Assembly (NCBI GenBank): GCA_029433475.1
Contig: JAQTIE010000009.1
Span: 62,001-126,000, forward strand
Length of the DNA: 64,000 nucleotides
Source: Neisseriaceae bacterium ESL0693
GTDB lineage: Bacteria > Pseudomonadota > Gammaproteobacteria > Burkholderiales > Neisseriaceae
Direction: 5' to 3'
Numbering within the stretch: position 1 is the stretch's first letter; each line of letters starts with the position of its first letter. The notes under the pieces are model-generated. The model made no database searches, was not told the DNA's origin, and was given only the letters and a program-made list of their open reading frames with translations. Below, piece by piece: positions 1-64,000 of this stretch. Both the position numbers and the translations under genes were made by a program.

Positions 1-681
1 GATGTTCACATGAGTGATTTACTGCATGGCAATATTGATCTGACGGATTTTCAGATGCTGGCCGCCTGCGGCGGATTCAGTTACGGCGATGTTCTGGGCG
101 CCGGCGAAGGCTGGGCCAGAAGCATTCTGTTTCATCCGCGGCTGCGTGATGCATTCAGTGCGTTTTTTGCCCGGTCGGATACATTGACTGTAGGCATGTG
201 TAATGGCTGCCAGATGCTCAGCCATTTAACCGAGATCATTCCCGGCAGTGAAGAATGGCCGCGTTTTCAGCGCAATCTGTCAGAACAGTTTGAAGCACGT
301 TTAAGCATGGTGACCATTCCGTCTTCACCATCCATTGTGCTCTCAGGCATGCAGGGCAGCAGCCTGCCGGTGGTGGTTAGTCATGGTGAAGGCCGGGCAG
401 ATTTTGGTCACTTGAATCAAGCCAACCCCAGTGATAAATTATGCATTGCCATGCAATATGTCGATGGCCAGAATCAGATCACTGAAACCTATCCTCTCAA
501 TCCCAACGGCTCAGTAGCGGGTATTACCGGCGTGTGCAATACCGATGGTCGTGTCACCATCATGATGCCCCATCCGGAACGGGTATTTCAGACCGCACAA
601 ATGAGCTGGGCGCCTGATGACTGGCCAGAAATGAGTGGCTGGTATCGTTTGTTTACTGGTGCACGTCAGGCCTTTGATTAA
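1..681 (+). CDS. purL: Phosphoribosylformylglycinamidine synthase, C-terminal glutaminase part (5' end outside window)
   Basis: PurL makes FGAM from FGAR, ATP and glutamine in purine synthesis. Only the last 226 codons are inside the window; the frame is open from base 1, so the ATG at 10 is internal. The visible part is the class I glutamine amidotransferase domain. It has the nucleophile cysteine in GMCNGC (visible residue 67) and the His/Glu pair in PHPER (visible residues 191 and 193), with the family block [17 protein letters not shown] ahead of them. All catalytic residues of this domain are present. luxS follows after 27 bases on the same strand. Confidence 0.97.
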
Positions 682-708
682 GCATTTTAAACCGATGAAA
701 GTCATATT

Positions 709-1221
709 ATGCCATTACTTGATAGCTTTACCGTAGATCATACCCGCATGCAGGCTCCGGCCGTTCGGATTGCCAAACAAATGAAAACCCCCAAAGGAGA
801 TGACATCAGCGTGTTTGATCTGCGCTTTTGCCGCCCCAATCAAACTCTGCTGCCAGAAAAAGGGTTGCATACACTTGAGCATCTGTTTGCCGGTTTTATG
901 CGGCAGCATCTTAATAGTGCTGAAGTTGAGATTATCGATATTTCGCCCATGGGCTGTCGAACCGGATTTTATATGAGTCTGGTGGGTAGCCCAGACGCCC
1001 AAACGGTTGCTCAGGCCTGGAAACTCGCTATGCAGGATGTATTATCTGTGCCGGATGAACAACACATTCCGGAACTGAACCAGTTTCAATGTGGCCGTTA
1101 TCGTATGCATTCTCTGGCTGAAGCACAGGAAATTGCAAAAACAGTGTTAAATGCTGGCATCACCATCAATCACAATGAAGATCTGACTCTGGATCCGGCT
1201 TTACTGGCCGCACCCATCTGA
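709..1221 (+). CDS. luxS: S-ribosylhomocysteine lyase LuxS
   Basis: LuxS cleaves S-ribosylhomocysteine to homocysteine and the AI-2 precursor DPD, in the activated methyl cycle. At 170 residues it has the usual family length. The metal ligands are visible as H54 and H58 in HTLEH and C128 in QFQCGRYR; E57 and C83 (in [10 protein letters not shown]) are the catalytic acid/base residues. It lies 27 bases after purL and is followed by a strong terminator, so it is probably the last gene of that transcript. Whether AI-2 is used as a signal or LuxS only recycles homocysteine cannot be read from the sequence. Confidence 0.97.
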
Positions 1222-1238
1222 TTACTCTGACTGAATCG

Positions 1239-1288
1239 ATATTCGAATCCGGTGCTGACAACCCGGATTCGAATATTTATTTTTTTGT
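1239..1288 (+). terminator. Rho-independent terminator after luxS
   Basis: A perfect 14-bp stem (ATATTCGAATCCGG at 1239-1252, its complement at 1263-1276) with a 10-base loop, followed by a T-rich run to 1287. Confidence 0.9.
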
Positions 1289-1678
1289 CATTGTGTGATC
1301 TATTGATATGTTCTGAATTCATTTACAAAAATATAACATCAGTCATCGGAATGATTAAAGAATTTTGTGTGTTTTAAACAAGCGTCATGCATGATTAGAA
1401 TTTATGATTATTTGTAAGATCAATTGTTTATATGAATGCATTTTGTTTAAATATCTGCATGCATCAAAGAATCAGCCCATGCTTTAGGGTTTGGTTTATT
1501 CAGTATCCTAAAAGCGCCCAAATCATGAAGCATCCGATAGCAACATTTTAACGACAGTTTTATCATTTAATGCTATTTATGCAAATTGGTAATTTGTTTT
1601 TGAATCATCAATCTTGATGTTTAAGGTTCAGCAAGGCAAATTTTGCTCTGTTTAACAAGTCTTTTTTTTATGGTCGGA
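1289..1678. other. AT-rich intergenic stretch, no gene seen
   Basis: About 390 bases between the luxS terminator and the nrdA control region. I see no reading frame with family resemblance and no RNA gene. It could hold a promoter or a small RNA, but nothing visible supports one. Confidence 0.6.
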
Positions 1679-1726
1679 ATCCATTATATTGTGCCGTAAA
1701 CAGACATACACCCCTATATTTTGTGT
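1679..1726 (+). promoter_or_regulatory. Pair of NrdR-like boxes and promoter of nrdA
   Basis: Two imperfect copies of the NrdR box (consensus acaCwATATATwGtgt) lie at 1679-1694 (ATCCATTATATTGTGC, 12 of 16 matching) and 1711-1726 (CCCCTATATTTTGTGT, 13 of 16). They are exactly 32 bp apart, which is about three helical turns and the spacing known for NrdR box pairs. The first box contains TATATT at 1685-1690, a plausible -10. This suggests repression of the nrdA-nrdB-ferredoxin operon by NrdR with ATP/dATP. The nrdR gene is not in the window. Confidence 0.65.
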
Positions 1727-1767
1727 TTTGCTGTTTTTGCCTAATTTTTGCCAGAAAGAATATTTCA

Positions 1768-4047
1768 ATGAACGCCGCAACCAATATTAAAGTGACCAAA
1801 CGTGATGGTCATCTAGAAGACATTAATTTAGATAAAATCCATAAAGTCATTACTTGGGCGGCGGAAGGTCTGGAAAATGTTTCTGTATCACAGGTAGAAA
1901 TGCGCGCGCATATCCAGTTTTATAATGGCATTCGTACTGATGACATTCACGAAACCATTATTAAGGCAGCAGCGGATCTGATTTCCACCGAAACCCCTGA
2001 CTATCAGTATCTGGCGGCTCGTCTGGCCATTTTTCATCTGCGTAAAATCGCCTTTGGGCAGTTTGAGCCACCTCATTTATATGCACATGTTAAAAAACTG
2101 ACTGAAGCCGGTAAATATGATGCTCATCTGTTACAAGACTACAATCAGGCTGAATTTGAGCAAATAAATCAATATATTGATCATAATCGTGATCTGACCT
2201 TTTCCTATGCAGCTGTAAAACAGCTCGAAGGCAAATATCTGGTACAAAACCGTGTCACCAGACAAATTTATGAAAGCCCACAATTTCTCTATATGCTGGT
2301 GGCCATGTGTCTGTTTGCCCGCTACCCACAAGATACACGTCTGAATTATATTAAAAAATTCTATGATGCCATCAGTACCTTCAAAATTTCCTTACCTACA
2401 CCGATCATGTCTGGTGTTCGTACGCCAACGCGACAATTTGCCTCTTGCGTACTGATTGAATGTGACGACAGTTTAGACAGCATCAATGCCACCACCAGTG
2501 CCATCGTCAAATATGTATCACAACGCGCCGGTATCGGGATTAATGCCGGCCGGATCCGTGCTCTGGGCAGTGAAATCCGCGGCGGTGAGGCTCAGCATAC
2601 CGGCTGTATTCCGTTTTATAAAATGTTCCAGGCAGCAGTAAAATCCTGTTCACAGGGCGGCGTTCGTGGCGGAGCTGCTACACTGTTTTATCCATTATGG
2701 CATCGCGAAGTAGAAAGCCTCTTGGTATTGAAAAACAATCGCGGCGTAGAAGAAAATCGTGTCCGTCATCTGGATTACGGTGTACAGATTAACCGACTAC
2801 TCTACAGCCGCCTGATTAAAGGTGAAAACATTACATTATTCTCTCCTTCTGATGTTCCGGGTTTATATGATGCTTTCTTTGCCGATCAGGAACAATTTGA
2901 AACCTTGTACGCACAGTACGAACAGGATGAAGCGATTGCCAAACGCAGTATTCCGGCGGCTGATTTATTTTCGCTGCTGATGCAGGAGCGTGCCAGCACC
3001 GGAAGAATTTATATTCAGAATGTAGATCATTGCAATACCCACAGTCCGTTTGACCCTAAAGTAGCACCGATTCACCAGTCTAATTTATGCCTGGAAATCG
3101 CACTGCCCACCAAGCCGCTGGACAACATTAATGATACCCACGGCGAAATTGCCCTGTGCACCCTGTCGGCCTTTAATCTGGGCGCCCTGAATCAGCTGGA
3201 CGAACTGGAAGAGTTGGCCGAACTGGCCACCCGTGCTTTAGATGCCTTGCTTGATTATCAGGATTATCCGATCAAAGCAGCCGAACTGGCCACCATGAAC
3301 CGCCGCACCTTGGGCATTGGCGTGATTAATTTTGCTTATTATCTGGCCAAAAACGGCTTACGTTACAGTGATGGTTCGGCTATCGGTCTGACCCATCGCA
3401 CCTTTGAAGCCATCCAATACTATTTACTGAAAGCCTCAGTAAAACTGGCCAAAGAATACGGTGCTTGTCCGAAATTTAATGAAACCAACTACGCTAAAGG
3501 TATCTTGCCCATAGACAGTTATAAAAAAGACCTGGACAAAATCTGTAACGAGCCTTTACATCTGGACTGGGAAGCTTTGCGTGCTGACATCGTGCGCCAC
3601 GGCCTGCGTAATTCTACCCTGACGGCTTTGATGCCTTCTGAAACCTCCAGCCAGATTGCCAATGCCACCAATGGTATTGAGCCTCCGCGTGGGCTGGTAT
3701 CGGTAAAAGCCTCTAAAGATGGTATTCTGAAACAGGTCGTGCCCGAATTTCAGCGGCTGCAACAGCAATATGAACTGTTATGGGATCTGCCCAATAATGA
3801 GGGTTATCTGCATCTGGTTGGTGTCATGCAGAAATTTATTGATCAGGCCATTTCAGCCAACACCAACTATGACCCCAAACGTTTTGAAGGCGATAAAGTG
3901 CCCATGAAACAGCTGATCAAAGACTTACTCACCGCTTATAAATACGGTTTAAAAACCTTGTATTATCAAAATACACGTGATGGCGCTGATGACATGCAGA
4001 CCAGCATACAGGATGATGGCTGTGCCAGTGGTGCCTGCAAGATTTAA
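1768..4047 (+). CDS. nrdA: Ribonucleoside-diphosphate reductase class Ia, alpha subunit
   Basis: The large subunit reduces ribonucleoside diphosphates to deoxy forms together with NrdB. The protein is 759 residues from the ATG at 1768, close to E. coli NrdA (761). An in-frame GTG at 1723 would add 15 residues with no family counterpart and overlaps the NrdR-like box, so I reject it. The N-terminal ATP-cone (VTKRDG, NLDKIHKV) is present, so dATP feedback control is expected. The reductase core carries SCVLIEC and NLCLEIALPTKP, and the C-terminal redox-shuttle cysteines lie in DGCASGACKI. nrdB follows after 49 bases. Confidence 0.97.
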   Translation: MNAATNIKVTKRDGHLEDINLDKIHKVITWAAEGLENVSVSQVEMRAHIQFYNGIRTDDIHETIIKAAADLISTETPDYQYLAARLAIFHLRKIAFGQFEPPHLYAHVKKLTEAGKYDAHLLQDYNQAEFEQINQYIDHNRDLTFSYAAVKQLEGKYLVQNRVTRQIYESPQFLYMLVAMCLFARYPQDTRLNYIKKFYDAISTFKISLPTPIMSGVRTPTRQFASCVLIECDDSLDSINATTSAIVKYVSQRAGIGINAGRIRALGSEIRGGEAQHTGCIPFYKMFQAAVKSCSQGGVRGGAATLFYPLWHREVESLLVLKNNRGVEENRVRHLDYGVQINRLLYSRLIKGENITLFSPSDVPGLYDAFFADQEQFETLYAQYEQDEAIAKRSIPAADLFSLLMQERASTGRIYIQNVDHCNTHSPFDPKVAPIHQSNLCLEIALPTKPLDNINDTHGEIALCTLSAFNLGALNQLDELEELAELATRALDALLDYQDYPIKAAELATMNRRTLGIGVINFAYYLAKNGLRYSDGSAIGLTHRTFEAIQYYLLKASVKLAKEYGACPKFNETNYAKGILPIDSYKKDLDKICNEPLHLDWEALRADIVRHGLRNSTLTALMPSETSSQIANATNGIEPPRGLVSVKASKDGILKQVVPEFQRLQQQYELLWDLPNNEGYLHLVGVMQKFIDQAISANTNYDPKRFEGDKVPMKQLIKDLLTAYKYGLKTLYYQNTRDGADDMQTSIQDDGCASGACKI

Positions 4048-4096
4048 CATCATCCAACCTTCCTTTGTTTTCATTTAATTTATAAAGAGTATCAAC

Positions 4097-5251
4097 ATGA
4101 CTTGTGAACATTTAACCATGGGTTACAGCACCTTTTGCCAGAAGCCCAACAATGCACTGAAAGAACCCATGTTCTTTGGTCAGCCGGTCAATGTAGCTCG
4201 TTATGACCAGCAAAAATTTGATATTTTCGAAAAACTGATTGAAAAACAACTGTCTTTTTTCTGGCGCCCTGAGGAAGTAGATGTATCACGCGACCGCATC
4301 GACTATGCCAATCTGCCAGAACATGAAAAACATATTTTTATCAGTAATTTAAAATATCAGACTTTGCTGGACTCCATTCAAGGGCGCAGCCCGAATGTTG
4401 CCCTTTTGCCACTGGTATCTATTCCGGAGCTGGAAACCTGGATTGAAACCTGGTCATTTTCAGAAACCATTCATTCACGCAGCTACACCCACATTATCCG
4501 CAACATCGTCAACGATCCAGCGGTGGTTTTTGACGATATCGTTCACAACCAGCACATTATTGCCCGCGCAGAAGAAATTGCCTGTTATTATGACGATCTG
4601 ATTGAATATACCCAGTATTACAATCTGTTTGGTGCAGGTGAACACGTCATTGATGGCAAAACGGTCACCATCAGTCTGCATGAATTAAAGAAAAAACTGT
4701 ATTTATGCCTGATGTGTGTCAACGTATTGGAAGCGATCCGGTTTTATGTATCCTTTGCCTGTTCTTTCGCCTTTGCCGAACGCGAATTAATGGAAGGCAA
4801 TGCTAAAATCATCAAAATGATTGCCCGTGACGAAGCGCTACATCTTACCGGCACACAACATATGTTGAATTTAATGCGTACCGGTGCTGATGATCCGGAA
4901 ATGGCAGAAATTGCCAAAGAAACCGAACAAGCCTGTTTTGATTTATTCAAACGCGCAGCCAATCAGGAAAAAGAATGGGCTGAATATTTATTCAAAGATG
5001 GATCCATGCTCGGGCTGAATAAGGACATATTAGGCCAATATGTTGAATATATTACCAATTTACGTATGCAGGCCGTAGGCTTAACGCCGGCATTTGATCA
5101 AGCCAAACACAATCCGATTCCCTGGATCAATGCCTGGCTGTCTTCTGATAATGTGCAGGTGGCACCACAGGAAGTGGAAGTCAGCTCTTATCTGGTCGGC
5201 CAGATTGATGCTGAATTCAATGAAGATGACCTCAGCGACTTTGAATTATAA
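4097..5251 (+). CDS. nrdB: Ribonucleoside-diphosphate reductase class Ia, beta subunit
   Basis: The small subunit holds the diiron-tyrosyl radical cofactor. It is 384 residues. The first iron ligands are visible as D92, E123 and H126, and the radical tyrosine as Y130 in HSRSYTH, eight residues later than in E. coli NrdB. Further ligands fall in the RDEALHLTG stretch. The start at 4097 is chosen because AAAGAG lies at good spacing upstream; the ATG at 4118 would match the E. coli start but has no clear ribosome site. The C-terminal tail (DLSDFEL) is the peptide that docks on NrdA. Confidence 0.97.
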
Positions 5252-5308
5252 CCCTGTCCGATTCTGGTCACTCACAGCCAGAATCGGCTGCCACTTTCTA
5301 TTCATGCC

Positions 5309-5599
5309 ATGAGCGTCATTACCACGCACGATAAAATTTTTACCCTTCAGACTGATGAAACTTTACTGGAAGCCTTGGAAAGAACCGGCCACCAGGTAGA
5401 ATATCAGTGTCGCAGCGGCTATTGTGGCTTATGCCGGTTAAAATTACTGGCAGGTCAGGTAAGCTACGCCAGCCAGCCTCTGGCTTTTATCGGTCCGGAT
5501 GAAATCCTGCCCTGTTGTTGTCAAGTGATCACTGATCTGACCATTGATTGTAAAATCAGTCATGAAGCCGCCCTATCTGATATCGATCTTTTTCAATAA
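5309..5599 (+). CDS. yfaE: YfaE-type [2Fe-2S] ferredoxin, NrdB cofactor maintenance
   Basis: A 96-residue plant-type ferredoxin with the cluster motif CRSGYCGLC (C34, C39, C42) and a fourth cysteine within LPCCC (residues 69-71). In enterobacteria YfaE, encoded beside nrdAB, supplies electrons to build and repair the NrdB diferric-tyrosyl cofactor. The same position here, 57 bases after nrdB, supports that role. No strong Shine-Dalgarno is visible before the ATG. The role is known for the family; its activity here is inference. Confidence 0.88.
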   Translation: MSVITTHDKIFTLQTDETLLEALERTGHQVEYQCRSGYCGLCRLKLLAGQVSYASQPLAFIGPDEILPCCCQVITDLTIDCKISHEAALSDIDLFQ

Positions 5600-5838
5600 A
5601 GATCATAAAAACTTCAGCCACCACTTAAAAACCACGATTCAACCCCTTTCACCCAGACATCAGTCTATTTATCACCGGTTTTATCAAACCATTAATATCA
5701 TGGGAAAATCCATAACCATCATAAAAGCGACGAGGTGATTTGCTTATCTTATTTGTGTCTATTGGGTTAAAATAAACAAGTCATCATACATGAATGATAC
5801 AGCCTGCTTTACAAGCTGGAAATCAAAAATATTTTCCG

Positions 5839-5860
5839 TGGTCTGAATCCATTCAGACCA
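5839..5860. repeat. Perfect 10-bp inverted repeat upstream of pdxJ
   Basis: TGGTCTGAAT at 5839-5848 and its exact complement at 5851-5860 form a hairpin with a 2-base loop, 21 bases before pdxJ. There is no T-run on the + side. The same decamer occurs in the hairpin after the CsbD gene (near 43608). It may be a terminator, a leader hairpin or an uptake-sequence-like repeat. Confidence 0.5.
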
Positions 5861-5881
5861 TTTCAAATCAAGGAATGCAAT

Positions 5882-6613
5882 ATGTTATTAGGTGTCAATA
5901 TTGATCACGTAGCCACCTTGCGCAATGCCCGCCAGACGCCCTATCCCAGCCCCTTACAGGCAGCATTGATGGCTGAAACCTATGGTGCTGACCTGATTAC
6001 CATGCATTTGCGTGAAGACCGGCGCCATATTCATGACCATGATGTTTTTGCCGTTAAAGCAGCGATATCTACCCGTCTGAATCTGGAAATGGCACTGACG
6101 CCTGAAATGCTGGATAACGCCTTACAGGTACAGCCTGCTGATGTATGCATTGTGCCAGAAAAACGTCAGGAACTGACCACAGAAGGGGGACTGGACATAT
6201 TACATCAGCAGGATAAAGTGGCTGCCTATACAGAAAAACTACAAGCGGCAGGCATCCGGGTTTCTTTATTTATTGATGCCGATAACCAGCAGATTCAGGC
6301 TGCGCATGATGTCGGCGCCAGCGTAATTGAATTACATACCGGCGCTTATGCTGATGCGCCCAATAAAACCATGCGTACACAAGAATTATTACGCATTGAA
6401 GAAGCCGCCAATCAGGCCAGCGAATTGGGACTGATCGTGAATGCCGGCCACGGTTTGAATATTCACAATGTCACCCCCATTGTTAAAATACTGGCCATTA
6501 ATGAATTGAACATCGGCCATGCGCTTATTGCACAATCAGTATTTCTGGGTCTGGGCGAAGCCATCAGACAAATGAAAGACATCATGTTCCGAGCGCGCAG
6601 CCTACCTTATTAA
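5882..6613 (+). CDS. pdxJ: Pyridoxine 5'-phosphate synthase
   Basis: PdxJ condenses 1-deoxyxylulose 5-phosphate with 3-amino-2-oxopropyl phosphate to make pyridoxine 5'-phosphate, the last ring-forming step of the DXP-dependent vitamin B6 route. The 243-residue length is normal. Family blocks are [12 protein letters not shown] near residues 6-17, HLREDRRHI near 42-50, and the glutamate in [10 protein letters not shown] (E69). AAGGAA precedes the ATG at good spacing. acpS follows after 24 bases, the order pdxJ-acpS being common in proteobacteria. Confidence 0.97.
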
Positions 6614-6637
6614 CCCGCTATTTTTCAGGAAAATAAC

Positions 6638-7027
6638 ATGATTTATGGGATAGGTACCGATCTGGTTACCATTGATCGCATTGCCAGAATATGTAAAATC
6701 TATGGTGCCAATGCCGTAGCTGCCAAAATACTATCGCGGGTGGAAGCGCTAGAGTGGCCATCGGCCAGCCAGCCGGTGCTTTTTCTGGCCAAACGCTTTG
6801 CCGCCAAAGAAGCCTTTGCCAAAGCAGTGCATACCGGTTTACGCAGCCCGGTTACCTTGCGTCACATCGGCATCGGACATGATGCTCTGGGGCGGCCGGA
6901 ATTTATCTGTGAACCCAAACTCAATGACTGGCTTTTACAGAAAAATATTGGTCGTGTGCACCTAAGCCTCAGCGATGAAGGCCAGCATGTGGTGGCATTT
7001 GCGGTAGCGGAGTATCTTCATGACTGA
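6638..7027 (+). CDS. acpS: Holo-[acyl-carrier-protein] synthase
   Basis: AcpS moves 4'-phosphopantetheine from CoA to apo-ACP. The protein is 129 residues and has the two Mg-binding blocks of the family: D8 in GIGTDLV and E58 in RFAAKEAFAKA. The last 8 bases overlap the start of the Nudix gene, so the two are likely translated together. Confidence 0.96.
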   Translation: MIYGIGTDLVTIDRIARICKIYGANAVAAKILSRVEALEWPSASQPVLFLAKRFAAKEAFAKAVHTGLRSPVTLRHIGIGHDALGRPEFICEPKLNDWLLQKNIGRVHLSLSDEGQHVVAFAVAEYLHD

Positions 7028-7835
7028 ACGCCGGCTAATTGAAGTAGTCGCAGGTATTCTTTATCGTGATCAGAATACCTTTTTACTCAGTTCACGCCCC
7101 GAAGGTAAGCCCTACGCAGGTTACTGGGAATTTGCCGGCGGTAAAGTTGAAGCAGGCGAAACATTATTTGCCGCCCTACAGCGTGAATTTAAAGAAGAGC
7201 TTAGCATTCAGATACACGCGGCTACGCCTTGGCTTACCCGGATACACGATTATGAACACGCCCGCGTTCATCTGCATTTTTTCCGGATTCAGCCTGATCA
7301 GTGGTCTGGCACATTAAGTGCACAGGAAAACCAGCAATGGTGCTGGCAGTCTTCCGGCCAGATAACTGCCGGTCCGCTTTTACCCGCCAACCAGTCCATT
7401 ATCGATGCTCTGGCTATACCGACCTATTTCCAGGGCACAACGGCCACAGGGTTTAATCGTTTACCAGCAAATTTACCTCCTTTCAGACTGCTTCCCTTTA
7501 ACCGTCAGGCCGAACCTCATCAGGCCATCTATATCAAGCTGGCAGATTTAAGTAAACCTGATTTTAGTACCACAACCACAGATTTATGGGTGATGGGTCA
7601 TGTTAATTCAAATGTTGACGCAGCCGGTGCCAAAGCCATTATCTGGCCGCTTTATTGTTCTGAAGACGAAAAAGCATTACACCATTTACTCGCTCAGGGC
7701 AGCCATGTGCCCATACTGATTCTGGCCGATGCCAAAACCATCCAAACCAATGCCGCCAAATGGTATGCTCAAGGTATTCATGGCTTTATTGAAGACCAAA
7801 ACCTGCCAGATAGGCCAGAAAAATTCATTCCTTAA
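7020..7835 (+). CDS. MutT-type Nudix hydrolase with a degenerate ThiE-like C-terminal half
   Basis: 271 residues. The N-terminal ~130 residues are a MutT-like 8-oxo-dGTP diphosphatase domain with a Nudix box at residues 41-63 (G41, E47, R55, E56, E59, E60). The glycine usually found near the end of the box is serine here (S62). The C-terminal ~140 residues sit where many beta- and gammaproteobacterial homologues carry a thiamine-phosphate-synthase-like domain. I see only weak resemblance and none of the usual ThiE substrate motifs, so that half is probably not a working ThiE. It overlaps acpS by 8 bases. Confidence 0.82.
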   Translation: MTERRLIEVVAGILYRDQNTFLLSSRPEGKPYAGYWEFAGGKVEAGETLFAALQREFKEELSIQIHAATPWLTRIHDYEHARVHLHFFRIQPDQWSGTLSAQENQQWCWQSSGQITAGPLLPANQSIIDALAIPTYFQGTTATGFNRLPANLPPFRLLPFNRQAEPHQAIYIKLADLSKPDFSTTTTDLWVMGHVNSNVDAAGAKAIIWPLYCSEDEKALHHLLAQGSHVPILILADAKTIQTNAAKWYAQGIHGFIEDQNLPDRPEKFIP

Positions 7836-7857
7836 TCTCTATTTTTGCTGACATACA

Positions 7858-8304
7858 ATGCCTCATTCGCCTCCTATCCAAAAAAACCATAAACTCATCA
7901 TAATTTTATTGTTTTTTATTGTACTGATTCCCATAATCGTTGGTCTGGTGTTATGGAACGTTAGCCGGCATGATGCTCAAAGCACGCTGGCTAATTGTAA
8001 CGTTCGTACCGGCTGTGTATTACCCGGAGGCGCCGTGATTCAATTTACACCACCGGCCGATGTGACCCAGCCCTTTAATATCAGCATGCATAAAGTACCG
8101 CCTCAGGTACAGCGCATTACTGTTCACTTTACCATGCGCAATATGGAACTCGGGTTTAATCAAACCGATTTCAAACCACAAGGCAACGGCGTCTGGCTGG
8201 CACGCAATGCCGTTTTGCCTTTATGCGTCGATGAGCGCAATGATTTTCTGGGTGACTTGAATGTAGACGGACAACATTACAGTATCGTGTTTACCGCCCC
8301 TTAA
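7858..8304 (+). CDS. Conserved-looking single-pass membrane protein, unknown function
   Basis: I do not recognise this 148-residue protein. Residues about 13-35 are one hydrophobic helix (LIIILLFFIVLIPIIVGLVL) after a short basic N-terminus, so the rest should face the periplasm. The outer domain has three cysteines (in LANCNVRTGC and LPLCVDER), which could form a disulfide, and a proline-rich beta-type sequence. It follows the Nudix gene by 22 bases and may be in the same operon. Other names are possible; I assign none. Confidence 0.7.
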   Translation: MPHSPPIQKNHKLIIILLFFIVLIPIIVGLVLWNVSRHDAQSTLANCNVRTGCVLPGGAVIQFTPPADVTQPFNISMHKVPPQVQRITVHFTMRNMELGFNQTDFKPQGNGVWLARNAVLPLCVDERNDFLGDLNVDGQHYSIVFTAP

Positions 8305-8395
8305 AATAAACACCTGACCATTGCATTGAGACAGACAATAACCGTACAATGCCATGATATTTATTTAATTCATCCTGACCCAAAGGGAGCCCTAC

Positions 8396-8695
8396 ATGCT
8401 AGGTAAAAAAATCTTCGATGAAATCACCGACAAACTGGGGGACACCATCAATAATAGTCCCATCAAAGATCTGGAACACAATGCCAAAGCAGTGCTAGGC
8501 AGCGCATTTACCCGCATGGATCTGATTACGCGTGAAGAATTCGATATTCAGCAACAGGTTTTACTCAAAACCCGTGAGAAACTGACCGAACTGGAACAAC
8601 GTGTGAATCAACTGGAGCAACTGCTCAATGCCGATAAAACCAGTGCGGTAACAGCTGTTGTGGTTGAAATTGACGAAACCGCCGAGACCAGATAA
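8396..8695 (+). CDS. ubiK: UbiK/BMFP accessory factor for ubiquinone synthesis
   Basis: A 99-residue protein of the membrane fusogenic (BMFP/YqiC) family. UbiK assists the Ubi enzyme complex with UbiJ in aerobic ubiquinone synthesis in enterobacteria. The N-terminal amphipathic part (KKIFDEITDKLG) and the C-terminal coiled coil (about residues 42-80, with REEFDIQQQVLLKTREKL) are characteristic. AAAGGGAG lies upstream of the ATG. It is 12 bases ahead of comM, a pairing often seen in proteobacteria. Confidence 0.9.
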   Translation: MLGKKIFDEITDKLGDTINNSPIKDLEHNAKAVLGSAFTRMDLITREEFDIQQQVLLKTREKLTELEQRVNQLEQLLNADKTSAVTAVVVEIDETAETR

Positions 8696-8707
8696 TCAAG
8701 GAACACT

Positions 8708-10207
8708 ATGTCCTGGGCACTTGTATACAGCCGTGCGCTTGCCGGGATGTCTGCTCCCTTGGTAGAAGTAGAGGCACATCTGGCCAATGGCCTGCCGGCA
8801 TTTAATATTGTCGGCCTGCCAGACACCGAAGTTAAAGAAAGCCGCGACCGGGTACGAGCTGCCATTATTCAGTCCGGCTTTGATTTTCCGGCCAGAAAAA
8901 TCACCGTCAATCTGGCACCTGCCGATTTACCCAAGGAATCAGGACGGTTTGATTTACCTATTGCCATCGGTATTCTGGCTGCCTCAGGCCAGATACCGGC
9001 CGAAGCATTAAAAAATTATGAATTGGCTGGCGAATTGGGTCTATCCGGACAAATCCGCGCCGTTCGTGGCGTGATTGCCATGGCCTGGGCAGCTCAGAAA
9101 GCACAGAGGGCATTTATTCTGCCCGTGGCCAACAGCCAGCAAGCAGCACTTTTACATGAAGCTACCTTATATGGTGCCAGAAATCTGGCCGAGGTAGCTG
9201 CTCATCTGAATCAGATTGAACTGATACAACCGATTACATCAGATAATACAACACCATCAACCCACTGCTCGGTGGATTATCCGGACATGGCCGATATCCG
9301 TGGCCAGCAAACCGCACGTCTGGCGCTGGAAATAGCCGCCAGCGGCGGCCACAGCCTGTTGATGTCAGGGCCACCCGGTACAGGTAAATCGATGCTGGCG
9401 CAACGACTGCCTGGTATTTTACCGCCACTGACCAATCATGAATTGATGAGTGTCTGGTCGCTCCAATCTCTTTTGACCAGCACACAACAACAATTCAGCC
9501 ATCAGCGCCCTTTCCGCACACCCCATCATACCGCTTCAGCAGTGGCATTGGTTGGCGGTGGCGCTGATCCGCGTCCGGGTGAAATCTCACTGGCGCATCA
9601 CGGCGTTTTGTTTCTGGATGAATTGCCCGAATTTGATCGCAAAGCGCTGGAAATTTTACGCGAACCCTTGGAAAATGGTGAAATTCATATTTCGCGGGCA
9701 GCGCGTCAGGTAACCTATCCGGCAAAATTTCAACTCATTGCCGCCATGAATCCATGCCCTTGCGGCTATCTTGGCCATCCCAAAATAGCCTGCCGCTGTA
9801 CTGTTGACGCCATTGCCCGCTACCGGCACAAAATTTCAGGCCCTTTGCTGGATCGGATTGACCTGATTATAGAAGTTCCCAGTCTCTCCAGCGAAGAATT
9901 ATTTGCTACCACCAGCGGTGAAAACAGCGCTGACATACAAAAACGGGTATTATCAGCCAGACAGCGCCAATATGAGCGGCAGGGTAAAATCAACGCCCAT
10001 CTGGACAATAAAGAATTAGACCAGTTCGCCCATATTCATCAGGATGCCAAAATGGTACTGACACAAATCTTGGAAAAATTATCACTTTCAGCACGCAGTT
10101 TTCATCGTCTGTTACGTATCGCCCGCACACTGGCTGACATGGCAGGCGATCAGCAGGTAGACACCAACCATATATTACGTGCCGTCAGCTTTCGGCGTGC
10201 TTTATAA
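8708..10207 (+). CDS. comM: ComM/YifB family AAA+ helicase
   Basis: ComM is a ring helicase that promotes branch migration when incoming DNA is integrated during natural transformation. The 499 residues comprise an N-terminal LonC-like domain (about 1-180), the AAA+ core with Walker A GPPGTGKS at 221-228 and Walker B VLFLDELPEF at 300-309, and a cysteine cluster C350/C352/C362/C364 in the Mg-chelatase-like part. All parts are intact. Natural competence is typical of Neisseriaceae and would give this gene its usual role. Confidence 0.94.
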   Translation: MSWALVYSRALAGMSAPLVEVEAHLANGLPAFNIVGLPDTEVKESRDRVRAAIIQSGFDFPARKITVNLAPADLPKESGRFDLPIAIGILAASGQIPAEALKNYELAGELGLSGQIRAVRGVIAMAWAAQKAQRAFILPVANSQQAALLHEATLYGARNLAEVAAHLNQIELIQPITSDNTTPSTHCSVDYPDMADIRGQQTARLALEIAASGGHSLLMSGPPGTGKSMLAQRLPGILPPLTNHELMSVWSLQSLLTSTQQQFSHQRPFRTPHHTASAVALVGGGADPRPGEISLAHHGVLFLDELPEFDRKALEILREPLENGEIHISRAARQVTYPAKFQLIAAMNPCPCGYLGHPKIACRCTVDAIARYRHKISGPLLDRIDLIIEVPSLSSEELFATTSGENSADIQKRVLSARQRQYERQGKINAHLDNKELDQFAHIHQDAKMVLTQILEKLSLSARSFHRLLRIARTLADMAGDQQVDTNHILRAVSFRRAL

Positions 10208-10210
10208 TTG

Positions 10211-10240
10211 ACCTCGCAAAAGCAAGTAAACCTCTTTAAT
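10211..10240 (+). repeat. Short dispersed repeat, copy A
   Basis: Just downstream of comM is a ~30-base sequence (start ACCTCGCAAAAGCAAGTA) that matches about 24 of 28 positions, with two one-base gaps, to a copy at 25578-25605 downstream of the large oxidoreductase. Both lie right after the end of a + strand gene. Function unknown. Confidence 0.4.
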
Positions 10241-10286
10241 CTATCACGCAAAGTATAGTGATTTTGTTAAAATAGCGACCATCAAC

Positions 10287-10988
10287 ATGGCTACTGAATT
10301 TATGAATACTAATTATCGCCAAACAGGTAAAGGCATTACCGGTTTTATTGTCGGATTATTACTGGCCACCATTATTATTGCTGGCGTGCTGTTTTATCTC
10401 AACAAAAGCAAATCCGACTTTAAAACACCGACACGAGTGGGCTCTACCGCACCAGTAAAACCAGAGATCATTACTCCCATTCCACCCGCATCAAGCCCGA
10501 TGGTATCGGCACCAGATCAAAGTCAGTACACCCTGTCGGAAATGGCCTCAAATGCATCTGAGACCATGGTGCCTGACCAGACAGTAACGGTAAACCCTAC
10601 AGGTACAGAAATCAAGAAACCTCACGTACCCGCCATTGCCGCCTCACCAGATCACACACACAGCAATAGCAGCGCTCAGTCTCTACCCAAAGTTACACCG
10701 GAACAGATTCTTAATAGTGGCAGCGTAGAAAAAGCCAGACAAAATAACAAAACAACTGAAGATAAAGTCATTATGCAAATCGGTTCATACAGCCATCAGA
10801 CTGATGCCGAAGCTCAACGCGCCAAACTGGTGATGCTGGGTATCGAAAGCCATGTTCGTACTGCCCAGGTCAACGGCGTGACCAAATACCGTGTTCAGAC
10901 CAATCCCATCAGTCGCAACCAGGCTAACCAGATGCGTCAGATATTACAGCAACACAATATTGACAACCTGATACGCAGCGCCTCTTAA
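10287..10988 (+). CDS. SPOR-domain membrane protein
   Basis: 233 residues from the first ATG; an ATG five codons later (10302) is equally possible, since neither has a clear ribosome site. One membrane helix at about residues 20-39 is followed by a Pro/Ser/Thr-rich linker to about residue 150. A C-terminal SPOR domain (about 158-232, MQIGSYSHQTDAEAQRAKL onward) binds septal peptidoglycan stripped of stem peptides. Such proteins act in cell division or envelope remodelling. dsbA follows after 35 bases; Neisseria has a similar SPOR-dsbA neighbourhood. Confidence 0.85.
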   Translation: MATEFMNTNYRQTGKGITGFIVGLLLATIIIAGVLFYLNKSKSDFKTPTRVGSTAPVKPEIITPIPPASSPMVSAPDQSQYTLSEMASNASETMVPDQTVTVNPTGTEIKKPHVPAIAASPDHTHSNSSAQSLPKVTPEQILNSGSVEKARQNNKTTEDKVIMQIGSYSHQTDAEAQRAKLVMLGIESHVRTAQVNGVTKYRVQTNPISRNQANQMRQILQQHNIDNLIRSAS

Positions 10989-11023
10989 CAACATCATAGC
11001 CATCAATAATATAGGATAAAAAC

Positions 11024-11719
11024 ATGTTTAAAAAGACCATTGCATTATTGGCAGCCACCCTTACCCTTACTTGTGGTCTGGCTCAGGCTGCTGTTGAAAA
11101 TGTCGATTATGATGTTTTAAAAACCCCGATTCCACAGCTACAAAAAGACAAAGTCGAAGTACTGGAATTTTTCTCCTATAGCTGTATCCATTGCTACGAT
11201 CTTGATCCTTATCTGCTTAAAGCAGCCAAAAATTTTGCTCCGGATACCTATCTGCGTCCGGTACATGTGGTGTGGGATGATGATATCTATTTTAAACTGG
11301 CGCGTATTGCAGCCGCAGTCAACAGTACTCATATGAAATTTGAGGCCGATCCGCTGATTTTTAACGCCATATTCAAGCAACAAATTGATTTGTCTAAACC
11401 CGATGTTTTCAAATCATGGGCATCCCAGCAAACGGCATTTGATGGCAATAAGCTGGTTAAAGCCTATGACAGTATGAATAATGTGGCCGAAGCCAACCAG
11501 ATGAAAGAATTGGGCACTAAATACAACATTGTTGAAACACCGGTTGTTATTGTAGGCGGTAAATACCGCATGCTGTTCCCCAATGGCCATCAGGCAGGTA
11601 TGAAAACCTTAGACGAACTGATTAATAAAGTTCGTCAGGAACGCAGTTTGAAGCCAGCAGATAAGCACCCGGCAGCCAAAGCCATCGGTGCGGCTTTAGC
11701 TGCCAGCGCCAATCATTAA
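11024..11719 (+). CDS. dsbA: Thiol:disulfide interchange protein DsbA
   Basis: A periplasmic oxidase that puts disulfides into secreted proteins. The 231-residue precursor has a signal peptide (about 1-22, cut after AQA) and a thioredoxin fold with active site C54-I-H-C57. The cis-proline loop is in VETPVVIVGG. A cysteine at position 17 lies in the signal peptide but its context (TLTC) is a poor lipobox, so I read it as soluble, unlike the lipid-anchored DsbA1/DsbA2 of Neisseria. The tail (after about 205) is Ala/Lys-rich. A ribosome site (AGGAT) precedes the ATG. Confidence 0.94.
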   Translation: MFKKTIALLAATLTLTCGLAQAAVENVDYDVLKTPIPQLQKDKVEVLEFFSYSCIHCYDLDPYLLKAAKNFAPDTYLRPVHVVWDDDIYFKLARIAAAVNSTHMKFEADPLIFNAIFKQQIDLSKPDVFKSWASQQTAFDGNKLVKAYDSMNNVAEANQMKELGTKYNIVETPVVIVGGKYRMLFPNGHQAGMKTLDELINKVRQERSLKPADKHPAAKAIGAALAASANH

Positions 11720-11737
11720 ACTGTTGTTTATTTACAC

Positions 11738-11770
11738 AGGGTGTATCTTAGATGGATGCACCCTATTATT
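11738..11770 (+). terminator. Probable terminator after dsbA
   Basis: A 10-bp stem (AGGGTGTATC at 11738-11747 with GATGCACCCT at 11755-11764, one G-U pair) followed by an AT-rich but not pure T stretch. Confidence 0.6.
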
Positions 11771-11814
11771 TCGGATAATTATTATCCCTTACCTTAGTCA
11801 ACTGAATGTTATCA

Positions 11815-12633
11815 ATGGATTTTCTATTATTTATTAAAGCCCTGGTTATGGGCATTGTTGAAGGCATAACCGAGTTTTTACCTGTATCCAGCACCGGTCA
11901 CCTGATTGTGGTCGGCGACTTGATTCATTTTAGCAGTAACGGCAAAGTCTTTGAGGTAGCCATTCAGCTGGGCGCCATTCTGGCCATTATATTTGAATAC
12001 AAACATCGCTTTATGCACATCATTACCCATGTGGGCAAAGAGCCGGCCACCAACCGGTTTGTCCTGAATCTGGCCGTTGCTTTCATTCCGGCAGCCATTG
12101 TCGGCCTATTATTCAGCGAGCAGATTAAAGACTACCTGTTCAATCCCATTACCGTTGCTACTGCATTAATCATTGGTGGCTTACTCATTTTATGGATTGA
12201 ACGCCGGCAAAGCAAAATCCAGCCCAAAGTCATGCACATTGATGACATGCGTCCTAAAGACGCGCTTATGGTCGGTCTGGCACAAATACTGGCACTGATT
12301 CCCGGTACCTCTCGTTCAGGCAGTACCATTATGGGCGGAATGCTGTGGGGCATTGAGCGCAAGACGGCCACGGAATTTTCTTTCTTTCTGGCCGTGCCTG
12401 TTATGATTGCTGCCACCGGCTATGATGTACTGAAACACCTGCATGACTTTACCCGTGAAGACCTCATTTTAATTGCGGTAGGATTTATTGCCGCCTTTTT
12501 GTCAGCCTTGGTGGCGGTAAAAGCATTACTCAAATTCATCTCCCATAAAAATTACGTTCCTTTTGCCTGGTATCGTATCATTTTCGGTGGATTGATTCTG
12601 TTGACATGGGTGACCGGCTGGGTCAGCTGGTAA
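11815..12633 (+). CDS. uppP: Undecaprenyl-diphosphatase
   Basis: UppP (BacA) removes a phosphate from undecaprenyl diphosphate so the carrier lipid can be reused for peptidoglycan and other surface polymers; it also confers bacitracin tolerance. About 272 residues, mostly membrane helices. Both catalytic blocks are visible: [14 protein letters not shown] near the N-terminus and [13 protein letters not shown] in the middle. I choose the ATG at 11815, which matches the typical start (MDFL...), over the ATG at 11806, which adds three residues. Neither has a strong ribosome site. Confidence 0.95.
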
Positions 12634-12792
12634 TCCAAAACCAGCAGAACCCATAACAGTTTATAAAATATTACCCAGACAAAATCTGATTGTGCTACAG
12701 TAATATTTTAGAATACTTTGCAAACACAGATTGATGATACGGCCACACTAGGCTTAGATGCCGATGTGGCCGGCATTATGCGAGGGACAATA

Positions 12793-15272
<2,480 letters not shown>

Positions 15273-15284
15273 TCATTCATTCTC

Positions 15285-15318
15285 AAAAAAGCCTGTTGTT
15301 GCAACAACAGGCTTTTTT
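15285..15318. terminator. Two-way terminator between purA and mutY
   Basis: A perfect 11-bp palindromic arm (GCCTGTTGTTG at 15291-15301 and its complement at 15302-15312) flanked by six A on the left and six T on the right, so it can stop both convergent genes. Confidence 0.95.
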
Positions 15319-15363
15319 ATCATCTGTTTTTACCCGGCATAAGCGGGAAACAACGTTTATTCA

Positions 15364-16416
15364 TCATGAAGCAGCTAAATAACGCATCAATGGTTTAGGC
15401 AAACCATAATCAGCTAAATCCTGTGCCAACACCCATTGCCCATTATTTCTATGCGCAGATATCCCTTCATTAACCGGCAACGCAACCAAGGGCGTAATCT
15501 GTAACTGTCGGTGCGTCAGACGATGACTGATCTTTGGCATCTGTTTTAAATCGGCTTCAGTTAATTGCCATAAAGTCGCCTCATCTTGTAATTCAGCCAT
15601 GCTCTCAAAACAAGGCACACACCATAGCCCGCCCCAAATGCCTTTTGCCGCTCTCTTCTGCAACCAGACAGCGCCTTGCCGATTCCGTAGCACCAGCCAG
15701 AATAACGGTAATACCGTTACCAGTGGCGGTTTTTTCTTGCGTGGCAAAACATCAATCCGCTGCTGTTGTCTGGCCAGACATATCGATTGCATCGGACATT
15801 GATCACACAATGGTTTAGTGCGCTTACACACCATAGCCCCCAAGTCCATCAGTCCCTGAATATAGGCCGGCATATCGCTTGATCGCTCTGGCACTAAACT
15901 TTGTGCCAGTTGCCACAAAACAGCTTCAAATACCGCTGAACCCGGCTCTCCGTCTTGCGCATATACCCGGCACAACACCCTTTTTACATTGCCGTCCAGA
16001 ATGGTTTCACGCGCATGAAAACAAAATGCCGCAATCGCTGCGGCAGTACTGCGCCCCACCCCGCACAATGATTGTAATTGCTGGCGCGTCTGAGGAAACT
16101 GGCCACCAAACTCAGTCATCACTTGCCTGGCTGCTTTATGCAGATTACGGGCACGACTATAATAACCCAGCCCCTGCCATAAACTCAGCACCTGATCCTC
16201 ATCAGCCATTGCCAGCGAGGCCACATCAGGAAAGACTGCAATAAACCGCGGATAATAATCCAATACCGTACTGACCTGTGTTTGCTGTAACATGATTTCA
16301 GACAGCCAGACCCGATAAGGATCCCGGGTTTGCCAAGGCAGACCATGCCGGCCATAAATCCGCTGCCAGGCAATCAGTTTGTCAGCAAACATAAACGCTT
16401 TATTATCATGCCACAT
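15364..16416 (-). CDS. mutY: A/G-specific adenine glycosylase
   Basis: MutY removes adenine mispaired with 8-oxoguanine. From the ATG at 16416 it has 350 residues; a TTG directly before and an ATG at 16392 are alternatives, the latter being closer to the E. coli start. Visible features are catalytic E40 in WLSEIMLQQTQV, the helix-hairpin-helix LCGVGRST with catalytic D141 in LDGNVKR, and the [4Fe-4S] cysteines C197, C204, C207 and C213 (CX6CX2CX5C). The C-terminal NUDIX-like 8-oxoG-recognition domain is complete. Confidence 0.96.
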   Translation of the reverse strand: MWHDNKAFMFADKLIAWQRIYGRHGLPWQTRDPYRVWLSEIMLQQTQVSTVLDYYPRFIAVFPDVASLAMADEDQVLSLWQGLGYYSRARNLHKAARQVMTEFGGQFPQTRQQLQSLCGVGRSTAAAIAAFCFHARETILDGNVKRVLCRVYAQDGEPGSAVFEAVLWQLAQSLVPERSSDMPAYIQGLMDLGAMVCKRTKPLCDQCPMQSICLARQQQRIDVLPRKKKPPLVTVLPLFWLVLRNRQGAVWLQKRAAKGIWGGLWCVPCFESMAELQDEATLWQLTEADLKQMPKISHRLTHRQLQITPLVALPVNEGISAHRNNGQWVLAQDLADYGLPKPLMRYLAAS

Positions 16417-17218
16417 CAAAATATTTTTTATCCTGTTTATTTTTTGTTATCGGTCAGATTTTCTGAACAATATAAAGATCGCCATTGTATCAAGTATATT
16501 GCCAAATTCGCATTAACCAATGTATAAATTCAGTCAGCTTCATTCAGACTTATGATATCAACATGCCTATGATTAAAATCCTATTACCCGATCATTTCAC
16601 GTATTGCCAACGAGAATACAAATATATTAATTGAAATATAAAGCATTGATATAGCATGCCGGTAAAGTAATATTAATCACACCATTCAGCACCAATACCA
16701 GAGCCATTTTGTGAGCAAAAAAATTTAGAATATTATAAATATTTGAAATAAAAATAAAATGAGTTCAAAAACACTACTATTTAAAAACCAGAAAAATTTT
16801 ATATTTTTTAAATCCTGTTTAGACTGTAACCTGAAAACTGAATATTGACCCCGCTAAGCGATATGGTTTACTCAGAATTTTTCTACCGTATTACCTGCCT
16901 TTACTCATACCTTGCCATTTTATTATCGAATGATTGCTTTTCCTGTTTAATCCTTTCAACAACAGCAGAATAATTATTTAATCTATATAAGCAGTGTAAC
17001 ATCAGATCAAAATCCAGATTATAGACAAGCATATTAATATTGATTATGTGTCTAAACAGTACTATATCAATGACCGTTCAGATCAGGATAAAAATGATAT
17101 TTATGCCAGCTATCAAACACAAATTGATCCATAGTTTGGCTTATTTCAAAAGCCTGCTGATTCATTTGGGTTGGTTAATCATGAGAAAAACTTGTTTTAT
17201 CCATGAATATTTATTTAT
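16417..17218. other. AT-rich gene-poor stretch with decayed coding on the - strand
   Basis: No intact gene is seen. On the - strand two stretches read like coding sequence interrupted by stops and frame changes. Around 17050-17190 I read MNQQAFEISQTMDQFVFD and on to a stop. From about 17028 down to 16897 I read MLVYNLDFDLMLHCLYRL and on, ending in KMARYE and a stop. I do not recognise a family. The base composition is clearly more AT-rich than the flanking core genes, which suggests acquired and decaying DNA. Confidence 0.4.
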
Positions 17219-17359
17219 CTAACAATTTAACGTTATAAATGATATTTTTAAAGCAACCAATATAGATAAAGAAAATAAAAGTTTTAACATCAGCATGGCT
17301 TCTAAAATGGAGTAATCAGCAAATAAATCATAAATTGGTTTTATCAGAATAGTCATCAT
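17219..17359 (-). CDS. Possible small hydrophobic protein or 3' part of a broken membrane gene
   Basis: A 46-codon frame begins ATG ATG at 17359 (MMTILIKPIYDLF) and ends TAG at 17219. Its second half (MLMLKLLFSLSILVALKIS) is a credible membrane helix. It is in the same frame as the frame at 17387-17518, separated only by a TAG and nine codons. The two may therefore be one ~105-residue membrane gene broken by an amber codon, or two small proteins. No family recognised, and no clear ribosome site. Confidence 0.3.
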   Translation of the reverse strand: MMTILIKPIYDLFADYSILEAMLMLKLLFSLSILVALKISFITLNC

Positions 17360-17386
17360 AAGACTATTAACTAAATAATAGAATCG

Positions 17387-17518
17387 CTAAACCATATCCC
17401 CAATGCGATTGACAGCATAACCATAGTTTGCGATCAAAAATGCAGTAATACCGATACTGATCAGCAATAAAGTAACCCATACTTTTCTTTCCCACTCACC
17501 AAAAAATCCACAAACCAA
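17387..17518 (-). CDS. Possible small membrane protein (TTG start)
   Basis: A 43-codon frame starts TTG at 17518 with GAGG five bases upstream and ends at TAG 17387. It reads GEWERKVW, then a clear membrane helix VTLLLISIGITAFLIANYGY, then AVNRIGDMV. Codon use looks natural. It may be a complete small protein or the 5' part of a longer gene continuing after the TAG (see 17219-17359). The function is not recognised. Confidence 0.35.
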   Translation of the reverse strand: MVCGFFGEWERKVWVTLLLISIGITAFLIANYGYAVNRIGDMV

Positions 17519-17582
17519 AGCATCCTCGCTTATAATAAACTATTATTGCTTATCCCCGCTTTTTCTCAAATAAAGATTTTTC

Positions 17583-18749
17583 ATGCATTCATCTGCTTCC
17601 TATGCACTTTTTATTACTTGCCCGCGCGGTCTGGAAACCATTCTGACGCAGGAATTAGCCAATCTCGGCGGTCAAAAAATTCAATCCCGTGATGGCGGTG
17701 TAGCAGCACAAGGCGATCTGGCTACCGTTTACCGCATCAACCTTTATAGCCGGGTAGCCAGCCGGGTTTTAATCCAATTGACTCATGCTAAATTCAGCCA
17801 TGAGCAGGACATTTATCAGATTGCCAGCCAAATTCACTGGCCTGAATGGTTTAATGTTAATCAGCACTTTAAAATTCACGTCGAAGGCAAACACGCGCGG
17901 GTTAACAGTCTGAATTTTGCCGCACTCAAAGTTAAAGATGCCTTGTGTGATGTATTTCGCCAGCAACACAATGCCCGTCCCAGTGTGGAAAAATTCCATC
18001 CTGATGTGCGCATTCATGTTTTTATCGAACAAGACACTTTAGCCATTTATCTGGACACCAGCGGCGAAGCTTTATTTAAGCGCGGTTACCGTCAGGAAAC
18101 CGGTGAGGCGCCCTTACGTGAAAATCTGGCGGCCGGTTTATTATTGCTGGCCGGTTATGATGGCAGCCAGCCGTTTCTTGACCCCTTTTGCGGCAGTGGC
18201 ACCTTAGCGATTGAAGCAGCACTGATTGCCTGCAACCGCGCGCCTGGTATCGACCGGTCATTCGGGTTTGAGCAGCTGAAAAATTACGATGCGGCTTTAT
18301 GGTCAGCATTACACCAGAAAGCACAGCAAACACAGCATCCGGCCACTGTCGCAATCACCGGCAGTGATATTGATGCCGGTCAGATTAAGCTGGCGCAAAA
18401 CAATGCCCGGCATGCGGAAGTAGCGTCATATATTCAGTGGCAACGGCAAGATGTGCGCGACAGCCGTCCTAATGGCACCCAAGGTATTCTGATCAGCAAT
18501 CCGCCTTATGGTGTTCGCTTATCAGAAATACAACAGCTACATGCGCTGTATCCGCAACTGGGCAGCTGGTTAAAACAGTATTTTGCCGGCTGGTTGATTG
18601 GTCTCTTTACCGCTGATCGTGATATGCCTAAACTGATGCGGCTATCACCCAAACGTAAAATTCCTTTATTTAACGGCAACCTGGATTGTCGCCTGTTTTT
18701 ACTCGACATGGTGGCTGGTTCTCATCGCCAGCAGGAGCCCAAAGCATGA
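17583..18749 (+). CDS. THUMP-domain class I rRNA methyltransferase (RlmL N-terminal type)
   Basis: 388 residues resembling the N-terminal half of E. coli RlmL, which makes m2G2445 in 23S rRNA. The THUMP domain lies at about 45-155 ([20 protein letters not shown]). The Rossmann methyltransferase has the SAM motif DPFCGSGT near residue 200 and the catalytic motif NPPYG near 305. The RlmK half fused in E. coli is absent, as in other Neisseriaceae. The stop overlaps the next gene's ATG (ATGA), so the two RNA-modifying enzymes are coupled. Confidence 0.9.
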
Positions 18750-19501
18750 ATAAGCCCGTTTCTACCGCTGACGACGATCTACAGCGGTTATCAAAACGCA
18801 TGGCGCAGCTGGGGCTGTGTTCTCGCCGTGAGGCAGACAGCTATATTGAACAAGGCTGGGTAAAAGTCAATGGTCAGGTAGCCATACTGGGGCAAAAGGT
18901 GCGACTATCAGACCGCATTGATCTGGATCGCCAGGCGCACCAGCAGCAGGCAGCACGGGTAACCATTTTACTGAATAAACCTGTAGGGTATGTCAGCGCA
19001 CAACCAGAAAAGGATTATCGGGCGGCGGTTGAACTGATTACACGTGAAAATCACTGGGATCAGGATCGCTCACCCTTAACCTTCAGCCACGATCATACAC
19101 GCCATCTGGCGCCAGCCGGTCGTCTGGACATTGATTCCGTCGGTCTTCTGGTACTCACTCAGGACGGACGCATTGCCAAGCGCCTGATCGGTGATCAAAG
19201 CGGCGTTGAAAAAGAATACTTAGTACGGGTTTCCGGCAAACTGATAGATAATGGTCTGGCCTTGCTGAATCATGGTTTAAGTCTGGACAATGAATTACTG
19301 CGCCCGGCCAAAGTCACCTGGCAAAATCAGGATCAGCTGCGCTTTATTCTGAAGCAAGGCAAAAAGCGCCAGATCCGGCGCATGTGTGAATTGGTGGGTT
19401 TACAGGTAACCGGCCTGAAACGGGTACGCATCGGCCGGATTAAACTCGGCGCCCTGCCACCGGGAAAATGGCGCTATCTTGATAGCCATGAACAATTCTG
19501 A
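18746..19501 (+). CDS. RsuA/RluB/RluF-family pseudouridine synthase
   Basis: 251 residues from the ATG at 18746, which overlaps the stop of the preceding gene by four bases; the longer frame to 18686 is a shadow of that gene. An N-terminal S4 RNA-binding domain ([19 protein letters not shown]) is followed by the synthase domain. The catalytic aspartate is in the family motif [11 protein letters not shown], and the KKRQIRRM block comes late. Among the E. coli paralogues it looks nearest RluF, but the target uridine cannot be assigned. A terminator follows. Confidence 0.88.
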
Positions 19502-19530
19502 TCATTTATTAGTTGATTACTTTTAACCTC

Positions 19531-19560
19531 AAAAGCCTGTCCTGCCGGATAGGCTTTTTT
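19531..19560 (+). terminator. Terminator after the pseudouridine synthase gene
   Basis: Stem AAAAGCCTGTCC with GGATAGGCTTTT (one G-U pair), 4-base loop, then T-run to 19560. Confidence 0.88.
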
Positions 19561-19685
19561 AATACCACATTCCGCCTGATTATACTCATTAATAATATGA
19601 TAATAATTTACACCAAAAGCATACTTAATTATACTATACCTACTTTTTCTATCTTATTTTTACATACACAACATTTTTAATACTT

Positions 19686-20348
19686 ATGAAACCCATTTAT
19701 CTACCTTTACTGGCTATTTTAGCCCTGTCTGCTTGTGCTACTGAAAGTTCACAAATCATTACTTCTCCCACTGTAGAAACAGCGCAACAACATTATCAGG
19801 GCATTAAAGCACCCTTATCAATCGGCCAGTTTAATGACCACAGCAACGCAAGCGGCGGTATTTTTGGCGGTAATCAAAACCGTATCGGCAATCAGGCCAA
19901 AACCATTCTGACCGCCAATCTGCAACAAACGGGTTATTTTAGTGTACTTGACCGTAGCAATATGAATGAAACCAAAGCAGAGTCGCAGATTAGGGGCACC
20001 AATCAGAAACTGAAAGGTGCGCGTTATGTGGTTACTGGAGATATTACCGAATTTGGTCGTAAAACCGTGGGCGATCAGCAATTTTTCGGCATTTTAGGTC
20101 AAGGTAAAACTCAGATAGCCTATGCCAAAGTAACTTTGAATGTGGTTGATGTAAACACTTCAGAAGTAGTTTTCTCATCTCAGGGCGCGGGCGAATTTCA
20201 GCTATCCAGCCGTGAAATTCTAGGCAACGGCGGTAAAGCCGGCTACGACAGCACGCTAAACGGCAAAGTACTGGATCTGGCTATTCGTGAAGCAGTTAAT
20301 AATCTTGTGCGCGGTATTGATCAGCAAAAATGGAATCCACACAATTAA
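19686..20348 (+). CDS. CsgG/HfaB-type outer membrane lipoprotein
   Basis: 220 residues with a lipoprotein signal peptide (lipobox LSAC, C17). The body has the CsgG-like pattern: APLSIGQFNDHS, then RIGNQAKTILTANLQQTGYF, VLDRSNMNE and GARYVVTGDITEFG. CsgG proteins form outer-membrane export pores or envelope-stress lipoproteins. No curli genes lie nearby. The next two genes encode a DUF4810 and a DUF799 lipoprotein; the same three families sit together in Neisseria around the GNA1162 (NMB1162) locus. They probably form one envelope complex whose function is not settled. Confidence 0.88.
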   Translation: MKPIYLPLLAILALSACATESSQIITSPTVETAQQHYQGIKAPLSIGQFNDHSNASGGIFGGNQNRIGNQAKTILTANLQQTGYFSVLDRSNMNETKAESQIRGTNQKLKGARYVVTGDITEFGRKTVGDQQFFGILGQGKTQIAYAKVTLNVVDVNTSEVVFSSQGAGEFQLSSREILGNGGKAGYDSTLNGKVLDLAIREAVNNLVRGIDQQKWNPHN

Positions 20349-20361
20349 TTAAAGACCATTC

Positions 20362-20718
20362 ATGAAAACCATTCTTTTAAGCATTGTGGCCGCGTACCTA
20401 CTCAATGCCTGTACTTCCTCTTCCTCTCCCAATACCTTATATCATTGGGGTAAATATCAATCTATTCAACATCAGGCATTTGATGACTCTAAACCATTGC
20501 CGGAACAGATTCAGGCCATGGAAGAATATTTTAATCAGATAACCAGCAACCAAACCCATGCCGCACCCGGTGCCCATGCCCATCTGGGCATGCTGTACAC
20601 CAAACTGGGACGTCTGGGTGACGCCGGCACACAGTTTGATCTGGAAAAACAGCTTTTTCCAGAATCAGGCCATTACATGGACTTTCTCAAAAACAACATG
20701 TCTAAAGGACAGCCATAA
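20362..20718 (+). CDS. DUF4810 lipoprotein
   Basis: 118 residues with a short lipoprotein signal (lipobox LNAC, C17) and a body typical of DUF4810: TLYHWGKYQ near the N-terminus, and AHLGMLYTKLGRLGDAGTQF, a single TPR-like helix pair. It lies 13 bases after the CsgG-like gene, and its TAA overlaps the ATG of the DUF799 gene (TAATG). The tight coupling supports equal production of partner lipoproteins. Confidence 0.85.
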   Translation: MKTILLSIVAAYLLNACTSSSSPNTLYHWGKYQSIQHQAFDDSKPLPEQIQAMEEYFNQITSNQTHAAPGAHAHLGMLYTKLGRLGDAGTQFDLEKQLFPESGHYMDFLKNNMSKGQP

Positions 20719-21392
20719 TGCCCATTCGTTTACTTGGTTTCATGGTAGCCGCCCTCTTTTTGTTGTCTGCCTGTCAGAACATGCATTCTGCCAAACCTTA
20801 TGATTATACTGCCCTCAAAGAAAGTAAACCACGCTCCATACTGGTTGTAAAGCCCACCAATTCATCGGTAGACGTCAGCGCGCCGGCCAGTGTTCTGGCA
20901 CAAACCACACGTCCACTGTCTGAAGCCGGCTATTATGTTTTTCCGGTAGCACTGGTTAATGAAACATTTAAAAGCAACGGCCTGACTTCCGGCCATGATA
21001 TCCAGACTGTTGCGCTGGATAAATTGCAACAGGTATACCAGCCAGATGCCATTTTATATCTGGATATTGCAGACTATGGCACCAAATATCAGCTCATCAA
21101 CAGCCAGACTACCGTCAATGTTCATGCCAAACTAATCGATGGCAAAACCGGTACCTTGCTGTGGCAAGGCCAGCGATCCCTGACCCAGAATTCACAACAG
21201 AATTCTTCCGGAATTCTGGGCATGATGATCAGCGCCGCAGCTACCCAGATACAGCATAAAGTTTCCAACCATGCCTATGACGTAGCGGGAGATGTCGATA
21301 ATCAATTGTTAAGCGCAGGCGGAACCAATCAACTGCTCTATGGCCCGTATCATCCAAAATACCAGCTTAATCAGGATGCCGGTCAGCATTAA
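20718..21392 (+). CDS. DUF799 lipoprotein, GNA1162 family
   Basis: 224 residues, lipobox LSAC with C19. The body matches the DUF799/GNA1162 family (ILVVKPTNSSVDVSAPASVL, AGYYVFPVALVNETFKSNG, YQPDAILYLDIADYGTKYQ). Meningococcal GNA1162 is a surface-antigen candidate with a TolB-like fold, thought to work in an outer membrane assembly with its neighbours. It is the last gene of the three-lipoprotein operon, followed by a terminator. Its precise role is unknown. Confidence 0.87.
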   Translation: MPIRLLGFMVAALFLLSACQNMHSAKPYDYTALKESKPRSILVVKPTNSSVDVSAPASVLAQTTRPLSEAGYYVFPVALVNETFKSNGLTSGHDIQTVALDKLQQVYQPDAILYLDIADYGTKYQLINSQTTVNVHAKLIDGKTGTLLWQGQRSLTQNSQQNSSGILGMMISAAATQIQHKVSNHAYDVAGDVDNQLLSAGGTNQLLYGPYHPKYQLNQDAGQH

Positions 21393-21410
21393 CACAATAG
21401 ATCATTCACA

Positions 21411-21438
21411 AAACCGGGCTTAATCAGCCCGGTTTTTC
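21411..21438 (+). terminator. Terminator of the three-lipoprotein operon
   Basis: Stem AAACCGGGCT with AGCCCGGTTT, 6-base loop, then TTTCTT. Confidence 0.9.
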
Positions 21439-21684
21439 TTATCCCGCTAAACCGGCATATCAGGCCTCAGACAGCATCACTTTCCCCAGATTCTTATCCG
21501 ATCAACACAACCTTGTATTTATTCCGTTAAAAACCAGCATATTTTACAGTTGTCGTATCGCCATTTTTCACCTATAGTCATCAATCCCATAAAAAAGCTG
21601 CGGTTCATTTCAGGCTGGGCTAGAATATCCACCCTGCTGCCGCTGATTCAGTTTTGCGGATACGTCTTTGGAATACACCACAAT

Positions 21685-24600
21685 ATGAGTACAATCACCA
21701 CTCAACGCCTTCGAGAAATTCCTTATAATTACACATCTTATTCTGATCGTGAAATTGTCACCCGCCTATTGGGCACCGAAGCCTGGTGTATGGTGCAAAA
21801 TCTGCGTGAGCAGCGGCGTACAGGCCGGTCAGCACGCATGTTGTTTGAAGTATTGGGCGATATCTGGGCAGTACAGCGCAATCCTTACCTGATTGATGAT
21901 CTATTGGCACATAGCCACCGCCAGCAGGCACTGGTTAAAGAAATGCGCCACCGGCTGAATGAAATTCAGAAAAGACGGGATGACAACCCCGAAGTGGAAC
22001 AATTACTCGCCGCCGCCACAAGAGCGGTCAACCAATTTGAACACAGCTTTGAACACATTCGTATCAAACGTCAGCAGGTTTTACACAAACTGAATAAAAT
22101 TACCCACAAAGACAACATCATGTTTGATGGTCTGGCACGGGTCAGCCACGTCACAGACGCCACCGACTGGCGTATTGAATACCCTTTTGTGGTCATTACC
22201 CCCGACTACGAAGCAGAAATAGCGCCATTGGTACGTGCCTTGATTGAGCTGGAATTAACCATCATTCCACGCAGCGGCGGTACCGGCTATACTGGCGGCG
22301 CCATACCCATGGACGCCATGAGCGCCGTTATCAACACCGAAAAGCTCGATCGCCATCAGGGCGTACAATTACAACCGTTGCCCGGCCTGGAAGGTCAGTA
22401 CCCGGTGATTGAATGCGGCGCCGGCGTAGTCACCCGCCGCGTAGAAGAAGCTGCCAACGCTGCCGGCTGGGTCTTTGCCGTAGACCCCACCTCGGCTGAT
22501 GCTTGCTGTATCGGCGGCAATGTGGCCATGAATGCCGGCGGTAAAAAAGCCGTATTGTGGGGCACCACCCTAGACAATCTGGCCTGGTGGAAAATGGTCA
22601 ATCCGCAAGGCGAATGGTTAAAGATAGAGCGCGTACGTCATAACTTTGGCAAAATTCATGACGAAACCACCGCTATTTTTGATGTGCATACCCTCGATCA
22701 GCAAGGCCAGCACATTATCCATACCCGTCGCATGGAAATTGACGGCCACCGCTTCCGTAAAGTCGGCCTGGGTAAAGATGTTACCGATAAATTTCTGGCG
22801 GGCTTACCCGGCGTACAAAAAGAAGGCACCGATGGCATCATTACCTCGGCCGCTTTTGTACTGCACCGCATGCCCAAATACATTCGTACGGTTTGTATGG
22901 AGTTTTTCGGTACGGTGGCCAATGCCACCCCTTCCATCGTTGAAGTACGCGACTATGTATTAAACCACCCCAGCGTACAACTGGCCGGGCTGGAACACCT
23001 CGACTGGCGCTACGTGCGTGCAGTAGGCTATGCCACCAAAGCCGCGGGCAAAGGCCGCCCCAAAATGGTGCTGCTGGCCGATATTGTTTCTGATGATGAA
23101 GACGCGCTACAGGCTGCCGCTGCCCACATCGTCCGCCTGGCCAATAGTCGCTGCGGCGAAGGATTTATTGCCGTCACCCCTCAGGCACGTAAAACCTTCT
23201 GGCTTGACCGCTCACGCACCGCCGCCATTGCCCGCCACACCAATGCTTTTAAAATCAATGAAGACGTTGTTATACCGCTTGAGCGGCTGGGCGAATATTC
23301 AGACGGAATTGAACGCATCAATATAGAATTATCGATTCAGAATAAACTGGCCTTATGCGCTGCCCTGACAGACTACTTACAAACCAAACTGCCGGTAGAT
23401 AAACTCGGCACTGATTTACCCAGTCAGGAATTGCTGGGAGAGCGTACCCAGCATGCCCTTAAGCATGTTCAGGCCATACAACAACGCTGGAACTGGTTAC
23501 TCAACCATCTTGATGCACCAGTCAGCAATTACCAGCAACAATGCCCGGGCACCCGCAACCTGACCATCGATCAGGCATCGTCCTGCTTTATTGCCATGCG
23601 TGACTTTCATGTCCGTGTTTCCGTAAAGCATGACATCATGCAACCCCTAACAGAAATTTTCAGCGGCAAAACCGATACCCTAATCCTGAACCAACTGGCG
23701 GCCATACATACCCGCGTCGTGCGCAGCCGGGTATTTGTGGCACTACACATGCACGCCGGTGATGGCAACGTGCACACCAATATACCCGTCAACTCAGATG
23801 ATTACGACATGCTGCACACCGCCCATAAAGCCGTTGATCGCATCATGGCACTGGCACGCAGCCTCAATGGCGTCATCTCAGGCGAACATGGTATCGGCAT
23901 TACCAAAATGGACTACCTGACCGCCGAAGAAATGCAATCCTATTGGGACTACAAACAACAGGTAGACCCGCAAGGCCATTTTAACCGCGGCAAATTAATG
24001 CCAGGTGCCAATCTGGATCGCGCCTACACCCCCTCATTCGAATTACTGGGTGCCGAATCACTGATTCTGGAACAATCCCATCTGGGCACCATCGCCCACT
24101 CAGTAAAAGACTGCCTGCGCTGCGGCAAATGCAAACCCGTCTGCACCACCCATGTTCCCCGCGCCAACCTCTTATATTCACCACGTAATAAAATACTCGG
24201 CACAGGCTTACTGACCGAAGCATTTCTGTATGAAGAACAGACCCGCCGCGGCGTATCCCTGAAACACTTTGATGAACTCAACAGCGTAGCCGATCACTGT
24301 ACCGTTTGTCATCGCTGTGTAAAACCCTGTCCGGTTAACATCGATTTTGGTGACGTCACCGTAGCCATACGCAATTATCTACGACAGGCCGGCAAGAAAA
24401 AATTTAATCCCGCCGTAGCCCTCGGCATGGCATTCTTAAACGCCAAAGACCCCAATACCATCAAAGCATTACATGCCATCACCATCAAAACCGGCTTTAA
24501 ATTACAAAACTGGGGTTATCAGCTGGGCAAACATTTCGGCATGGGCTGGCTGAAACGGCAAAAAGCCGCCCCGCGCACCACCACCGCCAAACCCGAAATT

Positions 24601-25512
24601 CAGGAACAGATTGTCCACTTCATCAACCGCCCGCTGCCGCGGCACATACCCATCAAAACCGCCCGCGCCCTACTCAATATCGAAGACAATAAAACCGTAC
24701 CGATTATCCGTAAACCCGAAGTAAGCGAAGAAGCGGAAGCCGTTTTTTATTTTCCCGGCTGCGGCTCAGAACGCCTCTTCAGCCAGATCAGCCTGGCCAC
24801 TCAGGCCATGCTGTGGCACAGCGGCGTACAAACCGTTTTACCGCCCGGCTACCTGTGTTGCGGCTATCCGCAAACCGCAGGCGGCAATAAAGACAAAGGC
24901 GATCAGATCACCGTTGATAACCGCGTACTGTTTCACCGCGTGGCCAATACCCTCAATTATCTGGACATTAAAACCGTAGTGGTCAGCTGTGGTACCTGCT
25001 ATGACCAATTAAAAGACTATCACTTTGATAAAATTTTTCCCGGCAGCCGCATTATTGATATTCATGAATTTCTGCTGGAAAAAGGCTTTAAACTGGACGG
25101 CGTGCAAGGGCAGCAATACCTTTATCACGACCCCTGTCACTCACCCATAAAAACAACACAACCCATTAACGTAGTCAACGGCCTCATGGGTCAGAACGTA
25201 GCCCTCAATGATCGCTGTTGCGGCGAATCCGGCATGTTTGCCACCAACCGGCCGGATATTGCCACACAAGTTCGTTTTCGCAAACTCGAACAAATTGAAA
25301 AAGACAAAGCCTCCCTGACCGGCCAGGAACCAGTTAAAATCCTGACCAGCTGCCCCGCCTGCCTGCAAGGGCTCAGCCGCTATGAAGATGACGCCAATAT
25401 CAAAGCCGACTACATCGTTATTGAAATGGCCAGACACATTCTGGGCGAACAATGGCAAGAGCAGTTTGTGCAACAAGTTAGCCAGGGAGGCATTGAACGC
25501 GTATTACTGTAA
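21685..25512 (+). CDS. Large FAD-binding / Fe-S / CCG-domain oxidoreductase (DUF3683 family)
   Basis: 1275 residues from the ATG at 21685; the frame is open to 21550 but the added 45 residues look noncoding. Order of parts: an N-terminal DUF3683 region (about 1-150), an FAD-binding PCMH domain ([12 protein letters not shown]), and an FAD-linked oxidase C-terminal domain ([19 protein letters not shown]). Two [4Fe-4S] motifs follow ([11 protein letters not shown] and [12 protein letters not shown]), then two CCG domains ([10 protein letters not shown] to CCGYP; SCGTC to CCGESGMF). This is the make-up of D-lactate or glycolate dehydrogenase subunits fused into one chain, probably passing electrons to quinones. 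The substrate is not readable. Codon use is GC-richer than its surroundings. Confidence 0.85.
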
Positions 25513-25577
25513 CCATCAGCCAAATAAGGCACCCATGATCAATTAAGGTTGAATATGTTGCCAAAGTAAGCCATTTT

Positions 25578-25632
25578 ACCTGCAAAAGACAGTAACCTCT
25601 TTGAGACCCATTCTTCGCCTCAAAGAGGTTAC
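25578..25632 (+). repeat. Dispersed repeat copy B with long hairpin
   Basis: A copy of the 10211-10240 repeat (ACCTGCAAAAGACAGTAACC...) runs into a perfect 14-bp inverted repeat: GTAACCTCTTTGAG at 25592-25605 and its complement at 25619-25632. There is no T-run after it, so it is not a typical terminator. It marks the edge between the core oxidoreductase gene and the accessory region. Confidence 0.5.
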
Positions 25633-25783
25633 CAAACACTGCTGATTAACCTGATGGATTGTTTCACTGCTGGCCAGAAACACAAGCGACTACATTCGCG
25701 TCTTTCCCGCCATATGCAAACTCCTAATAATAAAAAACCCATGATTACTTGAGGTTAGTTTAAAAATAAATCACTCGTTTATT

Positions 25784-26068
25784 TTATAAAAATTTTTTAG
25801 CTATTCTTTTTAATGTATCAATAGAAGAATCTGCCCATCTATTTCTTATAGCCCAAGCTTCTAATTCTTCTATATTTAAATAAAATTTGGCTTTATAAAG
25901 CTTAGTCAAATCATCTTTTATTCGTTTCCGATCATCCGCCCCTAACCCATGTTTATGGATTGAAGAATCTAATAGCCATAAAGTTTGATTAACTTCTTCT
26001 GGGAATACATTAATCTGTCTAGATTCTCCATTTTGAACTATAACTTTATAGGCCATGTTCTTTCCCAT
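25784..26068 (-). CDS. Unknown 94-residue protein, last gene of a small cassette
   Basis: Not recognised. The ATG at 26068 has an almost ideal ribosome site (AAGGAGAT six bases upstream), which makes this a real gene although its start overlaps the Rha-like gene by 31 bases. The protein starts MGKNMAYKVIVQNGESRQI and is rich in charged residues, with a helical middle (ADDRKRIKDDLTKLYKAKFY) and a C-terminal stretch ending LKRIAKKFL. There is no membrane segment or cysteine. It could be a phage-derived accessory protein; no function is assigned. Confidence 0.65.
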   Translation of the reverse strand: MGKNMAYKVIVQNGESRQINVFPEEVNQTLWLLDSSIHKHGLGADDRKRIKDDLTKLYKAKFYLNIEELEAWAIRNRWADSSIDTLKRIAKKFL

Positions 26069-26346
26069 TTATCTCCTTGCGCAATGCTCCAAGGCACAAA
26101 TATGATTTTGTTCTCTACCAACAACATAAACCCGTCTTTTGTCGTCTCATACATCTTACGCGGCTTAGCTTGCTTATCAATATATCCCGCCCATCCAAAA
26201 ATGGTTTGGCTAAATTTTTCAGATATTTGAGTGATAAAATTCTCAATGTCGCGTACAACATGATCATGATGTTTATCCAGTGACTTAGCAACTTTTAAAC
26301 TATCAGTCTTTAATTCCTGCCCATGTGCTATAGGAACCAATACCAT
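26038..26346 (-). CDS. Rha-family phage regulatory protein with atypical C-terminus
   Basis: About 102 residues from the ATG at 26346, with GGAG eight bases upstream; a GTG at 26355 also opens the frame. The Rha pattern is clear: LKTDSLKVAKSLDKHHDHVVRD, later KMYETTKDGFMLLV. In typical Rha proteins that last motif is followed by a conserved MGFTG...AFN region. Here it is replaced by an unrelated tail (ENKIIFVPWSIAQGDKWERT), so the domain looks cut short. Rha proteins come from temperate phages. The gene lies downstream of CRISPR array 1 on the same strand, with the 45-residue membrane peptide before it. Confidence 0.7.
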   Translation of the reverse strand: MVLVPIAHGQELKTDSLKVAKSLDKHHDHVVRDIENFITQISEKFSQTIFGWAGYIDKQAKPRKMYETTKDGFMLLVENKIIFVPWSIAQGDKWERTWPIKL

Positions 26347-26421
26347 ATTAATCACTCCATAACACCAACAATAAAAAAGCCTGCGATTAACATGAGCTTT
26401 CTATTTAGAATAATATCAATG

Positions 26422-26559
26422 TTAGATAATGCCTTTATTATGCAAATACATTGCCAGTAATATAAGCCCTAACATTGCAATCAGTTTAAGTATCTGGAAT
26501 CCCCAGTCATCATCACACTTGCCAAACAAATCATCTATTAATGAACTAAGAAACCACAT
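26422..26559 (-). CDS. 45-residue membrane peptide between array 1 and the Rha-like gene
   Basis: A small frame starts ATG 26559 and ends TAA 26422, with AGG seven bases before the start. It reads MWFLSSLIDDLFGKCDDDWG, then a clear membrane helix IAMLGLILLAMYL, then HNKGII. The acidic N-terminal half and single helix resemble phage-encoded small membrane proteins, but no family is recognised. It is 76 bases ahead of the Rha-like gene on the same strand. Confidence 0.5.
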   Translation of the reverse strand: MWFLSSLIDDLFGKCDDDWGFQILKLIAMLGLILLAMYLHNKGII

Positions 26560-26643
26560 TTCCAGACCTTTCTGAACACCCTATAAAAAGTAATCAGATA
26601 CCGATTAAAACCTAACCAGCAAACTGCGCCAGTTTGCCAATGT

Positions 26644-27331
26644 TTTCTAAGCTACCTATGCGGCAGTGAACGCTTTAAAGCGAAAGTCGCACACCCAATC
26701 CACTTTCTAAGCTGCCTATGCGGCAGTGAACAACTAATAATATTTACACCACTCCCGCAGGTTTTTCTAAGCTGCCTACGCGGCAGTGAACATCCTAGTA
26801 ACGTTGTCTGTGTAACAGCGGATTTTCTAAGCTGCCTATGCGGCAGTGAACTTGCCATACTTCAGCGCCCTTGGTGTGAGTATTTTCTAAGCTGCCTATG
26901 CGGCAGTGAACAGATAAAATGATGAAGCTATTCCGCGTCCAGTTTTCTAAGCTACCTATGCGGCAGTGAACCGGTTACAGATTTTCGAATCATTGCATTA
27001 TCTTTTCTAAGCTACCTATGCGGCAGTGAACAGTCAACATTTTTGGGGTCGTCTGTGTATTCATTTCTAAGCTACCTATGCGGCAGTGAACTGACGATGA
27101 AGACGATATTATTGACGATGTGCATTTCTAAGCTACCTATGCGGCAGTGAACCGATAATTTGCCCGGCATTTTCAATGCGAATATTTCTAAGCTACCTAT
27201 GCGGCAGTGAACGCATAAATTGAAACAAACCACGCGCACCAGCTTTCTAAGCTACCTATGCGGCAGTGAACATTGCAAATGATAAAGAAGCAGCGGCAAA
27301 AGCTTTCTAAGCTACCTATGCGGCAGTGAAC
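26644..27331 (-). CRISPR. Type I-F CRISPR array 1 (12 repeats, 11 spacers)
   Basis: 28-base repeats begin at 26644, 26704, 26764, 26824, 26884, 26944, 27004, 27064, 27125, 27185, 27244 and 27304. Spacers are 32 bases, except one of 33 and one of 31. Read on the - strand the repeat starts GTTCACTGCCGCATAGG and ends CTTAGAAA, the type I-F form, with the Cas6f hairpin CTGCC-loop-GG(C/T)AG. The seven repeats nearest the leader are identical and carry T in the 3' stem arm (a G-U pair); four older ones carry C. Transcription should run from the leader at 27332+ leftward. No cas genes are in the window. Confidence 0.97.
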
Positions 27332-27461
27332 AGTAAGCATATCGTAAAAATACCCAATAAATCAAGTTAATATTCTATTTTTGTTCAAAATACCCAAATT
27401 TTTGGCTTATTTTTAAATCACTGTTTTTAAATCATAAATATTATGAGTAAAAAATTTGGGT
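27332..27461 (-). promoter_or_regulatory. Leader of CRISPR array 1 with IHF-like site and conserved inverted repeat
   Basis: This ~130-bp AT-rich sequence is closely matched by the one next to array 2 (30959-31088). It holds an IHF-like site at 27360-27372 (AATCAAGTTAATA, one mismatch to WATCAANNNNTTR). It also has a 12-base inverted repeat, ACCCAAATTTTT at 27392-27403 and AAAAATTTGGGT at 27450-27461. IHF bending of the leader is known to direct spacer integration in type I-F systems. The inverted repeat's role is unknown. Confidence 0.8.
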
Positions 27462-27581
27462 CTGAGTGGGTTTGGCGGTGATGGCTAAAGCGGTGATTAA
27501 CTGCCAATAGCCAATAATAGCCACCATAAAACAGCAGTGATAAAACGGTAGTCATAAACTGCAAAGCAGGGGCGATAAATA

Positions 27582-27601
27582 AGCGGCCGGGTTTGGCCGC
27601 T
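27582..27601 (-). terminator. Terminator of the 88-residue gene
   Basis: Stem AGCGGCC / GGCCGCT with a 6-base loop; on the - strand followed by TATTTAT. It lies 28 bases after the stop of the gene at 27630-27896. Confidence 0.6.
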
Positions 27602-27629
27602 GGGGTTGTGGTTTTTGTTGTGAATTACT

Positions 27630-27896
27630 TCAGGTGTTTTGTGGGCTAGTGTTGTTATCGGTATCAAGCAGATGAGATAAATCGGCCGACAGGTTTCCTG
27701 CCTGACAATTCTGGGCTTCGCTGGCCAGTTGTTCCAGCATATCGGCCAGTCGTTCGATTAAAACATAATTCTGGTGTTGGGCACTGTGCTGTATGCTTGC
27801 GGCCAGAATATCTGTATACCAGCTGAAATGTTCCAGTTTAAGTAAAGCATCGGCCGCGGCGGCGAGTAGATTATGGTTGATGGTGTAGGTTTTCAT
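27630..27896 (-). CDS. Unknown 88-residue protein
   Basis: Not recognised. The ribosome site is very strong (AGGAGG seven bases before the ATG at 27896), and a terminator follows, so it is likely a real single gene. The sequence is helical and Ala/Leu/Gln-rich (LLAAAADALLKLEHF, LIERLADMLEQLASEAQN) with two histidine-containing stretches and no membrane segment. In size and pattern it recalls small helical proteins of the DUF3077 kind in Pseudomonas, but the resemblance is too weak to name it. It lies just upstream of the array 1 leader, on the same strand. Confidence 0.6.
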   Translation of the reverse strand: MKTYTINHNLLAAAADALLKLEHFSWYTDILAASIQHSAQHQNYVLIERLADMLEQLASEAQNCQAGNLSADLSHLLDTDNNTSPQNT

Positions 27897-28480
27897 GCGG
27901 CACCTCCTGTTATTGAAGGGCTGAATACATGAGCAAGATAAAATAATTTGGATAACTGCATAGGTCTATACTGCCTTTCTTTCTGGTCTTAAATAAGCCC
28001 CTTATACTATTGATAAGCATTTAGAAAGTAGATCAATGGCAGATTGACAGACTCGCAGAAAGAAACCAGCAGGCGCAAGACTGCTCTGCCATCGTCCACC
28101 ATAAAGGGGCACACATGGCATGGGTTAAACAGACATAAAACACCGCTTAAATCAAACATTAAGCGGTTTGTCTGCCTTTCTGAATCAGTCTGCGACAACT
28201 GGCCACGCTATTGAACGTGGCCGGTCTATATTACAGTTTTAGTCAATTATTGCCAATCACTAAATCAAATTGAACCCGGCGTAATGAAATGCCAGCGCCG
28301 ATAAAAGGCGCAACCATGGGGCTGTTTTTGCCTGTATTTCTATGCCGGTAAGTGCATAACCTGACAGAATATCAGGTAATAGCAGTATAAGATCACCAGT
28401 AAAATAAACCTTGTATGCAAAAGCTGTAATGTAATCAGGATGCCGGTCATCGGCTGGTATATTTTAATCTTTCTATTACG
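27897..28480. other. Noncoding stretch with two hairpins
   Basis: No gene is seen. Two perfect hairpins are present: ACCGCTTAA at 28142-28150 with its complement at 28159-28167, and GGCCACG at 28201-28207 with its complement at 28216-28222. Either could be an old terminator. The open frame on the - strand at 28007-28198 has no ribosome site and no resemblance to a known family. Confidence 0.5.
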
Positions 28481-28685
28481 GCTATTTGTTGTTTATGCGG
28501 CAGTGAATTTGATGGCGTTATGCAAGTCGTTTGGTCTATTCTTAGGCGGTCTATGCGGCCGTAAACTATAGCGATAATAGCCGCCATTTAAGGTGGTTTT
28601 CTAAGCTGCTTATACGGTAGTAAACTGAAAGTTATTGCTGTGTTAAACCAGAAGAGCTTTCTAAGCTGCCAGCGCTTTCTGTATT
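28481..28685 (-). CRISPR. Fossil type I-F CRISPR array (four decayed repeats)
   Basis: Four repeat relics keep a period of 58-60 bases. They lie at about 28481-28508 (only the last 14 bases match well), 28539-28566 (21 of 28), 28598-28625 (24 of 28) and 28658-28670 (first 13 bases perfect, then cut). The gaps of 30, 31 and 32 bases are spacer-sized. This is a decayed array in the same orientation as arrays 1 and 2. The last relic is cut by sequence coding for an IS110-type transposase end. Confidence 0.8.
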
Positions 28686-28818
28686 CCGGCATAATTTGTA
28701 CCCAGATTTTATTGGTCGTCTTGTAAAAGCCGGAAAGCTGAAAAAGGTTATTATTACTGCATTGATGCGTAAATTAGCTGTTTATAAAAAGCAAGAGTTA
28801 TATATGCACATTGTGTAA
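28671..28818 (+). mobile_element. IS110-family transposase, C-terminal remnant
   Basis: In the frame ending at TAA 28816-28818, the sequence reads ALSVFRHNLYPDFIGRLVKA then GKLKKVIITALMRKLAV. This matches the C-terminal signature of IS110/IS116/IS902 transposases (A.R.NP....Y.RL...GK..K.ALTA.MRKL). The 5' portion is absent; the coding begins exactly where a CRISPR repeat is cut (28670/28671). IS110 elements have no classic inverted repeats and choose sites by recombinase plus guide (bridge) RNA, so a junction inside a repeat is notable. Confidence 0.72.
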
Positions 28819-28948
28819 CTGATTGATTTTGTTAATTATAATCCAAAATAATTTTGGTTGGTTTTGTGCGTCTTCAAAAAGCTTGATATGTTACATATCA
28901 TCTATAAATTAGTGAATACATTTTATGATTTCCCCCAACAGCTGAAAT

Positions 28949-28976
28949 TTTCTAAGCTGTCTATACGTTAGTGGAT
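28949..28976 (-). repeat. Solitary decayed CRISPR repeat
   Basis: A 28-base stretch starting TTTCTAAGCTGTCTATACG matches the array repeat at about 21-22 of 28 positions. It stands alone, 130 bases after the IS110 remnant and directly before the GH19 gene remnant. Confidence 0.65.
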
Positions 28977-28982
28977 CAATAA

Positions 28983-29297
28983 GTTGCTTTCAAATCTTTC
29001 TCAAATGGGGATAAGCTGAATATTATGTATGCTGACATAAATGCCAATAAACATGTTGGAGATGGATATCAATTTATAGGAAGGAAAATGTTCTGTTCGT
29101 AACAATGACTAAGCTTTTACGAGCCATATGAAACGACAAGATATTATGATTTTGTTGTCTCAGACCCAAAACCAGCGGCGGCCGCATCTGTATGGTTTTG
29201 GGAAATTTATTCTCAAGCGAGTAACACAGCTGAATCCGGTGATTTTGTAAAAGCAGGAAATATTGTAAAGAAAGGCACAAAAGCAAAACATCAATGA
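28983..29297 (+). pseudogene. Broken GH19-family endolysin/chitinase
   Basis: Frame 1 (28983-29099) reads SNGDKLNIMYADINANKHVG then DGYQFIGRK and stops. Frame 2 (29139-29297) reads YDFVVSDPKPAAAASVWFWE, then YSQASNTAESGDFVK, and stops. These match in order the GH19 lysozyme pattern (MYAN..GNG..SGDG..YRGRG; then DFV..P......SA.WFW......AD.GDF), with the middle QLTG region lost and the C-terminus cut. Such genes are phage endolysins or secreted antibacterial effectors. It is certainly not functional as it stands. Confidence 0.65.
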
Positions 29298-29541
29298 TTA
29301 AACTGTTGAAAAATTAAGGTGATAGGATAGGCATGGTAGATGGGCGTTATGGCTATATGATTATGAGTAGTCATTCATCAGGTGGTGTTACTGCTTTTAA
29401 TGGGAATATCTATACAGCTTTTTTGTGCAAAAAAAATATTGTTATGAACAACATTTCTAATATTCCAAAATAATAAATATTTTCTCTGTAAATTAAAAAT
29501 TAATATGGTTTGGCTATTAGTGTATATTTATAATGGCTTTC

Positions 29542-29570
29542 TTGTGTAGTTACATAATTGTAGTTATAAT
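29542..29570 (+). promoter_or_regulatory. Promoter of brnTA
   Basis: A -35 like TTGTGT at 29542-29547, a 17-base spacer and a perfect -10 TATAAT at 29565-29570. A direct repeat of TGTAGTTA (29545-29552 and 29560-29567) spans the spacer and is a good candidate operator for BrnA. The expected start of transcription (about 29577) is only a few bases before the brnT ATG. Confidence 0.7.
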
Positions 29571-29579
29571 ATTTTCATT

Positions 29580-29870
29580 ATGAAAAATATAACTTTTGAG
29601 TGGGATGAGAATAAGGCAGAAAATAATTTACGTAAGCATGGAGTTACTTTTATTGATGCTGCTGCTGTCTTTCAAGACCCTTGTTGTATGACAGTGCAAG
29701 ACGGGTTTGAAAATGGTGAATATCGTTGGCAGACACTTGGATATAGTCAGGGCGTTATTCTTTTACTGGTAGCACACACCTATACAGACAGTAATGGTGC
29801 TGAAATTATACGGATTATTTCTGCTCGTCGTGCCACTAAAGCTGAAAGGAAACTATATGAGCATGGTTAA
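29580..29870 (+). CDS. brnT: BrnT-family ribonuclease toxin
   Basis: 96 residues with the BrnT pattern: FEWDENKAENNLRKHGVTF near the N-terminus, then AAVFQDP, and a C-terminal part IIRIISARRATKAERKLYE. BrnT is a RelE-fold toxin that cleaves RNA and stops growth until neutralised by BrnA. The gene begins almost at the predicted transcription start and has no Shine-Dalgarno, so translation is likely leaderless. It overlaps brnA by 14 bases. All the recognisable motif is intact, unlike the debris around it. Confidence 0.93.
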   Translation: MKNITFEWDENKAENNLRKHGVTFIDAAAVFQDPCCMTVQDGFENGEYRWQTLGYSQGVILLLVAHTYTDSNGAEIIRIISARRATKAERKLYEHG

Positions 29871-30162
29871 ATATACAATAGATACATTGCCAAAACCCAG
29901 TGAATCAGATATTGATCGCTTAAAGAAATTGGCTGATTTGCCAGATGAAAATATTGATTGTAGTGATGTTCCTGCTCTTTCTGCTGAAGTTTGGGCACAA
30001 TCGTTAAAGTTAAGTGAGCTATATCGTCCACAGAAGAAACAAATCACTATACGTATTGATGCAGATGTTTTGGATTGGTTAAAAGCCGGTGGCAAAGGCT
30101 ATCAGACTAAATTGAATGAAATTTTACGACACAAAATGATGGAACAAAAATCACATCAATAA
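29857..30162 (+). CDS. brnA: BrnA-family antitoxin
   Basis: 101 residues from the ATG at 29857, which overlaps the brnT end; GAAAGGAA upstream is a good ribosome site. The earlier ATG at 29794 lies inside brnT and is not needed. The C-terminus carries the ribbon-helix-helix DNA-binding pattern (KKQITIRIDADVLDWLKAGG then KGYQTKLNEILRH), the part that binds its own promoter. The N-terminal segment (LPKPSESDIDRLKKLADLPD) should wrap the toxin. A terminator follows at 30182. Confidence 0.92.
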   Translation: MSMVKYTIDTLPKPSESDIDRLKKLADLPDENIDCSDVPALSAEVWAQSLKLSELYRPQKKQITIRIDADVLDWLKAGGKGYQTKLNEILRHKMMEQKSHQ

Positions 30163-30181
30163 TTTTGTGAGTTAATCACTG

Positions 30182-30208
30182 AAAGCCGGTTAATTGACTG
30201 GCTTTTTT
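30182..30208 (+). terminator. Terminator of brnTA
   Basis: Stem AAAGCCGG with CTGGCTTT (one G-U pair), 8-base loop, T-run to 30208. Confidence 0.8.
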
Positions 30209-30419
30209 ATTGGTAAATTATGGCAATAATGGACGAAATTCCAAATCCCGAAAGGCTGGTATCTGCTGATACTGACCCGGTTATTGGCCTTGGGACACGG
30301 CTTGGCTTAATACTGTGTTCAGGAATTATTTAGACGCCTTTAATGAATACGGTATTTCTGTTCTGCTGGCTGATAACGTAATCTCTTTGAAATAAACCAA
30401 TACATCAAAAATATCTCAG
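30209..30419. other. Noncoding/decayed stretch after brnTA
   Basis: One short reading stretch (about 30318-30397, RNYLDAFNEYGISVLLADN then a stop) looks like coding debris, but no family is recognised. No intact gene. Confidence 0.4.
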
Positions 30420-30506
30420 GTACCCATTGAGAAAGGCCTATTTGCCAGTTATAACAAGGCTGCTGAACCATATAAAGCAGTGGTTCAGCTAAGCAAAGGC
30501 AGCGAC
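30420..30506 (+). pseudogene. Phage-like coding remnant next to array 2
   Basis: An uninterrupted stretch reads VPIEKGLFASYNKAAEPYKA then VVQLSKGSD, running straight into a decayed CRISPR repeat at 30507. Its style (SYNKAAEPYKAVV.L.KG) resembles phage tail/baseplate proteins, but I cannot name the family. It has no start codon of its own. Confidence 0.35.
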
Positions 30507-30958
30507 TTTATAAGCTGTCTGTGGCAGTGAGCCACGCGCGCGGGATAGGACGTTGCCGGTAAAACACGGTTTTCTAAGCTGCCTATGCGGCAGTGAACCA
30601 ACATCATATTTCTGACCAACTCCCCCGAGGTTTCTAAGGTGCCTACACGGCAGTTAACAACTTATAGATTGGTTAGCAAGAAGGCTTGATTTTCTAAGCT
30701 ACCTATACGGCAGTTAACGTGTTCCTGAGGAAGATCGGAAAGATTTACTTTTTCTAAGCTACCTATACGGCAGTTAACGTCTTATTGACGTGAATGTGCG
30801 TTCTCTGGTCTTTCTAAGCTACCTATACGGCAGTTAACATATCGGTAAACTGAGCCGGCGCCATACGCAATTTCTAAGCTACCTATACGGCAGTTAACAT
30901 GCAGTCGTTTCTTTTGTTGCTGCGCCCGGATTTCTAAGCTACCTATACGGCAGTTAAC
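30507..30958 (-). CRISPR. Type I-F CRISPR array 2 (7 good repeats plus one decayed)
   Basis: Good 28-base repeats begin at 30571, 30631, 30691, 30751, 30811, 30871 and 30931, with 32-base spacers; a decayed 26-base repeat lies at 30507-30532. The five repeats nearest the leader are identical and read GTTAACTGCCGTATAGG...CTTAGAAA on the - strand, differing from array 1 by GTTAAC for GTTCAC and GTATA for GCATA. The oldest good repeat (30571) is exactly the array 1 GCC-type repeat, and 30631 is a hybrid. Orientation is as for array 1, with the leader at 30959+. Confidence 0.96.
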
Positions 30959-31088
30959 AGTAAGCATATCGCAAAAATACTCAATAAATCAAATTAATAT
31001 TCTGTTTCTATTCAAAATACCCAAATTTTTCGCTTATTTTTAAGTTAATGTTTTTAAATATAAAATATAGATGATGAAAAATTTGGGT
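30959..31088 (-). promoter_or_regulatory. Leader of CRISPR array 2
   Basis: Nearly the same sequence as the leader of array 1, including the first 13 bases after the repeat, the IHF-like site (30987-30999, AATCAAATTAATA) and both arms of the ACCCAAATTTTT inverted repeat (31019-31030 and 31077-31088). The middle between the arms is less conserved, which suggests the arms themselves are selected. Confidence 0.8.
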
Positions 31089-31966
31089 CTGCTTGGGTGT
31101 TTGATGATCAGAGTGAATTGTTTATCGGTTGATGACAAAAATGAGGGGTATGGCTGGGTTTTGAAATATTTTTGCTGCAATAAATACTATTCGGCGATCT
31201 GGCCACCAGTATCGGGTTTATGTAATGGTGCCTATGGATAGCTGTTTGATTAAATCGTTTGAATCAGGTTAAAAACGATCTGTGATGGATTTATGGGTTT
31301 TCGCTCAATCGAAAAACCTTTTTTATGGATTAAGAATGATTGCAGCAAAGAAAACAATAAATTAATGGTTTTGATGTTTTTTTATACTTAATACGGATAA
31401 GTTAAATAATATCTATAAATTCTATGTTTGCCACTATAAGCTATATATTTTGGCAGGCAATCATAAAAGAAAATGGCGATCTGGCGCTACTGGTGGTTTT
31501 TGCGCTACCGGCAAGATGATAAAAACGCGCATTGATGAATAAAACCGCAATGGAAGGTTTATATGATTTTCATGCAGATAACGGATATTGCTTTAATTAT
31601 GTTTACGGCTGCTTTCTTCGTTTTGTTTCTGCCTTTCTATAAAGATAGATGATTGAATCATGCTTGTGTTGCCTGTAACAGGTAATTATGTTCATGAAAA
31701 AGAGGTGTCCGGAATGCTGTTTCAAAGAAAAACCGGAGCGCGTATCTTCGGATTTGGCCATGGGTAAAAGCATGAAGACAATCTGATTGATAAGGTGTTG
31801 CATGACGGGATTTTTATCAGGCGGCTGTAAATCTTGTATCCATTCAGCGAATGCATGCATGGATTGCTATAGGGAAATCAGTATTCATAAGCATCAATAT
31901 TGATTTTTCAGGTTGATTCATTTCATGTAAAGCCAAAGATCAGAATAATGCTGTATCGTGTTGATT
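31089..31966. other. AT-rich stretch between array 2 leader and copA
   Basis: No convincing gene. A hairpin with T-run (GGGTTTTCG / CGAAAAACC at about 31295-31318, then TTTTTT) looks like a + strand terminator. The - strand frame at 31603-31860 (85 codons) has no ribosome site and no recognisable family, so I do not call it. Confidence 0.5.
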
Positions 31967-34138
31967 TCAGGTTTTGGTTTTTCGCTGCAAGGTGGTTTGC
32001 TTTAGTCTTAGCGCATTGATTAATACTGAAATCGAGCTTAATGCCATGGCGAGGCCGGCGATGGCCGGACTGAGTAAACCGAGTGCGGCCAGCGGAATGC
32101 CGAGGATATTGTAGAAAAAGGCAAAAAACAGATTTTGTTTGATTGTGCGCATGGTCTGGCTGGCCAGTATCAGTGCATCGGCGATCTGGTTAACGGAATG
32201 GCGCATCAGGGTGGCTGAGGCGGTGTGCGCTGCTACATCGGCGCCGCCATACATGGCAAAGCTGACATCGGCGGCGGCCAGTGCCGGCGCATCGTTCACG
32301 CCATCGCCGACCATGGCTACTACGTGGCCGGCCTGTTGTTGCTGCCGGATCATCTGCGCTTTATCTCTTGGGGTCATGTCGGCAAAATAGCGGCTTACTG
32401 CCACTGCCTGTGCCATATAGTGCACAACTTGTGCATGGTCTCCGCTCATGATTTCTACGTTGATGTTCTGTTGTTGCAGGCGTTGCACGCCTTCTATGGC
32501 ATCGGTTTTGAGTTCGTCAGCCAGCGCCCAGGCACTGATCACCTGATTATTGACGGCCATGACTACGATACTGGCCATTTGCCACTGTGGGTTTTGTTGT
32601 AATGATGGTGGTGTATGAAAATGACAGTATTCAGGCCGGCCTATTTTAATTTCACCGATGCCGGTAATACTGGCACTCATGCCCTGTCCTTGCTCGGCAT
32701 GGGTCTGGCTGACGGGCAATAATTCAAGCTGCTGTTTTACTGCCAAAGCCACCAGTGCACGCGCCAGAGGGTGGTTGGCTTGTTGTTCTATGCTGGCCGC
32801 CCATTGCAGGCATTGCGCAGGGGTATAGGGTGAGTTTTCGGGTTGCCATTGTGCTACTACCTGCGCTTGCCCTTGAGTGAGGGTGCCGGTTTTATCCAGC
32901 ACTACGGTATCCACCTGACTGCTGCGTTCTAAGGCGGCGGCATCTTTAAACCAGATGCCATAACGCGCGGCTTTACCCATGCCAACCATGACTGCGGCAG
33001 GTGTGGCCAGTCCGAGTGCACACGGGCAGGCGATTACCAATACAGCCACTGCCCGGGTTACGGCTGCTTCCAATTGGCCGGTCAGCCACCAGTTGAGTAT
33101 GAATGTGGCCAGCGCCAGCACGATTACGGTGGGCACAAATACTGCGGCTACTTTATCCGCCAGCCGTGCAATCGGCGCTTTGGTGCCTTGTGCTTCTGAT
33201 AAGGCGTTCATCATGTCGCCCAGTAAAGTCTGGCTGCCGGTGGTCTGTACCTGATAAGCGATGCTGCCATCACTTACCAGAGCACCGGCCAGTACTTTAT
33301 CTCCGGTTTGTTTGTGTAATGGTTTTGATTCGCCGGTTAAATGGCTTTCATCAAACCAGCCTTCTCCCTGGCTGATGATGCCGTCTGCGGCAATGCGGTC
33401 ACCGCTATTGGCCTGCAAGATGTCGTTTTGCTGAATTTCTTTCAGGGGAACAGTCTGCCAGGTGGTTCCGGATTTACGGCGGACAGTATCGGGGGTTAAT
33501 TTCAACAGCAGGTTGAGGCTGTTCAGGCTTTGTTTTTTGGTGCGTTGTTCCAGATATTTACCGAGGGAAACAAAGGCAATCACCATGACGCTGGCTTCAA
33601 AATAAAGCTGATGCGGCTGATGTCTGAGCCAGAGCATATCGCTTGAATAAAACCAGATGGATAATGTGCCTAAACTGACCAGTACGTCCATATTGGCCAG
33701 CCGGCCTTTGATGGAGGCGTACGCGCCCTGATAAAACGGCCATGCCAGACCAAATTGTACGATGGTGGCCAGAATAAACTGCCACACAGGCGGCAGCATC
33801 CAGTCTGGCTTTTGCAGCAACATACCGAACATGCCCACCAGAAATGGCAGAGTCAGTAACCAGATACACCACAATCGCCATGAGGGCGGCGGCGCTTCAC
33901 TGATGGCGGGTAAGACGTTGTCTTTTATTGGTACCGCCTCAAATCCGGCTTTTTGAATCAAGGCGATGATGTCGGTTTCATTCAGCTGTTTATCATCATA
34001 ATCAATCTGGGCTTCTTCGCTGGCAAAATTGACTTCGGCATCCACAACCGCCGGCTGCCGCCGTAATACTTTTTCAATACGTGCGGCACAGGCCTGACAG
34101 CTCATGCCATTAATATGAAAACGGGCTTTCTGTTGCAT
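31967..34138 (-). CDS. copA: Copper-exporting P1B-type ATPase
   Basis: CopA pumps Cu(I) out of the cytoplasm. 723 residues. There is one N-terminal heavy-metal domain (GMSCQACAAR, C14 and C17), the first membrane helices (about 90-195), and the actuator motif TGES near 268. Then come the intramembrane metal site C371-P-C373, the phosphorylated D415 in DKTGTL, the ATP-binding HP motif (QANHPLARAL), and GDGVNDAPAL before the last helices. All catalytic parts are present. The gene follows copZ by 63 bases on the same strand; both should be driven by the CueR-type promoter at 34471-34507. Confidence 0.96.
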   Translation of the reverse strand: MQQKARFHINGMSCQACAARIEKVLRRQPAVVDAEVNFASEEAQIDYDDKQLNETDIIALIQKAGFEAVPIKDNVLPAISEAPPPSWRLWCIWLLTLPFLVGMFGMLLQKPDWMLPPVWQFILATIVQFGLAWPFYQGAYASIKGRLANMDVLVSLGTLSIWFYSSDMLWLRHQPHQLYFEASVMVIAFVSLGKYLEQRTKKQSLNSLNLLLKLTPDTVRRKSGTTWQTVPLKEIQQNDILQANSGDRIAADGIISQGEGWFDESHLTGESKPLHKQTGDKVLAGALVSDGSIAYQVQTTGSQTLLGDMMNALSEAQGTKAPIARLADKVAAVFVPTVIVLALATFILNWWLTGQLEAAVTRAVAVLVIACPCALGLATPAAVMVGMGKAARYGIWFKDAAALERSSQVDTVVLDKTGTLTQGQAQVVAQWQPENSPYTPAQCLQWAASIEQQANHPLARALVALAVKQQLELLPVSQTHAEQGQGMSASITGIGEIKIGRPEYCHFHTPPSLQQNPQWQMASIVVMAVNNQVISAWALADELKTDAIEGVQRLQQQNINVEIMSGDHAQVVHYMAQAVAVSRYFADMTPRDKAQMIRQQQQAGHVVAMVGDGVNDAPALAAADVSFAMYGGADVAAHTASATLMRHSVNQIADALILASQTMRTIKQNLFFAFFYNILGIPLAALGLLSPAIAGLAMALSSISVLINALRLKQTTLQRKTKT

Positions 34139-34201
34139 ATTATTTTACCTTGCGCTGATAGAAGCTCATTCCTTGATCATACAACATCAATCGGCGTTGC
34201 G

Positions 34202-34420
34202 TTAATCGGGTATAACGTCAAATCCGGCGTTTTCGATGGCTTCAATACACTGTTGCTGATTCACGGTATTTTCCTGATAATCAATGACGGCGGTACCTTG
34301 CGCCAGATCAACTGCTACGTTGTCGACACCCTTCAGGCTTTGCAAAGCCTGTTTTACACTGCGTACACAGCCCTGACATGTCATGCCGTCAATATTCAAT
34401 TTCATGGTTTGCATCATCAT
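34202..34420 (-). CDS. copZ: CopZ-like copper chaperone
   Basis: A 72-residue heavy-metal-associated domain starting at one of three tandem ATGs (34420-34412), with GAAAGAAA just upstream; the longer frame to 34447 runs into the promoter. The metal-binding motif is GMTCQGC (C15 and C18). The rest follows the ferredoxin-like HMA fold (VKQALQSLKGVDNVAVDL, then AIENAGFDVIPD). It would carry Cu(I) to CopA and CueR. Confidence 0.92.
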   Translation of the reverse strand: MMMQTMKLNIDGMTCQGCVRSVKQALQSLKGVDNVAVDLAQGTAVIDYQENTVNQQQCIEAIENAGFDVIPD

Positions 34421-34470
34421 GCTTTCTTTCCGATAAATGGTTTGCAATTACATTATTTCCATGCCGGTAC

Positions 34471-34507
34471 AGCATAAACCTTAACCCTATGTTATAGTCA
34501 AGGTTTA
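34471..34507 (-). promoter_or_regulatory. CueR-type promoter and operator of copZ-copA
   Basis: On the - strand: -35 TTGACT (34496-34501), a long 19-base spacer and -10 TATGCT (34471-34476). An 11-base dyad (TAAACCTTAAC at 34475-34485 and GTCAAGGTTTA at 34497-34507, one mismatch) covers the spacer. A 19-base spacer with a centred dyad is the hallmark of promoters activated by MerR-family regulators through DNA twisting. It lies between copZ and cueR, so it may serve cueR as well. Confidence 0.88.
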
Positions 34508-34529
34508 GCCATTGTAGCAAAAAATTGCC

Positions 34530-34919
34530 ATGAATATCAGTCAAGTCGCCGCGCGTTGCGGTTTATCAGCCAAAAGCATTCGTGATTATGAGCGCGCCGG
34601 TTTAATTCATCCTTTACGTCAGGTAAATGGTTACCGGCATTACAGTGAACACGATCTGGCTACTTTATGTTTTATCCGGCATGCGCGTGAAGTTAATTTT
34701 TCGCTGACGCAGATTGCCCAGTTATTACAATTGCGCAACAACCCCAACCGCGCCAGTGCCGATGTTAAAACTCTGGTGGGCGAACACATTGCCGTTTTAA
34801 GCCAGAAAATTGACCAGCTTACTGCCATGAAAACCACGTTACAACAATGGCATCAGCAATGCCTTGGCAATGACCATGCTGAATGTGCCATCATTAATCA
34901 TCTGAATCAATGCGGTTGA
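34530..34919 (+). CDS. cueR: Cu(I)-responsive MerR-family regulator (CueR/HmrR)
   Basis: 129 residues. The N-terminal winged helix-turn-helix (MNISQVAARCGLSAKSIRDY) and the dimer helix are typical. The metal loop has C111 and C119 spaced CX7C (CLGNDHAEC), exactly the CueR arrangement for a single Cu(I) or Ag(I), and residues II NHL after it also match CueR. It diverges from copZ-copA and should activate them when copper rises. No strong ribosome site is seen before the ATG. Confidence 0.92.
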   Translation: MNISQVAARCGLSAKSIRDYERAGLIHPLRQVNGYRHYSEHDLATLCFIRHAREVNFSLTQIAQLLQLRNNPNRASADVKTLVGEHIAVLSQKIDQLTAMKTTLQQWHQQCLGNDHAECAIINHLNQCG

Positions 34920-35038
34920 AAGGCTTTTTAAGCATACCATAGACATATCGGTCTTTAATGCTGTGGGTTTGTCACCTGTCTACACAAAATCCGCTAAAAT
35001 AGCGGGTTGACGATTTATTCTGACTGATTTAACACACT

Positions 35039-38000
35039 ATGCGTCTTACCCACATCAAACTGGCCGGCTTTAAATCTTTTGTTGACCCGACCACCATTAA
35101 CGTTCCCGGGCAGTTGGTAGCGGTTGTCGGCCCCAATGGCTGCGGTAAAAGCAATGTGATTGATGCTGTGCGCTGGGTTTTGGGTGAAGCTTCGGCCAAA
35201 CAGTTGCGTGGTGAGAGCATGCAGGACGTGATCTTTAATGGTGCCAGCAGCCGTCGGCCGGCCACGCGTGCCTCGGTTGAACTCGTTTTTGACAATAGTG
35301 ATCATCAGTTACAGAATCTGTGGGGACAATATACCACCATCGCCATCAAACGCCAGCTCACCCGTCAGGGTGAATCCAGTTATTACATCAATAACCAGCC
35401 GGTGCGCCGGCGCGATATTACTGATCTTTTTCTGGGTACAGGTGTGGGCGCACGCGGCTATGCCGTGATTGAACAAGGCATGATTTCACGCATTATCGAA
35501 GCGCGGCCGGAAGAATTGCGTGTTTATATTGAAGAGGCGGCCGGTATTTCCAAATACAAAGAGCGCCGCCGCGAAACCGAAAACCGCCTGAACCATACCC
35601 GTGAACATCTGCAACGATTGGCTGATCTGCAAGCCGAACTGGATCGTCAGGTGGAAAAACTCCAGCGTCAGGCCAAAACCGCTGCCCAGTATCAGACCTT
35701 ACAGACTGACCTGACACACCAGCAAAATTTACTCAGCTACAGCCAATGGCAACAAGCCCTGACCACTGCCGATGAGGCCACTACCCAGTATCAGGCTAAC
35801 CAGATTAAGCTGGATACCCTGCAAAAACAGCTTGAACAACTGGAAGAGACATTACAAAAGCTGCGCGAAGAGGAACAGGCCAAGCAACAACAATGGCGCG
35901 ATGCCGAACATCAGCATGCGCAATTACGTGAGCAATGGGTGCGTCTGGAAGAACAAATGCGCCACCAGCGCGACTGGCACCAGCGCCTCCAACAAGAGCA
36001 GGAACAAATCAGTCAGCAGTTACAGCAATTATCAGCAGCCGATCAGCAGCAACAGGATGAATTAACTCAGGCACAGATTGAAACCGAAGAGCAATTACTG
36101 GTACGGGAAGAATGGGTCTTACGCATTGAGGATTACGAAAGCCAGCGGCCACAACTCGAAACCACATTACAAGCATGCAGACAAGCTTGTCATAATCAGC
36201 AAAACGAACTCACCCGCCTAGAGCGTGAGCTGGCTATCCAGCAACAAAAACAGCAATATATCCAGCAAAATCTAAGCCAGCTACAGCAACGGCAAACCCG
36301 TTTACAACAGGAAAAAACCCAGCTGGCGCTGCCCACTGAAGCAGCAGCTTGTCAGATACAAGAGAAAGTTATCCAACAACAGCAATACCTTAACCAGCTG
36401 CAAACACAGCAACAAGAAGCCGAATACAAAGAAGAGCAGGCACGGCAGCAAATCCATGAATTACAGCAGCAACATCAAGAATTGCACACCCAAAAACTGA
36501 CCCTGTCTGCTCAGATCGATGCCTTAACTGCATTATTGCCACAAAAGGACTGTACTGATTTCTGGGCACAGGCCAAGACAACCGACTTACCTGTATTATG
36601 GCAGCACATTGAAGTAGATCCGCACTGGCAGCATGCCGTCAGTGTGATACTGGGACAGCGATTACAAGCCCGACATGGCCAGTTTAATCTGCCCTCACCT
36701 TTGCCCGAAGGCGCCGCCATATGGATTAACCACAATCCCGTATCCGGCCTGACCGCACCGGTGGCAAAAACACTCTTGCAACACATCAAAGCCTCTGCCC
36801 CTTTCCAGCCCATCATACAATTCTGGCTGCAATCGGTTATATGTGCCGATACCCTGCCCGAGGCTTTAGCGCAACAGCCGGCATTATCAGCAAAAGAAAT
36901 TATTGTTACACCGGAAGGACACTGGCTGGACGCCATCAGCGTGCATCTGTTTGCAAAAGACAACAACCAGCAATTACTGCAACGTCAGCAACAATTGCGC
37001 CTGCACCAGCAAACACTGGCCAGCCTGACCGAGCCATTACAACAATCACAAACCGCCCTGCATCAGGCACAGCTGGAACTGCACAGCATTGAAGCCAGAA
37101 AACAACAGCTACAAAAAACCATCAGCCAGCAGCAAGAAGAGCTGCACCAGCTGAATAACGAAGCCAACCAGATGCTGACACGCATTAATCAAGGCCAGAT
37201 ACGACAAGAACACATTGAGCAGGAACTGCTTGCCATACACAAAGAAATGATTGGGCTGACCGAGCAACAAACCCATACCGATACAGAAACACTGGCCTGG
37301 GCAATTGATGAATTACAACAACAACTGAGCACCAGCCAGCAACAACAACAGCAACAGCAACAACAGCAGCAACAAATGCAATTAAATCTACTGGAAGCGC
37401 AACGTCAACATGGCCTGGCCGATATGGCCTATATGCGATCACAGCAAAAAATAGAAGCGGCACAACATGAACGAACACGCATCAATAGCGAAACTGAGCG
37501 TCTTAAAGCACAGCAACAAGAGCTGATGCAGAGTTTATTACACTACCCGCAGGATAATGAACAACACACCCAGACCGAAATACTGCAAAACCAGCTGGCA
37601 ACAATCAGTGAGCAATGCCAAGAGGCACAAGACGCATTACAGACAACACAAACTGCCCTCGCTGAAGCCCAGCAACAGCACCAGACCGTAAACACCCAAT
37701 TGCCGGCACTACAGGAAGCAACTCAGAAAGCCCTGTTACAACAACAGGAAGCCTTATTACATGCCCGCGCCCATCATGATGTACTACAAAAACAGCAGGC
37801 TGATCTGGAGGATTTGGCCACTCAGTGGCAACCAGACATCAATGTAGCCGAATTAAGTCAGACCATTGTCAGCCTCACCAAAAGGATAAATGCTTTAGGT
37901 GCCGTTAATCTGGCGGCTTTGCAAGAACTGGAAGAAGCACACACCCGCGCCCGATACTATCAGGATCAGACCACAGACGTACAATCTGCTATTGAACTAT

Positions 38001-38506
38001 TGGAAAAAGCCATTAACCAGATTGATGATGAAACCAAAAACCGTTTTAAATCCACCTTTGATGCGGTTAATGAAAAAGTACAAAACTACTTTCCGATTCT
38101 GTTTGGCGGCGGTCAGGCACAACTTAATATGGTGGGTGACAATTTACTTGATGCCGGCGTCACCATTATGGCGCACCCGCCCGGTAAGAAAAACAGTACC
38201 ATTCACTTACTGTCTGGTGGCGAAAAAGCTCTTACCGCCATGAGTCTGGTGTTTGCTCTGTTCAGCCTCAATCCGGCGCCATTTTGTTTATTGGACGAAG
38301 TAGATGCGCCATTAGATGATGCCAATACCAGTCGCTTTTGTCAGCTGGTGCAGCAAATGTCGGCACACACCCAATTCCTCTACATTTCCCATAACCGCCT
38401 GACCATGGAAATGGCCGAGCAGCTGGTGGGCGTTACCATGCAGGAAAAAGGCGTTTCGCGTATTGTGGCCGTCAATATCCGCCAGGCACTGGATCTGGCA
38501 CAATAA
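35039..38506 (+). CDS. smc: Chromosome partition protein SMC
   Basis: 1155 residues, the ATPase of the SMC-ScpAB condensin. The N-terminal head has Walker A GPNGCGKS (31-38). A long coiled coil runs to a hinge at about 500-640. The second coil leads to the C-terminal head with the signature LSGGEKALTAMSL and Walker B LLDEVDAPLDDANT. The coiled coils are extremely glutamine-rich, including a run of 13 glutamines encoded by mixed CAA/CAG at 37337-37375. The ribosome site before the ATG is weak. scpA/scpB are not in the window. Confidence 0.96.
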   Translation: MRLTHIKLAGFKSFVDPTTINVPGQLVAVVGPNGCGKSNVIDAVRWVLGEASAKQLRGESMQDVIFNGASSRRPATRASVELVFDNSDHQLQNLWGQYTTIAIKRQLTRQGESSYYINNQPVRRRDITDLFLGTGVGARGYAVIEQGMISRIIEARPEELRVYIEEAAGISKYKERRRETENRLNHTREHLQRLADLQAELDRQVEKLQRQAKTAAQYQTLQTDLTHQQNLLSYSQWQQALTTADEATTQYQANQIKLDTLQKQLEQLEETLQKLREEEQAKQQQWRDAEHQHAQLREQWVRLEEQMRHQRDWHQRLQQEQEQISQQLQQLSAADQQQQDELTQAQIETEEQLLVREEWVLRIEDYESQRPQLETTLQACRQACHNQQNELTRLERELAIQQQKQQYIQQNLSQLQQRQTRLQQEKTQLALPTEAAACQIQEKVIQQQQYLNQLQTQQQEAEYKEEQARQQIHELQQQHQELHTQKLTLSAQIDALTALLPQKDCTDFWAQAKTTDLPVLWQHIEVDPHWQHAVSVILGQRLQARHGQFNLPSPLPEGAAIWINHNPVSGLTAPVAKTLLQHIKASAPFQPIIQFWLQSVICADTLPEALAQQPALSAKEIIVTPEGHWLDAISVHLFAKDNNQQLLQRQQQLRLHQQTLASLTEPLQQSQTALHQAQLELHSIEARKQQLQKTISQQQEELHQLNNEANQMLTRINQGQIRQEHIEQELLAIHKEMIGLTEQQTHTDTETLAWAIDELQQQLSTSQQQQQQQQQQQQQMQLNLLEAQRQHGLADMAYMRSQQKIEAAQHERTRINSETERLKAQQQELMQSLLHYPQDNEQHTQTEILQNQLATISEQCQEAQDALQTTQTALAEAQQQHQTVNTQLPALQEATQKALLQQQEALLHARAHHDVLQKQQADLEDLATQWQPDINVAELSQTIVSLTKRINALGAVNLAALQELEEAHTRARYYQDQTTDVQSAIELLEKAINQIDDETKNRFKSTFDAVNEKVQNYFPILFGGGQAQLNMVGDNLLDAGVTIMAHPPGKKNSTIHLLSGGEKALTAMSLVFALFSLNPAPFCLLDEVDAPLDDANTSRFCQLVQQMSAHTQFLYISHNRLTMEMAEQLVGVTMQEKGVSRIVAVNIRQALDLAQ

Positions 38507-39007
38507 ACGTTAAAACACAATCAATGGATAACACGCCCTGCTGGTTTGCATGGCCGTTTTTGTATATTCCTGAAAAATATCTTGCCTTAGGCATACTTGA
38601 TTCAGCAGTTTATTTTTAGCAGCGAAGTGTTTACACAGCGCTTTTCGAAACAGCTGCTTTTCAGCAACTCACGCCAAACTTGCTGGAAAGTATCCTTGCT
38701 GATTGAATAATCATTCTGCCAAATCCAATAAGATATCTAGCATTTCAGGCTTTAGTTTTATATTGTCACACTCATTGCTTTTATTATTTTTAATCATTTT
38801 ATTTAAAATACTTATTCTGCAATAACCCTGTTAATAATAACTTTTTTGATGACAATTATTTGATATCTAATGCATTTAAATGCAGCTTGGCCGGTATCGT
38901 TTACATAAAAATTAATTTAAATCATAGGAATTAAATTTTTATTCAATTGAAGAAACAAAATGTTAAAAAAGATGGCAGGTTAAAACGCAATATATTCCAG
39001 ACCGGAT
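38507..39007. other. AT-rich intergenic stretch after smc
   Basis: No gene or strong hairpin recognised in about 500 bases. It leads into the broken HPP-family gene. Confidence 0.5.
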
Positions 39008-39486
39008 ATGATCACCGTAGCACATGGCGGCAGTACATTGGGCATTTTAATATTGCTTATGGGGCTTATTAGGGCGGAACACCATCATCAATTATGACCT
39101 CATTTAGTGCAACATGCGCTGTTTACATTACCCAAAGCACCTCTGGCGCAATCAAAAAGTGTTATTGGTGGCGATTTTGTCTCTGCCTTGGTGAACTTCT
39201 GGTCATCAACTTATTCGGTGATGACTAATGTACATTGATTGCCGACATATCCATTGCATCAATGCAAATACTTCGGCTAGTTCATGCAACCACCAGCACA
39301 AATCCGATCTTAATAATCATGGCTGGAATCCACGATTATACCTTTCCGTCAACACCAGTACTCAGTGGTACTGCGGTTTTGGTGCTCGTTGCATTGATTG
39401 TCAAAATAATATCGGCAAGAACACGCTGGCCTTGTTATTGGTTTGGATATGCTCTGATTAAAAACAAAATCATAAATTCGATATAA
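39008..39486 (+). pseudogene. Broken HPP-family membrane protein gene
   Basis: Frame 1 from ATG 39008 reads ITVAHGGSTLGILILLMGLI, hits an in-frame TGA (39095-39097), and continues PKAPLAQSKSVIGGDFVSAL to a stop near 39238. Another frame (39235-39486) continues with ASMQILRLVHATTSTNPILI, later TPVLSGTAVLVLVALIVKII. In order these match HPP-family integral membrane proteins (SPLAQPR.V.GG....A.V; M.L.R..HPP..A.AL; PVL.GAL.LVL.A). With one stop and one frameshift, and with the HPP signature itself changed to HAT, it is a dead gene. Confidence 0.65.
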
Positions 39487-39952
39487 AAATGCCGTCTTAT
39501 CGCTAACAATATCTGTTAATGTTGAATAATCGCAATCAGAACACATTACCAAGAATTTAACTAAAATTGACTCCGCCACACTGGCGTAAAAATAAGATGT
39601 TACGATCATCACAGCGACAGAGATTGGGTAGCCTGAATCAACGGCCAGCCACTGACCTTAACGACCCAGATATTTATGCTTAAATCTTTTTTATGCCAAA
39701 AAATTAATAATATTACAGAAATAAATATGTTTTCAGCTAAAATACCCACAAGACCCTGAAATTTATTCTATTAACACATATATCATTATAAAAATTCTGC
39801 TAAAGCAATACGCCAGCCTGGAATCAACTGACACCCGTATCCCACCACAACCACCGCAAAAATATTCATTCATTAATAATAAAATTAGATTGTATTTCCT
39901 CTGTGGAAACGATAATATTTTTATTACTTTCAATCTTTCCTCTAAAGAAAAT
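39487..39952. other. Noncoding stretch before the LysR gene
   Basis: No gene is seen. It is AT-rich and carries the promoter region of the LysR gene; no convincing -35/-10 pair stands out. A frame open from 39890 into the LysR gene has no family match before 39953. Confidence 0.45.
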
Positions 39953-40801
39953 ATGGATACATTACAAAGCCTGCGTGTTTTCCGCTATGTGGTTGAACTA
40001 GGGAGTTTTACCAAAGCCGCCGAATATCTGGATATTTCCACCGCCATGGCCAGTAAACACATCCATCATCTTGAAAACATCATACAGGCCAAAGTACTGA
40101 ACCGCACTAGCCGACACATCAGTCTGACGGAAACCGGTAAAACCTATTATCAACATTGCGTTGAGGCACTCAATACCCTCAATGAAGCCAACCATATTGC
40201 CCAGACAGGCAACCTTAAACCCCAAGGTCTGCTCAAAGTAACCATGCCCGCCTGGTGTGCCACACCTTATCTGGCTCAATTACTCAGCACCTATCAGCAG
40301 CAATACCCGGAAGTCACCCTGTCTTTACATCTGGATAGCCGTCATACAGATCTGGTGGCCGAAGGCATGGACATGGCCTTACGGGTCACCAATCACCCCG
40401 AACCCCATCTCATTGTCCGGCCTTTAACCACCATTGGTTTTGTATGGGTCGCCAGCCCCCGCTATCTGCAAACCCACGGCATACCCGAAAATCATGAAGA
40501 ATTAAATCATCATTATGGCTTATTGCCTTCCTACGCTCCCATGAGTCTGCCTTTCAAACCAGCAGTTTACAGCAATAATGCCCTAATGCTACATCAACTG
40601 GCACTCAATCATACCGGCGTAGCCTATCTGCCTTCATGGCTGATCAAAGAAGACATCAAAGAGCACCGATTACAAGTCATCAATGACAATATTGATAACC
40701 ATACCTTATATGCCGCCTACATGAATCGTGAATTTCTCAGTGCCAAAGTACGCAGCCTGATTGATTTTCTGGCCGATAGCTTCAAAGCTTCCCCTGCCTA
40801 A
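39953..40801 (+). CDS. LysR-type transcriptional regulator
   Basis: 282 residues from the ATG at 39953, with AAAGAA upstream and the usual LysR start (MDTLQSLRVFRYVVELGSF). The N-terminal winged helix-turn-helix includes FTKAAEYLDISTAMASKHIH. The effector domain starts near residue 88 (GLLKVTMP) and resembles the group of regulators around E. coli DmlR/YafC. The effector is unknown. It lies 58 bases ahead of a glycerate kinase on the same strand and may regulate that gene. Confidence 0.9.
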   Translation: MDTLQSLRVFRYVVELGSFTKAAEYLDISTAMASKHIHHLENIIQAKVLNRTSRHISLTETGKTYYQHCVEALNTLNEANHIAQTGNLKPQGLLKVTMPAWCATPYLAQLLSTYQQQYPEVTLSLHLDSRHTDLVAEGMDMALRVTNHPEPHLIVRPLTTIGFVWVASPRYLQTHGIPENHEELNHHYGLLPSYAPMSLPFKPAVYSNNALMLHQLALNHTGVAYLPSWLIKEDIKEHRLQVINDNIDNHTLYAAYMNREFLSAKVRSLIDFLADSFKASPA

Positions 40802-40859
40802 TGCCCTATGACACAACATATCCTGTATCTAAAACCATCTTTACCCAAGGCACCCCTCC

Positions 40860-42146
40860 ATGATTACCGAAAACCAGGCCGTCGACTTTTTAAAACAAAT
40901 ATTTGCAAAAACCATTGATGCCGCCAGTCCCAAAGATAAACTCACCCCGTTTATTCCTGCACAAAAGCCACAAGGCAGAACCATCATTCTTGGCGCCGGC
41001 AAAGCCGCAGCCGCCATGGTGGCAGAATGGGAACGCATCTGGCCGCAAGATTATCCTCCATTGGAAGGCATTGCCGTTACCCGTTATGGCCACAGTTTAC
41101 CCACCCGATATATTTCCATACTGGAGGCCAGTCACCCCGTACCCGATACTGCCGGCCAGGAAGCCGCAAAACGATTATTACGCACTGTTGACGCACTTAC
41201 TCCTCAGGATCAGGTATTTTTTCTGCTGTCTGGGGGCGCCTCAGCCTTAATGACCTTACCAGCCACCGGCATTACTCTGGCAGACAAACAAACCCTCAAC
41301 CAGCAACTTTTACATAGCGGCGCTCCCATAGAAGCCATCAACGCCGTGCGTAAACATCTTTCCGCCATCAAAGGTGGCCAGCTGGCACTGGCAGCAGCGC
41401 CGGCACACATCACCACTCTGGCCATTTCAGACGTAGTTGGCGATGATATCAGCAGCATCGGCTCAGGAGCTGCTGTTGCAGACCCTACAACCCTCGAAGA
41501 AGTTAAACACATCATTCAACAGTTTAAACTCAGGTTGCCGCCCAGCATTCAACATTATTTACAGCATCAGGCCAAAGAAACCCCCAAACAACTATCTAAC
41601 AGCCATGCCCAAATCATCATCACACCTGATCAGGTACTCAATAGCGTCAAACAATGGGCAAAAACTCAAGGCGTAGCCGTATGGTATCTGGGTGACCGTA
41701 TCCATGGCGAAGCCAGCGAAGTCGCCAAAGTCATGGCAGCCATTGCCCTGCATCAACAACAATCGCTTAACCAGACACCCCTATTGATCTTAAGCGGAGG
41801 CGAAACCACCGTAACACTCCGGCACAGCCAAGGCCGCGGTGGCCGTAACAGCGAATTTCTGCTTGCATTGGCAATTGCGCTGCAAGGCGCCAGTCAGGTT
41901 TATGCTCTGGCTGCCGATACAGATGGCATTGATGGCAGCGAAGACAATGCCGGCGCCTGGCTGACACCAGAAACCCTCCGCGAAGCCCAAGCAGCAGGCA
42001 TCAACCCCCAGACAACGCTAGAACAGCATCAAGCCTATGATTTCTTTGCAGCCACTCAGCAACTACTGATAACAGGTCCAACCCGAACCAACATCAATGA
42101 TTTGCGGGCTTTACTGGTTTTTCCCAAAAAACTCTCAGCAGCATAA
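40860..42146 (+). CDS. Glycerate 2-kinase, MOFRL family (GckA/TtuD type)
   Basis: 428 residues. The N-terminal DUF4147 domain (about 8-240) shows ILGAGKAAAAM, SHPVPDTAG and LLSGGASALM. The C-terminal MOFRL domain (about 300-420) shows LSGGETTV, GRGGRNSEFLLALA and ADTDGIDG. This family phosphorylates D-glycerate to 2-phosphoglycerate; older annotation calls it hydroxypyruvate reductase TtuD. Other genes of glyoxylate or tartrate use are not nearby. The LysR gene upstream is the likely regulator. Confidence 0.88.
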   Translation: MITENQAVDFLKQIFAKTIDAASPKDKLTPFIPAQKPQGRTIILGAGKAAAAMVAEWERIWPQDYPPLEGIAVTRYGHSLPTRYISILEASHPVPDTAGQEAAKRLLRTVDALTPQDQVFFLLSGGASALMTLPATGITLADKQTLNQQLLHSGAPIEAINAVRKHLSAIKGGQLALAAAPAHITTLAISDVVGDDISSIGSGAAVADPTTLEEVKHIIQQFKLRLPPSIQHYLQHQAKETPKQLSNSHAQIIITPDQVLNSVKQWAKTQGVAVWYLGDRIHGEASEVAKVMAAIALHQQQSLNQTPLLILSGGETTVTLRHSQGRGGRNSEFLLALAIALQGASQVYALAADTDGIDGSEDNAGAWLTPETLREAQAAGINPQTTLEQHQAYDFFAATQQLLITGPTRTNINDLRALLVFPKKLSAA

Positions 42147-43403
42147 GATTAATGTCAGTAAAGCATTTATGCAAAAGACCCAGACTAAAATCAAGCCACA
42201 GAAAGACCCGTTGACAGAAGAGATCAATAACGAAACTCAAACGATTAAACCCAGTGAATACTGGAATCATTGGCTACTGTACAGCCTTTGCTTAGCTAAT
42301 CAGCCATAGCGAATAAGATGAGTAATTATTTCAAACAGTAAATCAATAAAAATCAGCTATCTGGCTCAGGTGATCAGCCTGATATCAGAAAAAACGTATC
42401 TATCCGTTGATACCAGCGAAAGTAGCAGCAGGTGAAACTACAATCACAGAAAAATAACTTATTTGGAAGGGAAAGTTTTTAACTGCTTTTCTCCGGTAGC
42501 CCATCCACCAGCACACAGAAACGGCTTTTACCTTCATCATTGATGTTTTCACTGTTCGGTAGAATCATGCCGCTTTAGCCGGCCTATGCCATTAGGAGCA
42601 CTACAAACAGCTGACCATTTGGTTGCTAATACCTGTTATTATTTATTTAAGATAGCAGCGATTATATTGGATTTTTTAGTACCCATTCTGTATAAACTGA
42701 AAACACGCTATGATCGGTTATTCAAACACGGCAAAATACAATTACCTTGACAGTAATGATTAAGATTGAAACAGGCTTCTGTTTGGAATTGGCCGTCTGG
42801 TGCGGCCTTTTTCTGTGTATGGTTCGCCCACTGTCTGCCGATTATCACCTTCAGTAATACAGGTGCCCAGACAAATCCGCATTACTCTCAACCCGGCTGT
42901 TATGATGGCCTGAGTATTTATGCCAAATAAATTGATAAAACCAATGTTATTTATGTCTTCTGCTTAACGCGTGCTAAAAATTACAGGATTAATTTTTCTA
43001 AATGAGCTGATTAAATGAAGAAGCTATCTTGAAAACGTAGCAATAATTAATCTATTTTTTAGTCTGAAAAATCTTTTTATTTGATCTCTATAGCTGTCCT
43101 GCTCTAGGTTTGAGTAAGTTTCTAAATCCTGTGTTATAAAAATAATAGGATATATGATTTGACTATATGCATATGTTAGTAAATTGTTGATTTAAATTAT
43201 TTTAATGTAGCTAAAGTTTCAATCTGATCAAGTCGTGTAATTATAAGTAAATGAAAAGATTGAACTATTGAACATCATGGCTCAATAGCAATAGTATAAC
43301 CATAAATATCAATACAAATGCTAATTTGGTTGGATAATTTGTATTTATGTTTGCTTATCTCTGGTAACAGAGTAACTGACAATATTAATGAATGGAGGTT
43401 ATT
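42147..43403. other. Gene-poor stretch with coding scraps
   Basis: No intact gene is seen in 1.25 kb. Several scraps read like coding sequence. One is a 46-codon frame at 42169-42309 (MQKTQTKIKPQKDPLTEE...). A - strand piece at about 42478-42570 reads MILPNSENINDEGKSRFCVL then VDGLPEKSS and a stop. A + strand piece at about 42660-42751 reads LDFLVPILYKLKTRYDRLFK then HGKIQLP and a stop. The last is followed by a small terminator (GGCCG / CGGCC, 42791-42812, then T-run). No family is recognised. Composition is AT-rich. The csbD promoter must lie near the right end. Confidence 0.4.
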
Positions 43404-43598
43404 ATGACTGACAATGGTACAGTAGATAAAGTAACTGGTAACGTTAAAAATGAAGTAGGTAAAATTACCGGTGATACTAAAACTCAGGCCGAAGGCGTAT
43501 TGGACAAGGCTGTTGGTGGCGCGAAGACCATAGCACATGAAACCTCTGATGCGATCAAAGACGCAGTGGATACAGTTAAAAATAAATTGAAAGACTGA
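43404..43598 (+). CDS. CsbD-family small stress protein
   Basis: 64 residues from the ATG at 43404, with GGAGG at ideal spacing; a longer frame from 43392 is not needed. The pattern TVDKVTGNVKNEVGKITGD is typical of CsbD-like proteins (KGKVKE..GK.TGD), followed by an amphipathic Ala/Lys helix with repeated AKD-like units (TSDAIKDAVDTVKNKLKD). These are small, soluble, abundant proteins often made under stress. Two hairpins follow. Confidence 0.85.
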   Translation: MTDNGTVDKVTGNVKNEVGKITGDTKTQAEGVLDKAVGGAKTIAHETSDAIKDAVDTVKNKLKD

Positions 43599-43700
43599 TC
43601 AGACGTTTGGTCTGAATTTTTACCGGACTGAATTTTTCAATATTATCAGCCTGATTTATGTTAGCGGGTTCTGGTTTAAAACCAGAACCCGTTTTAGTTT
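43599..43700. terminator. Two hairpin terminators between csbD and rnr
   Basis: First hairpin: TCAGAC at 43599-43604 with its complement near 43610-43615, then ATTTTTA, for the + strand. Second: CGGGTTCTGGTTT at 43665-43677 and its complement at 43679-43691, flanked by TTTT on the right. It can serve both strands and closes rnr on the - strand. Confidence 0.85.
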
Positions 43701-43713
43701 TTAAACTGAGCGT

Positions 43714-46020
43714 TTATCGAGAGTTACTTCGTTTTTTCTTATGTTTGGCCTGAGGTTTTGTCGTATTTTTAGGTGTTTTAGTACCTGTATTTGATTTGGC
43801 AGCAGATCGGGAGTTGCTGATGGTTGCTTTTCTGGTTTTAGTCTTACGCTTTTTAGGCTGGGATTCATCCTTAATCAGTGTCAGATCAATTTTACTGGTA
43901 TCCAGATCAGCGCGAACAACTTTCACCCTGACTTTGTCACCCAGACTGAATCGAACGCCGCTACGTTCACCCACTATGGTCATCAGCTCAGGTCGATAAT
44001 CAAAGTAATCTTCCCCTAAATCACTGATGTGAATCAGGCCATCAATATAGATGTTGTCCAGTGTCACAAACACGCCGAAACTGGCCACTCCTGAAATGGT
44101 ACCCTCAAATTCTTCCCCCACTTTATCAACCATATAATAGGTTTTCAGCCAGTTTTCCACATCACGGCTGGCGTCATCGGCGCGTCTTTCTGCCATGGAA
44201 CAATGAATACCCAGTTCAACCCATGATTTGGGCTGGTATTGTTGTTTATTCAGAATGGCTTTAATGGAACGATGAACCACCAGATCAGGATAGCGGCGGA
44301 TTGGTGAAGTAAAGTGTGTGTAGGAAGGATAGGCAAGGCCGAAATGGCCAAGGTTTTTAGGTTCATAAACCGCTTGCTGCATTGAACGCAACAGCATCAC
44401 CAGAATCATGTCTTTATCTGTACGGTCTTGAATCAGACCGGCCAGTTCGGCATAATTCTGTGGTGTGGGATTATCTCCACCTTGTAACTGTAAACCGAGT
44501 AAATTCAATTGCTCACGTAGTGTGGTCAGGCGTTCAGTTGTGGGGCCGGTATGGTTACGGAATAAAGCAGTATGTTTGTGTTTTAATAAAAATTCAGCGG
44601 CACACACATTGGTGACCAGCATACACTCTTCAATCAGTTTGTGGGCATCGTTACGGACAACCGGCACAATACGCTTGATCTTGCCATGATTGTCAAACAA
44701 CATTTGCGTTTCAGTGCTTTCGAATTCCATCGCGCCGCGTTGGTGGCGTTTTTTCTGCAATATCTGATACAGCTTGTATAGCGTCATCACCTGTTTTTGA
44801 ATGGTATCCTCCGTTTTCTGCTGGCTGATCCAATCCCAGGCCTGATTGTAGGTTAAGCGGGCGTGTGACTGCATCACGGCCGGATAAAACTGATAAGACT
44901 TAACATTGCCCGCATAAGTAATGATCATATCGCATACCATGCATAAACGATCTACCTGCGGATTTAATGAGCAAATACCATTGGATAATTTTTCCGGCAG
45001 CATCGGGATAACTCGACGGGGGAAATAAACACTGGTGGCACGTTCCTCAGCGTCCTGATCAATGGGGCTATCAGGATGAACATAATGACTGACATCAGCA
45101 ATGGCAACCACCAGACGGTAATTTCTGCCAATTTTTTCAGCATAGACCGCGTCGTCAAAATCACGCGCAGTCTCGCCATCAATGGTGATCAGAGGCAAAG
45201 CGCGTAAATCAATGCGGTGTTGTGTCTCTGAAGGCAATACATGATCAGGAATATGTTTGGCTTCTTCAAGACAGGCCTGACTGAACTGGTGAGGAAGATG
45301 ATATTTGCGTACAGCAATCTCAATTTCCATGCCGCTGTCTGCATAGTCTCCCAGAATCTCGGTAACCCGTGCCACGGCAGCACGATGACTGTCTGGATAA
45401 GATTCGATTGTGGCTACCAGAACCTGGCCAGGTTTGGCTTTACCGATAGAATCAGGCTGTAAAATGATATTCGCCCCTAAACGCTTGTCTTCCGGCACCA
45501 GCATGGCCACACCGTGTTCTATCGTCAAACGGCCGACCACATCTTTATTGGCGCGCTCCATGATGTCTATGACTTGTCCTTCACGCCGACCGCGGCGATC
45601 GGTAGTACCTGTCGGACGAATCATAACAATGTCGCCGTTCATTAATCCGCGTAGCTGACGCGCATAAAGGACAAAATCACCGGCGCCGTCGGGATTAATC
45701 GGAATGGCAAAGCCAAAATCATCTTTGTGGATTTCAACACGGCATTTTACCAATGCCAGTTTGTCTGCGGCACATATGGCGCCACGCCGATTGATGAGTA
45801 TTTGCCCGTCACGCGCCATGGCCTGAATACGGCGTTCAAAAAAAGCCATTTCATCGCTCTGAATCGATAATTTTTTGGCCAGATCAGAAATGGTGATGGG
45901 GACGCCGTGTTTATCAAGTACGGTAATTATCCATTCACGGCTGGGTAAGGGATTCTGATATCGTTGTAATTCACGATTAAGATGAGGATCTTGGTCACGT
46001 AAACTTAATTTTTTTTTCAT
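43714..46020 (-). CDS. rnr: Ribonuclease R
   Basis: An exoribonuclease that degrades structured RNA from the 3' end. 768 residues from the ATG at 46020; the frame stays open to 46218 but that part is antisense to the tRNA-Leu gene and its promoter. Order: an N-terminal winged-helix region (DKHGVPITISDLAKKL), cold-shock domains, and the RNB catalytic domain (DLRALPLITIDGETARDFDD, with the metal-binding aspartates). Then come IADVSHYV, an S1 domain (GTISGVASFGVFVTLDN), and a very basic Lys/Ser/Thr tail. Confidence 0.95.
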   Translation of the reverse strand: MKKKLSLRDQDPHLNRELQRYQNPLPSREWIITVLDKHGVPITISDLAKKLSIQSDEMAFFERRIQAMARDGQILINRRGAICAADKLALVKCRVEIHKDDFGFAIPINPDGAGDFVLYARQLRGLMNGDIVMIRPTGTTDRRGRREGQVIDIMERANKDVVGRLTIEHGVAMLVPEDKRLGANIILQPDSIGKAKPGQVLVATIESYPDSHRAAVARVTEILGDYADSGMEIEIAVRKYHLPHQFSQACLEEAKHIPDHVLPSETQHRIDLRALPLITIDGETARDFDDAVYAEKIGRNYRLVVAIADVSHYVHPDSPIDQDAEERATSVYFPRRVIPMLPEKLSNGICSLNPQVDRLCMVCDMIITYAGNVKSYQFYPAVMQSHARLTYNQAWDWISQQKTEDTIQKQVMTLYKLYQILQKKRHQRGAMEFESTETQMLFDNHGKIKRIVPVVRNDAHKLIEECMLVTNVCAAEFLLKHKHTALFRNHTGPTTERLTTLREQLNLLGLQLQGGDNPTPQNYAELAGLIQDRTDKDMILVMLLRSMQQAVYEPKNLGHFGLAYPSYTHFTSPIRRYPDLVVHRSIKAILNKQQYQPKSWVELGIHCSMAERRADDASRDVENWLKTYYMVDKVGEEFEGTISGVASFGVFVTLDNIYIDGLIHISDLGEDYFDYRPELMTIVGERSGVRFSLGDKVRVKVVRADLDTSKIDLTLIKDESQPKKRKTKTRKATISNSRSAAKSNTGTKTPKNTTKPQAKHKKKRSNSR

Positions 46021-46108
46021 GAGGTATTGACAATCTCTAAAGAAAATATATAATGCACATCTTCGGTTCAGGTGGTACTTTAACCGAAACCGCAGCAAGA
46101 TGCAAAAA

Positions 46109-46196
46109 GCCCAGGTGGCGGAATTGGTAGACGCGCTAGGTTCAGGTCCTAGTGCCCGTTTAGGGTGTGGAAGTTCGAGTCTTCTCCTGGGCACCA
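46109..46196 (+). tRNA. tRNA-Leu (anticodon CAG), CCA encoded
   Basis: The 85-base body at 46109-46193 is followed by an encoded CCA (46194-46196). Acceptor stem GCCCAGG / CCTGGGC pairs fully, the anticodon arm is CTAGG-TTCAGGT-CCTAG giving anticodon CAG, the variable arm is long (class II), and the T arm has GTTCGAGT. It reads CUG codons. A terminator follows. Confidence 0.96.
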
Positions 46197-46206
46197 AAAT
46201 TCCGAT

Positions 46207-46236
46207 AAAGGCACTCATTACGATGAGTGCCTTTTC
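46207..46236 (+). terminator. Terminator after tRNA-Leu
   Basis: Stem AAGGCACTCAT with ATGAGTGCCTT, 4-base loop, then TTCTT. Confidence 0.9.
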
Positions 46237-46963
46237 TTATTTTTGGTCTTCATCAAATGAAGGGCACCATTTGAAGAATGATCTATTTAATTTATTTTCA
46301 TTATGAGTTTTGCTCTGATGGTTGATTATTAAGTAATGAGCAAAGAGATAGAAAAAATTTTAAATGAAGTAATATTGATTAAGTTGACCAAAGCGGTCTG
46401 TATAATAATCCTGAGCAAGGCTGACAGGTCATTTACGCTGATTTTCAGACTAATACACGGTATAGAAAATAAACGGTTAATCAACCTTTGTTTTGTGGTG
46501 CATATCCCTTTTCAAATCAAACAACGGTATTTGCACAACTGATACAGCTTCAATCCAGATAAATTTGAATCTGTATAACAAGAATACCTTAAACCAGTTG
46601 ATTGCATCGGCAGAATGAGTGATACCTTTATTTTTAAAAATTACCTCAATCCCAGCTATGATTGCCTCAGGTACAGATCAAACATTTAAAATCAATAATC
46701 ACTGCTCATAGAAATAAAATTACTGCATTGATAACCATATCCATCTATCACCGCTTACATCTCACCTCAGCGCAGATTTATATTTTTCTCTATACTGTTA
46801 TCAAACTCTTTTTACTAACAATGAGCGATTGGTTAAAATCTCTGCTTTTTCACACAGAAGCCTGTTTATCCCATAACCAGATATTTACTGAAAACAGACA
46901 TCTAAGTATCATTCACATACAATTACCGGCCATATATCAAAAGCATTTGAAAGATAAACCCAG
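46237..46963. other. AT-rich intergenic stretch, no gene seen
   Basis: About 730 bases. Two + strand frames (46336-46542 and 46662-46967) lack ribosome sites and family resemblance and look like chance. The right end must hold the dusA promoter. Confidence 0.5.
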
Positions 46964-48004
46964 GTGAACACAGTCAACCAACCAAATCGTATGAATCCAT
47001 TGCCTGAAACCAAGCCCAGCAGAACGCTGTCTGTTGCCCCCATGCTGGACTGGACTGATAAACACTACCGCTTTATGGCGCGCCTGATTACGCATCATGC
47101 CTGGTTATACACTGAAATGATTCACGCCAATGCCATTGTATATGGTAAGACCAATGATTTATTGCAGTTTCATCCTCAGGAACAACCAATAGCACTACAA
47201 CTGGGTGGTAGTGAACCAGAGTTACTGGCCAAAGCAGCACAAATGGCAGCATCTTACGGTTATAATGAAATTAATCTGAATTGTGGTTGTCCCAGCCCAC
47301 GGGTACAAAAAGGCGCTTTTGGTGCCTGTCTGATGCAAGAAATACAAAAGGTGACCGATTGCCTCAATGCCATGCAAGACAGTGTTTCTATACCGGTCAC
47401 CATCAAACATCGGATCGGACTGGATAAGGCGACCGATTATCAGCCTTTAGCCGATTTTGTGGGTACTTTACGCCATAACACCGCTTGTCGGGTTTTTATT
47501 GTGCATGCGCGCAATGCCTGGCTTCAGGGCTTGTCTCCTAAAGATAACCGCACTATTCCACCCTTGCGTTATGACTATGTTTACCGACTCAAGCAAGAAT
47601 TTCCCGATCTGGAAATCATCATCAATGGCGGTATCCGCACCAATGACGACATTGCCCAACACCTGCAACATGTAGACGGTGTCATGGTCGGCCGCGAAGC
47701 TTACCACAATCCCATGATCATGCAGGCGTGGGATAAACGGTTTTATGCAGATCACCACGCTTTAATGACTTACCCCGAGCTGGTCACGGCATTGATGGAC
47801 TATGCCCGGCATGAATTAAAACAGCCTCAGGTTAAACTACAGCAGCTCACCCGCCACTATCTGGGCTTACTGCATGGCTATCCGGGTGCCCGCCAATGGC
47901 GCCAGCTATTGTCTGACGCCGCTTTATTGAAAAGCAATCAGGCCGAACTTATCTGGACTGCCTGGCAGGCAGCATTGTCCACCACCACGGCCACCATATC
48001 CTGA
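46964..48004 (+). CDS. dusA: tRNA-dihydrouridine synthase A
   Basis: A flavoenzyme that reduces U20/U20a in tRNA to dihydrouridine. 346 residues from the GTG at 46964; the ATG at 46991 would give 337 and equally fits the family, since the conserved part starts later (LSVAPMLDWTDKHYR). The TIM-barrel blocks are ALQLGGSEPELLA, EINLNCGCPSPRVQKGAFGA (containing the catalytic cysteine of the GCPS motif), HARNAWLQGLSPK and DGVMVGREAYHNP. All are intact. Confidence 0.94.
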   Translation: MNTVNQPNRMNPLPETKPSRTLSVAPMLDWTDKHYRFMARLITHHAWLYTEMIHANAIVYGKTNDLLQFHPQEQPIALQLGGSEPELLAKAAQMAASYGYNEINLNCGCPSPRVQKGAFGACLMQEIQKVTDCLNAMQDSVSIPVTIKHRIGLDKATDYQPLADFVGTLRHNTACRVFIVHARNAWLQGLSPKDNRTIPPLRYDYVYRLKQEFPDLEIIINGGIRTNDDIAQHLQHVDGVMVGREAYHNPMIMQAWDKRFYADHHALMTYPELVTALMDYARHELKQPQVKLQQLTRHYLGLLHGYPGARQWRQLLSDAALLKSNQAELIWTAWQAALSTTTATIS

Positions 48005-48057
48005 CACAACCAGATTAGGCTACAATAAGCCCTGTTTAATCATGGATGATCAACTCT

Positions 48058-48852
48058 ATGCAGCAATATCTTGATTTAATGTCTCATGTACTCGAAAACG
48101 GTGTTAATAAACATGACCGTACCGGCACGGGCACCCGTTCGGTATTCGGCTATCAAATGCGGTTTGATCTTAATCAGGGATTTCCGGCACTGACCACAAA
48201 AAAATTACATCTGCGCTCCATCATTCATGAATTATTATGGTTTTTGCGCGGAGATACCAATATTCAGTATTTGCATGACCACAATGTGACCATATGGGAC
48301 GAATGGGCAGACGAAAAAGGTAATCTCGGGCCGGTATACGGCTATCAGTGGCGCAGCTGGCCTGCACCCGATGGCCGCCATATTGATCAGATCAGTCAGG
48401 TGGTCGAAGAGATCAAACACAATCCGGACAGCCGTCGCCTGATTGTATCCGCCTGGAATCCGGCTTTGGTTGATGAAATGGCACTGCCGCCCTGTCATGC
48501 TTTATTCCAGTTTTATGTCGCCGATGGCCGGCTATCCTGTCAGCTATACCAACGCAGTGCTGATATTTTTCTGGGTGTTCCGTTCAATATTGCCAGCTAT
48601 GCATTACTGACCCTGATGATTGCACAGGTAACCGGTTTGCAGGCAGGTGAATTTATCCATACTTTGGGTGATGCTCATTTATACCTGAATCACATTGAAC
48701 AGGCAAAATTACAACTGACACGCCAACCCAAACCATTGCCCACCATGACACTCAATCCGGATATTCATGATCTGTTTGATTTTCATTTTGAAGATTTTAA
48801 TCTGAGTGAATACCATCCGGATCCTTCAATCAAAGCAGCCATAGCGGTATAA
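48058..48852 (+). CDS. thyA: Thymidylate synthase
   Basis: Makes dTMP from dUMP with methylenetetrahydrofolate. 264 residues from the ATG at 48058, the same length as E. coli ThyA; an in-frame ATG at 48046 would add four. The catalytic cysteine is C146 in [10 protein letters not shown]. The dUMP-binding arginines ([17 protein letters not shown]) and the folate-site block are present. folA begins two bases after the stop, the usual pairing of the two folate-cycle enzymes. Confidence 0.97.
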
Positions 48853-48854
48853 AT

Positions 48855-49376
48855 ATGCCTCAGAAAATCACCCTGATCGCCGCATTGTCCCAAAATCATT
48901 GTATCGGCCAGGCCAATACCATGCCCTGGCATATTCCTGAAGACTTTGCCTTTTTTAAACAATATACACTGAATAAGCCGGTGATCATGGGCAGGAAAAC
49001 CTGGGAATCATTGCCGATTAAGCCACTGCCACAGCGTAGAAACATTGTAATCAGTCGCCACAATCAAAAATCGGTTGATCAAGCAGAATGTGCCGATACT
49101 CTTCACATGGCTTTGGCCATGTGTACCGGTGATGAAGAAATCATCATTATGGGTGGTGGCCAGATTTATACTCAAGCCTTACCCTTAGCCACCGATTTAC
49201 GTTTGACTGAAGTACAATTATGCATTCATGGCGATACTTTTTTCCCTGCCTGGTCAACGGATGAATGGCTAGAGACAGAACGAACGCATCATGTCAGTAA
49301 AAAAAATGATATTGCTTTTGATTTTGTGCACTGGCAACGACAATATCGCAAACCAACGACAGTCACCGTGCGCTAA
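48855..49376 (+). CDS. folA: Dihydrofolate reductase
   Basis: Regenerates tetrahydrofolate from the dihydrofolate that ThyA produces. 173 residues. Visible: MPWHIPED with catalytic D30, VIMGRKTWESLP (NADPH site) and IIIMGGGQIYTQALP. It is coupled to thyA (two-base gap). The acid at the active site is aspartate, as in most bacteria, and the binding pocket shows nothing unusual that can be read by eye. Confidence 0.96.
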   Translation: MPQKITLIAALSQNHCIGQANTMPWHIPEDFAFFKQYTLNKPVIMGRKTWESLPIKPLPQRRNIVISRHNQKSVDQAECADTLHMALAMCTGDEEIIIMGGGQIYTQALPLATDLRLTEVQLCIHGDTFFPAWSTDEWLETERTHHVSKKNDIAFDFVHWQRQYRKPTTVTVR

Positions 49377-49547
49377 AAACCTAAGCTGGCAAAAATAATG
49401 CCCGTTCGCTTTAATTGTTTATTGCTGAGCATTCTTATGGCATGATTATTCATCATCAATAAAAGTGATATCGCCCTGACTTTGACAGTTGCCGGACATT
49501 CGCCCACAATAGAGTTTATGCTTCTCTAAACAGAAAGGACACGCATC

Positions 49548-50045
49548 ATGAGTACCGTTACTTTTCAAGGCAAACCAGTACATGTAGCGGGTGTTTTTCC
49601 GACCAAAGGACAAACTGCACCTGCATTCACACTCACCAAAACAGATCTGAGTGACGTTATCCTGGCGCATTATCAAGGTAAACGCAAAATTCTGAATATT
49701 TTCCCCAGTGTGGATACCAGCGTGTGCGCAGCCTCTGTACATCATTTTAACCGCGATGCGGCCAATCTGGATAATACGGTTGTATTGTGCATCTCTGCTG
49801 ATTTACCTTTTGCCCAGGCGCGTTTCTGTGGTGCCGAAGGCCTTGATCGGGTGGAAACATTATCCACTTTCCGTCATCCGGAATTTCAGGATCATTACGG
49901 CGTTCGCTTAACCGATGGCCCATTGGCCGGATTATGTGCGCGTGCCGTAGTGGTTCTGGATGAACAAAACCAGGTGATTCACAGTCAGCTGGTTGAAGAG
50001 ATTGCCCAGGAACCGGATTATCAGGCAGCCTTAGCCGTTTTATAA
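49548..50045 (+). CDS. tpx: Thiol peroxidase Tpx
   Basis: A lipid-hydroperoxide-preferring peroxiredoxin. 165 residues. The peroxidatic cysteine is C60 in PSVDTSVCA and the resolving one C94 in ARFCGAEG, the same spacing as E. coli Tpx (C61/C95). AAAGGA lies well before the ATG. A terminator follows. Confidence 0.96.
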
Positions 50046-50061
50046 TTTAAATCATGAAAAT

Positions 50062-50100
50062 AAGGATATTCAGATCATATTGAATATCCTTGTTTTTGTT
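50062..50100 (+). terminator. Terminator after tpx
   Basis: Stem AAGGATATTCA (50062-50072) and its complement (50081-50091), then GTTTTTGTTT. Confidence 0.92.
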
Positions 50101-50146
50101 TATCCGTACGGCTAAACACATCCTTCATTCAGTTATTACATGTATC

Positions 50147-50863
50147 ATGAATATGAACCCATCAGAAAAATCATTCCAGCGCCCTAATCTGACGCCGCCA
50201 GATAACCAGAAAAAAGTCTTATTACACTCTTGCTGCGCCCCTTGTGCAGGAGAAATCATGGAGGCCATGCTGGCGTCTGGCATAGACTACACTATTTATT
50301 TCTATAATCCGAATATTCACCCCAAAAAAGAATATGAAATCCGCAAAGATGAAAATAAAGCCTTTGCCGAAAAACACCATATTCCTTTTATTGACGCTGA
50401 TTATGATATGGATGACTGGTTTAGCCGTGCCAAAGGAATGGAGCACGAGCCTGAACGCGGTATCCGTTGTACCATGTGTTTTGATATGCGCTTTGAGCGC
50501 ACGGCTTTATATGCTTATGAACACCATTTTCCGGTTATCACCAGTTCATTGGGTATTTCACGCTGGAAAAACCTGCAACAGATCAATGAATGTGGCGTTC
50601 GCGCAGCAGAAAAATATCCCGGTGTTACCTATTGGGAATATAACTGGCGCAAAGGCGGTGGCAGTCAGCGCATGATTGAGATCAGCAAACGGGAACAATT
50701 CTATCAGCAGGAATATTGTGGCTGTATTTATTCTCTGCGCGACACCAATGCATGGCGCCGGCAGCATGGACGCGAATCCATTAAATTAGGTACTAAATTT
50801 TATGGCGTTGATGTAGAGAATGACCCACCGGCACCTAAACCCCGCCTTAACCGTCAATCATGA
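50147..50863 (+). CDS. queH: Epoxyqueuosine reductase QueH
   Basis: QueH (DUF208) completes the last step of queuosine in tRNA, as a non-homologous replacement for QueG. 238 residues from the ATG at 50147; an ATG at 50153 and a longer frame from 50090 also exist. Cysteines for the Fe-S cluster and neighbouring metal site are visible in LLHSCCAPC (C29, C30, C33), [11 protein letters not shown] (C108, C111) and QEYCGCIYS. The family block [10 protein letters not shown] is present. Confidence 0.93.
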
Positions 50864-51098
50864 TGAAAATACATCTGTCGATATCTATGCACAGCTCAAT
50901 ATTTGCTTAATGTCAGATATCATCAGATCAGTTGTATTCATTTAGAATTTCATTGGTATGGCTTATTTTACTGATATTAATCTAATCAGACATAAAAGGT
51001 GCTGACAATAAAACCATGCATAATAGAATAGTTATCCTTGAATCATTCAATTTATTATTATTTTATTACATTTGAATATTTACACTGAAGGAATATTG

Positions 51099-51431
51099 AT
51101 GAATCAATGGATTGCGCTGGCTATTGCTATTTTAATGGAAGTATTTGCCACTTCAATGCTTAAACTCAGTAATGGGTTTAGCCGATTTTTACCCGGTTTA
51201 ATGGCCATTATCGGCTATATCATATCTTTTTATTGTCTGGCGCAAACACTGCGCACCATACCGGTGGGTATTGCCTATGCCATCTGGTCTGGTGTAGGCA
51301 TTGTCTGCATTTCTGTGATTGCATGGCTTAAATTTAATCAGAAACTGGATTTGGCAGCCATGATCGGTATTACCTTCATTATTATAGGTGTACTGATTAT
51401 TAATCTATGCTCAAAATCAGTCACCCATTAA
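51099..51431 (+). CDS. emrE: SMR-family small multidrug exporter (EmrE type)
   Basis: 110 residues in four membrane helices. The ATG at 51099 has AAGGA at good spacing; the frame from 51072 is longer than the family. The proton/drug-coupling glutamate is E14 in MEVFATSMLK, and the EmrE-type block TIPVGIAYAIWSGVGIV identifies the quaternary-cation exporter branch rather than the guanidinium (Gdx/SugE) branch. It probably works as a dual-topology dimer. Substrates cannot be inferred further. Confidence 0.9.
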   Translation: MNQWIALAIAILMEVFATSMLKLSNGFSRFLPGLMAIIGYIISFYCLAQTLRTIPVGIAYAIWSGVGIVCISVIAWLKFNQKLDLAAMIGITFIIIGVLIINLCSKSVTH

Positions 51432-51436
51432 ACAAA

Positions 51437-51461
51437 AACCCATGCCGACAGGGCATGGGTT
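51437..51461. terminator. Hairpin between the SMR gene and hfq
   Basis: Stem AACCCATGCC / GGCATGGGTT with a short loop between two convergent genes; T-runs on both sides are weak. Confidence 0.65.
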
Positions 51462-51482
51462 GAGTTATTAACACATTATCAC

Positions 51483-51734
51483 TTATTCAGTTGCTCCAGC
51501 AGGGCGTTGCTCGTGCTGCAAACTAACGGCACGCGCCGGAACAATCGTAGAAATAGCATGTTTATAAACCATTTGTGTCACTGAGGTATTGCGTAACAAT
51601 ACCACATACTGGTCAAAAGATTCTACCTGACCTTGCAGTTTAATACCATTGACCAAATAAATAGACACTGGCACATGCTCTTTGCGCAGTGCATTCAAAA
51701 AAGGATCTTGTAACATTTGTCCTTTGGCAGTCAT
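51483..51734 (-). CDS. hfq: RNA-binding protein Hfq
   Basis: An Sm-like hexameric RNA chaperone for small-RNA regulation. 83 residues from the ATG at 51734 ([20 protein letters not shown]), with GGAG upstream; the 17 codons before it are not part of the family. The Sm core ([20 protein letters not shown] and [12 protein letters not shown]) is complete, with a short C-terminal tail. It lies 83 bases after der on the same strand. Confidence 0.97.
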
Positions 51735-51817
51735 TTGCATACTCCGTTTTTCTGATTGTGTTATCGCTGAACCACATAAATACATGGTTCCTGGGAAAGC
51801 CCTATAATGCTAACACA

Positions 51818-53272
51818 TTAATGGGCATTTGTTTTCTTTGTACTAATTTTATTTTTACGCTTTACCTGCTTTTTCGCTTCTTTATGTGCTTCACGCTTGG
51901 CAATACGATTACTCATGGCAACCCGTCGCAGCGGTTTTTTGGGTCTGGCTTCTTTTTCTTCATAAGGATTGGTGCTCACATTGTATTGAATACGTAGCGG
52001 AGTACCTTGCAAATGAAATGCTTTACGAAATGTCTGCGTCAGATAGCGGGTATAAGAATCACTGATGTGCTGCAATGCATTACCATGAATTACAATAATC
52101 GGCGGATTAACACCACCCTGATGGGCATAGCGCAATTTAGGGCGGGTCAGGCCGGCACGAGGCGGTTGCTGTCTTTCAATGGCTGTTTGTAAAACACGGG
52201 TGATTTTCGGTGTGGACATTTTAATCATGGCCGCATCATAAGCACTCTGGATAGACTCAAATAAAGGTTCAATCCCCTTTTCTTTCAAAGCGGAAATATA
52301 ATGAAATTTAGCAAAATCCAGAAAATACAGTTTACGTTGAATATCGCGTTTTACCTGTGCTTTACGTTCTTCACTCAAACCATCCCATTTATTCACCGCC
52401 ACCACTAACGCCCGGCCGGCCTCCAGTGCAAAACCAGCAATGGTTGCGTCCTGATCAGCAATATCCTGGCGGGCGTCCAGCACCAACACTGCTACATTGG
52501 CCGCCTCAATCGCCTGCATCGCTTTAATGACGGAAAATTTCTCAACGGCTTCGTCTACTTTTCCCCGGCGGCGCACACCGGCTGTATCAATGATGGTAAA
52601 CGGTTTATCATGACGCTTAAAATCAATATGGATAGAATCGCGCGTGGTGCCTGCCATATCAAAAGTAATCACCCGCTCTTCACCCAGAATGGTATTTACC
52701 AGCGTGGATTTACCAACATTAGGCCGGCCAATAACTGCAAAAACAGGATGTCGGCTTTCTTCTTGTGGCTCTTCAGCTTCAGGAAAATGATCCAGAACCA
52801 TTTCAATCAGATCATAGACACCATCACCATGCGCGCCGGAAATAACCACCGGTTCACCCAGTCCCAGTTCATAAAACTCTGAAGCCAGTACCGCCCGGTT
52901 ACTGCCTTCGCCTTTATTCACCGCCACAATGACGGGTCGGGGACTCTGACGTAACCGATTGGCAATGATCTGATCCTGTGGTGTCAGACCATTACGCCCG
53001 TCCACCAGAAAAACAACCGCATCCGCTTCATCTATGGCCTGCAATGTATGCTTGGCCATTTCATACAGAATGCCGCTATCAACCACAGGTTCAAATCCAC
53101 CGGTGTCAACCACTAAATAAGGTTTGCTACCGATCACACCATGTCCATAATGACGATCTCGTGTTAACCCGGGTAAGTCAGCCACCAAGGCATCTTTAGT
53201 GCGTGTAAGCCGGTTAAATAAGGTAGACTTCCCAACATTAGGACGGCCCACTAAAGCAATGGTTGGTTTCAT
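51818..53272 (-). CDS. der: GTPase Der (EngA)
   Basis: An essential 50S ribosome assembly factor with two tandem G domains. 484 residues. G domain 1: [12 protein letters not shown] near residues 6-17 and VDTGGF. G domain 2: [13 protein letters not shown] near 180 and [12 protein letters not shown]-like domain and a very basic tail ([15 protein letters not shown] onward) complete it. It sits in the - strand series hisS-yfgM-der-hfq, a common order in betaproteobacteria. Confidence 0.97.
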
Positions 53273-53360
53273 AAATTCTCTTTCAGGCAGATAATACTAC
53301 CCTTAAATACCTGATTTATATGCATGGATTTATTTTTCATGCATTATTCAATATAAAAGT

Positions 53361-53987
53361 TCAGCTTAATGAATCCAGTTTCAACTGAATCAGTTGTCGC
53401 TGTGGATCATTTTCGGAAGATAAATCCACGGCCTGCTTATAAGCAGCTACAGCTTCTTTTGGTTTTTGCTGTGCCCATAAAACATCACCTTTGGTATCCA
53501 GCAAAATCGGCTGGAACTGACGCGCCACTTTGACATTCAATGCGGCCAGAGCTTCCGGATATTTTTTCTGTTGTAAATAAATCACAGCCAATCGTTGTGC
53601 AGTTACGGTCTGGATCAGATCACCCTTCTGTCTTTTCTGTACCCAGCGCAGATGCCCGATGGCTTCATCATATCGCCCCTGATCAAAAGCCGTTCCAGCC
53701 ATCATCAGTGTTGCCTGAGCGGCACTGATGGTATCAGAATACTGTTCCTGCAGATTCTGCAAGGTTTTTTTGGCCTGTACATCCTTATGCTCCGTGGCTT
53801 CAGCCACAAAAGTTTCCAGAACAATCGCGGCTTTAGCGTTATTACTTTGCAGATGATTCTGGTACAGCACCCAGCCCAGATAGGCACAGGCCAATATCAC
53901 CAATATCCCAAACAACCATTTGCCCCATCGCTGCCAGAAATATTTAAAATTGGCAATTTCCTGCTCGTCTTGTAAATGTACTGCCAT
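53361..53987 (-). CDS. YfgM-like tetratricopeptide ancillary SecYEG/periplasmic protein
   Basis: 208 residues from the ATG at 53987, whose A is the last base of the hisS stop (TAATG); GGAAG lies upstream. A short cytoplasmic part ([20 protein letters not shown]), one membrane helix at about 25-42, and periplasmic TPR-like helices (FDQGRYDEAIGHLRWVQ) are visible. YfgM in E. coli interacts with SecYEG and periplasmic chaperones. It is placed between hisS and der as in many proteobacteria. Confidence 0.85.
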   Translation of the reverse strand: MAVHLQDEQEIANFKYFWQRWGKWLFGILVILACAYLGWVLYQNHLQSNNAKAAIVLETFVAEATEHKDVQAKKTLQNLQEQYSDTISAAQATLMMAGTAFDQGRYDEAIGHLRWVQKRQKGDLIQTVTAQRLAVIYLQQKKYPEALAALNVKVARQFQPILLDTKGDVLWAQQKPKEAVAAYKQAVDLSSENDPQRQLIQLKLDSLS

Positions 53988-55279
53988 TATGTATTCTTCC
54001 ATTGTTGAATTAATGCCACTGCTGATTCAGGCGCAACTGTCTGCTGCTGATGAGTGTCCATATTTTTTAAAGTGATGGTACCGGAATTGACTTCATCTTG
54101 CGCCACAATCAAGGCAAAGCGTGCACCACTGGCATCGGCCTTTTTCATCTGCGCCTTCAAACTTTGCTCACCGCAATGCACATATACCGCTAATCCTGCG
54201 GCACGCAAAAGACTGGCCGCCTGCATCAGCGGCAATACGCTACCCTCCCCTTGATGTAAAGCATAAATTTCCGGCGGGTTTTGTATTGCCAGCTGACCAT
54301 ATTCCTGAACCAGTAATAATAACCGTTCAATACCCAGAGCAAAGCCAATGGCAGAGGTGGGTTTGCCCCCCAGTTCCTCAATCAGACCATTATAGCGGCC
54401 ACCACCGCAAACCGTTGCCTGTGAGCCCAGTTTATCTGTTGTCCATTCAAATACAGTCAGATTATAGTAATCCAGGCCACGCACCAAGCGAGGATTAACC
54501 ACATACTCAATACCCAGCCCATCTAATAATTGCCTTAAAGCATCAAAATGCGCTAATGAGGCGCTACCAAGATAGTCAATCAGGCGCGGAGCTTCATCAG
54601 CTATTTTCTGTAAATCAGGATTTTTGGTGTCCAGTACCCGCAAAGGATTGGTATGCATGCGTCTGCGACTGTCTTCGTCCAACATATCTTCATGTGCTTG
54701 TAAATAAGCCACTAAAGCATCGCGATGTGCCTGCCGTTCCTCAGCATTACCCAGACTATTGATTTCCAGTGTCAGATATTGCCGAATACCCAGACGATCC
54801 CATAAGTCGGCACTCATGGCAATCAGTTCAGCGTCAATATCCGGTCCTTCAAAACCCAATGCTTCAACACCCACCTGATGAAACTGACGATAACGACCCT
54901 TTTGTGGCCGTTCCCGCCGGAACATCGGTCCCATATACCATAATTTCTGAGGACTATTATAAAGCAGATTATGCTCTACCACAGCGCGCAGGCAAGAAGC
55001 AGTACCCTCGGGTCGTAAACTGAGGCTTAATTTATCGTTGGAGTCAGAAAAAGTATACATTTCCTTACCAACCACATCTGTCTCTTCACCAATAGACCGA
55101 ACAAATAACCCCGTCTGTTCAACAATCGGAGTACGAATCTGGCGATAACCAAAACCATGTGCCCATGTTTCTACAATGTCCTCAAATGCCTGCCAGAAAT
55201 CTACAGTCAGCTTAAATTCTTTTTGTGCCTGCGGCAGCAAATCATTCATGCCTTTAACGGCCTGGATTTTTTGTCCCAT
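53987..55279 (-). CDS. hisS: Histidyl-tRNA synthetase
   Basis: 430 residues. Class II motifs: [20 protein letters not shown], motif 2 [16 protein letters not shown] then [16 protein letters not shown], the histidine-binding LVRGLDYYN, and motif 3 [14 protein letters not shown]. The C-terminal anticodon domain is complete. It overlaps the next gene by one base. hisZ, the paralogue in histidine synthesis, is on the other arm of the window. Confidence 0.97.
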
Positions 55280-55354
55280 TATTTTGCTATGATCTCATCG
55301 TTAACGTTTAATGAAATTTCTATTGTCTGAATTTATCCGGCTTATCAACCGGTT

Positions 55355-56635
55355 TCAGCATGTCCGGATAGGTATCACGATATTGTGTTGACGCTTCTTA
55401 CCATGCACACCATAATTTTGCTCAATATACTGTTCAACCAGCGCCAGAAATTCCTCGGCGATATGATCACCTTTAAGCGTTAACTGGCGCTCACCGTCAA
55501 TATACACCGGTGCAACGGGTGTTTCTCCGGTACCTGGCAGCGAAATGCCGATATCGGCCAGCTTACTTTCACCTGGCCCATTGACCACACAACCCATGAC
55601 AGCCACATTCAATCGTTCCACGCCCGGATATTGGCTACGCCATAACGGCATTTTTTCACGCAGATACGCCTGAATATGGCGAGCCAGTTCCTGAAATACA
55701 GTACTGGTGGTACGTCCACAGCCAGGGCAAGCCGTCACCAGCGGTGTAAAAGAGCGCAAACCCATGGTTTGTAATATTTCCTGTGCCACAATCACTTCTT
55801 GTGTGCGCGAACTGCCCGGTTCTGGTGTTAGTGATATCCGAATGGTATCGCCAATTCCTTGCTGTAATAAAATAGCCAGAGCTGCCGTTGATGCAACAAT
55901 GCCTTTACTGCCCATCCCCGCTTCCGTTAAACCCAGATGCAACGGGTACATGCATCGCGCTGCCAAACGGCTATAAACTTCAATTAAGTCCTGCACATTG
56001 GAAACTTTGCAGGATAAAATAATTTTGTTTTCAGGTAAGCCAAGATCAATGGCTTTCTGCGCTGATTCCAATGCCGATACAATCAATGCTTCTTTCATGA
56101 CGGCAGCAACAGATTGCGGTTCTGATGACGATAAATTAGCGTCCATCATGCGCTTGGCCAGAACCTGATCCAATGACCCCCAGTTAACCCCGATCCGGAC
56201 AGCTTTATCATATTCGGCGGCAGTACGAATCATATAGGCAAACTTTTCGTCACCTTTAACTCCTTTACCCACGTTACCCGGATTAATGCGGTATTTTGCC
56301 AGGGCACGGGCACAATCAGGAAATTCCTTTAATAAGCGCTCACCGTTAAAATGAAAATCACCCACCAAAGGCACCTGACAATCCATGTCATTCAGCCGAT
56401 CGCGAATTTCTTTAACTTTAGAAGCAGCCTCCGGCGTATTCACGGTAATCCGTACCATTTCCGAACCGGCATCGGACAACTCTTTCACCTGCATGGCTGT
56501 TGCGACTGCATCAGCCGTATCGGTATTGGTCATGGATTGCACTACTACCGGCGCTTCAGAACCAATACATAAATGATCAACCTTAACCTGGTGCGTCTGA
56601 CGGCGCATAACCACTTCTGTCATTTCAATGTCCAT
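55355..56635 (-). CDS. ispG: 4-hydroxy-3-methylbut-2-enyl diphosphate synthase (GcpE)
   Basis: The Fe-S enzyme of the MEP isoprenoid pathway that makes HMBPP. 426 residues. The N-terminal TIM barrel ([14 protein letters not shown]) is followed by the cluster domain with CPGCGRT and [10 protein letters not shown], which supply the [4Fe-4S] cysteines and glutamate. It overlaps the rodZ-like gene by 11 bases. It shares a precursor route with pdxJ, since both use DXP. Confidence 0.97.
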
Positions 56636-57563
56636 CTACAGTCAATACAGCCGTTTTTTTATTGCTCTGGGGAATGGCAACATCTTTGCCATTAAATTCT
56701 ATATGCGCCCCTGGCGTATAACCAATAATAATGCGATAGGGTGCACCTTGTTCAAATTGCTGTTTAAACCCGGCCTCAACCAATTTACTCAATAAAGTCA
56801 CACCATTTTTATCACTGACCTGTAACCAGGAAGCATGATCCATGGTAATGGTTAACTGATCTTTCGTCTGGATCTGACTATTGACCTTATTCCCTGCTGA
56901 AAGAGGCTGAGATGGCATTTCTGCCACAAGAGTTTTGCCTTTATCATCAGCATGAACACCGCTACTGGAAACCGGACTGACAGCAGCAGAGGCAGACTCG
57001 CCAACAGCCAGATCACTGGCTGTCATCGGTACAACACGAACATTACTGGCCGCAATAACAGCTGCTGAACTTGCCTGTGCACTTACTTCCTGACTGGCAG
57101 TAGCCGCTTGCCTGGCACTTTCAGCGCTGGATTTTCCTTGCCAGGCATAAATCACTCCACCTAATACAGCCACTGCAATAACACCTAATACCCATTTGGG
57201 TATGGTTTTACAATGACGATAATTAAACTTTAAGTCTTTATCAGTAGATTTTGTTTGATCAGTGACATAAATTTGCTTTGATTTGTGCACCGGAAATATC
57301 TGTTGCAGATATTTCTGTATATCCTCTGCATTCAGTTCAAGTAAACGTGCATAAGTGGTGATAAAACCCTTGATAAATACTTCTTCCGGCAAATTCTGAT
57401 AACAGCCATTCTCGAGTGCTTCAATCTGACGGGCAGGTAATTTTAACCGTTCCGCTACTTCACCCACAGATAAACCTTTCTGCAAGCGGGTCTGTTTGAG
57501 TAAATTTCCCAATGAAAGCGGGGTATTCGGTTCAAGGTCAAGGGTATGGTTCTGATTATTCAT
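56625..57563 (-). CDS. RodZ-like helix-turn-helix membrane protein
   Basis: 312 residues. A cytoplasmic helix-turn-helix of the RodZ kind ([20 protein letters not shown], about 16-80) is followed by one membrane helix (about 124-143). Then comes a low-complexity Ala/Ser/Val linker (about 145-225) and a C-terminal DUF4115 beta domain ([17 protein letters not shown] to the end). RodZ links MreB to the wall-synthesis machinery in rods; its role in other shapes is less certain. It lies between pilW and ispG, the common proteobacterial order. Confidence 0.88.
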
Positions 57564-57567
57564 ACTC

Positions 57568-58341
57568 TTAGTGTCCTGTTGAAATTTGCTCTAATTCAGC
57601 AGAATAAGGATATTTGGTGCGCAATTGCGCTTCATATTCATACGCAGCCTGCGTATTACCCATGCTTCTGGCGATCTTCCAGCCCAGCAACAAATCATCG
57701 GCCTGTAAATTATTTACCTGATTCTGGTACTGACGAAATAAGTAATCGGCTTCACTATTTTTACCCGCAGCCAAGGCATTACGTGCCATTTCCTTATGTG
57801 CCACAATAAATTGAGGATTGGCCGCCAGTGCACGTTCAAAATAAGTCCGCGCCATCTGATACTGACCCATACGACTGGTACAAATACCTTTATTCAATTG
57901 TGCTATTTCAGGGGTGGGATATGTCGGATCAGTCAGTGCCTTATTAAAATAAGCAATGGATTCGGCGGGCTGCTTTTTAATTTCGCACACAAACCAGCCA
58001 TAGTTATTATTTACTTCGGCACTCTCAGGCGCTAAAGCCAGCGCACGATTAAAGCTGTCTTCTGCTTTACCGACTTCTTTCAGATATTGCCAGATCTGCG
58101 CACGCACCAACCATGCATTTACTGATCGGCTGTCAATTTTCAAGGCCTCATCAATGGCATCAACACCCAGCCGGTAATCCCCATTATTCATATAGGTAAT
58201 TGCCAGTTGGGTTTTAATCTGGGAAAGCTGCTTGGCTTTTTCTGCGGCACTGGGCTTTTTAAAACCAGGTTCATTGCCACCACTACTGACACAGGCTGTA
58301 AGTAACAAACCCATCAGTAACATACACGCTATCTGTCTCAT
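57568..58341 (-). CDS. pilW: Type IV pilus biogenesis lipoprotein PilW/PilF
   Basis: 257 residues; lipoprotein signal with lipobox LTAC (C17). The body is six TPR-like repeats ([20 protein letters not shown] onward). PilW (PilF in Pseudomonas) is the outer-membrane pilotin that inserts and assembles the PilQ secretin. It overlaps rlmN by four bases (ATGA). It suggests type IV pili, consistent with comM and natural transformation. Confidence 0.9.
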
Positions 58342-59429
58342 GATTCATCCTTATGTAATAATTGCCATTTATGCTGACGTTGCGTTTTATCTTGTACTTT
58401 ACCGGCCAATTGCCCACAAGCAGCATCAATATCATCGCCACGTGTCTTGCGCACAGTAACTATCATGCCTGCTTCTTGTAATATATCGCGAAACACACGA
58501 ATCCGCTCATGATCAGAGCGCTCAAAACCTGAATTAGGGAACGGATTAAAGGGAATCAAATTAAATTTACACGGAACATCTTTCACCAATTCAATCAATT
58601 CCCGTGCATGCGCGGGCTCATCGTTGACCCGATTCAACATCACATATTCAAAAGTAATAAAATCTCGGGGTGCTTTAACCAGATAGCGCTGGCAAGCAGC
58701 CATTAATTCTTTCAGCGGATATTTTTTATTCAGCGGGACAATCTGATCACGTACTTTATCATTGGACGCATGTAATGACACCGCCAGAGCTACCGGCATT
58801 ACTTCTTTCAAACGATCCATTTGTGGCACCATGCCTGAAGTTGACACGGTAACCCGGCGCCTGGACAAACCATAGCCATGGTCATCCAGCATAATACTTA
58901 ACGCCGTGACTACATTATCGAAATTCGCCAGCGGTTCGCCCATGCCCATCATAACCACATTTGAAATCACCCGTTCATTCTTAGGCGTTACACCTAATGC
59001 TTTATTGGCCCACCATAACTGTCCGATAATTTCTGCCGTACTGAGATTACGGTTAAACCCTTGCCGGCCGGTAGAACAAAATAAACACTCCAGTGCACAA
59101 CCGATCTGAGATGAAATACACAAGGTTCCGCGGCTGTTTTCAGGAATAAATACGGTTTCTACTCCATTGCCTGTACCCACATCCAGTAGCCATTTATGGG
59201 TTCCATCTACTGATTTTTGTTCAGCCATCAAAGCAGGCACACTGATTTGAGCCTCAGCTTGCAATTTAGTCCGCAATGATTTGGCCAGATCAGTCATTTC
59301 ATCAAAATCACCTGCACCACCTAAATGCATCCAGCGCATTACCTGTTTTGCGCGAAACGGCTTTTCACTCATTTGGGCAAAATAAGCGGTCAGACCGGAT
59401 AAGTCATAGTTTAATAAATTGGTTTTCAT
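58338..59429 (-). CDS. rlmN: 23S rRNA/tRNA adenine C2-methyltransferase
   Basis: A radical-SAM enzyme that methylates A2503 of 23S rRNA and A37 of some tRNAs. 363 residues. The cluster motif is CALECLFC (C111, C115, C118), and the C-terminal catalytic cysteine lies in [12 protein letters not shown]. The block [15 protein letters not shown] is also present. It is the first gene of the rlmN-pilW-rodZ-ispG series. Confidence 0.96.
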
Positions 59430-59528
59430 TTCGGTGGTATATGGCTACTGGTTAACGGTTACAAATACTGCTGATATTCTGTTTAACAATCAATTGTTTC
59501 TAAAAAATATAAAAGGTTTAATTCATTT

Positions 59529-60314
59529 CTATTTTCTGCCCAGCAATGCATGAATGATTTTCTTTAATCCATGTTTTCTATCGTCATGTTTTTTCTGCAC
59601 AATCACATTAAACAACCGGCGATAGTGGTTGGCAGGACAAGTCAGTTTTTCAACACCATGCCACCCATTCCCTGTGTTTTTAAAGAGAAAACTGCTGTTA
59701 TCACGAATATCAAAACTTTGGATCTGCCCAAAGTCACTGATATCAGGATTGGTTTGTGGTACTTTTTTGTCACCTAACGCCAGAATCGAACCGCCCCATT
59801 CCAAGTGCCAGTCATCGCGGGTATTAAAATAAAAAATATGTGTCCCGATTTTATCAGGGCTATCCACATGAGGAGAGACCTCAGAATCCGTTTCACCCAC
59901 ATGCCAGGCATAACGTATTTTATATTCATCGGGTGCGCAACCAAGCAGACGCATTAAAAATAAACGGTAATCCTCAGAAGTAAAAATTTCTTGCATAAAG
60001 CGCTGCCATACTGGCGGCAAATTATCCATGGTAGCAACACCTACTGCCGAATCAGCCAGACCATGCCGTTTATTATGATAAATAGACCGTTCATAAGCCA
60101 TATAATAGCGATTATGTGGCCGCTGACCACTTTTACCACGGATTAAATTAACATGCTTTTCAAATAAATTCAGACTGGGAAAATCTTGATACAGTTCATC
60201 AAAAGCTTCTGGTAACAAAATATTTTTAAATAAATGGTGCGGAAAAGGATGGACTGCATTAAATACTTCGGGTGAGTATGACCTTAATACCTCTACATTG
60301 AAAAATTCAGACAT
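59529..60314 (-). CDS. 2OG-Fe(II) oxygenase family protein
   Basis: 261 residues from the ATG at 60314, with GGAGG seven bases upstream. The double-stranded beta-helix iron site is visible: H149 and D151 in SPHVDSPDKIG, H219 in GNGWHGVEK, and R232/R233 for 2-oxoglutarate. The overall pattern is that of prolyl-4-hydroxylase-like oxygenases (THIFYFNTRDDWHLEWGGSI). The substrate is unknown; it could hydroxylate a protein or a small molecule. It stands alone between rlmN and ndk. Confidence 0.82.
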   Translation of the reverse strand: MSEFFNVEVLRSYSPEVFNAVHPFPHHLFKNILLPEAFDELYQDFPSLNLFEKHVNLIRGKSGQRPHNRYYMAYERSIYHNKRHGLADSAVGVATMDNLPPVWQRFMQEIFTSEDYRLFLMRLLGCAPDEYKIRYAWHVGETDSEVSPHVDSPDKIGTHIFYFNTRDDWHLEWGGSILALGDKKVPQTNPDISDFGQIQSFDIRDNSSFLFKNTGNGWHGVEKLTCPANHYRRLFNVIVQKKHDDRKHGLKKIIHALLGRK

Positions 60315-60338
60315 CACGATTCCTCCATCATCTATTCA

Positions 60339-60367
60339 ACTCAGACTACGATAACCGCAGTCTGAGT
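60339..60367 (-). terminator. Hairpin after ndk
   Basis: Stem ACTCAGACT (60339-60347) and its complement (60359-60367). There is no clear T-run on the - strand, so termination is uncertain. Confidence 0.5.
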
Positions 60368-60384
60368 GATCAGATACTACCGGA

Positions 60385-60810
60385 TTAACGCGCACATACT
60401 TCGATAGAAGCAAAGAAAAACGCGATTTCAGTAGCAGCATTTTCCAAACTATCTGAACCATGTACCGCATTGGCATCAATAGAATCGGCAAAATCGGCAC
60501 GAATAGTACCCGCAGCCGCTTCTTTCGGATTAGTAGCACCCATTAATTCACGGTTTTTAGCCACTGCATTCTCGCCTTCCAGCACCTGAATCATCACCGG
60601 ACCACTGGTCATGAAAGACACCAGATCAGCAAAAAAAGGACGTTCTTTATGAACCGCATAGAAACCTTCGGCTTCATTTTTGCTCAACTGTTTCATTTTA
60701 GCCGCAACGATTTTCAAACCGTTTTGTTCGAAACGGCTATAAATCTGACCAATAACATTTTTAGCAACAGCATCAGGTTTAATAATAGACAAAGTGCGTT
60801 CAACTGACAT
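60385..60810 (-). CDS. ndk: Nucleoside-diphosphate kinase
   Basis: Balances nucleoside triphosphates by a phosphohistidine intermediate. 141 residues from the ATG at 60810 ([20 protein letters not shown]), with GGAG upstream; the 16 codons before it are outside the family. The active histidine is H117 in NAVHGSDS. Confidence 0.97.
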
Positions 60811-60906
60811 GCAATACTCCATAAAAATAATTAATCTTAGATATATCTCTATATCCAAAAATGACTGAGTTGCCTATTTTAACAAATTTCCATGTTGTAG
60901 CGGTAT

Positions 60907-62043
60907 TTAATCAGCTTTATCCAATGTAAGATGCGGCAAAGCCAGATATGACTCAGAACACATCTCCGTCAAACGGCTGGCCGTACGGGTAAATTCCTCA
61001 GCAAAGTCTCCTTCGGTATAAATTTCATCAATAGCAACTTCGCTACTGGCACATAATTTAACCCGATAATCATAAAGCACATCAATCAGCCAGGTAAGTC
61101 TTCTCGCCTCAGATTTTCTATCAGGAGACATTTGAGGAATATCTGATAAAAACACCATCCGAAACTGCTGCGCGATCTGTAAATAGTCATTTTGTGATCT
61201 GGGGCCACAACACAAAGTCTCAAAATCAAACCAGATACTGGTCTGACTTTGCCCATGAACAGGCAAAGTACGTCCAAGAATAGTAATCTCTCCCGGCTGC
61301 GCCGGCTGCTGGTGGTTAACCTGGGTAAACAAATCTGACAGACTGCTATCACTACTGTGATCGGCAGATACATAAAACACATCAGCCGGTTTCAGACTTC
61401 TCAAGCGATAATCCTCTCCACCATCCACATTTAACACCATCAATTCACGCTCTATTAATGCGATGGTAGGTAAAAAACTGGAGCGATTCTGTCCCTGCGG
61501 ATAAAGCTCAGCAGGAGCATAATTGGAAGTAGCCACAATAACCACACCTTCAGCCAGTAATCCTTCCAATAGCCGACCCAGAATCATGGCGTCAGCAATA
61601 TCGCTGACATGAAATTCGTCAAAGCACAGTACGCGCACTTCGTTGGCAATATCTTTCGCGACAGTTTTTAAAGGATTGGCCTGACTGCGGTGAGCTTTAA
61701 GCCGTTCCTGTATCTCGGCCATAAAAGCATGAAAATGCACCCGCCTTTTACGCTGATACGGCAGACAACCAAAAAAAACATCCATCAGAAAACTTTTACC
61801 ACGACCCACACCTCCATATAAATACAGGCCTTTAGGTGCTTTTGGGGCGCGTAAACTGCGACCAAGAAACTGGTTGCGTTTCTGTTTAAACGTGATCAGT
61901 TCTGACCAGAGATTGTCCAGATGCTGAATGGCCATTAACTGGGCATCATCATGGATAAATCCAGGCTGCTTTTGAGCTGCCTGATACCAGCTTAACGGGC
62001 TGTGTTGATTAAAATCAGGGGGAGTGAAAACAGGAAGAGTCAT
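60907..62043 (-). CDS. zapE: Cell division protein ZapE (AFG1-like ATPase)
   Basis: 378 residues. ZapE is a Z-ring-associated P-loop ATPase needed for division under low oxygen or stress in E. coli. Walker A is GGVGRGKS (77-84) after the typical KGLYLY. Walker B lies in VLCFDEFHVSDIADAM, and ATSNYAPAELYPQG is the sensor-like block. It is complete and stands alone. Confidence 0.93.
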   Translation of the reverse strand: MTLPVFTPPDFNQHSPLSWYQAAQKQPGFIHDDAQLMAIQHLDNLWSELITFKQKRNQFLGRSLRAPKAPKGLYLYGGVGRGKSFLMDVFFGCLPYQRKRRVHFHAFMAEIQERLKAHRSQANPLKTVAKDIANEVRVLCFDEFHVSDIADAMILGRLLEGLLAEGVVIVATSNYAPAELYPQGQNRSSFLPTIALIERELMVLNVDGGEDYRLRSLKPADVFYVSADHSSDSSLSDLFTQVNHQQPAQPGEITILGRTLPVHGQSQTSIWFDFETLCCGPRSQNDYLQIAQQFRMVFLSDIPQMSPDRKSEARRLTWLIDVLYDYRVKLCASSEVAIDEIYTEGDFAEEFTRTASRLTEMCSESYLALPHLTLDKAD

Positions 62044-62140
62044 GAGATTTCAACAGGTCGTGATTAAAAATAAATCAGGTGCTATTACCTGATCAATGAA
62101 GTAGACCAACCATAACATAAGGACAATAAATCAGACCAGA

Positions 62141-62172
62141 AAAAAATAAAAAAACGCCGCTTAAAGCGGCGT
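62141..62172 (-). terminator. Terminator of ihfB
   Basis: Stem ACGCCGCTT / AAGCGGCGT (62154-62172), followed on the - strand by a long T-rich run. Confidence 0.93.
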
Positions 62173-62203
62173 CAAATAAATACCTAATCCAAATCCAGTT
62201 TAG

Positions 62204-62518
62204 TTATTTTTTACTTGATACTGCCTGATCAACACGTTCACGCAATTCTTTACCAGGCTTAAAGTGAGGTACATACTTCTCAGGTACAGACACTTTTTCA
62301 CCAGTTTTAGGATTACGACCGATACGTGCTGGTCTGTGGTTCAGATCAAAACTACCGAAACCACGGATTTCAATTCGCTGGCCACGAGCCAAAGAGCGGG
62401 TCATGGTGTCAACAATAATTTTGACACTTTGTTCCACATCCTTAGCAACCAATGCAGTATTGTCATTATTGGCAGTATACATCTCTGCCAAACGGATCAT
62501 TAATTCAGACTTCGTCAT
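62204..62518 (-). CDS. ihfB: Integration host factor, beta subunit
   Basis: 104 residues of the HU/IHF family. The DNA-bending arm [20 protein letters not shown] and the N-terminal [14 protein letters not shown] identify IHF-beta. It is six bases after rpsA, the classic rpsA-ihfB order. IHF bends DNA at WATCAANNNNTTR sites, and both CRISPR leaders in this window carry such a site. Confidence 0.96.
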
Positions 62519-62524
62519 AGAAAC

Positions 62525-64000
62525 TTACTCGTTATCGCCAGATAGTTTAGCTTTCAACAGATCACCCAGACTGGTTGTACCAGCCGAAGCGTTGTTGGCC
62601 GCCAGAGAACGCAATGCCTCAGTGTTTTCTTTTGCATCTTTGGCCTTGATGGACAAATTGATATTGCGGTTCTTGCGATCTACAGTGGTAATCACAGCTT
62701 CCACTTCATCGCCTTCCTTCAGAACATTGCGAATATCTTCCACACGGTCATTAGATACTTCAGAAGCACGCAAATAACCTTCAACATCATCTGCCAAAGT
62801 CACCACAGCACCTTTGGCATCCAAAGATTTTACAACACCTTTAACCAGACTGCCTTTATCGCTTACGCTGATGAAGTTGGTAAATGGATCACCCATTAAT
62901 TGCTTGATACCTAAAGAGATACGCTCTTTATCAACATCAATGGCCAATACCATGGCTTCAACTTCTTCACCTTTCTTGAACTGACGCACAGCTTCTTCGC
63001 CACCTTCACTCCAGGAAAGATCAGACAGATGTACCAGACCATCAATACCGCCCGGCAGACCGACAAACACACCAAAATCAGTAATGGATTTAACCACGCC
63101 TTTGATTTTATCGCCTTTATCGTAGTTGGCTTCAAATTCCTGCCATGGATTAGGCTGGCATTGCTTCATACCCAATGAAATACGGCGACGATCCTCATCA
63201 ATTTCCAGGATCATCACTTCAACTTCATCACCCACCTGAACTACTTTGCTTGGGTGTACGTTTTTATTGGTCCAATCCATTTCGGAAACATGTACCAGAC
63301 CTTCGATGCCCTGTTCGATTTCAACAAATGCACCATAGTCAGTCAGATTGGTTACTTTACCGAATAAGCGGGTACCTTGCGGATAGCGTCGAGCCAAGCC
63401 ATTCCAAGGATCTTCACCCAATTGTTTCAGACCCAGAGACACACGGCTGCGTTCCTGATCAAATTTCAATACTTTGGCTTCAACTTCCTGACCTACTTCC
63501 AACACCTCACTTGGGTGTTTAACACGGCGCCAGGCCAAGTCAGTAATGTGCAACAAGCCATCAATACCACCCAGATCCACAAAAGCACCGTAATCAGTGA
63601 TATTTTTAACAATACCCTTAACCACAGAACCTTCTTGCAGATTTTCCAATAATGCCTTGCGCTCTTCGCCTAACGTTTCTTCCAAAACGGCACGGCGGGA
63701 AACCACAACATTATTGCGGCGTTTATCAAGTTTAATCACTTTGAATTCAATTTCTTTACCTTCAAAGTGTGACGTATCCTTAACAGGACGAACGTCAACC
63801 AGAGAACCTGGCAGGAAAGCACGGATACTGTTGATCATCACAGTCAGGCCGCCTTTAACCTTGCCATTGATCACGCCAGAAAGAATCTCACCATTTTCCA
63901 TGGCTTCTTCCAGCTTGATCCAGTCAGCAGCACGTTTGGCTTTTTCGCGTGACAGTTTGGTTTCACCAAAACCATTTTCTACAGACTCAATGGTTACTGT
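62525..64000 (-). CDS. rpsA: 30S ribosomal protein S1 (5' end outside window)
   Basis: 491 codons are visible and the frame stays open at the right edge, so the true start is outside; the ATG at 63901 is internal. Repeated S1 domains are plain: [80 protein letters not shown] and [21 protein letters not shown]1 brings mRNA to the 30S subunit. ihfB follows after six bases. Confidence 0.97.

Follow-up and report, generated by a model that had tools for sequence, protein, structure and literature searches.

One complete cas operon apparently serves thirteen dispersed type I-F CRISPR arrays in a Neisseriaceae genome

Results

Two type I-F CRISPR arrays lie in tandem on the minus strand of the 64,000-nt stretch of Neisseriaceae bacterium ESL0693 DNA analyzed here (the window). 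The 3.2 kb separating them holds a BrnT/BrnA pair, the leader of array 1, an 88-aa ORF, a sub-threshold C4-like RNA, and four decayed repeats, not counting the decayed terminal repeat of array 2. The features are as follows.

26038..26355, minus strand: short copy of a Rha-family phage regulator, located downstream of array 1 (Pfam, 1.8e-14; PHROG 518)
26644..27331, minus strand: CRISPR array 1, type I-F, 12 repeats of 28 nt and 11 spacers
27332..27471, minus strand: leader of array 1, AT-rich, with 86.5% identity to that of array 2
27630..27896, minus strand: 88-aa ORF, member of a multicopy family
28021..28106, minus strand: C4-antisense-RNA-like sequence, under the Rfam gathering score (26.8 of 45 bits)
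28481..28625, minus strand: remnant array, three decayed repeats spaced 58-59 nt apart
28949..28976, minus strand: decayed solitary repeat, 6 mismatches
29580..29870, plus strand: BrnT toxin family ORF, type II toxin-antitoxin (Pfam PF04365, 5.2e-26)
29794..30162, plus strand: BrnA antitoxin family ORF, listed from its first start codon (Pfam PF14384, 6.6e-17)
30510..30535 (about), minus strand: decayed terminal repeat of array 2, gapped, seen by eye
30571..30958, minus strand: CRISPR array 2, type I-F, 7 repeats and 6 spacers
30959..31098, minus strand: leader of array 2, AT-rich, same leader as that of array 1

At its gathering score, the Rfam model CRISPR-DR4 matched 18 of the 19 window repeats. 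Every match was on the minus strand, with E between 1.6e-8 and 5.6e-5. The 19th repeat, at 30631-30658, has four mismatches and was absent from these matches, and the gapped terminal repeat of array 2 was not among the ungapped repeat matches of up to nine mismatches. Identical leader-proximal repeats account for 7 of 12 repeats in array 1 and 5 of 7 in array 2; the identity holds within each array, and the two arrays differ from each other at two positions of this repeat. The handle CTTAGAAA was found in the repeats of the window arrays. Genome-wide, all five hairpin stem pairs are kept in 105 of 111 repeats, with G-U counted. These results bear out an earlier note on this DNA, which had described tandem arrays of 12 and 7 repeats plus a decayed one, type I-F repeats with the Cas6f hairpin, identical leader-proximal repeats, and an intervening toxin-antitoxin pair, now identified by Pfam as BrnT/BrnA. 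The repeats of the remnant array, at 28481, 28539, and 28598, have 9, 7, and 4 mismatches, respectively; compared with the 4-9 mismatches of the decayed repeats in this interval, the best match per shuffle in 200 mononucleotide shuffles had 10-14.

The whole-genome search for cas genes that the earlier note had proposed showed that cas genes are present in this genome. A complete type I-F operon lies on contig C22, with six ORFs in the order cas1, cas2-3 fusion, and csy1-4. All six ORFs are open, and Cas1f, Cas3f, Csy1, Csy2, Csy3, and Csy4 each scored above the NCBIfam cut-off. In the assembly of 25 contigs, cas1 and csy1 had one match each, both on C22. The absence of cas genes from the window, as had been noted, rests on these two whole-genome searches, and the description of the arrays as "orphan" does not hold. 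None of the 13 multi-repeat arrays of the genome is located on C22, and CRISPR-DR4 at its gathering score gave no match in the 20 kb of C22 that include the operon. Downstream of csy4, a leader in decayed form was detected (73% over 59 nt, E 6e-4), together with two decayed repeats on the right strand, 66 nt apart, with 8 mismatches each; the best match per shuffle in 20 shuffles had 9-12 mismatches. The array beside the C22 cas operon has decayed. The missing intact cas-side array marks a variant of type I-F, in which adjacency is the usual layout and no requirement.

The 13 multi-repeat arrays comprise 111 repeats and 98 spacers, 97 of them distinct. Twelve arrays carry the common leader and one has none, and one further leader copy has no array. 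The array 1 leader is 83-92% identical to the other long leader copies. Identical repeats make up 52 of the 111, and several arrays terminate in degenerate repeats. Array ends vary among copies, except for two local duplications on contig C4. Because one array (C4:101-308) lies at a contig start and another (C2:260202-260711) near a contig end, array copies may be missing from the assembly or collapsed in it. Leader-end runs of at least two identical repeats were observed in 12 of 13 arrays, six of which have a non-consensus variant there. These runs do not strictly prove local copying, since in 6 of 13 arrays the run consists of the common repeat and the array 2 variant is present once more, in the array at C4:36017; recombination between arrays could contribute to them.

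We also examined the surroundings of the leaders. Pieces of a multicopy module, consisting of a C4-like RNA and the 88-aa ORF, precede 11 of 14 leader copies. The upstream module is missing at the other three, and no 88-aa-ORF module was found upstream of the array 2 leader. The 88-aa ORF family was matched 20 times in this genome, and a search of 13 sibling genomes gave none. Neither NCBIfam nor PHROGs had a match to the ORF, and Pfam had none above cut-off. Places on C2 and contig C4 that are homologous to the C4-like RNA of the window pass the Rfam cut-off, and C4 RNA matches lie near three arrays on these contigs. In the sibling genome G013, a C4 RNA directly precedes an ORF that we named Rha-like by eye.

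Next, the spacers were compared with possible targets. By convention, the type I-F CC motif is read on the spacer strand, 5' of the protospacer. The motif has also been stated as a GG 3' of the protospacer (PMC5059440). The newest spacer of the array at C4:23248 matches the bacterium's own chromosome at C22:171841 over 32 of 32 nt; the 5' flank of this match is GGCCAG, with the CC two nt out of place. That array's leader-distal spacer shares 30 nt with a trbM gene on C23, and a CC motif adjoins this match. Assuming a 32-nt spacer, the CC is in place in one of these two self matches (trbM). In addition, two spacers from different arrays overlap by 14 nt, and the first puts a CC 5' of the second; the overlap barely exceeds the best found in three shuffled spacer sets (13 nt). 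These two CC cases prove little, because a correctly placed CC is expected by chance in about 1 of 16 instances. No spacer matched the C22 cas operon at E <= 0.01. For the 97 distinct spacers, no protospacer was found in the 13 sibling genomes (14 genomes of the genus, including this one, were searched), and a search of phages with these spacers joined by N returned one weak match, to Mcat28 (30/32, flank GC), which is no convincing protospacer. The 17 window spacers had no match in plasmids. Exact scans of viral contigs with three spacer patterns, namely two window spacers and the joined pattern of the two overlapping spacers, were empty.

The sibling genomes were then used to trace the origin of the locus. 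In G012, a sibling species, the cas operon occupies the site that it has on C22, behind a RecO-like ORF identified by eye, and an array with leader and repeats is kept beside csy4, at the position that is decayed on C22. The leader shared by the arrays described here was absent from the 13 siblings, and with G012 set aside, the remaining 12 contained no repeat within three mismatches. The genes on either side of the window arrays have counterparts in G005 whose matched parts are separated by about 190 nt (185 nt). With the G012 operon at the C22 site and these G005 genes so close together, there is no sign of cas loss at the window. The earlier note had supposed that a cas operon was lost here or never lay here, and had suggested comparing related strains; the comparison contradicts the first part and agrees with the second. 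The favored interpretation is that a cas operon probably never lay at this locus.

Discussion

The window arrays very probably act in trans as memory loci of a type I-F system that is functional, or was until recently, and would depend on the C22 operon, with the operon's own adjacent array decayed and the leader-array unit spread with the module. In such a system, Cas1 and Cas2-3 encoded on C22 would integrate spacers next to the leader in many scattered arrays that carry the common leader, Cas6f (Csy4) from C22 would cut the array transcripts, and the Csy complex with Cas2-3 from C22 would carry out interference. The leader-array unit may have spread with module copies or by recombination between them; transposition of the unit may also be considered. 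The leader-end runs of identical repeats, the near-complete distinctness of the spacers, and the perfect chromosomal match of the newest C4:23248 spacer together suggest that the remote arrays grew in situ, presumably via the distant Cas1 and Cas2-3.

That prophages or other mobile elements brought the arrays, and that the arrays serve these elements, is unlikely. Such an origin would fit the Rha regulator beside array 1, the C4 RNA near three arrays and before the Rha-like ORF of G013, and the toxin-antitoxin genes close to three array loci. However, the array flanks on C2 and contig C4, read by eye, look housekeeping and not phage structural, no phage record matched window positions 27332-31300, and the leader pattern was absent from viral contigs in an exact scan. 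We also regard as decidedly unlikely that operon and arrays are fossils, with all components present and acquisition and interference ended. The six open cas ORFs, the preserved repeats and stem pairs, and a newest spacer that exactly matches the present chromosome argue against it, although the cas-side array is decayed, degenerate end repeats, a leaderless array, and an arrayless leader occur, and a perfect self match is tolerated, albeit one whose CC is not correctly placed. That the arrays are true orphan remnants of a lost neighboring cas operon, as the debris and decayed repeats between them might indicate, is highly improbable given the complete C22 operon at the G012 site, the single matches of csy1 and cas1, the closely spaced G005 genes, and the 12 siblings without the repeat. 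Tn7-like CRISPR transposons (I-F3) lack cas1 and cas2-3 and carry tniQ/tnsABC; this type was ruled out here, as both cas1 and cas2-3 are present. Orphan anti-cas arrays were likewise ruled out by the cognate operon in the genome.

If the window arrays do act in trans with the C22 operon, the genome would offer a natural example of acquisition that apparently proceeds in trans alone: a single Cas1 serves 13 arrays, and the operon has no living array next to it. With this layout, one could test whether spacer uptake is governed by distance from cas, by leader copy number, or by repeat variant, and ask how arrays multiply within a genome. A further lesson is that calls of an orphan array without cas genes in a window need a whole-genome check. 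As a tentative extension, possible but open to considerable doubt, the leader with the first repeat may be a genomic repeat element on the lineage-specific module, seeding array nurseries filled by one distant cas operon, and memory may have moved wholly from the cas-adjacent array to the dispersed copies. If so, C4-like antisense RNAs and crRNA arrays, two RNA-based immunity devices, would have spread as one composite unit.

Several known systems share parts of this arrangement. In Escherichia coli, orphan I-F CRISPR4 anti-cas arrays have been described (PMC12814883); the present arrays are similarly I-F arrays without nearby cas genes, but this genome has an I-F cas operon and no spacer matching it at the above threshold. 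Many Group 1 C4-like small RNAs occur in one genome of Acinetobacter baumannii (PMC5320573), as C4-like RNAs do here; the C4-like RNAs described here accompany CRISPR leaders and an 88-aa ORF, a link that the consulted passages of that account do not mention. Pectobacterium atrosepticum has one I-F system with three arrays (PMC5059440). It shares with this genome the six-gene operon, 28-nt hairpin repeats, mostly 32-nt spacers, and possibly slipped acquisition of the type described there; in contrast, there are 13 arrays here, none is intact beside the operon, and the cas-side array is decayed. A limited search of open-licence PMC literature yielded no I-F equivalent of the dispersed layout among the matches listed, and for Snodgrassella, to which gene content suggests this genome might belong, the opening lines of abstracts on CRISPR among the matches listed showed nothing on it.

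The dispersed-array layout resembles that of Clostridioides difficile type I-B. That species carries roughly twelve arrays, with 12 counted in strain 630, and arrays distant from cas are considered to use the same Cas proteins (PMC6079278). Most C. difficile strains have two or three cas sets, several arrays lie inside prophages, and type I toxin-antitoxin genes are found near arrays (PMC6079278). Both organisms have many same-repeat arrays far from a full cas set and toxin-antitoxin genes near arrays. The present system differs in being type I-F, with one cas set, type II toxin-antitoxin genes, and no intact prophage seen around the arrays in flanks read by eye.

Two Type I-F Arrays and a Remote cas Operon

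The two type I-F arrays that an earlier note had described in the window were borne out.

26644-27331, minus strand, array 1, 12 repeats
30571-30958, minus strand, array 2, 7 repeats

At the gathering score, Rfam CRISPR-DR4 matched 18 of the 19 window repeats, all on the minus strand, so that both leaders lie to the right of their arrays. The two leaders were 86.5% identical over 141 columns, and the 17 window spacers were 31-33 nt long. The leader of array 1, an ORF of 88 aa, a C4-like RNA (C4 antisense RNA family; below threshold), and a BrnT/BrnA toxin-antitoxin pair were found between the arrays, together with four decayed repeats that share the strand of the arrays.

The same note had regarded the arrays as orphans, which did not hold at the scale of the whole genome (2.23 Mb in 25 contigs; reported completeness, 99.99%). 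csy1 and cas1 were each found once, both on contig C22, where the gene order is cas1, cas2-3, csy1, csy2, csy3, and csy4; every gene is a single open frame and scored above its own NCBIfam cut-off. On the 3' side of csy4, a 59-nt leader-like stretch (73%, E 6e-4) is followed by two repeats on the right strand, 66 nt apart, with eight mismatches each, compared with ten at the next best site in 20 kb and 9-12 at the best site of each of 20 mononucleotide shuffles. By sequence, the cas-side array is dead. Among the 14 genomes of the genus, within 41 genomes searched, csy1 was detected only in this genome and its sibling G012, and the same two of the 14 carry repeats within three mismatches of the consensus. 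In G012, too, the operon is located behind an ORF that by eye is RecO-like, and it terminates in a leader and repeats. Its cas1 and cas2-3 read as split frames (stretch L055, 6074-10398), which may reflect decay or an assembly error.

Genome-Wide Distribution of Repeats and Leaders

Genome-wide, 111 repeats were counted within three mismatches of the consensus. The excised stretches contained 13 arrays of at least three repeats, together holding 111 repeats, 108 of them within three mismatches. These 108 and three solitary repeats (C2:257901, C4:34690, and C23:159270) account for the whole genome-wide count, leaving none for the operon contig C22. Of these arrays, C25 (the contig of the window, which spans C25:62001-126000) carries two, C2 another two, and C4 nine, all within its first 39 kb; array counts at contig ends may be wrong. 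The genes beside the C2 and C4 arrays were identified by eye from ORF translations. The 13 arrays contain 98 spacers, 97 of them distinct.

A 34-nt leader end occurs 13 times in the genome at up to three mismatches and was not found at this threshold in the 13 sibling genomes. Twelve occurrences precede an array. The other, at C4:15700 (stretch L014, 15599-15760), precedes one broken repeat and no array, and reads as an emptied or never-filled array site. The array at C4:36017 is without the leader end and instead has a HicB-like antitoxin ORF ~0.5 kb upstream. Long leader copies showed 83-92% identity to the leader of array 1 over ~140 nt. Toxin-antitoxin genes were observed near three array loci: BrnTA (window 29580-30162), HicB-like (stretch L015, 15075-15500), and HicA-HicB in one frame (stretch L018, 3458-4072).

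Comparison of the Window Site among Siblings

The note had also read the window site as if a cas operon had been lost or had never lain there, and the locus was compared in siblings. Both window-flanking genes were on one contig in 6 of the 13 siblings; their matched parts were 185 nt apart in G005 and ~5.6 to 12 kb apart in G004, G011, G013, G008, and G006, with other genes between them in the three inspected (G004, G008, and G011). In G002, G004, and G011, a contig bearing at least one of the two flanking genes also has a piece similar to the C4 region, and G008 has a 56-nt piece. No repeats within three mismatches were found in any of these siblings. These layouts, together with the lack of such repeats, give no hint that a cas operon formerly stood there.

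Proposed Spread of Arrays with a Multicopy Module

Array 1, C4:38009, and C2:239417 have ~0.9 kb of upstream sequence in common (84-85%), comprising a C4-like RNA, the 88-aa ORF, and the leader. The RNA and ORF form a multicopy intergenic module. For 11 of 14 leader copies, a profile made from four modules (cut-off E <= 0.01; weakest match 9e-4) detected a piece around the 3' end of the ORF at a distance of 2-77 nt upstream; this tally leaves out two leader fragments of shorter length (L017 1989-2036 and L016 6262-6320). Leaving aside the four modules that served to build the profile, 7 of 10 independent leader copies were matched. The profile search found no such piece upstream at array 2, C2:260711, or C4:31426. 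The ORF family has 20 matches in the genome, among them a short fragment and a copy interrupted by an internal stop; the 13 siblings gave no match. C4 antisense RNA (RF01695) gave 41 matches in the genome and 0-3 in each of the 13 siblings among the matches listed, counts that may be low because at most 150 candidates were scored per genome. Its matches in the genome are often in tandem, many accompanying the ORF (e.g., L049 4598-7575, L052 2732-4701, and L050 5780-8708). In sibling G013 (C2:2000-5000, stretch L061), the RNA lies immediately before a Rha-like antirepressor ORF (named by eye), a phage-like arrangement.

Many module copies carry no leader, and no element ends were found. Presumably the leader joined a module once, later being copied together with that module or via recombination between modules.

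Signs of Acquisition in Place

The identical leader-proximal repeats claimed for the window were recovered as runs of seven in array 1 and five in array 2, and 12 of the 13 arrays have a leader-end run of at least two identical repeats. In six, these two and four on C4 (with four, two, two, and five copies), a non-consensus variant forms the run; the remaining six have runs of the common repeat, which are less informative. Copying of the first repeat upon each acquisition would explain such runs. The array 2 variant turns up one further time, in the C4:36017 array, and arrays may therefore have exchanged repeats. A duplicated pair of arrays in inverted order on C4 (6123-6872 and 31460-32390) has similar leaders, one common tail, and no shared spacers; a third, partial copy (C4:101-308) has one spacer and the tail in common with 6123-6270. 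Spacer turnover thus followed duplication.

The newest spacer of the C4:23248 array (L015 3248-3994) is identical to C22:171841-171872 (32/32), a site ~7 kb away from the cas operon. The 5' flank of this protospacer is GGCCAG, with the CC displaced by two nt, compatible with the I-F "slipping" described in PMC5059440; the displacement might spare the cell from the self-matching spacer. The leader-distal spacer of this array has a 30-nt match to the conjugation gene trbM in a conjugation-type region (C23:199642), with the CC two nt further 5'. The present repeat-spacer unit measures 55 nt rather than 60; had five nt been lost where handle and spacer meet, the match would fit an original spacer of 32 nt bearing a proper motif. 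These two were the only self matches outside arrays at E <= 0.01 among the matches listed (21 of 24 candidates scored). In two spacer pairs of different arrays (C4:13384, C4:23248, and C2:239417), one pair shares 19 nt with a single mismatch and the other overlaps at the ends by 14 nt; their scores of 16 and 14, against a best of 13 in three shuffles, hint at common targets.

Comparison with Known Systems

Clostridioides difficile 630 has 12 arrays, several arrays lie inside prophages in most strains, and the arrays co-localize with type I toxin-antitoxin modules (PMC6079278). The toxin-antitoxin genes near three array loci here resemble that situation, although the modules there are type I. 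Multicopy C4-like RNAs are known in Acinetobacter baumannii (PMC5320573). A survey describes two or more arrays as typical of I-F systems, with similar acquisition rates among arrays whose repeats are identical, regardless of their distance from cas (PMC12814883). A limited search of the open-licence literature found no description of an I-F layout in which the cas-side array is dead and 13 others are remote, and this layout is a variation on a known theme.
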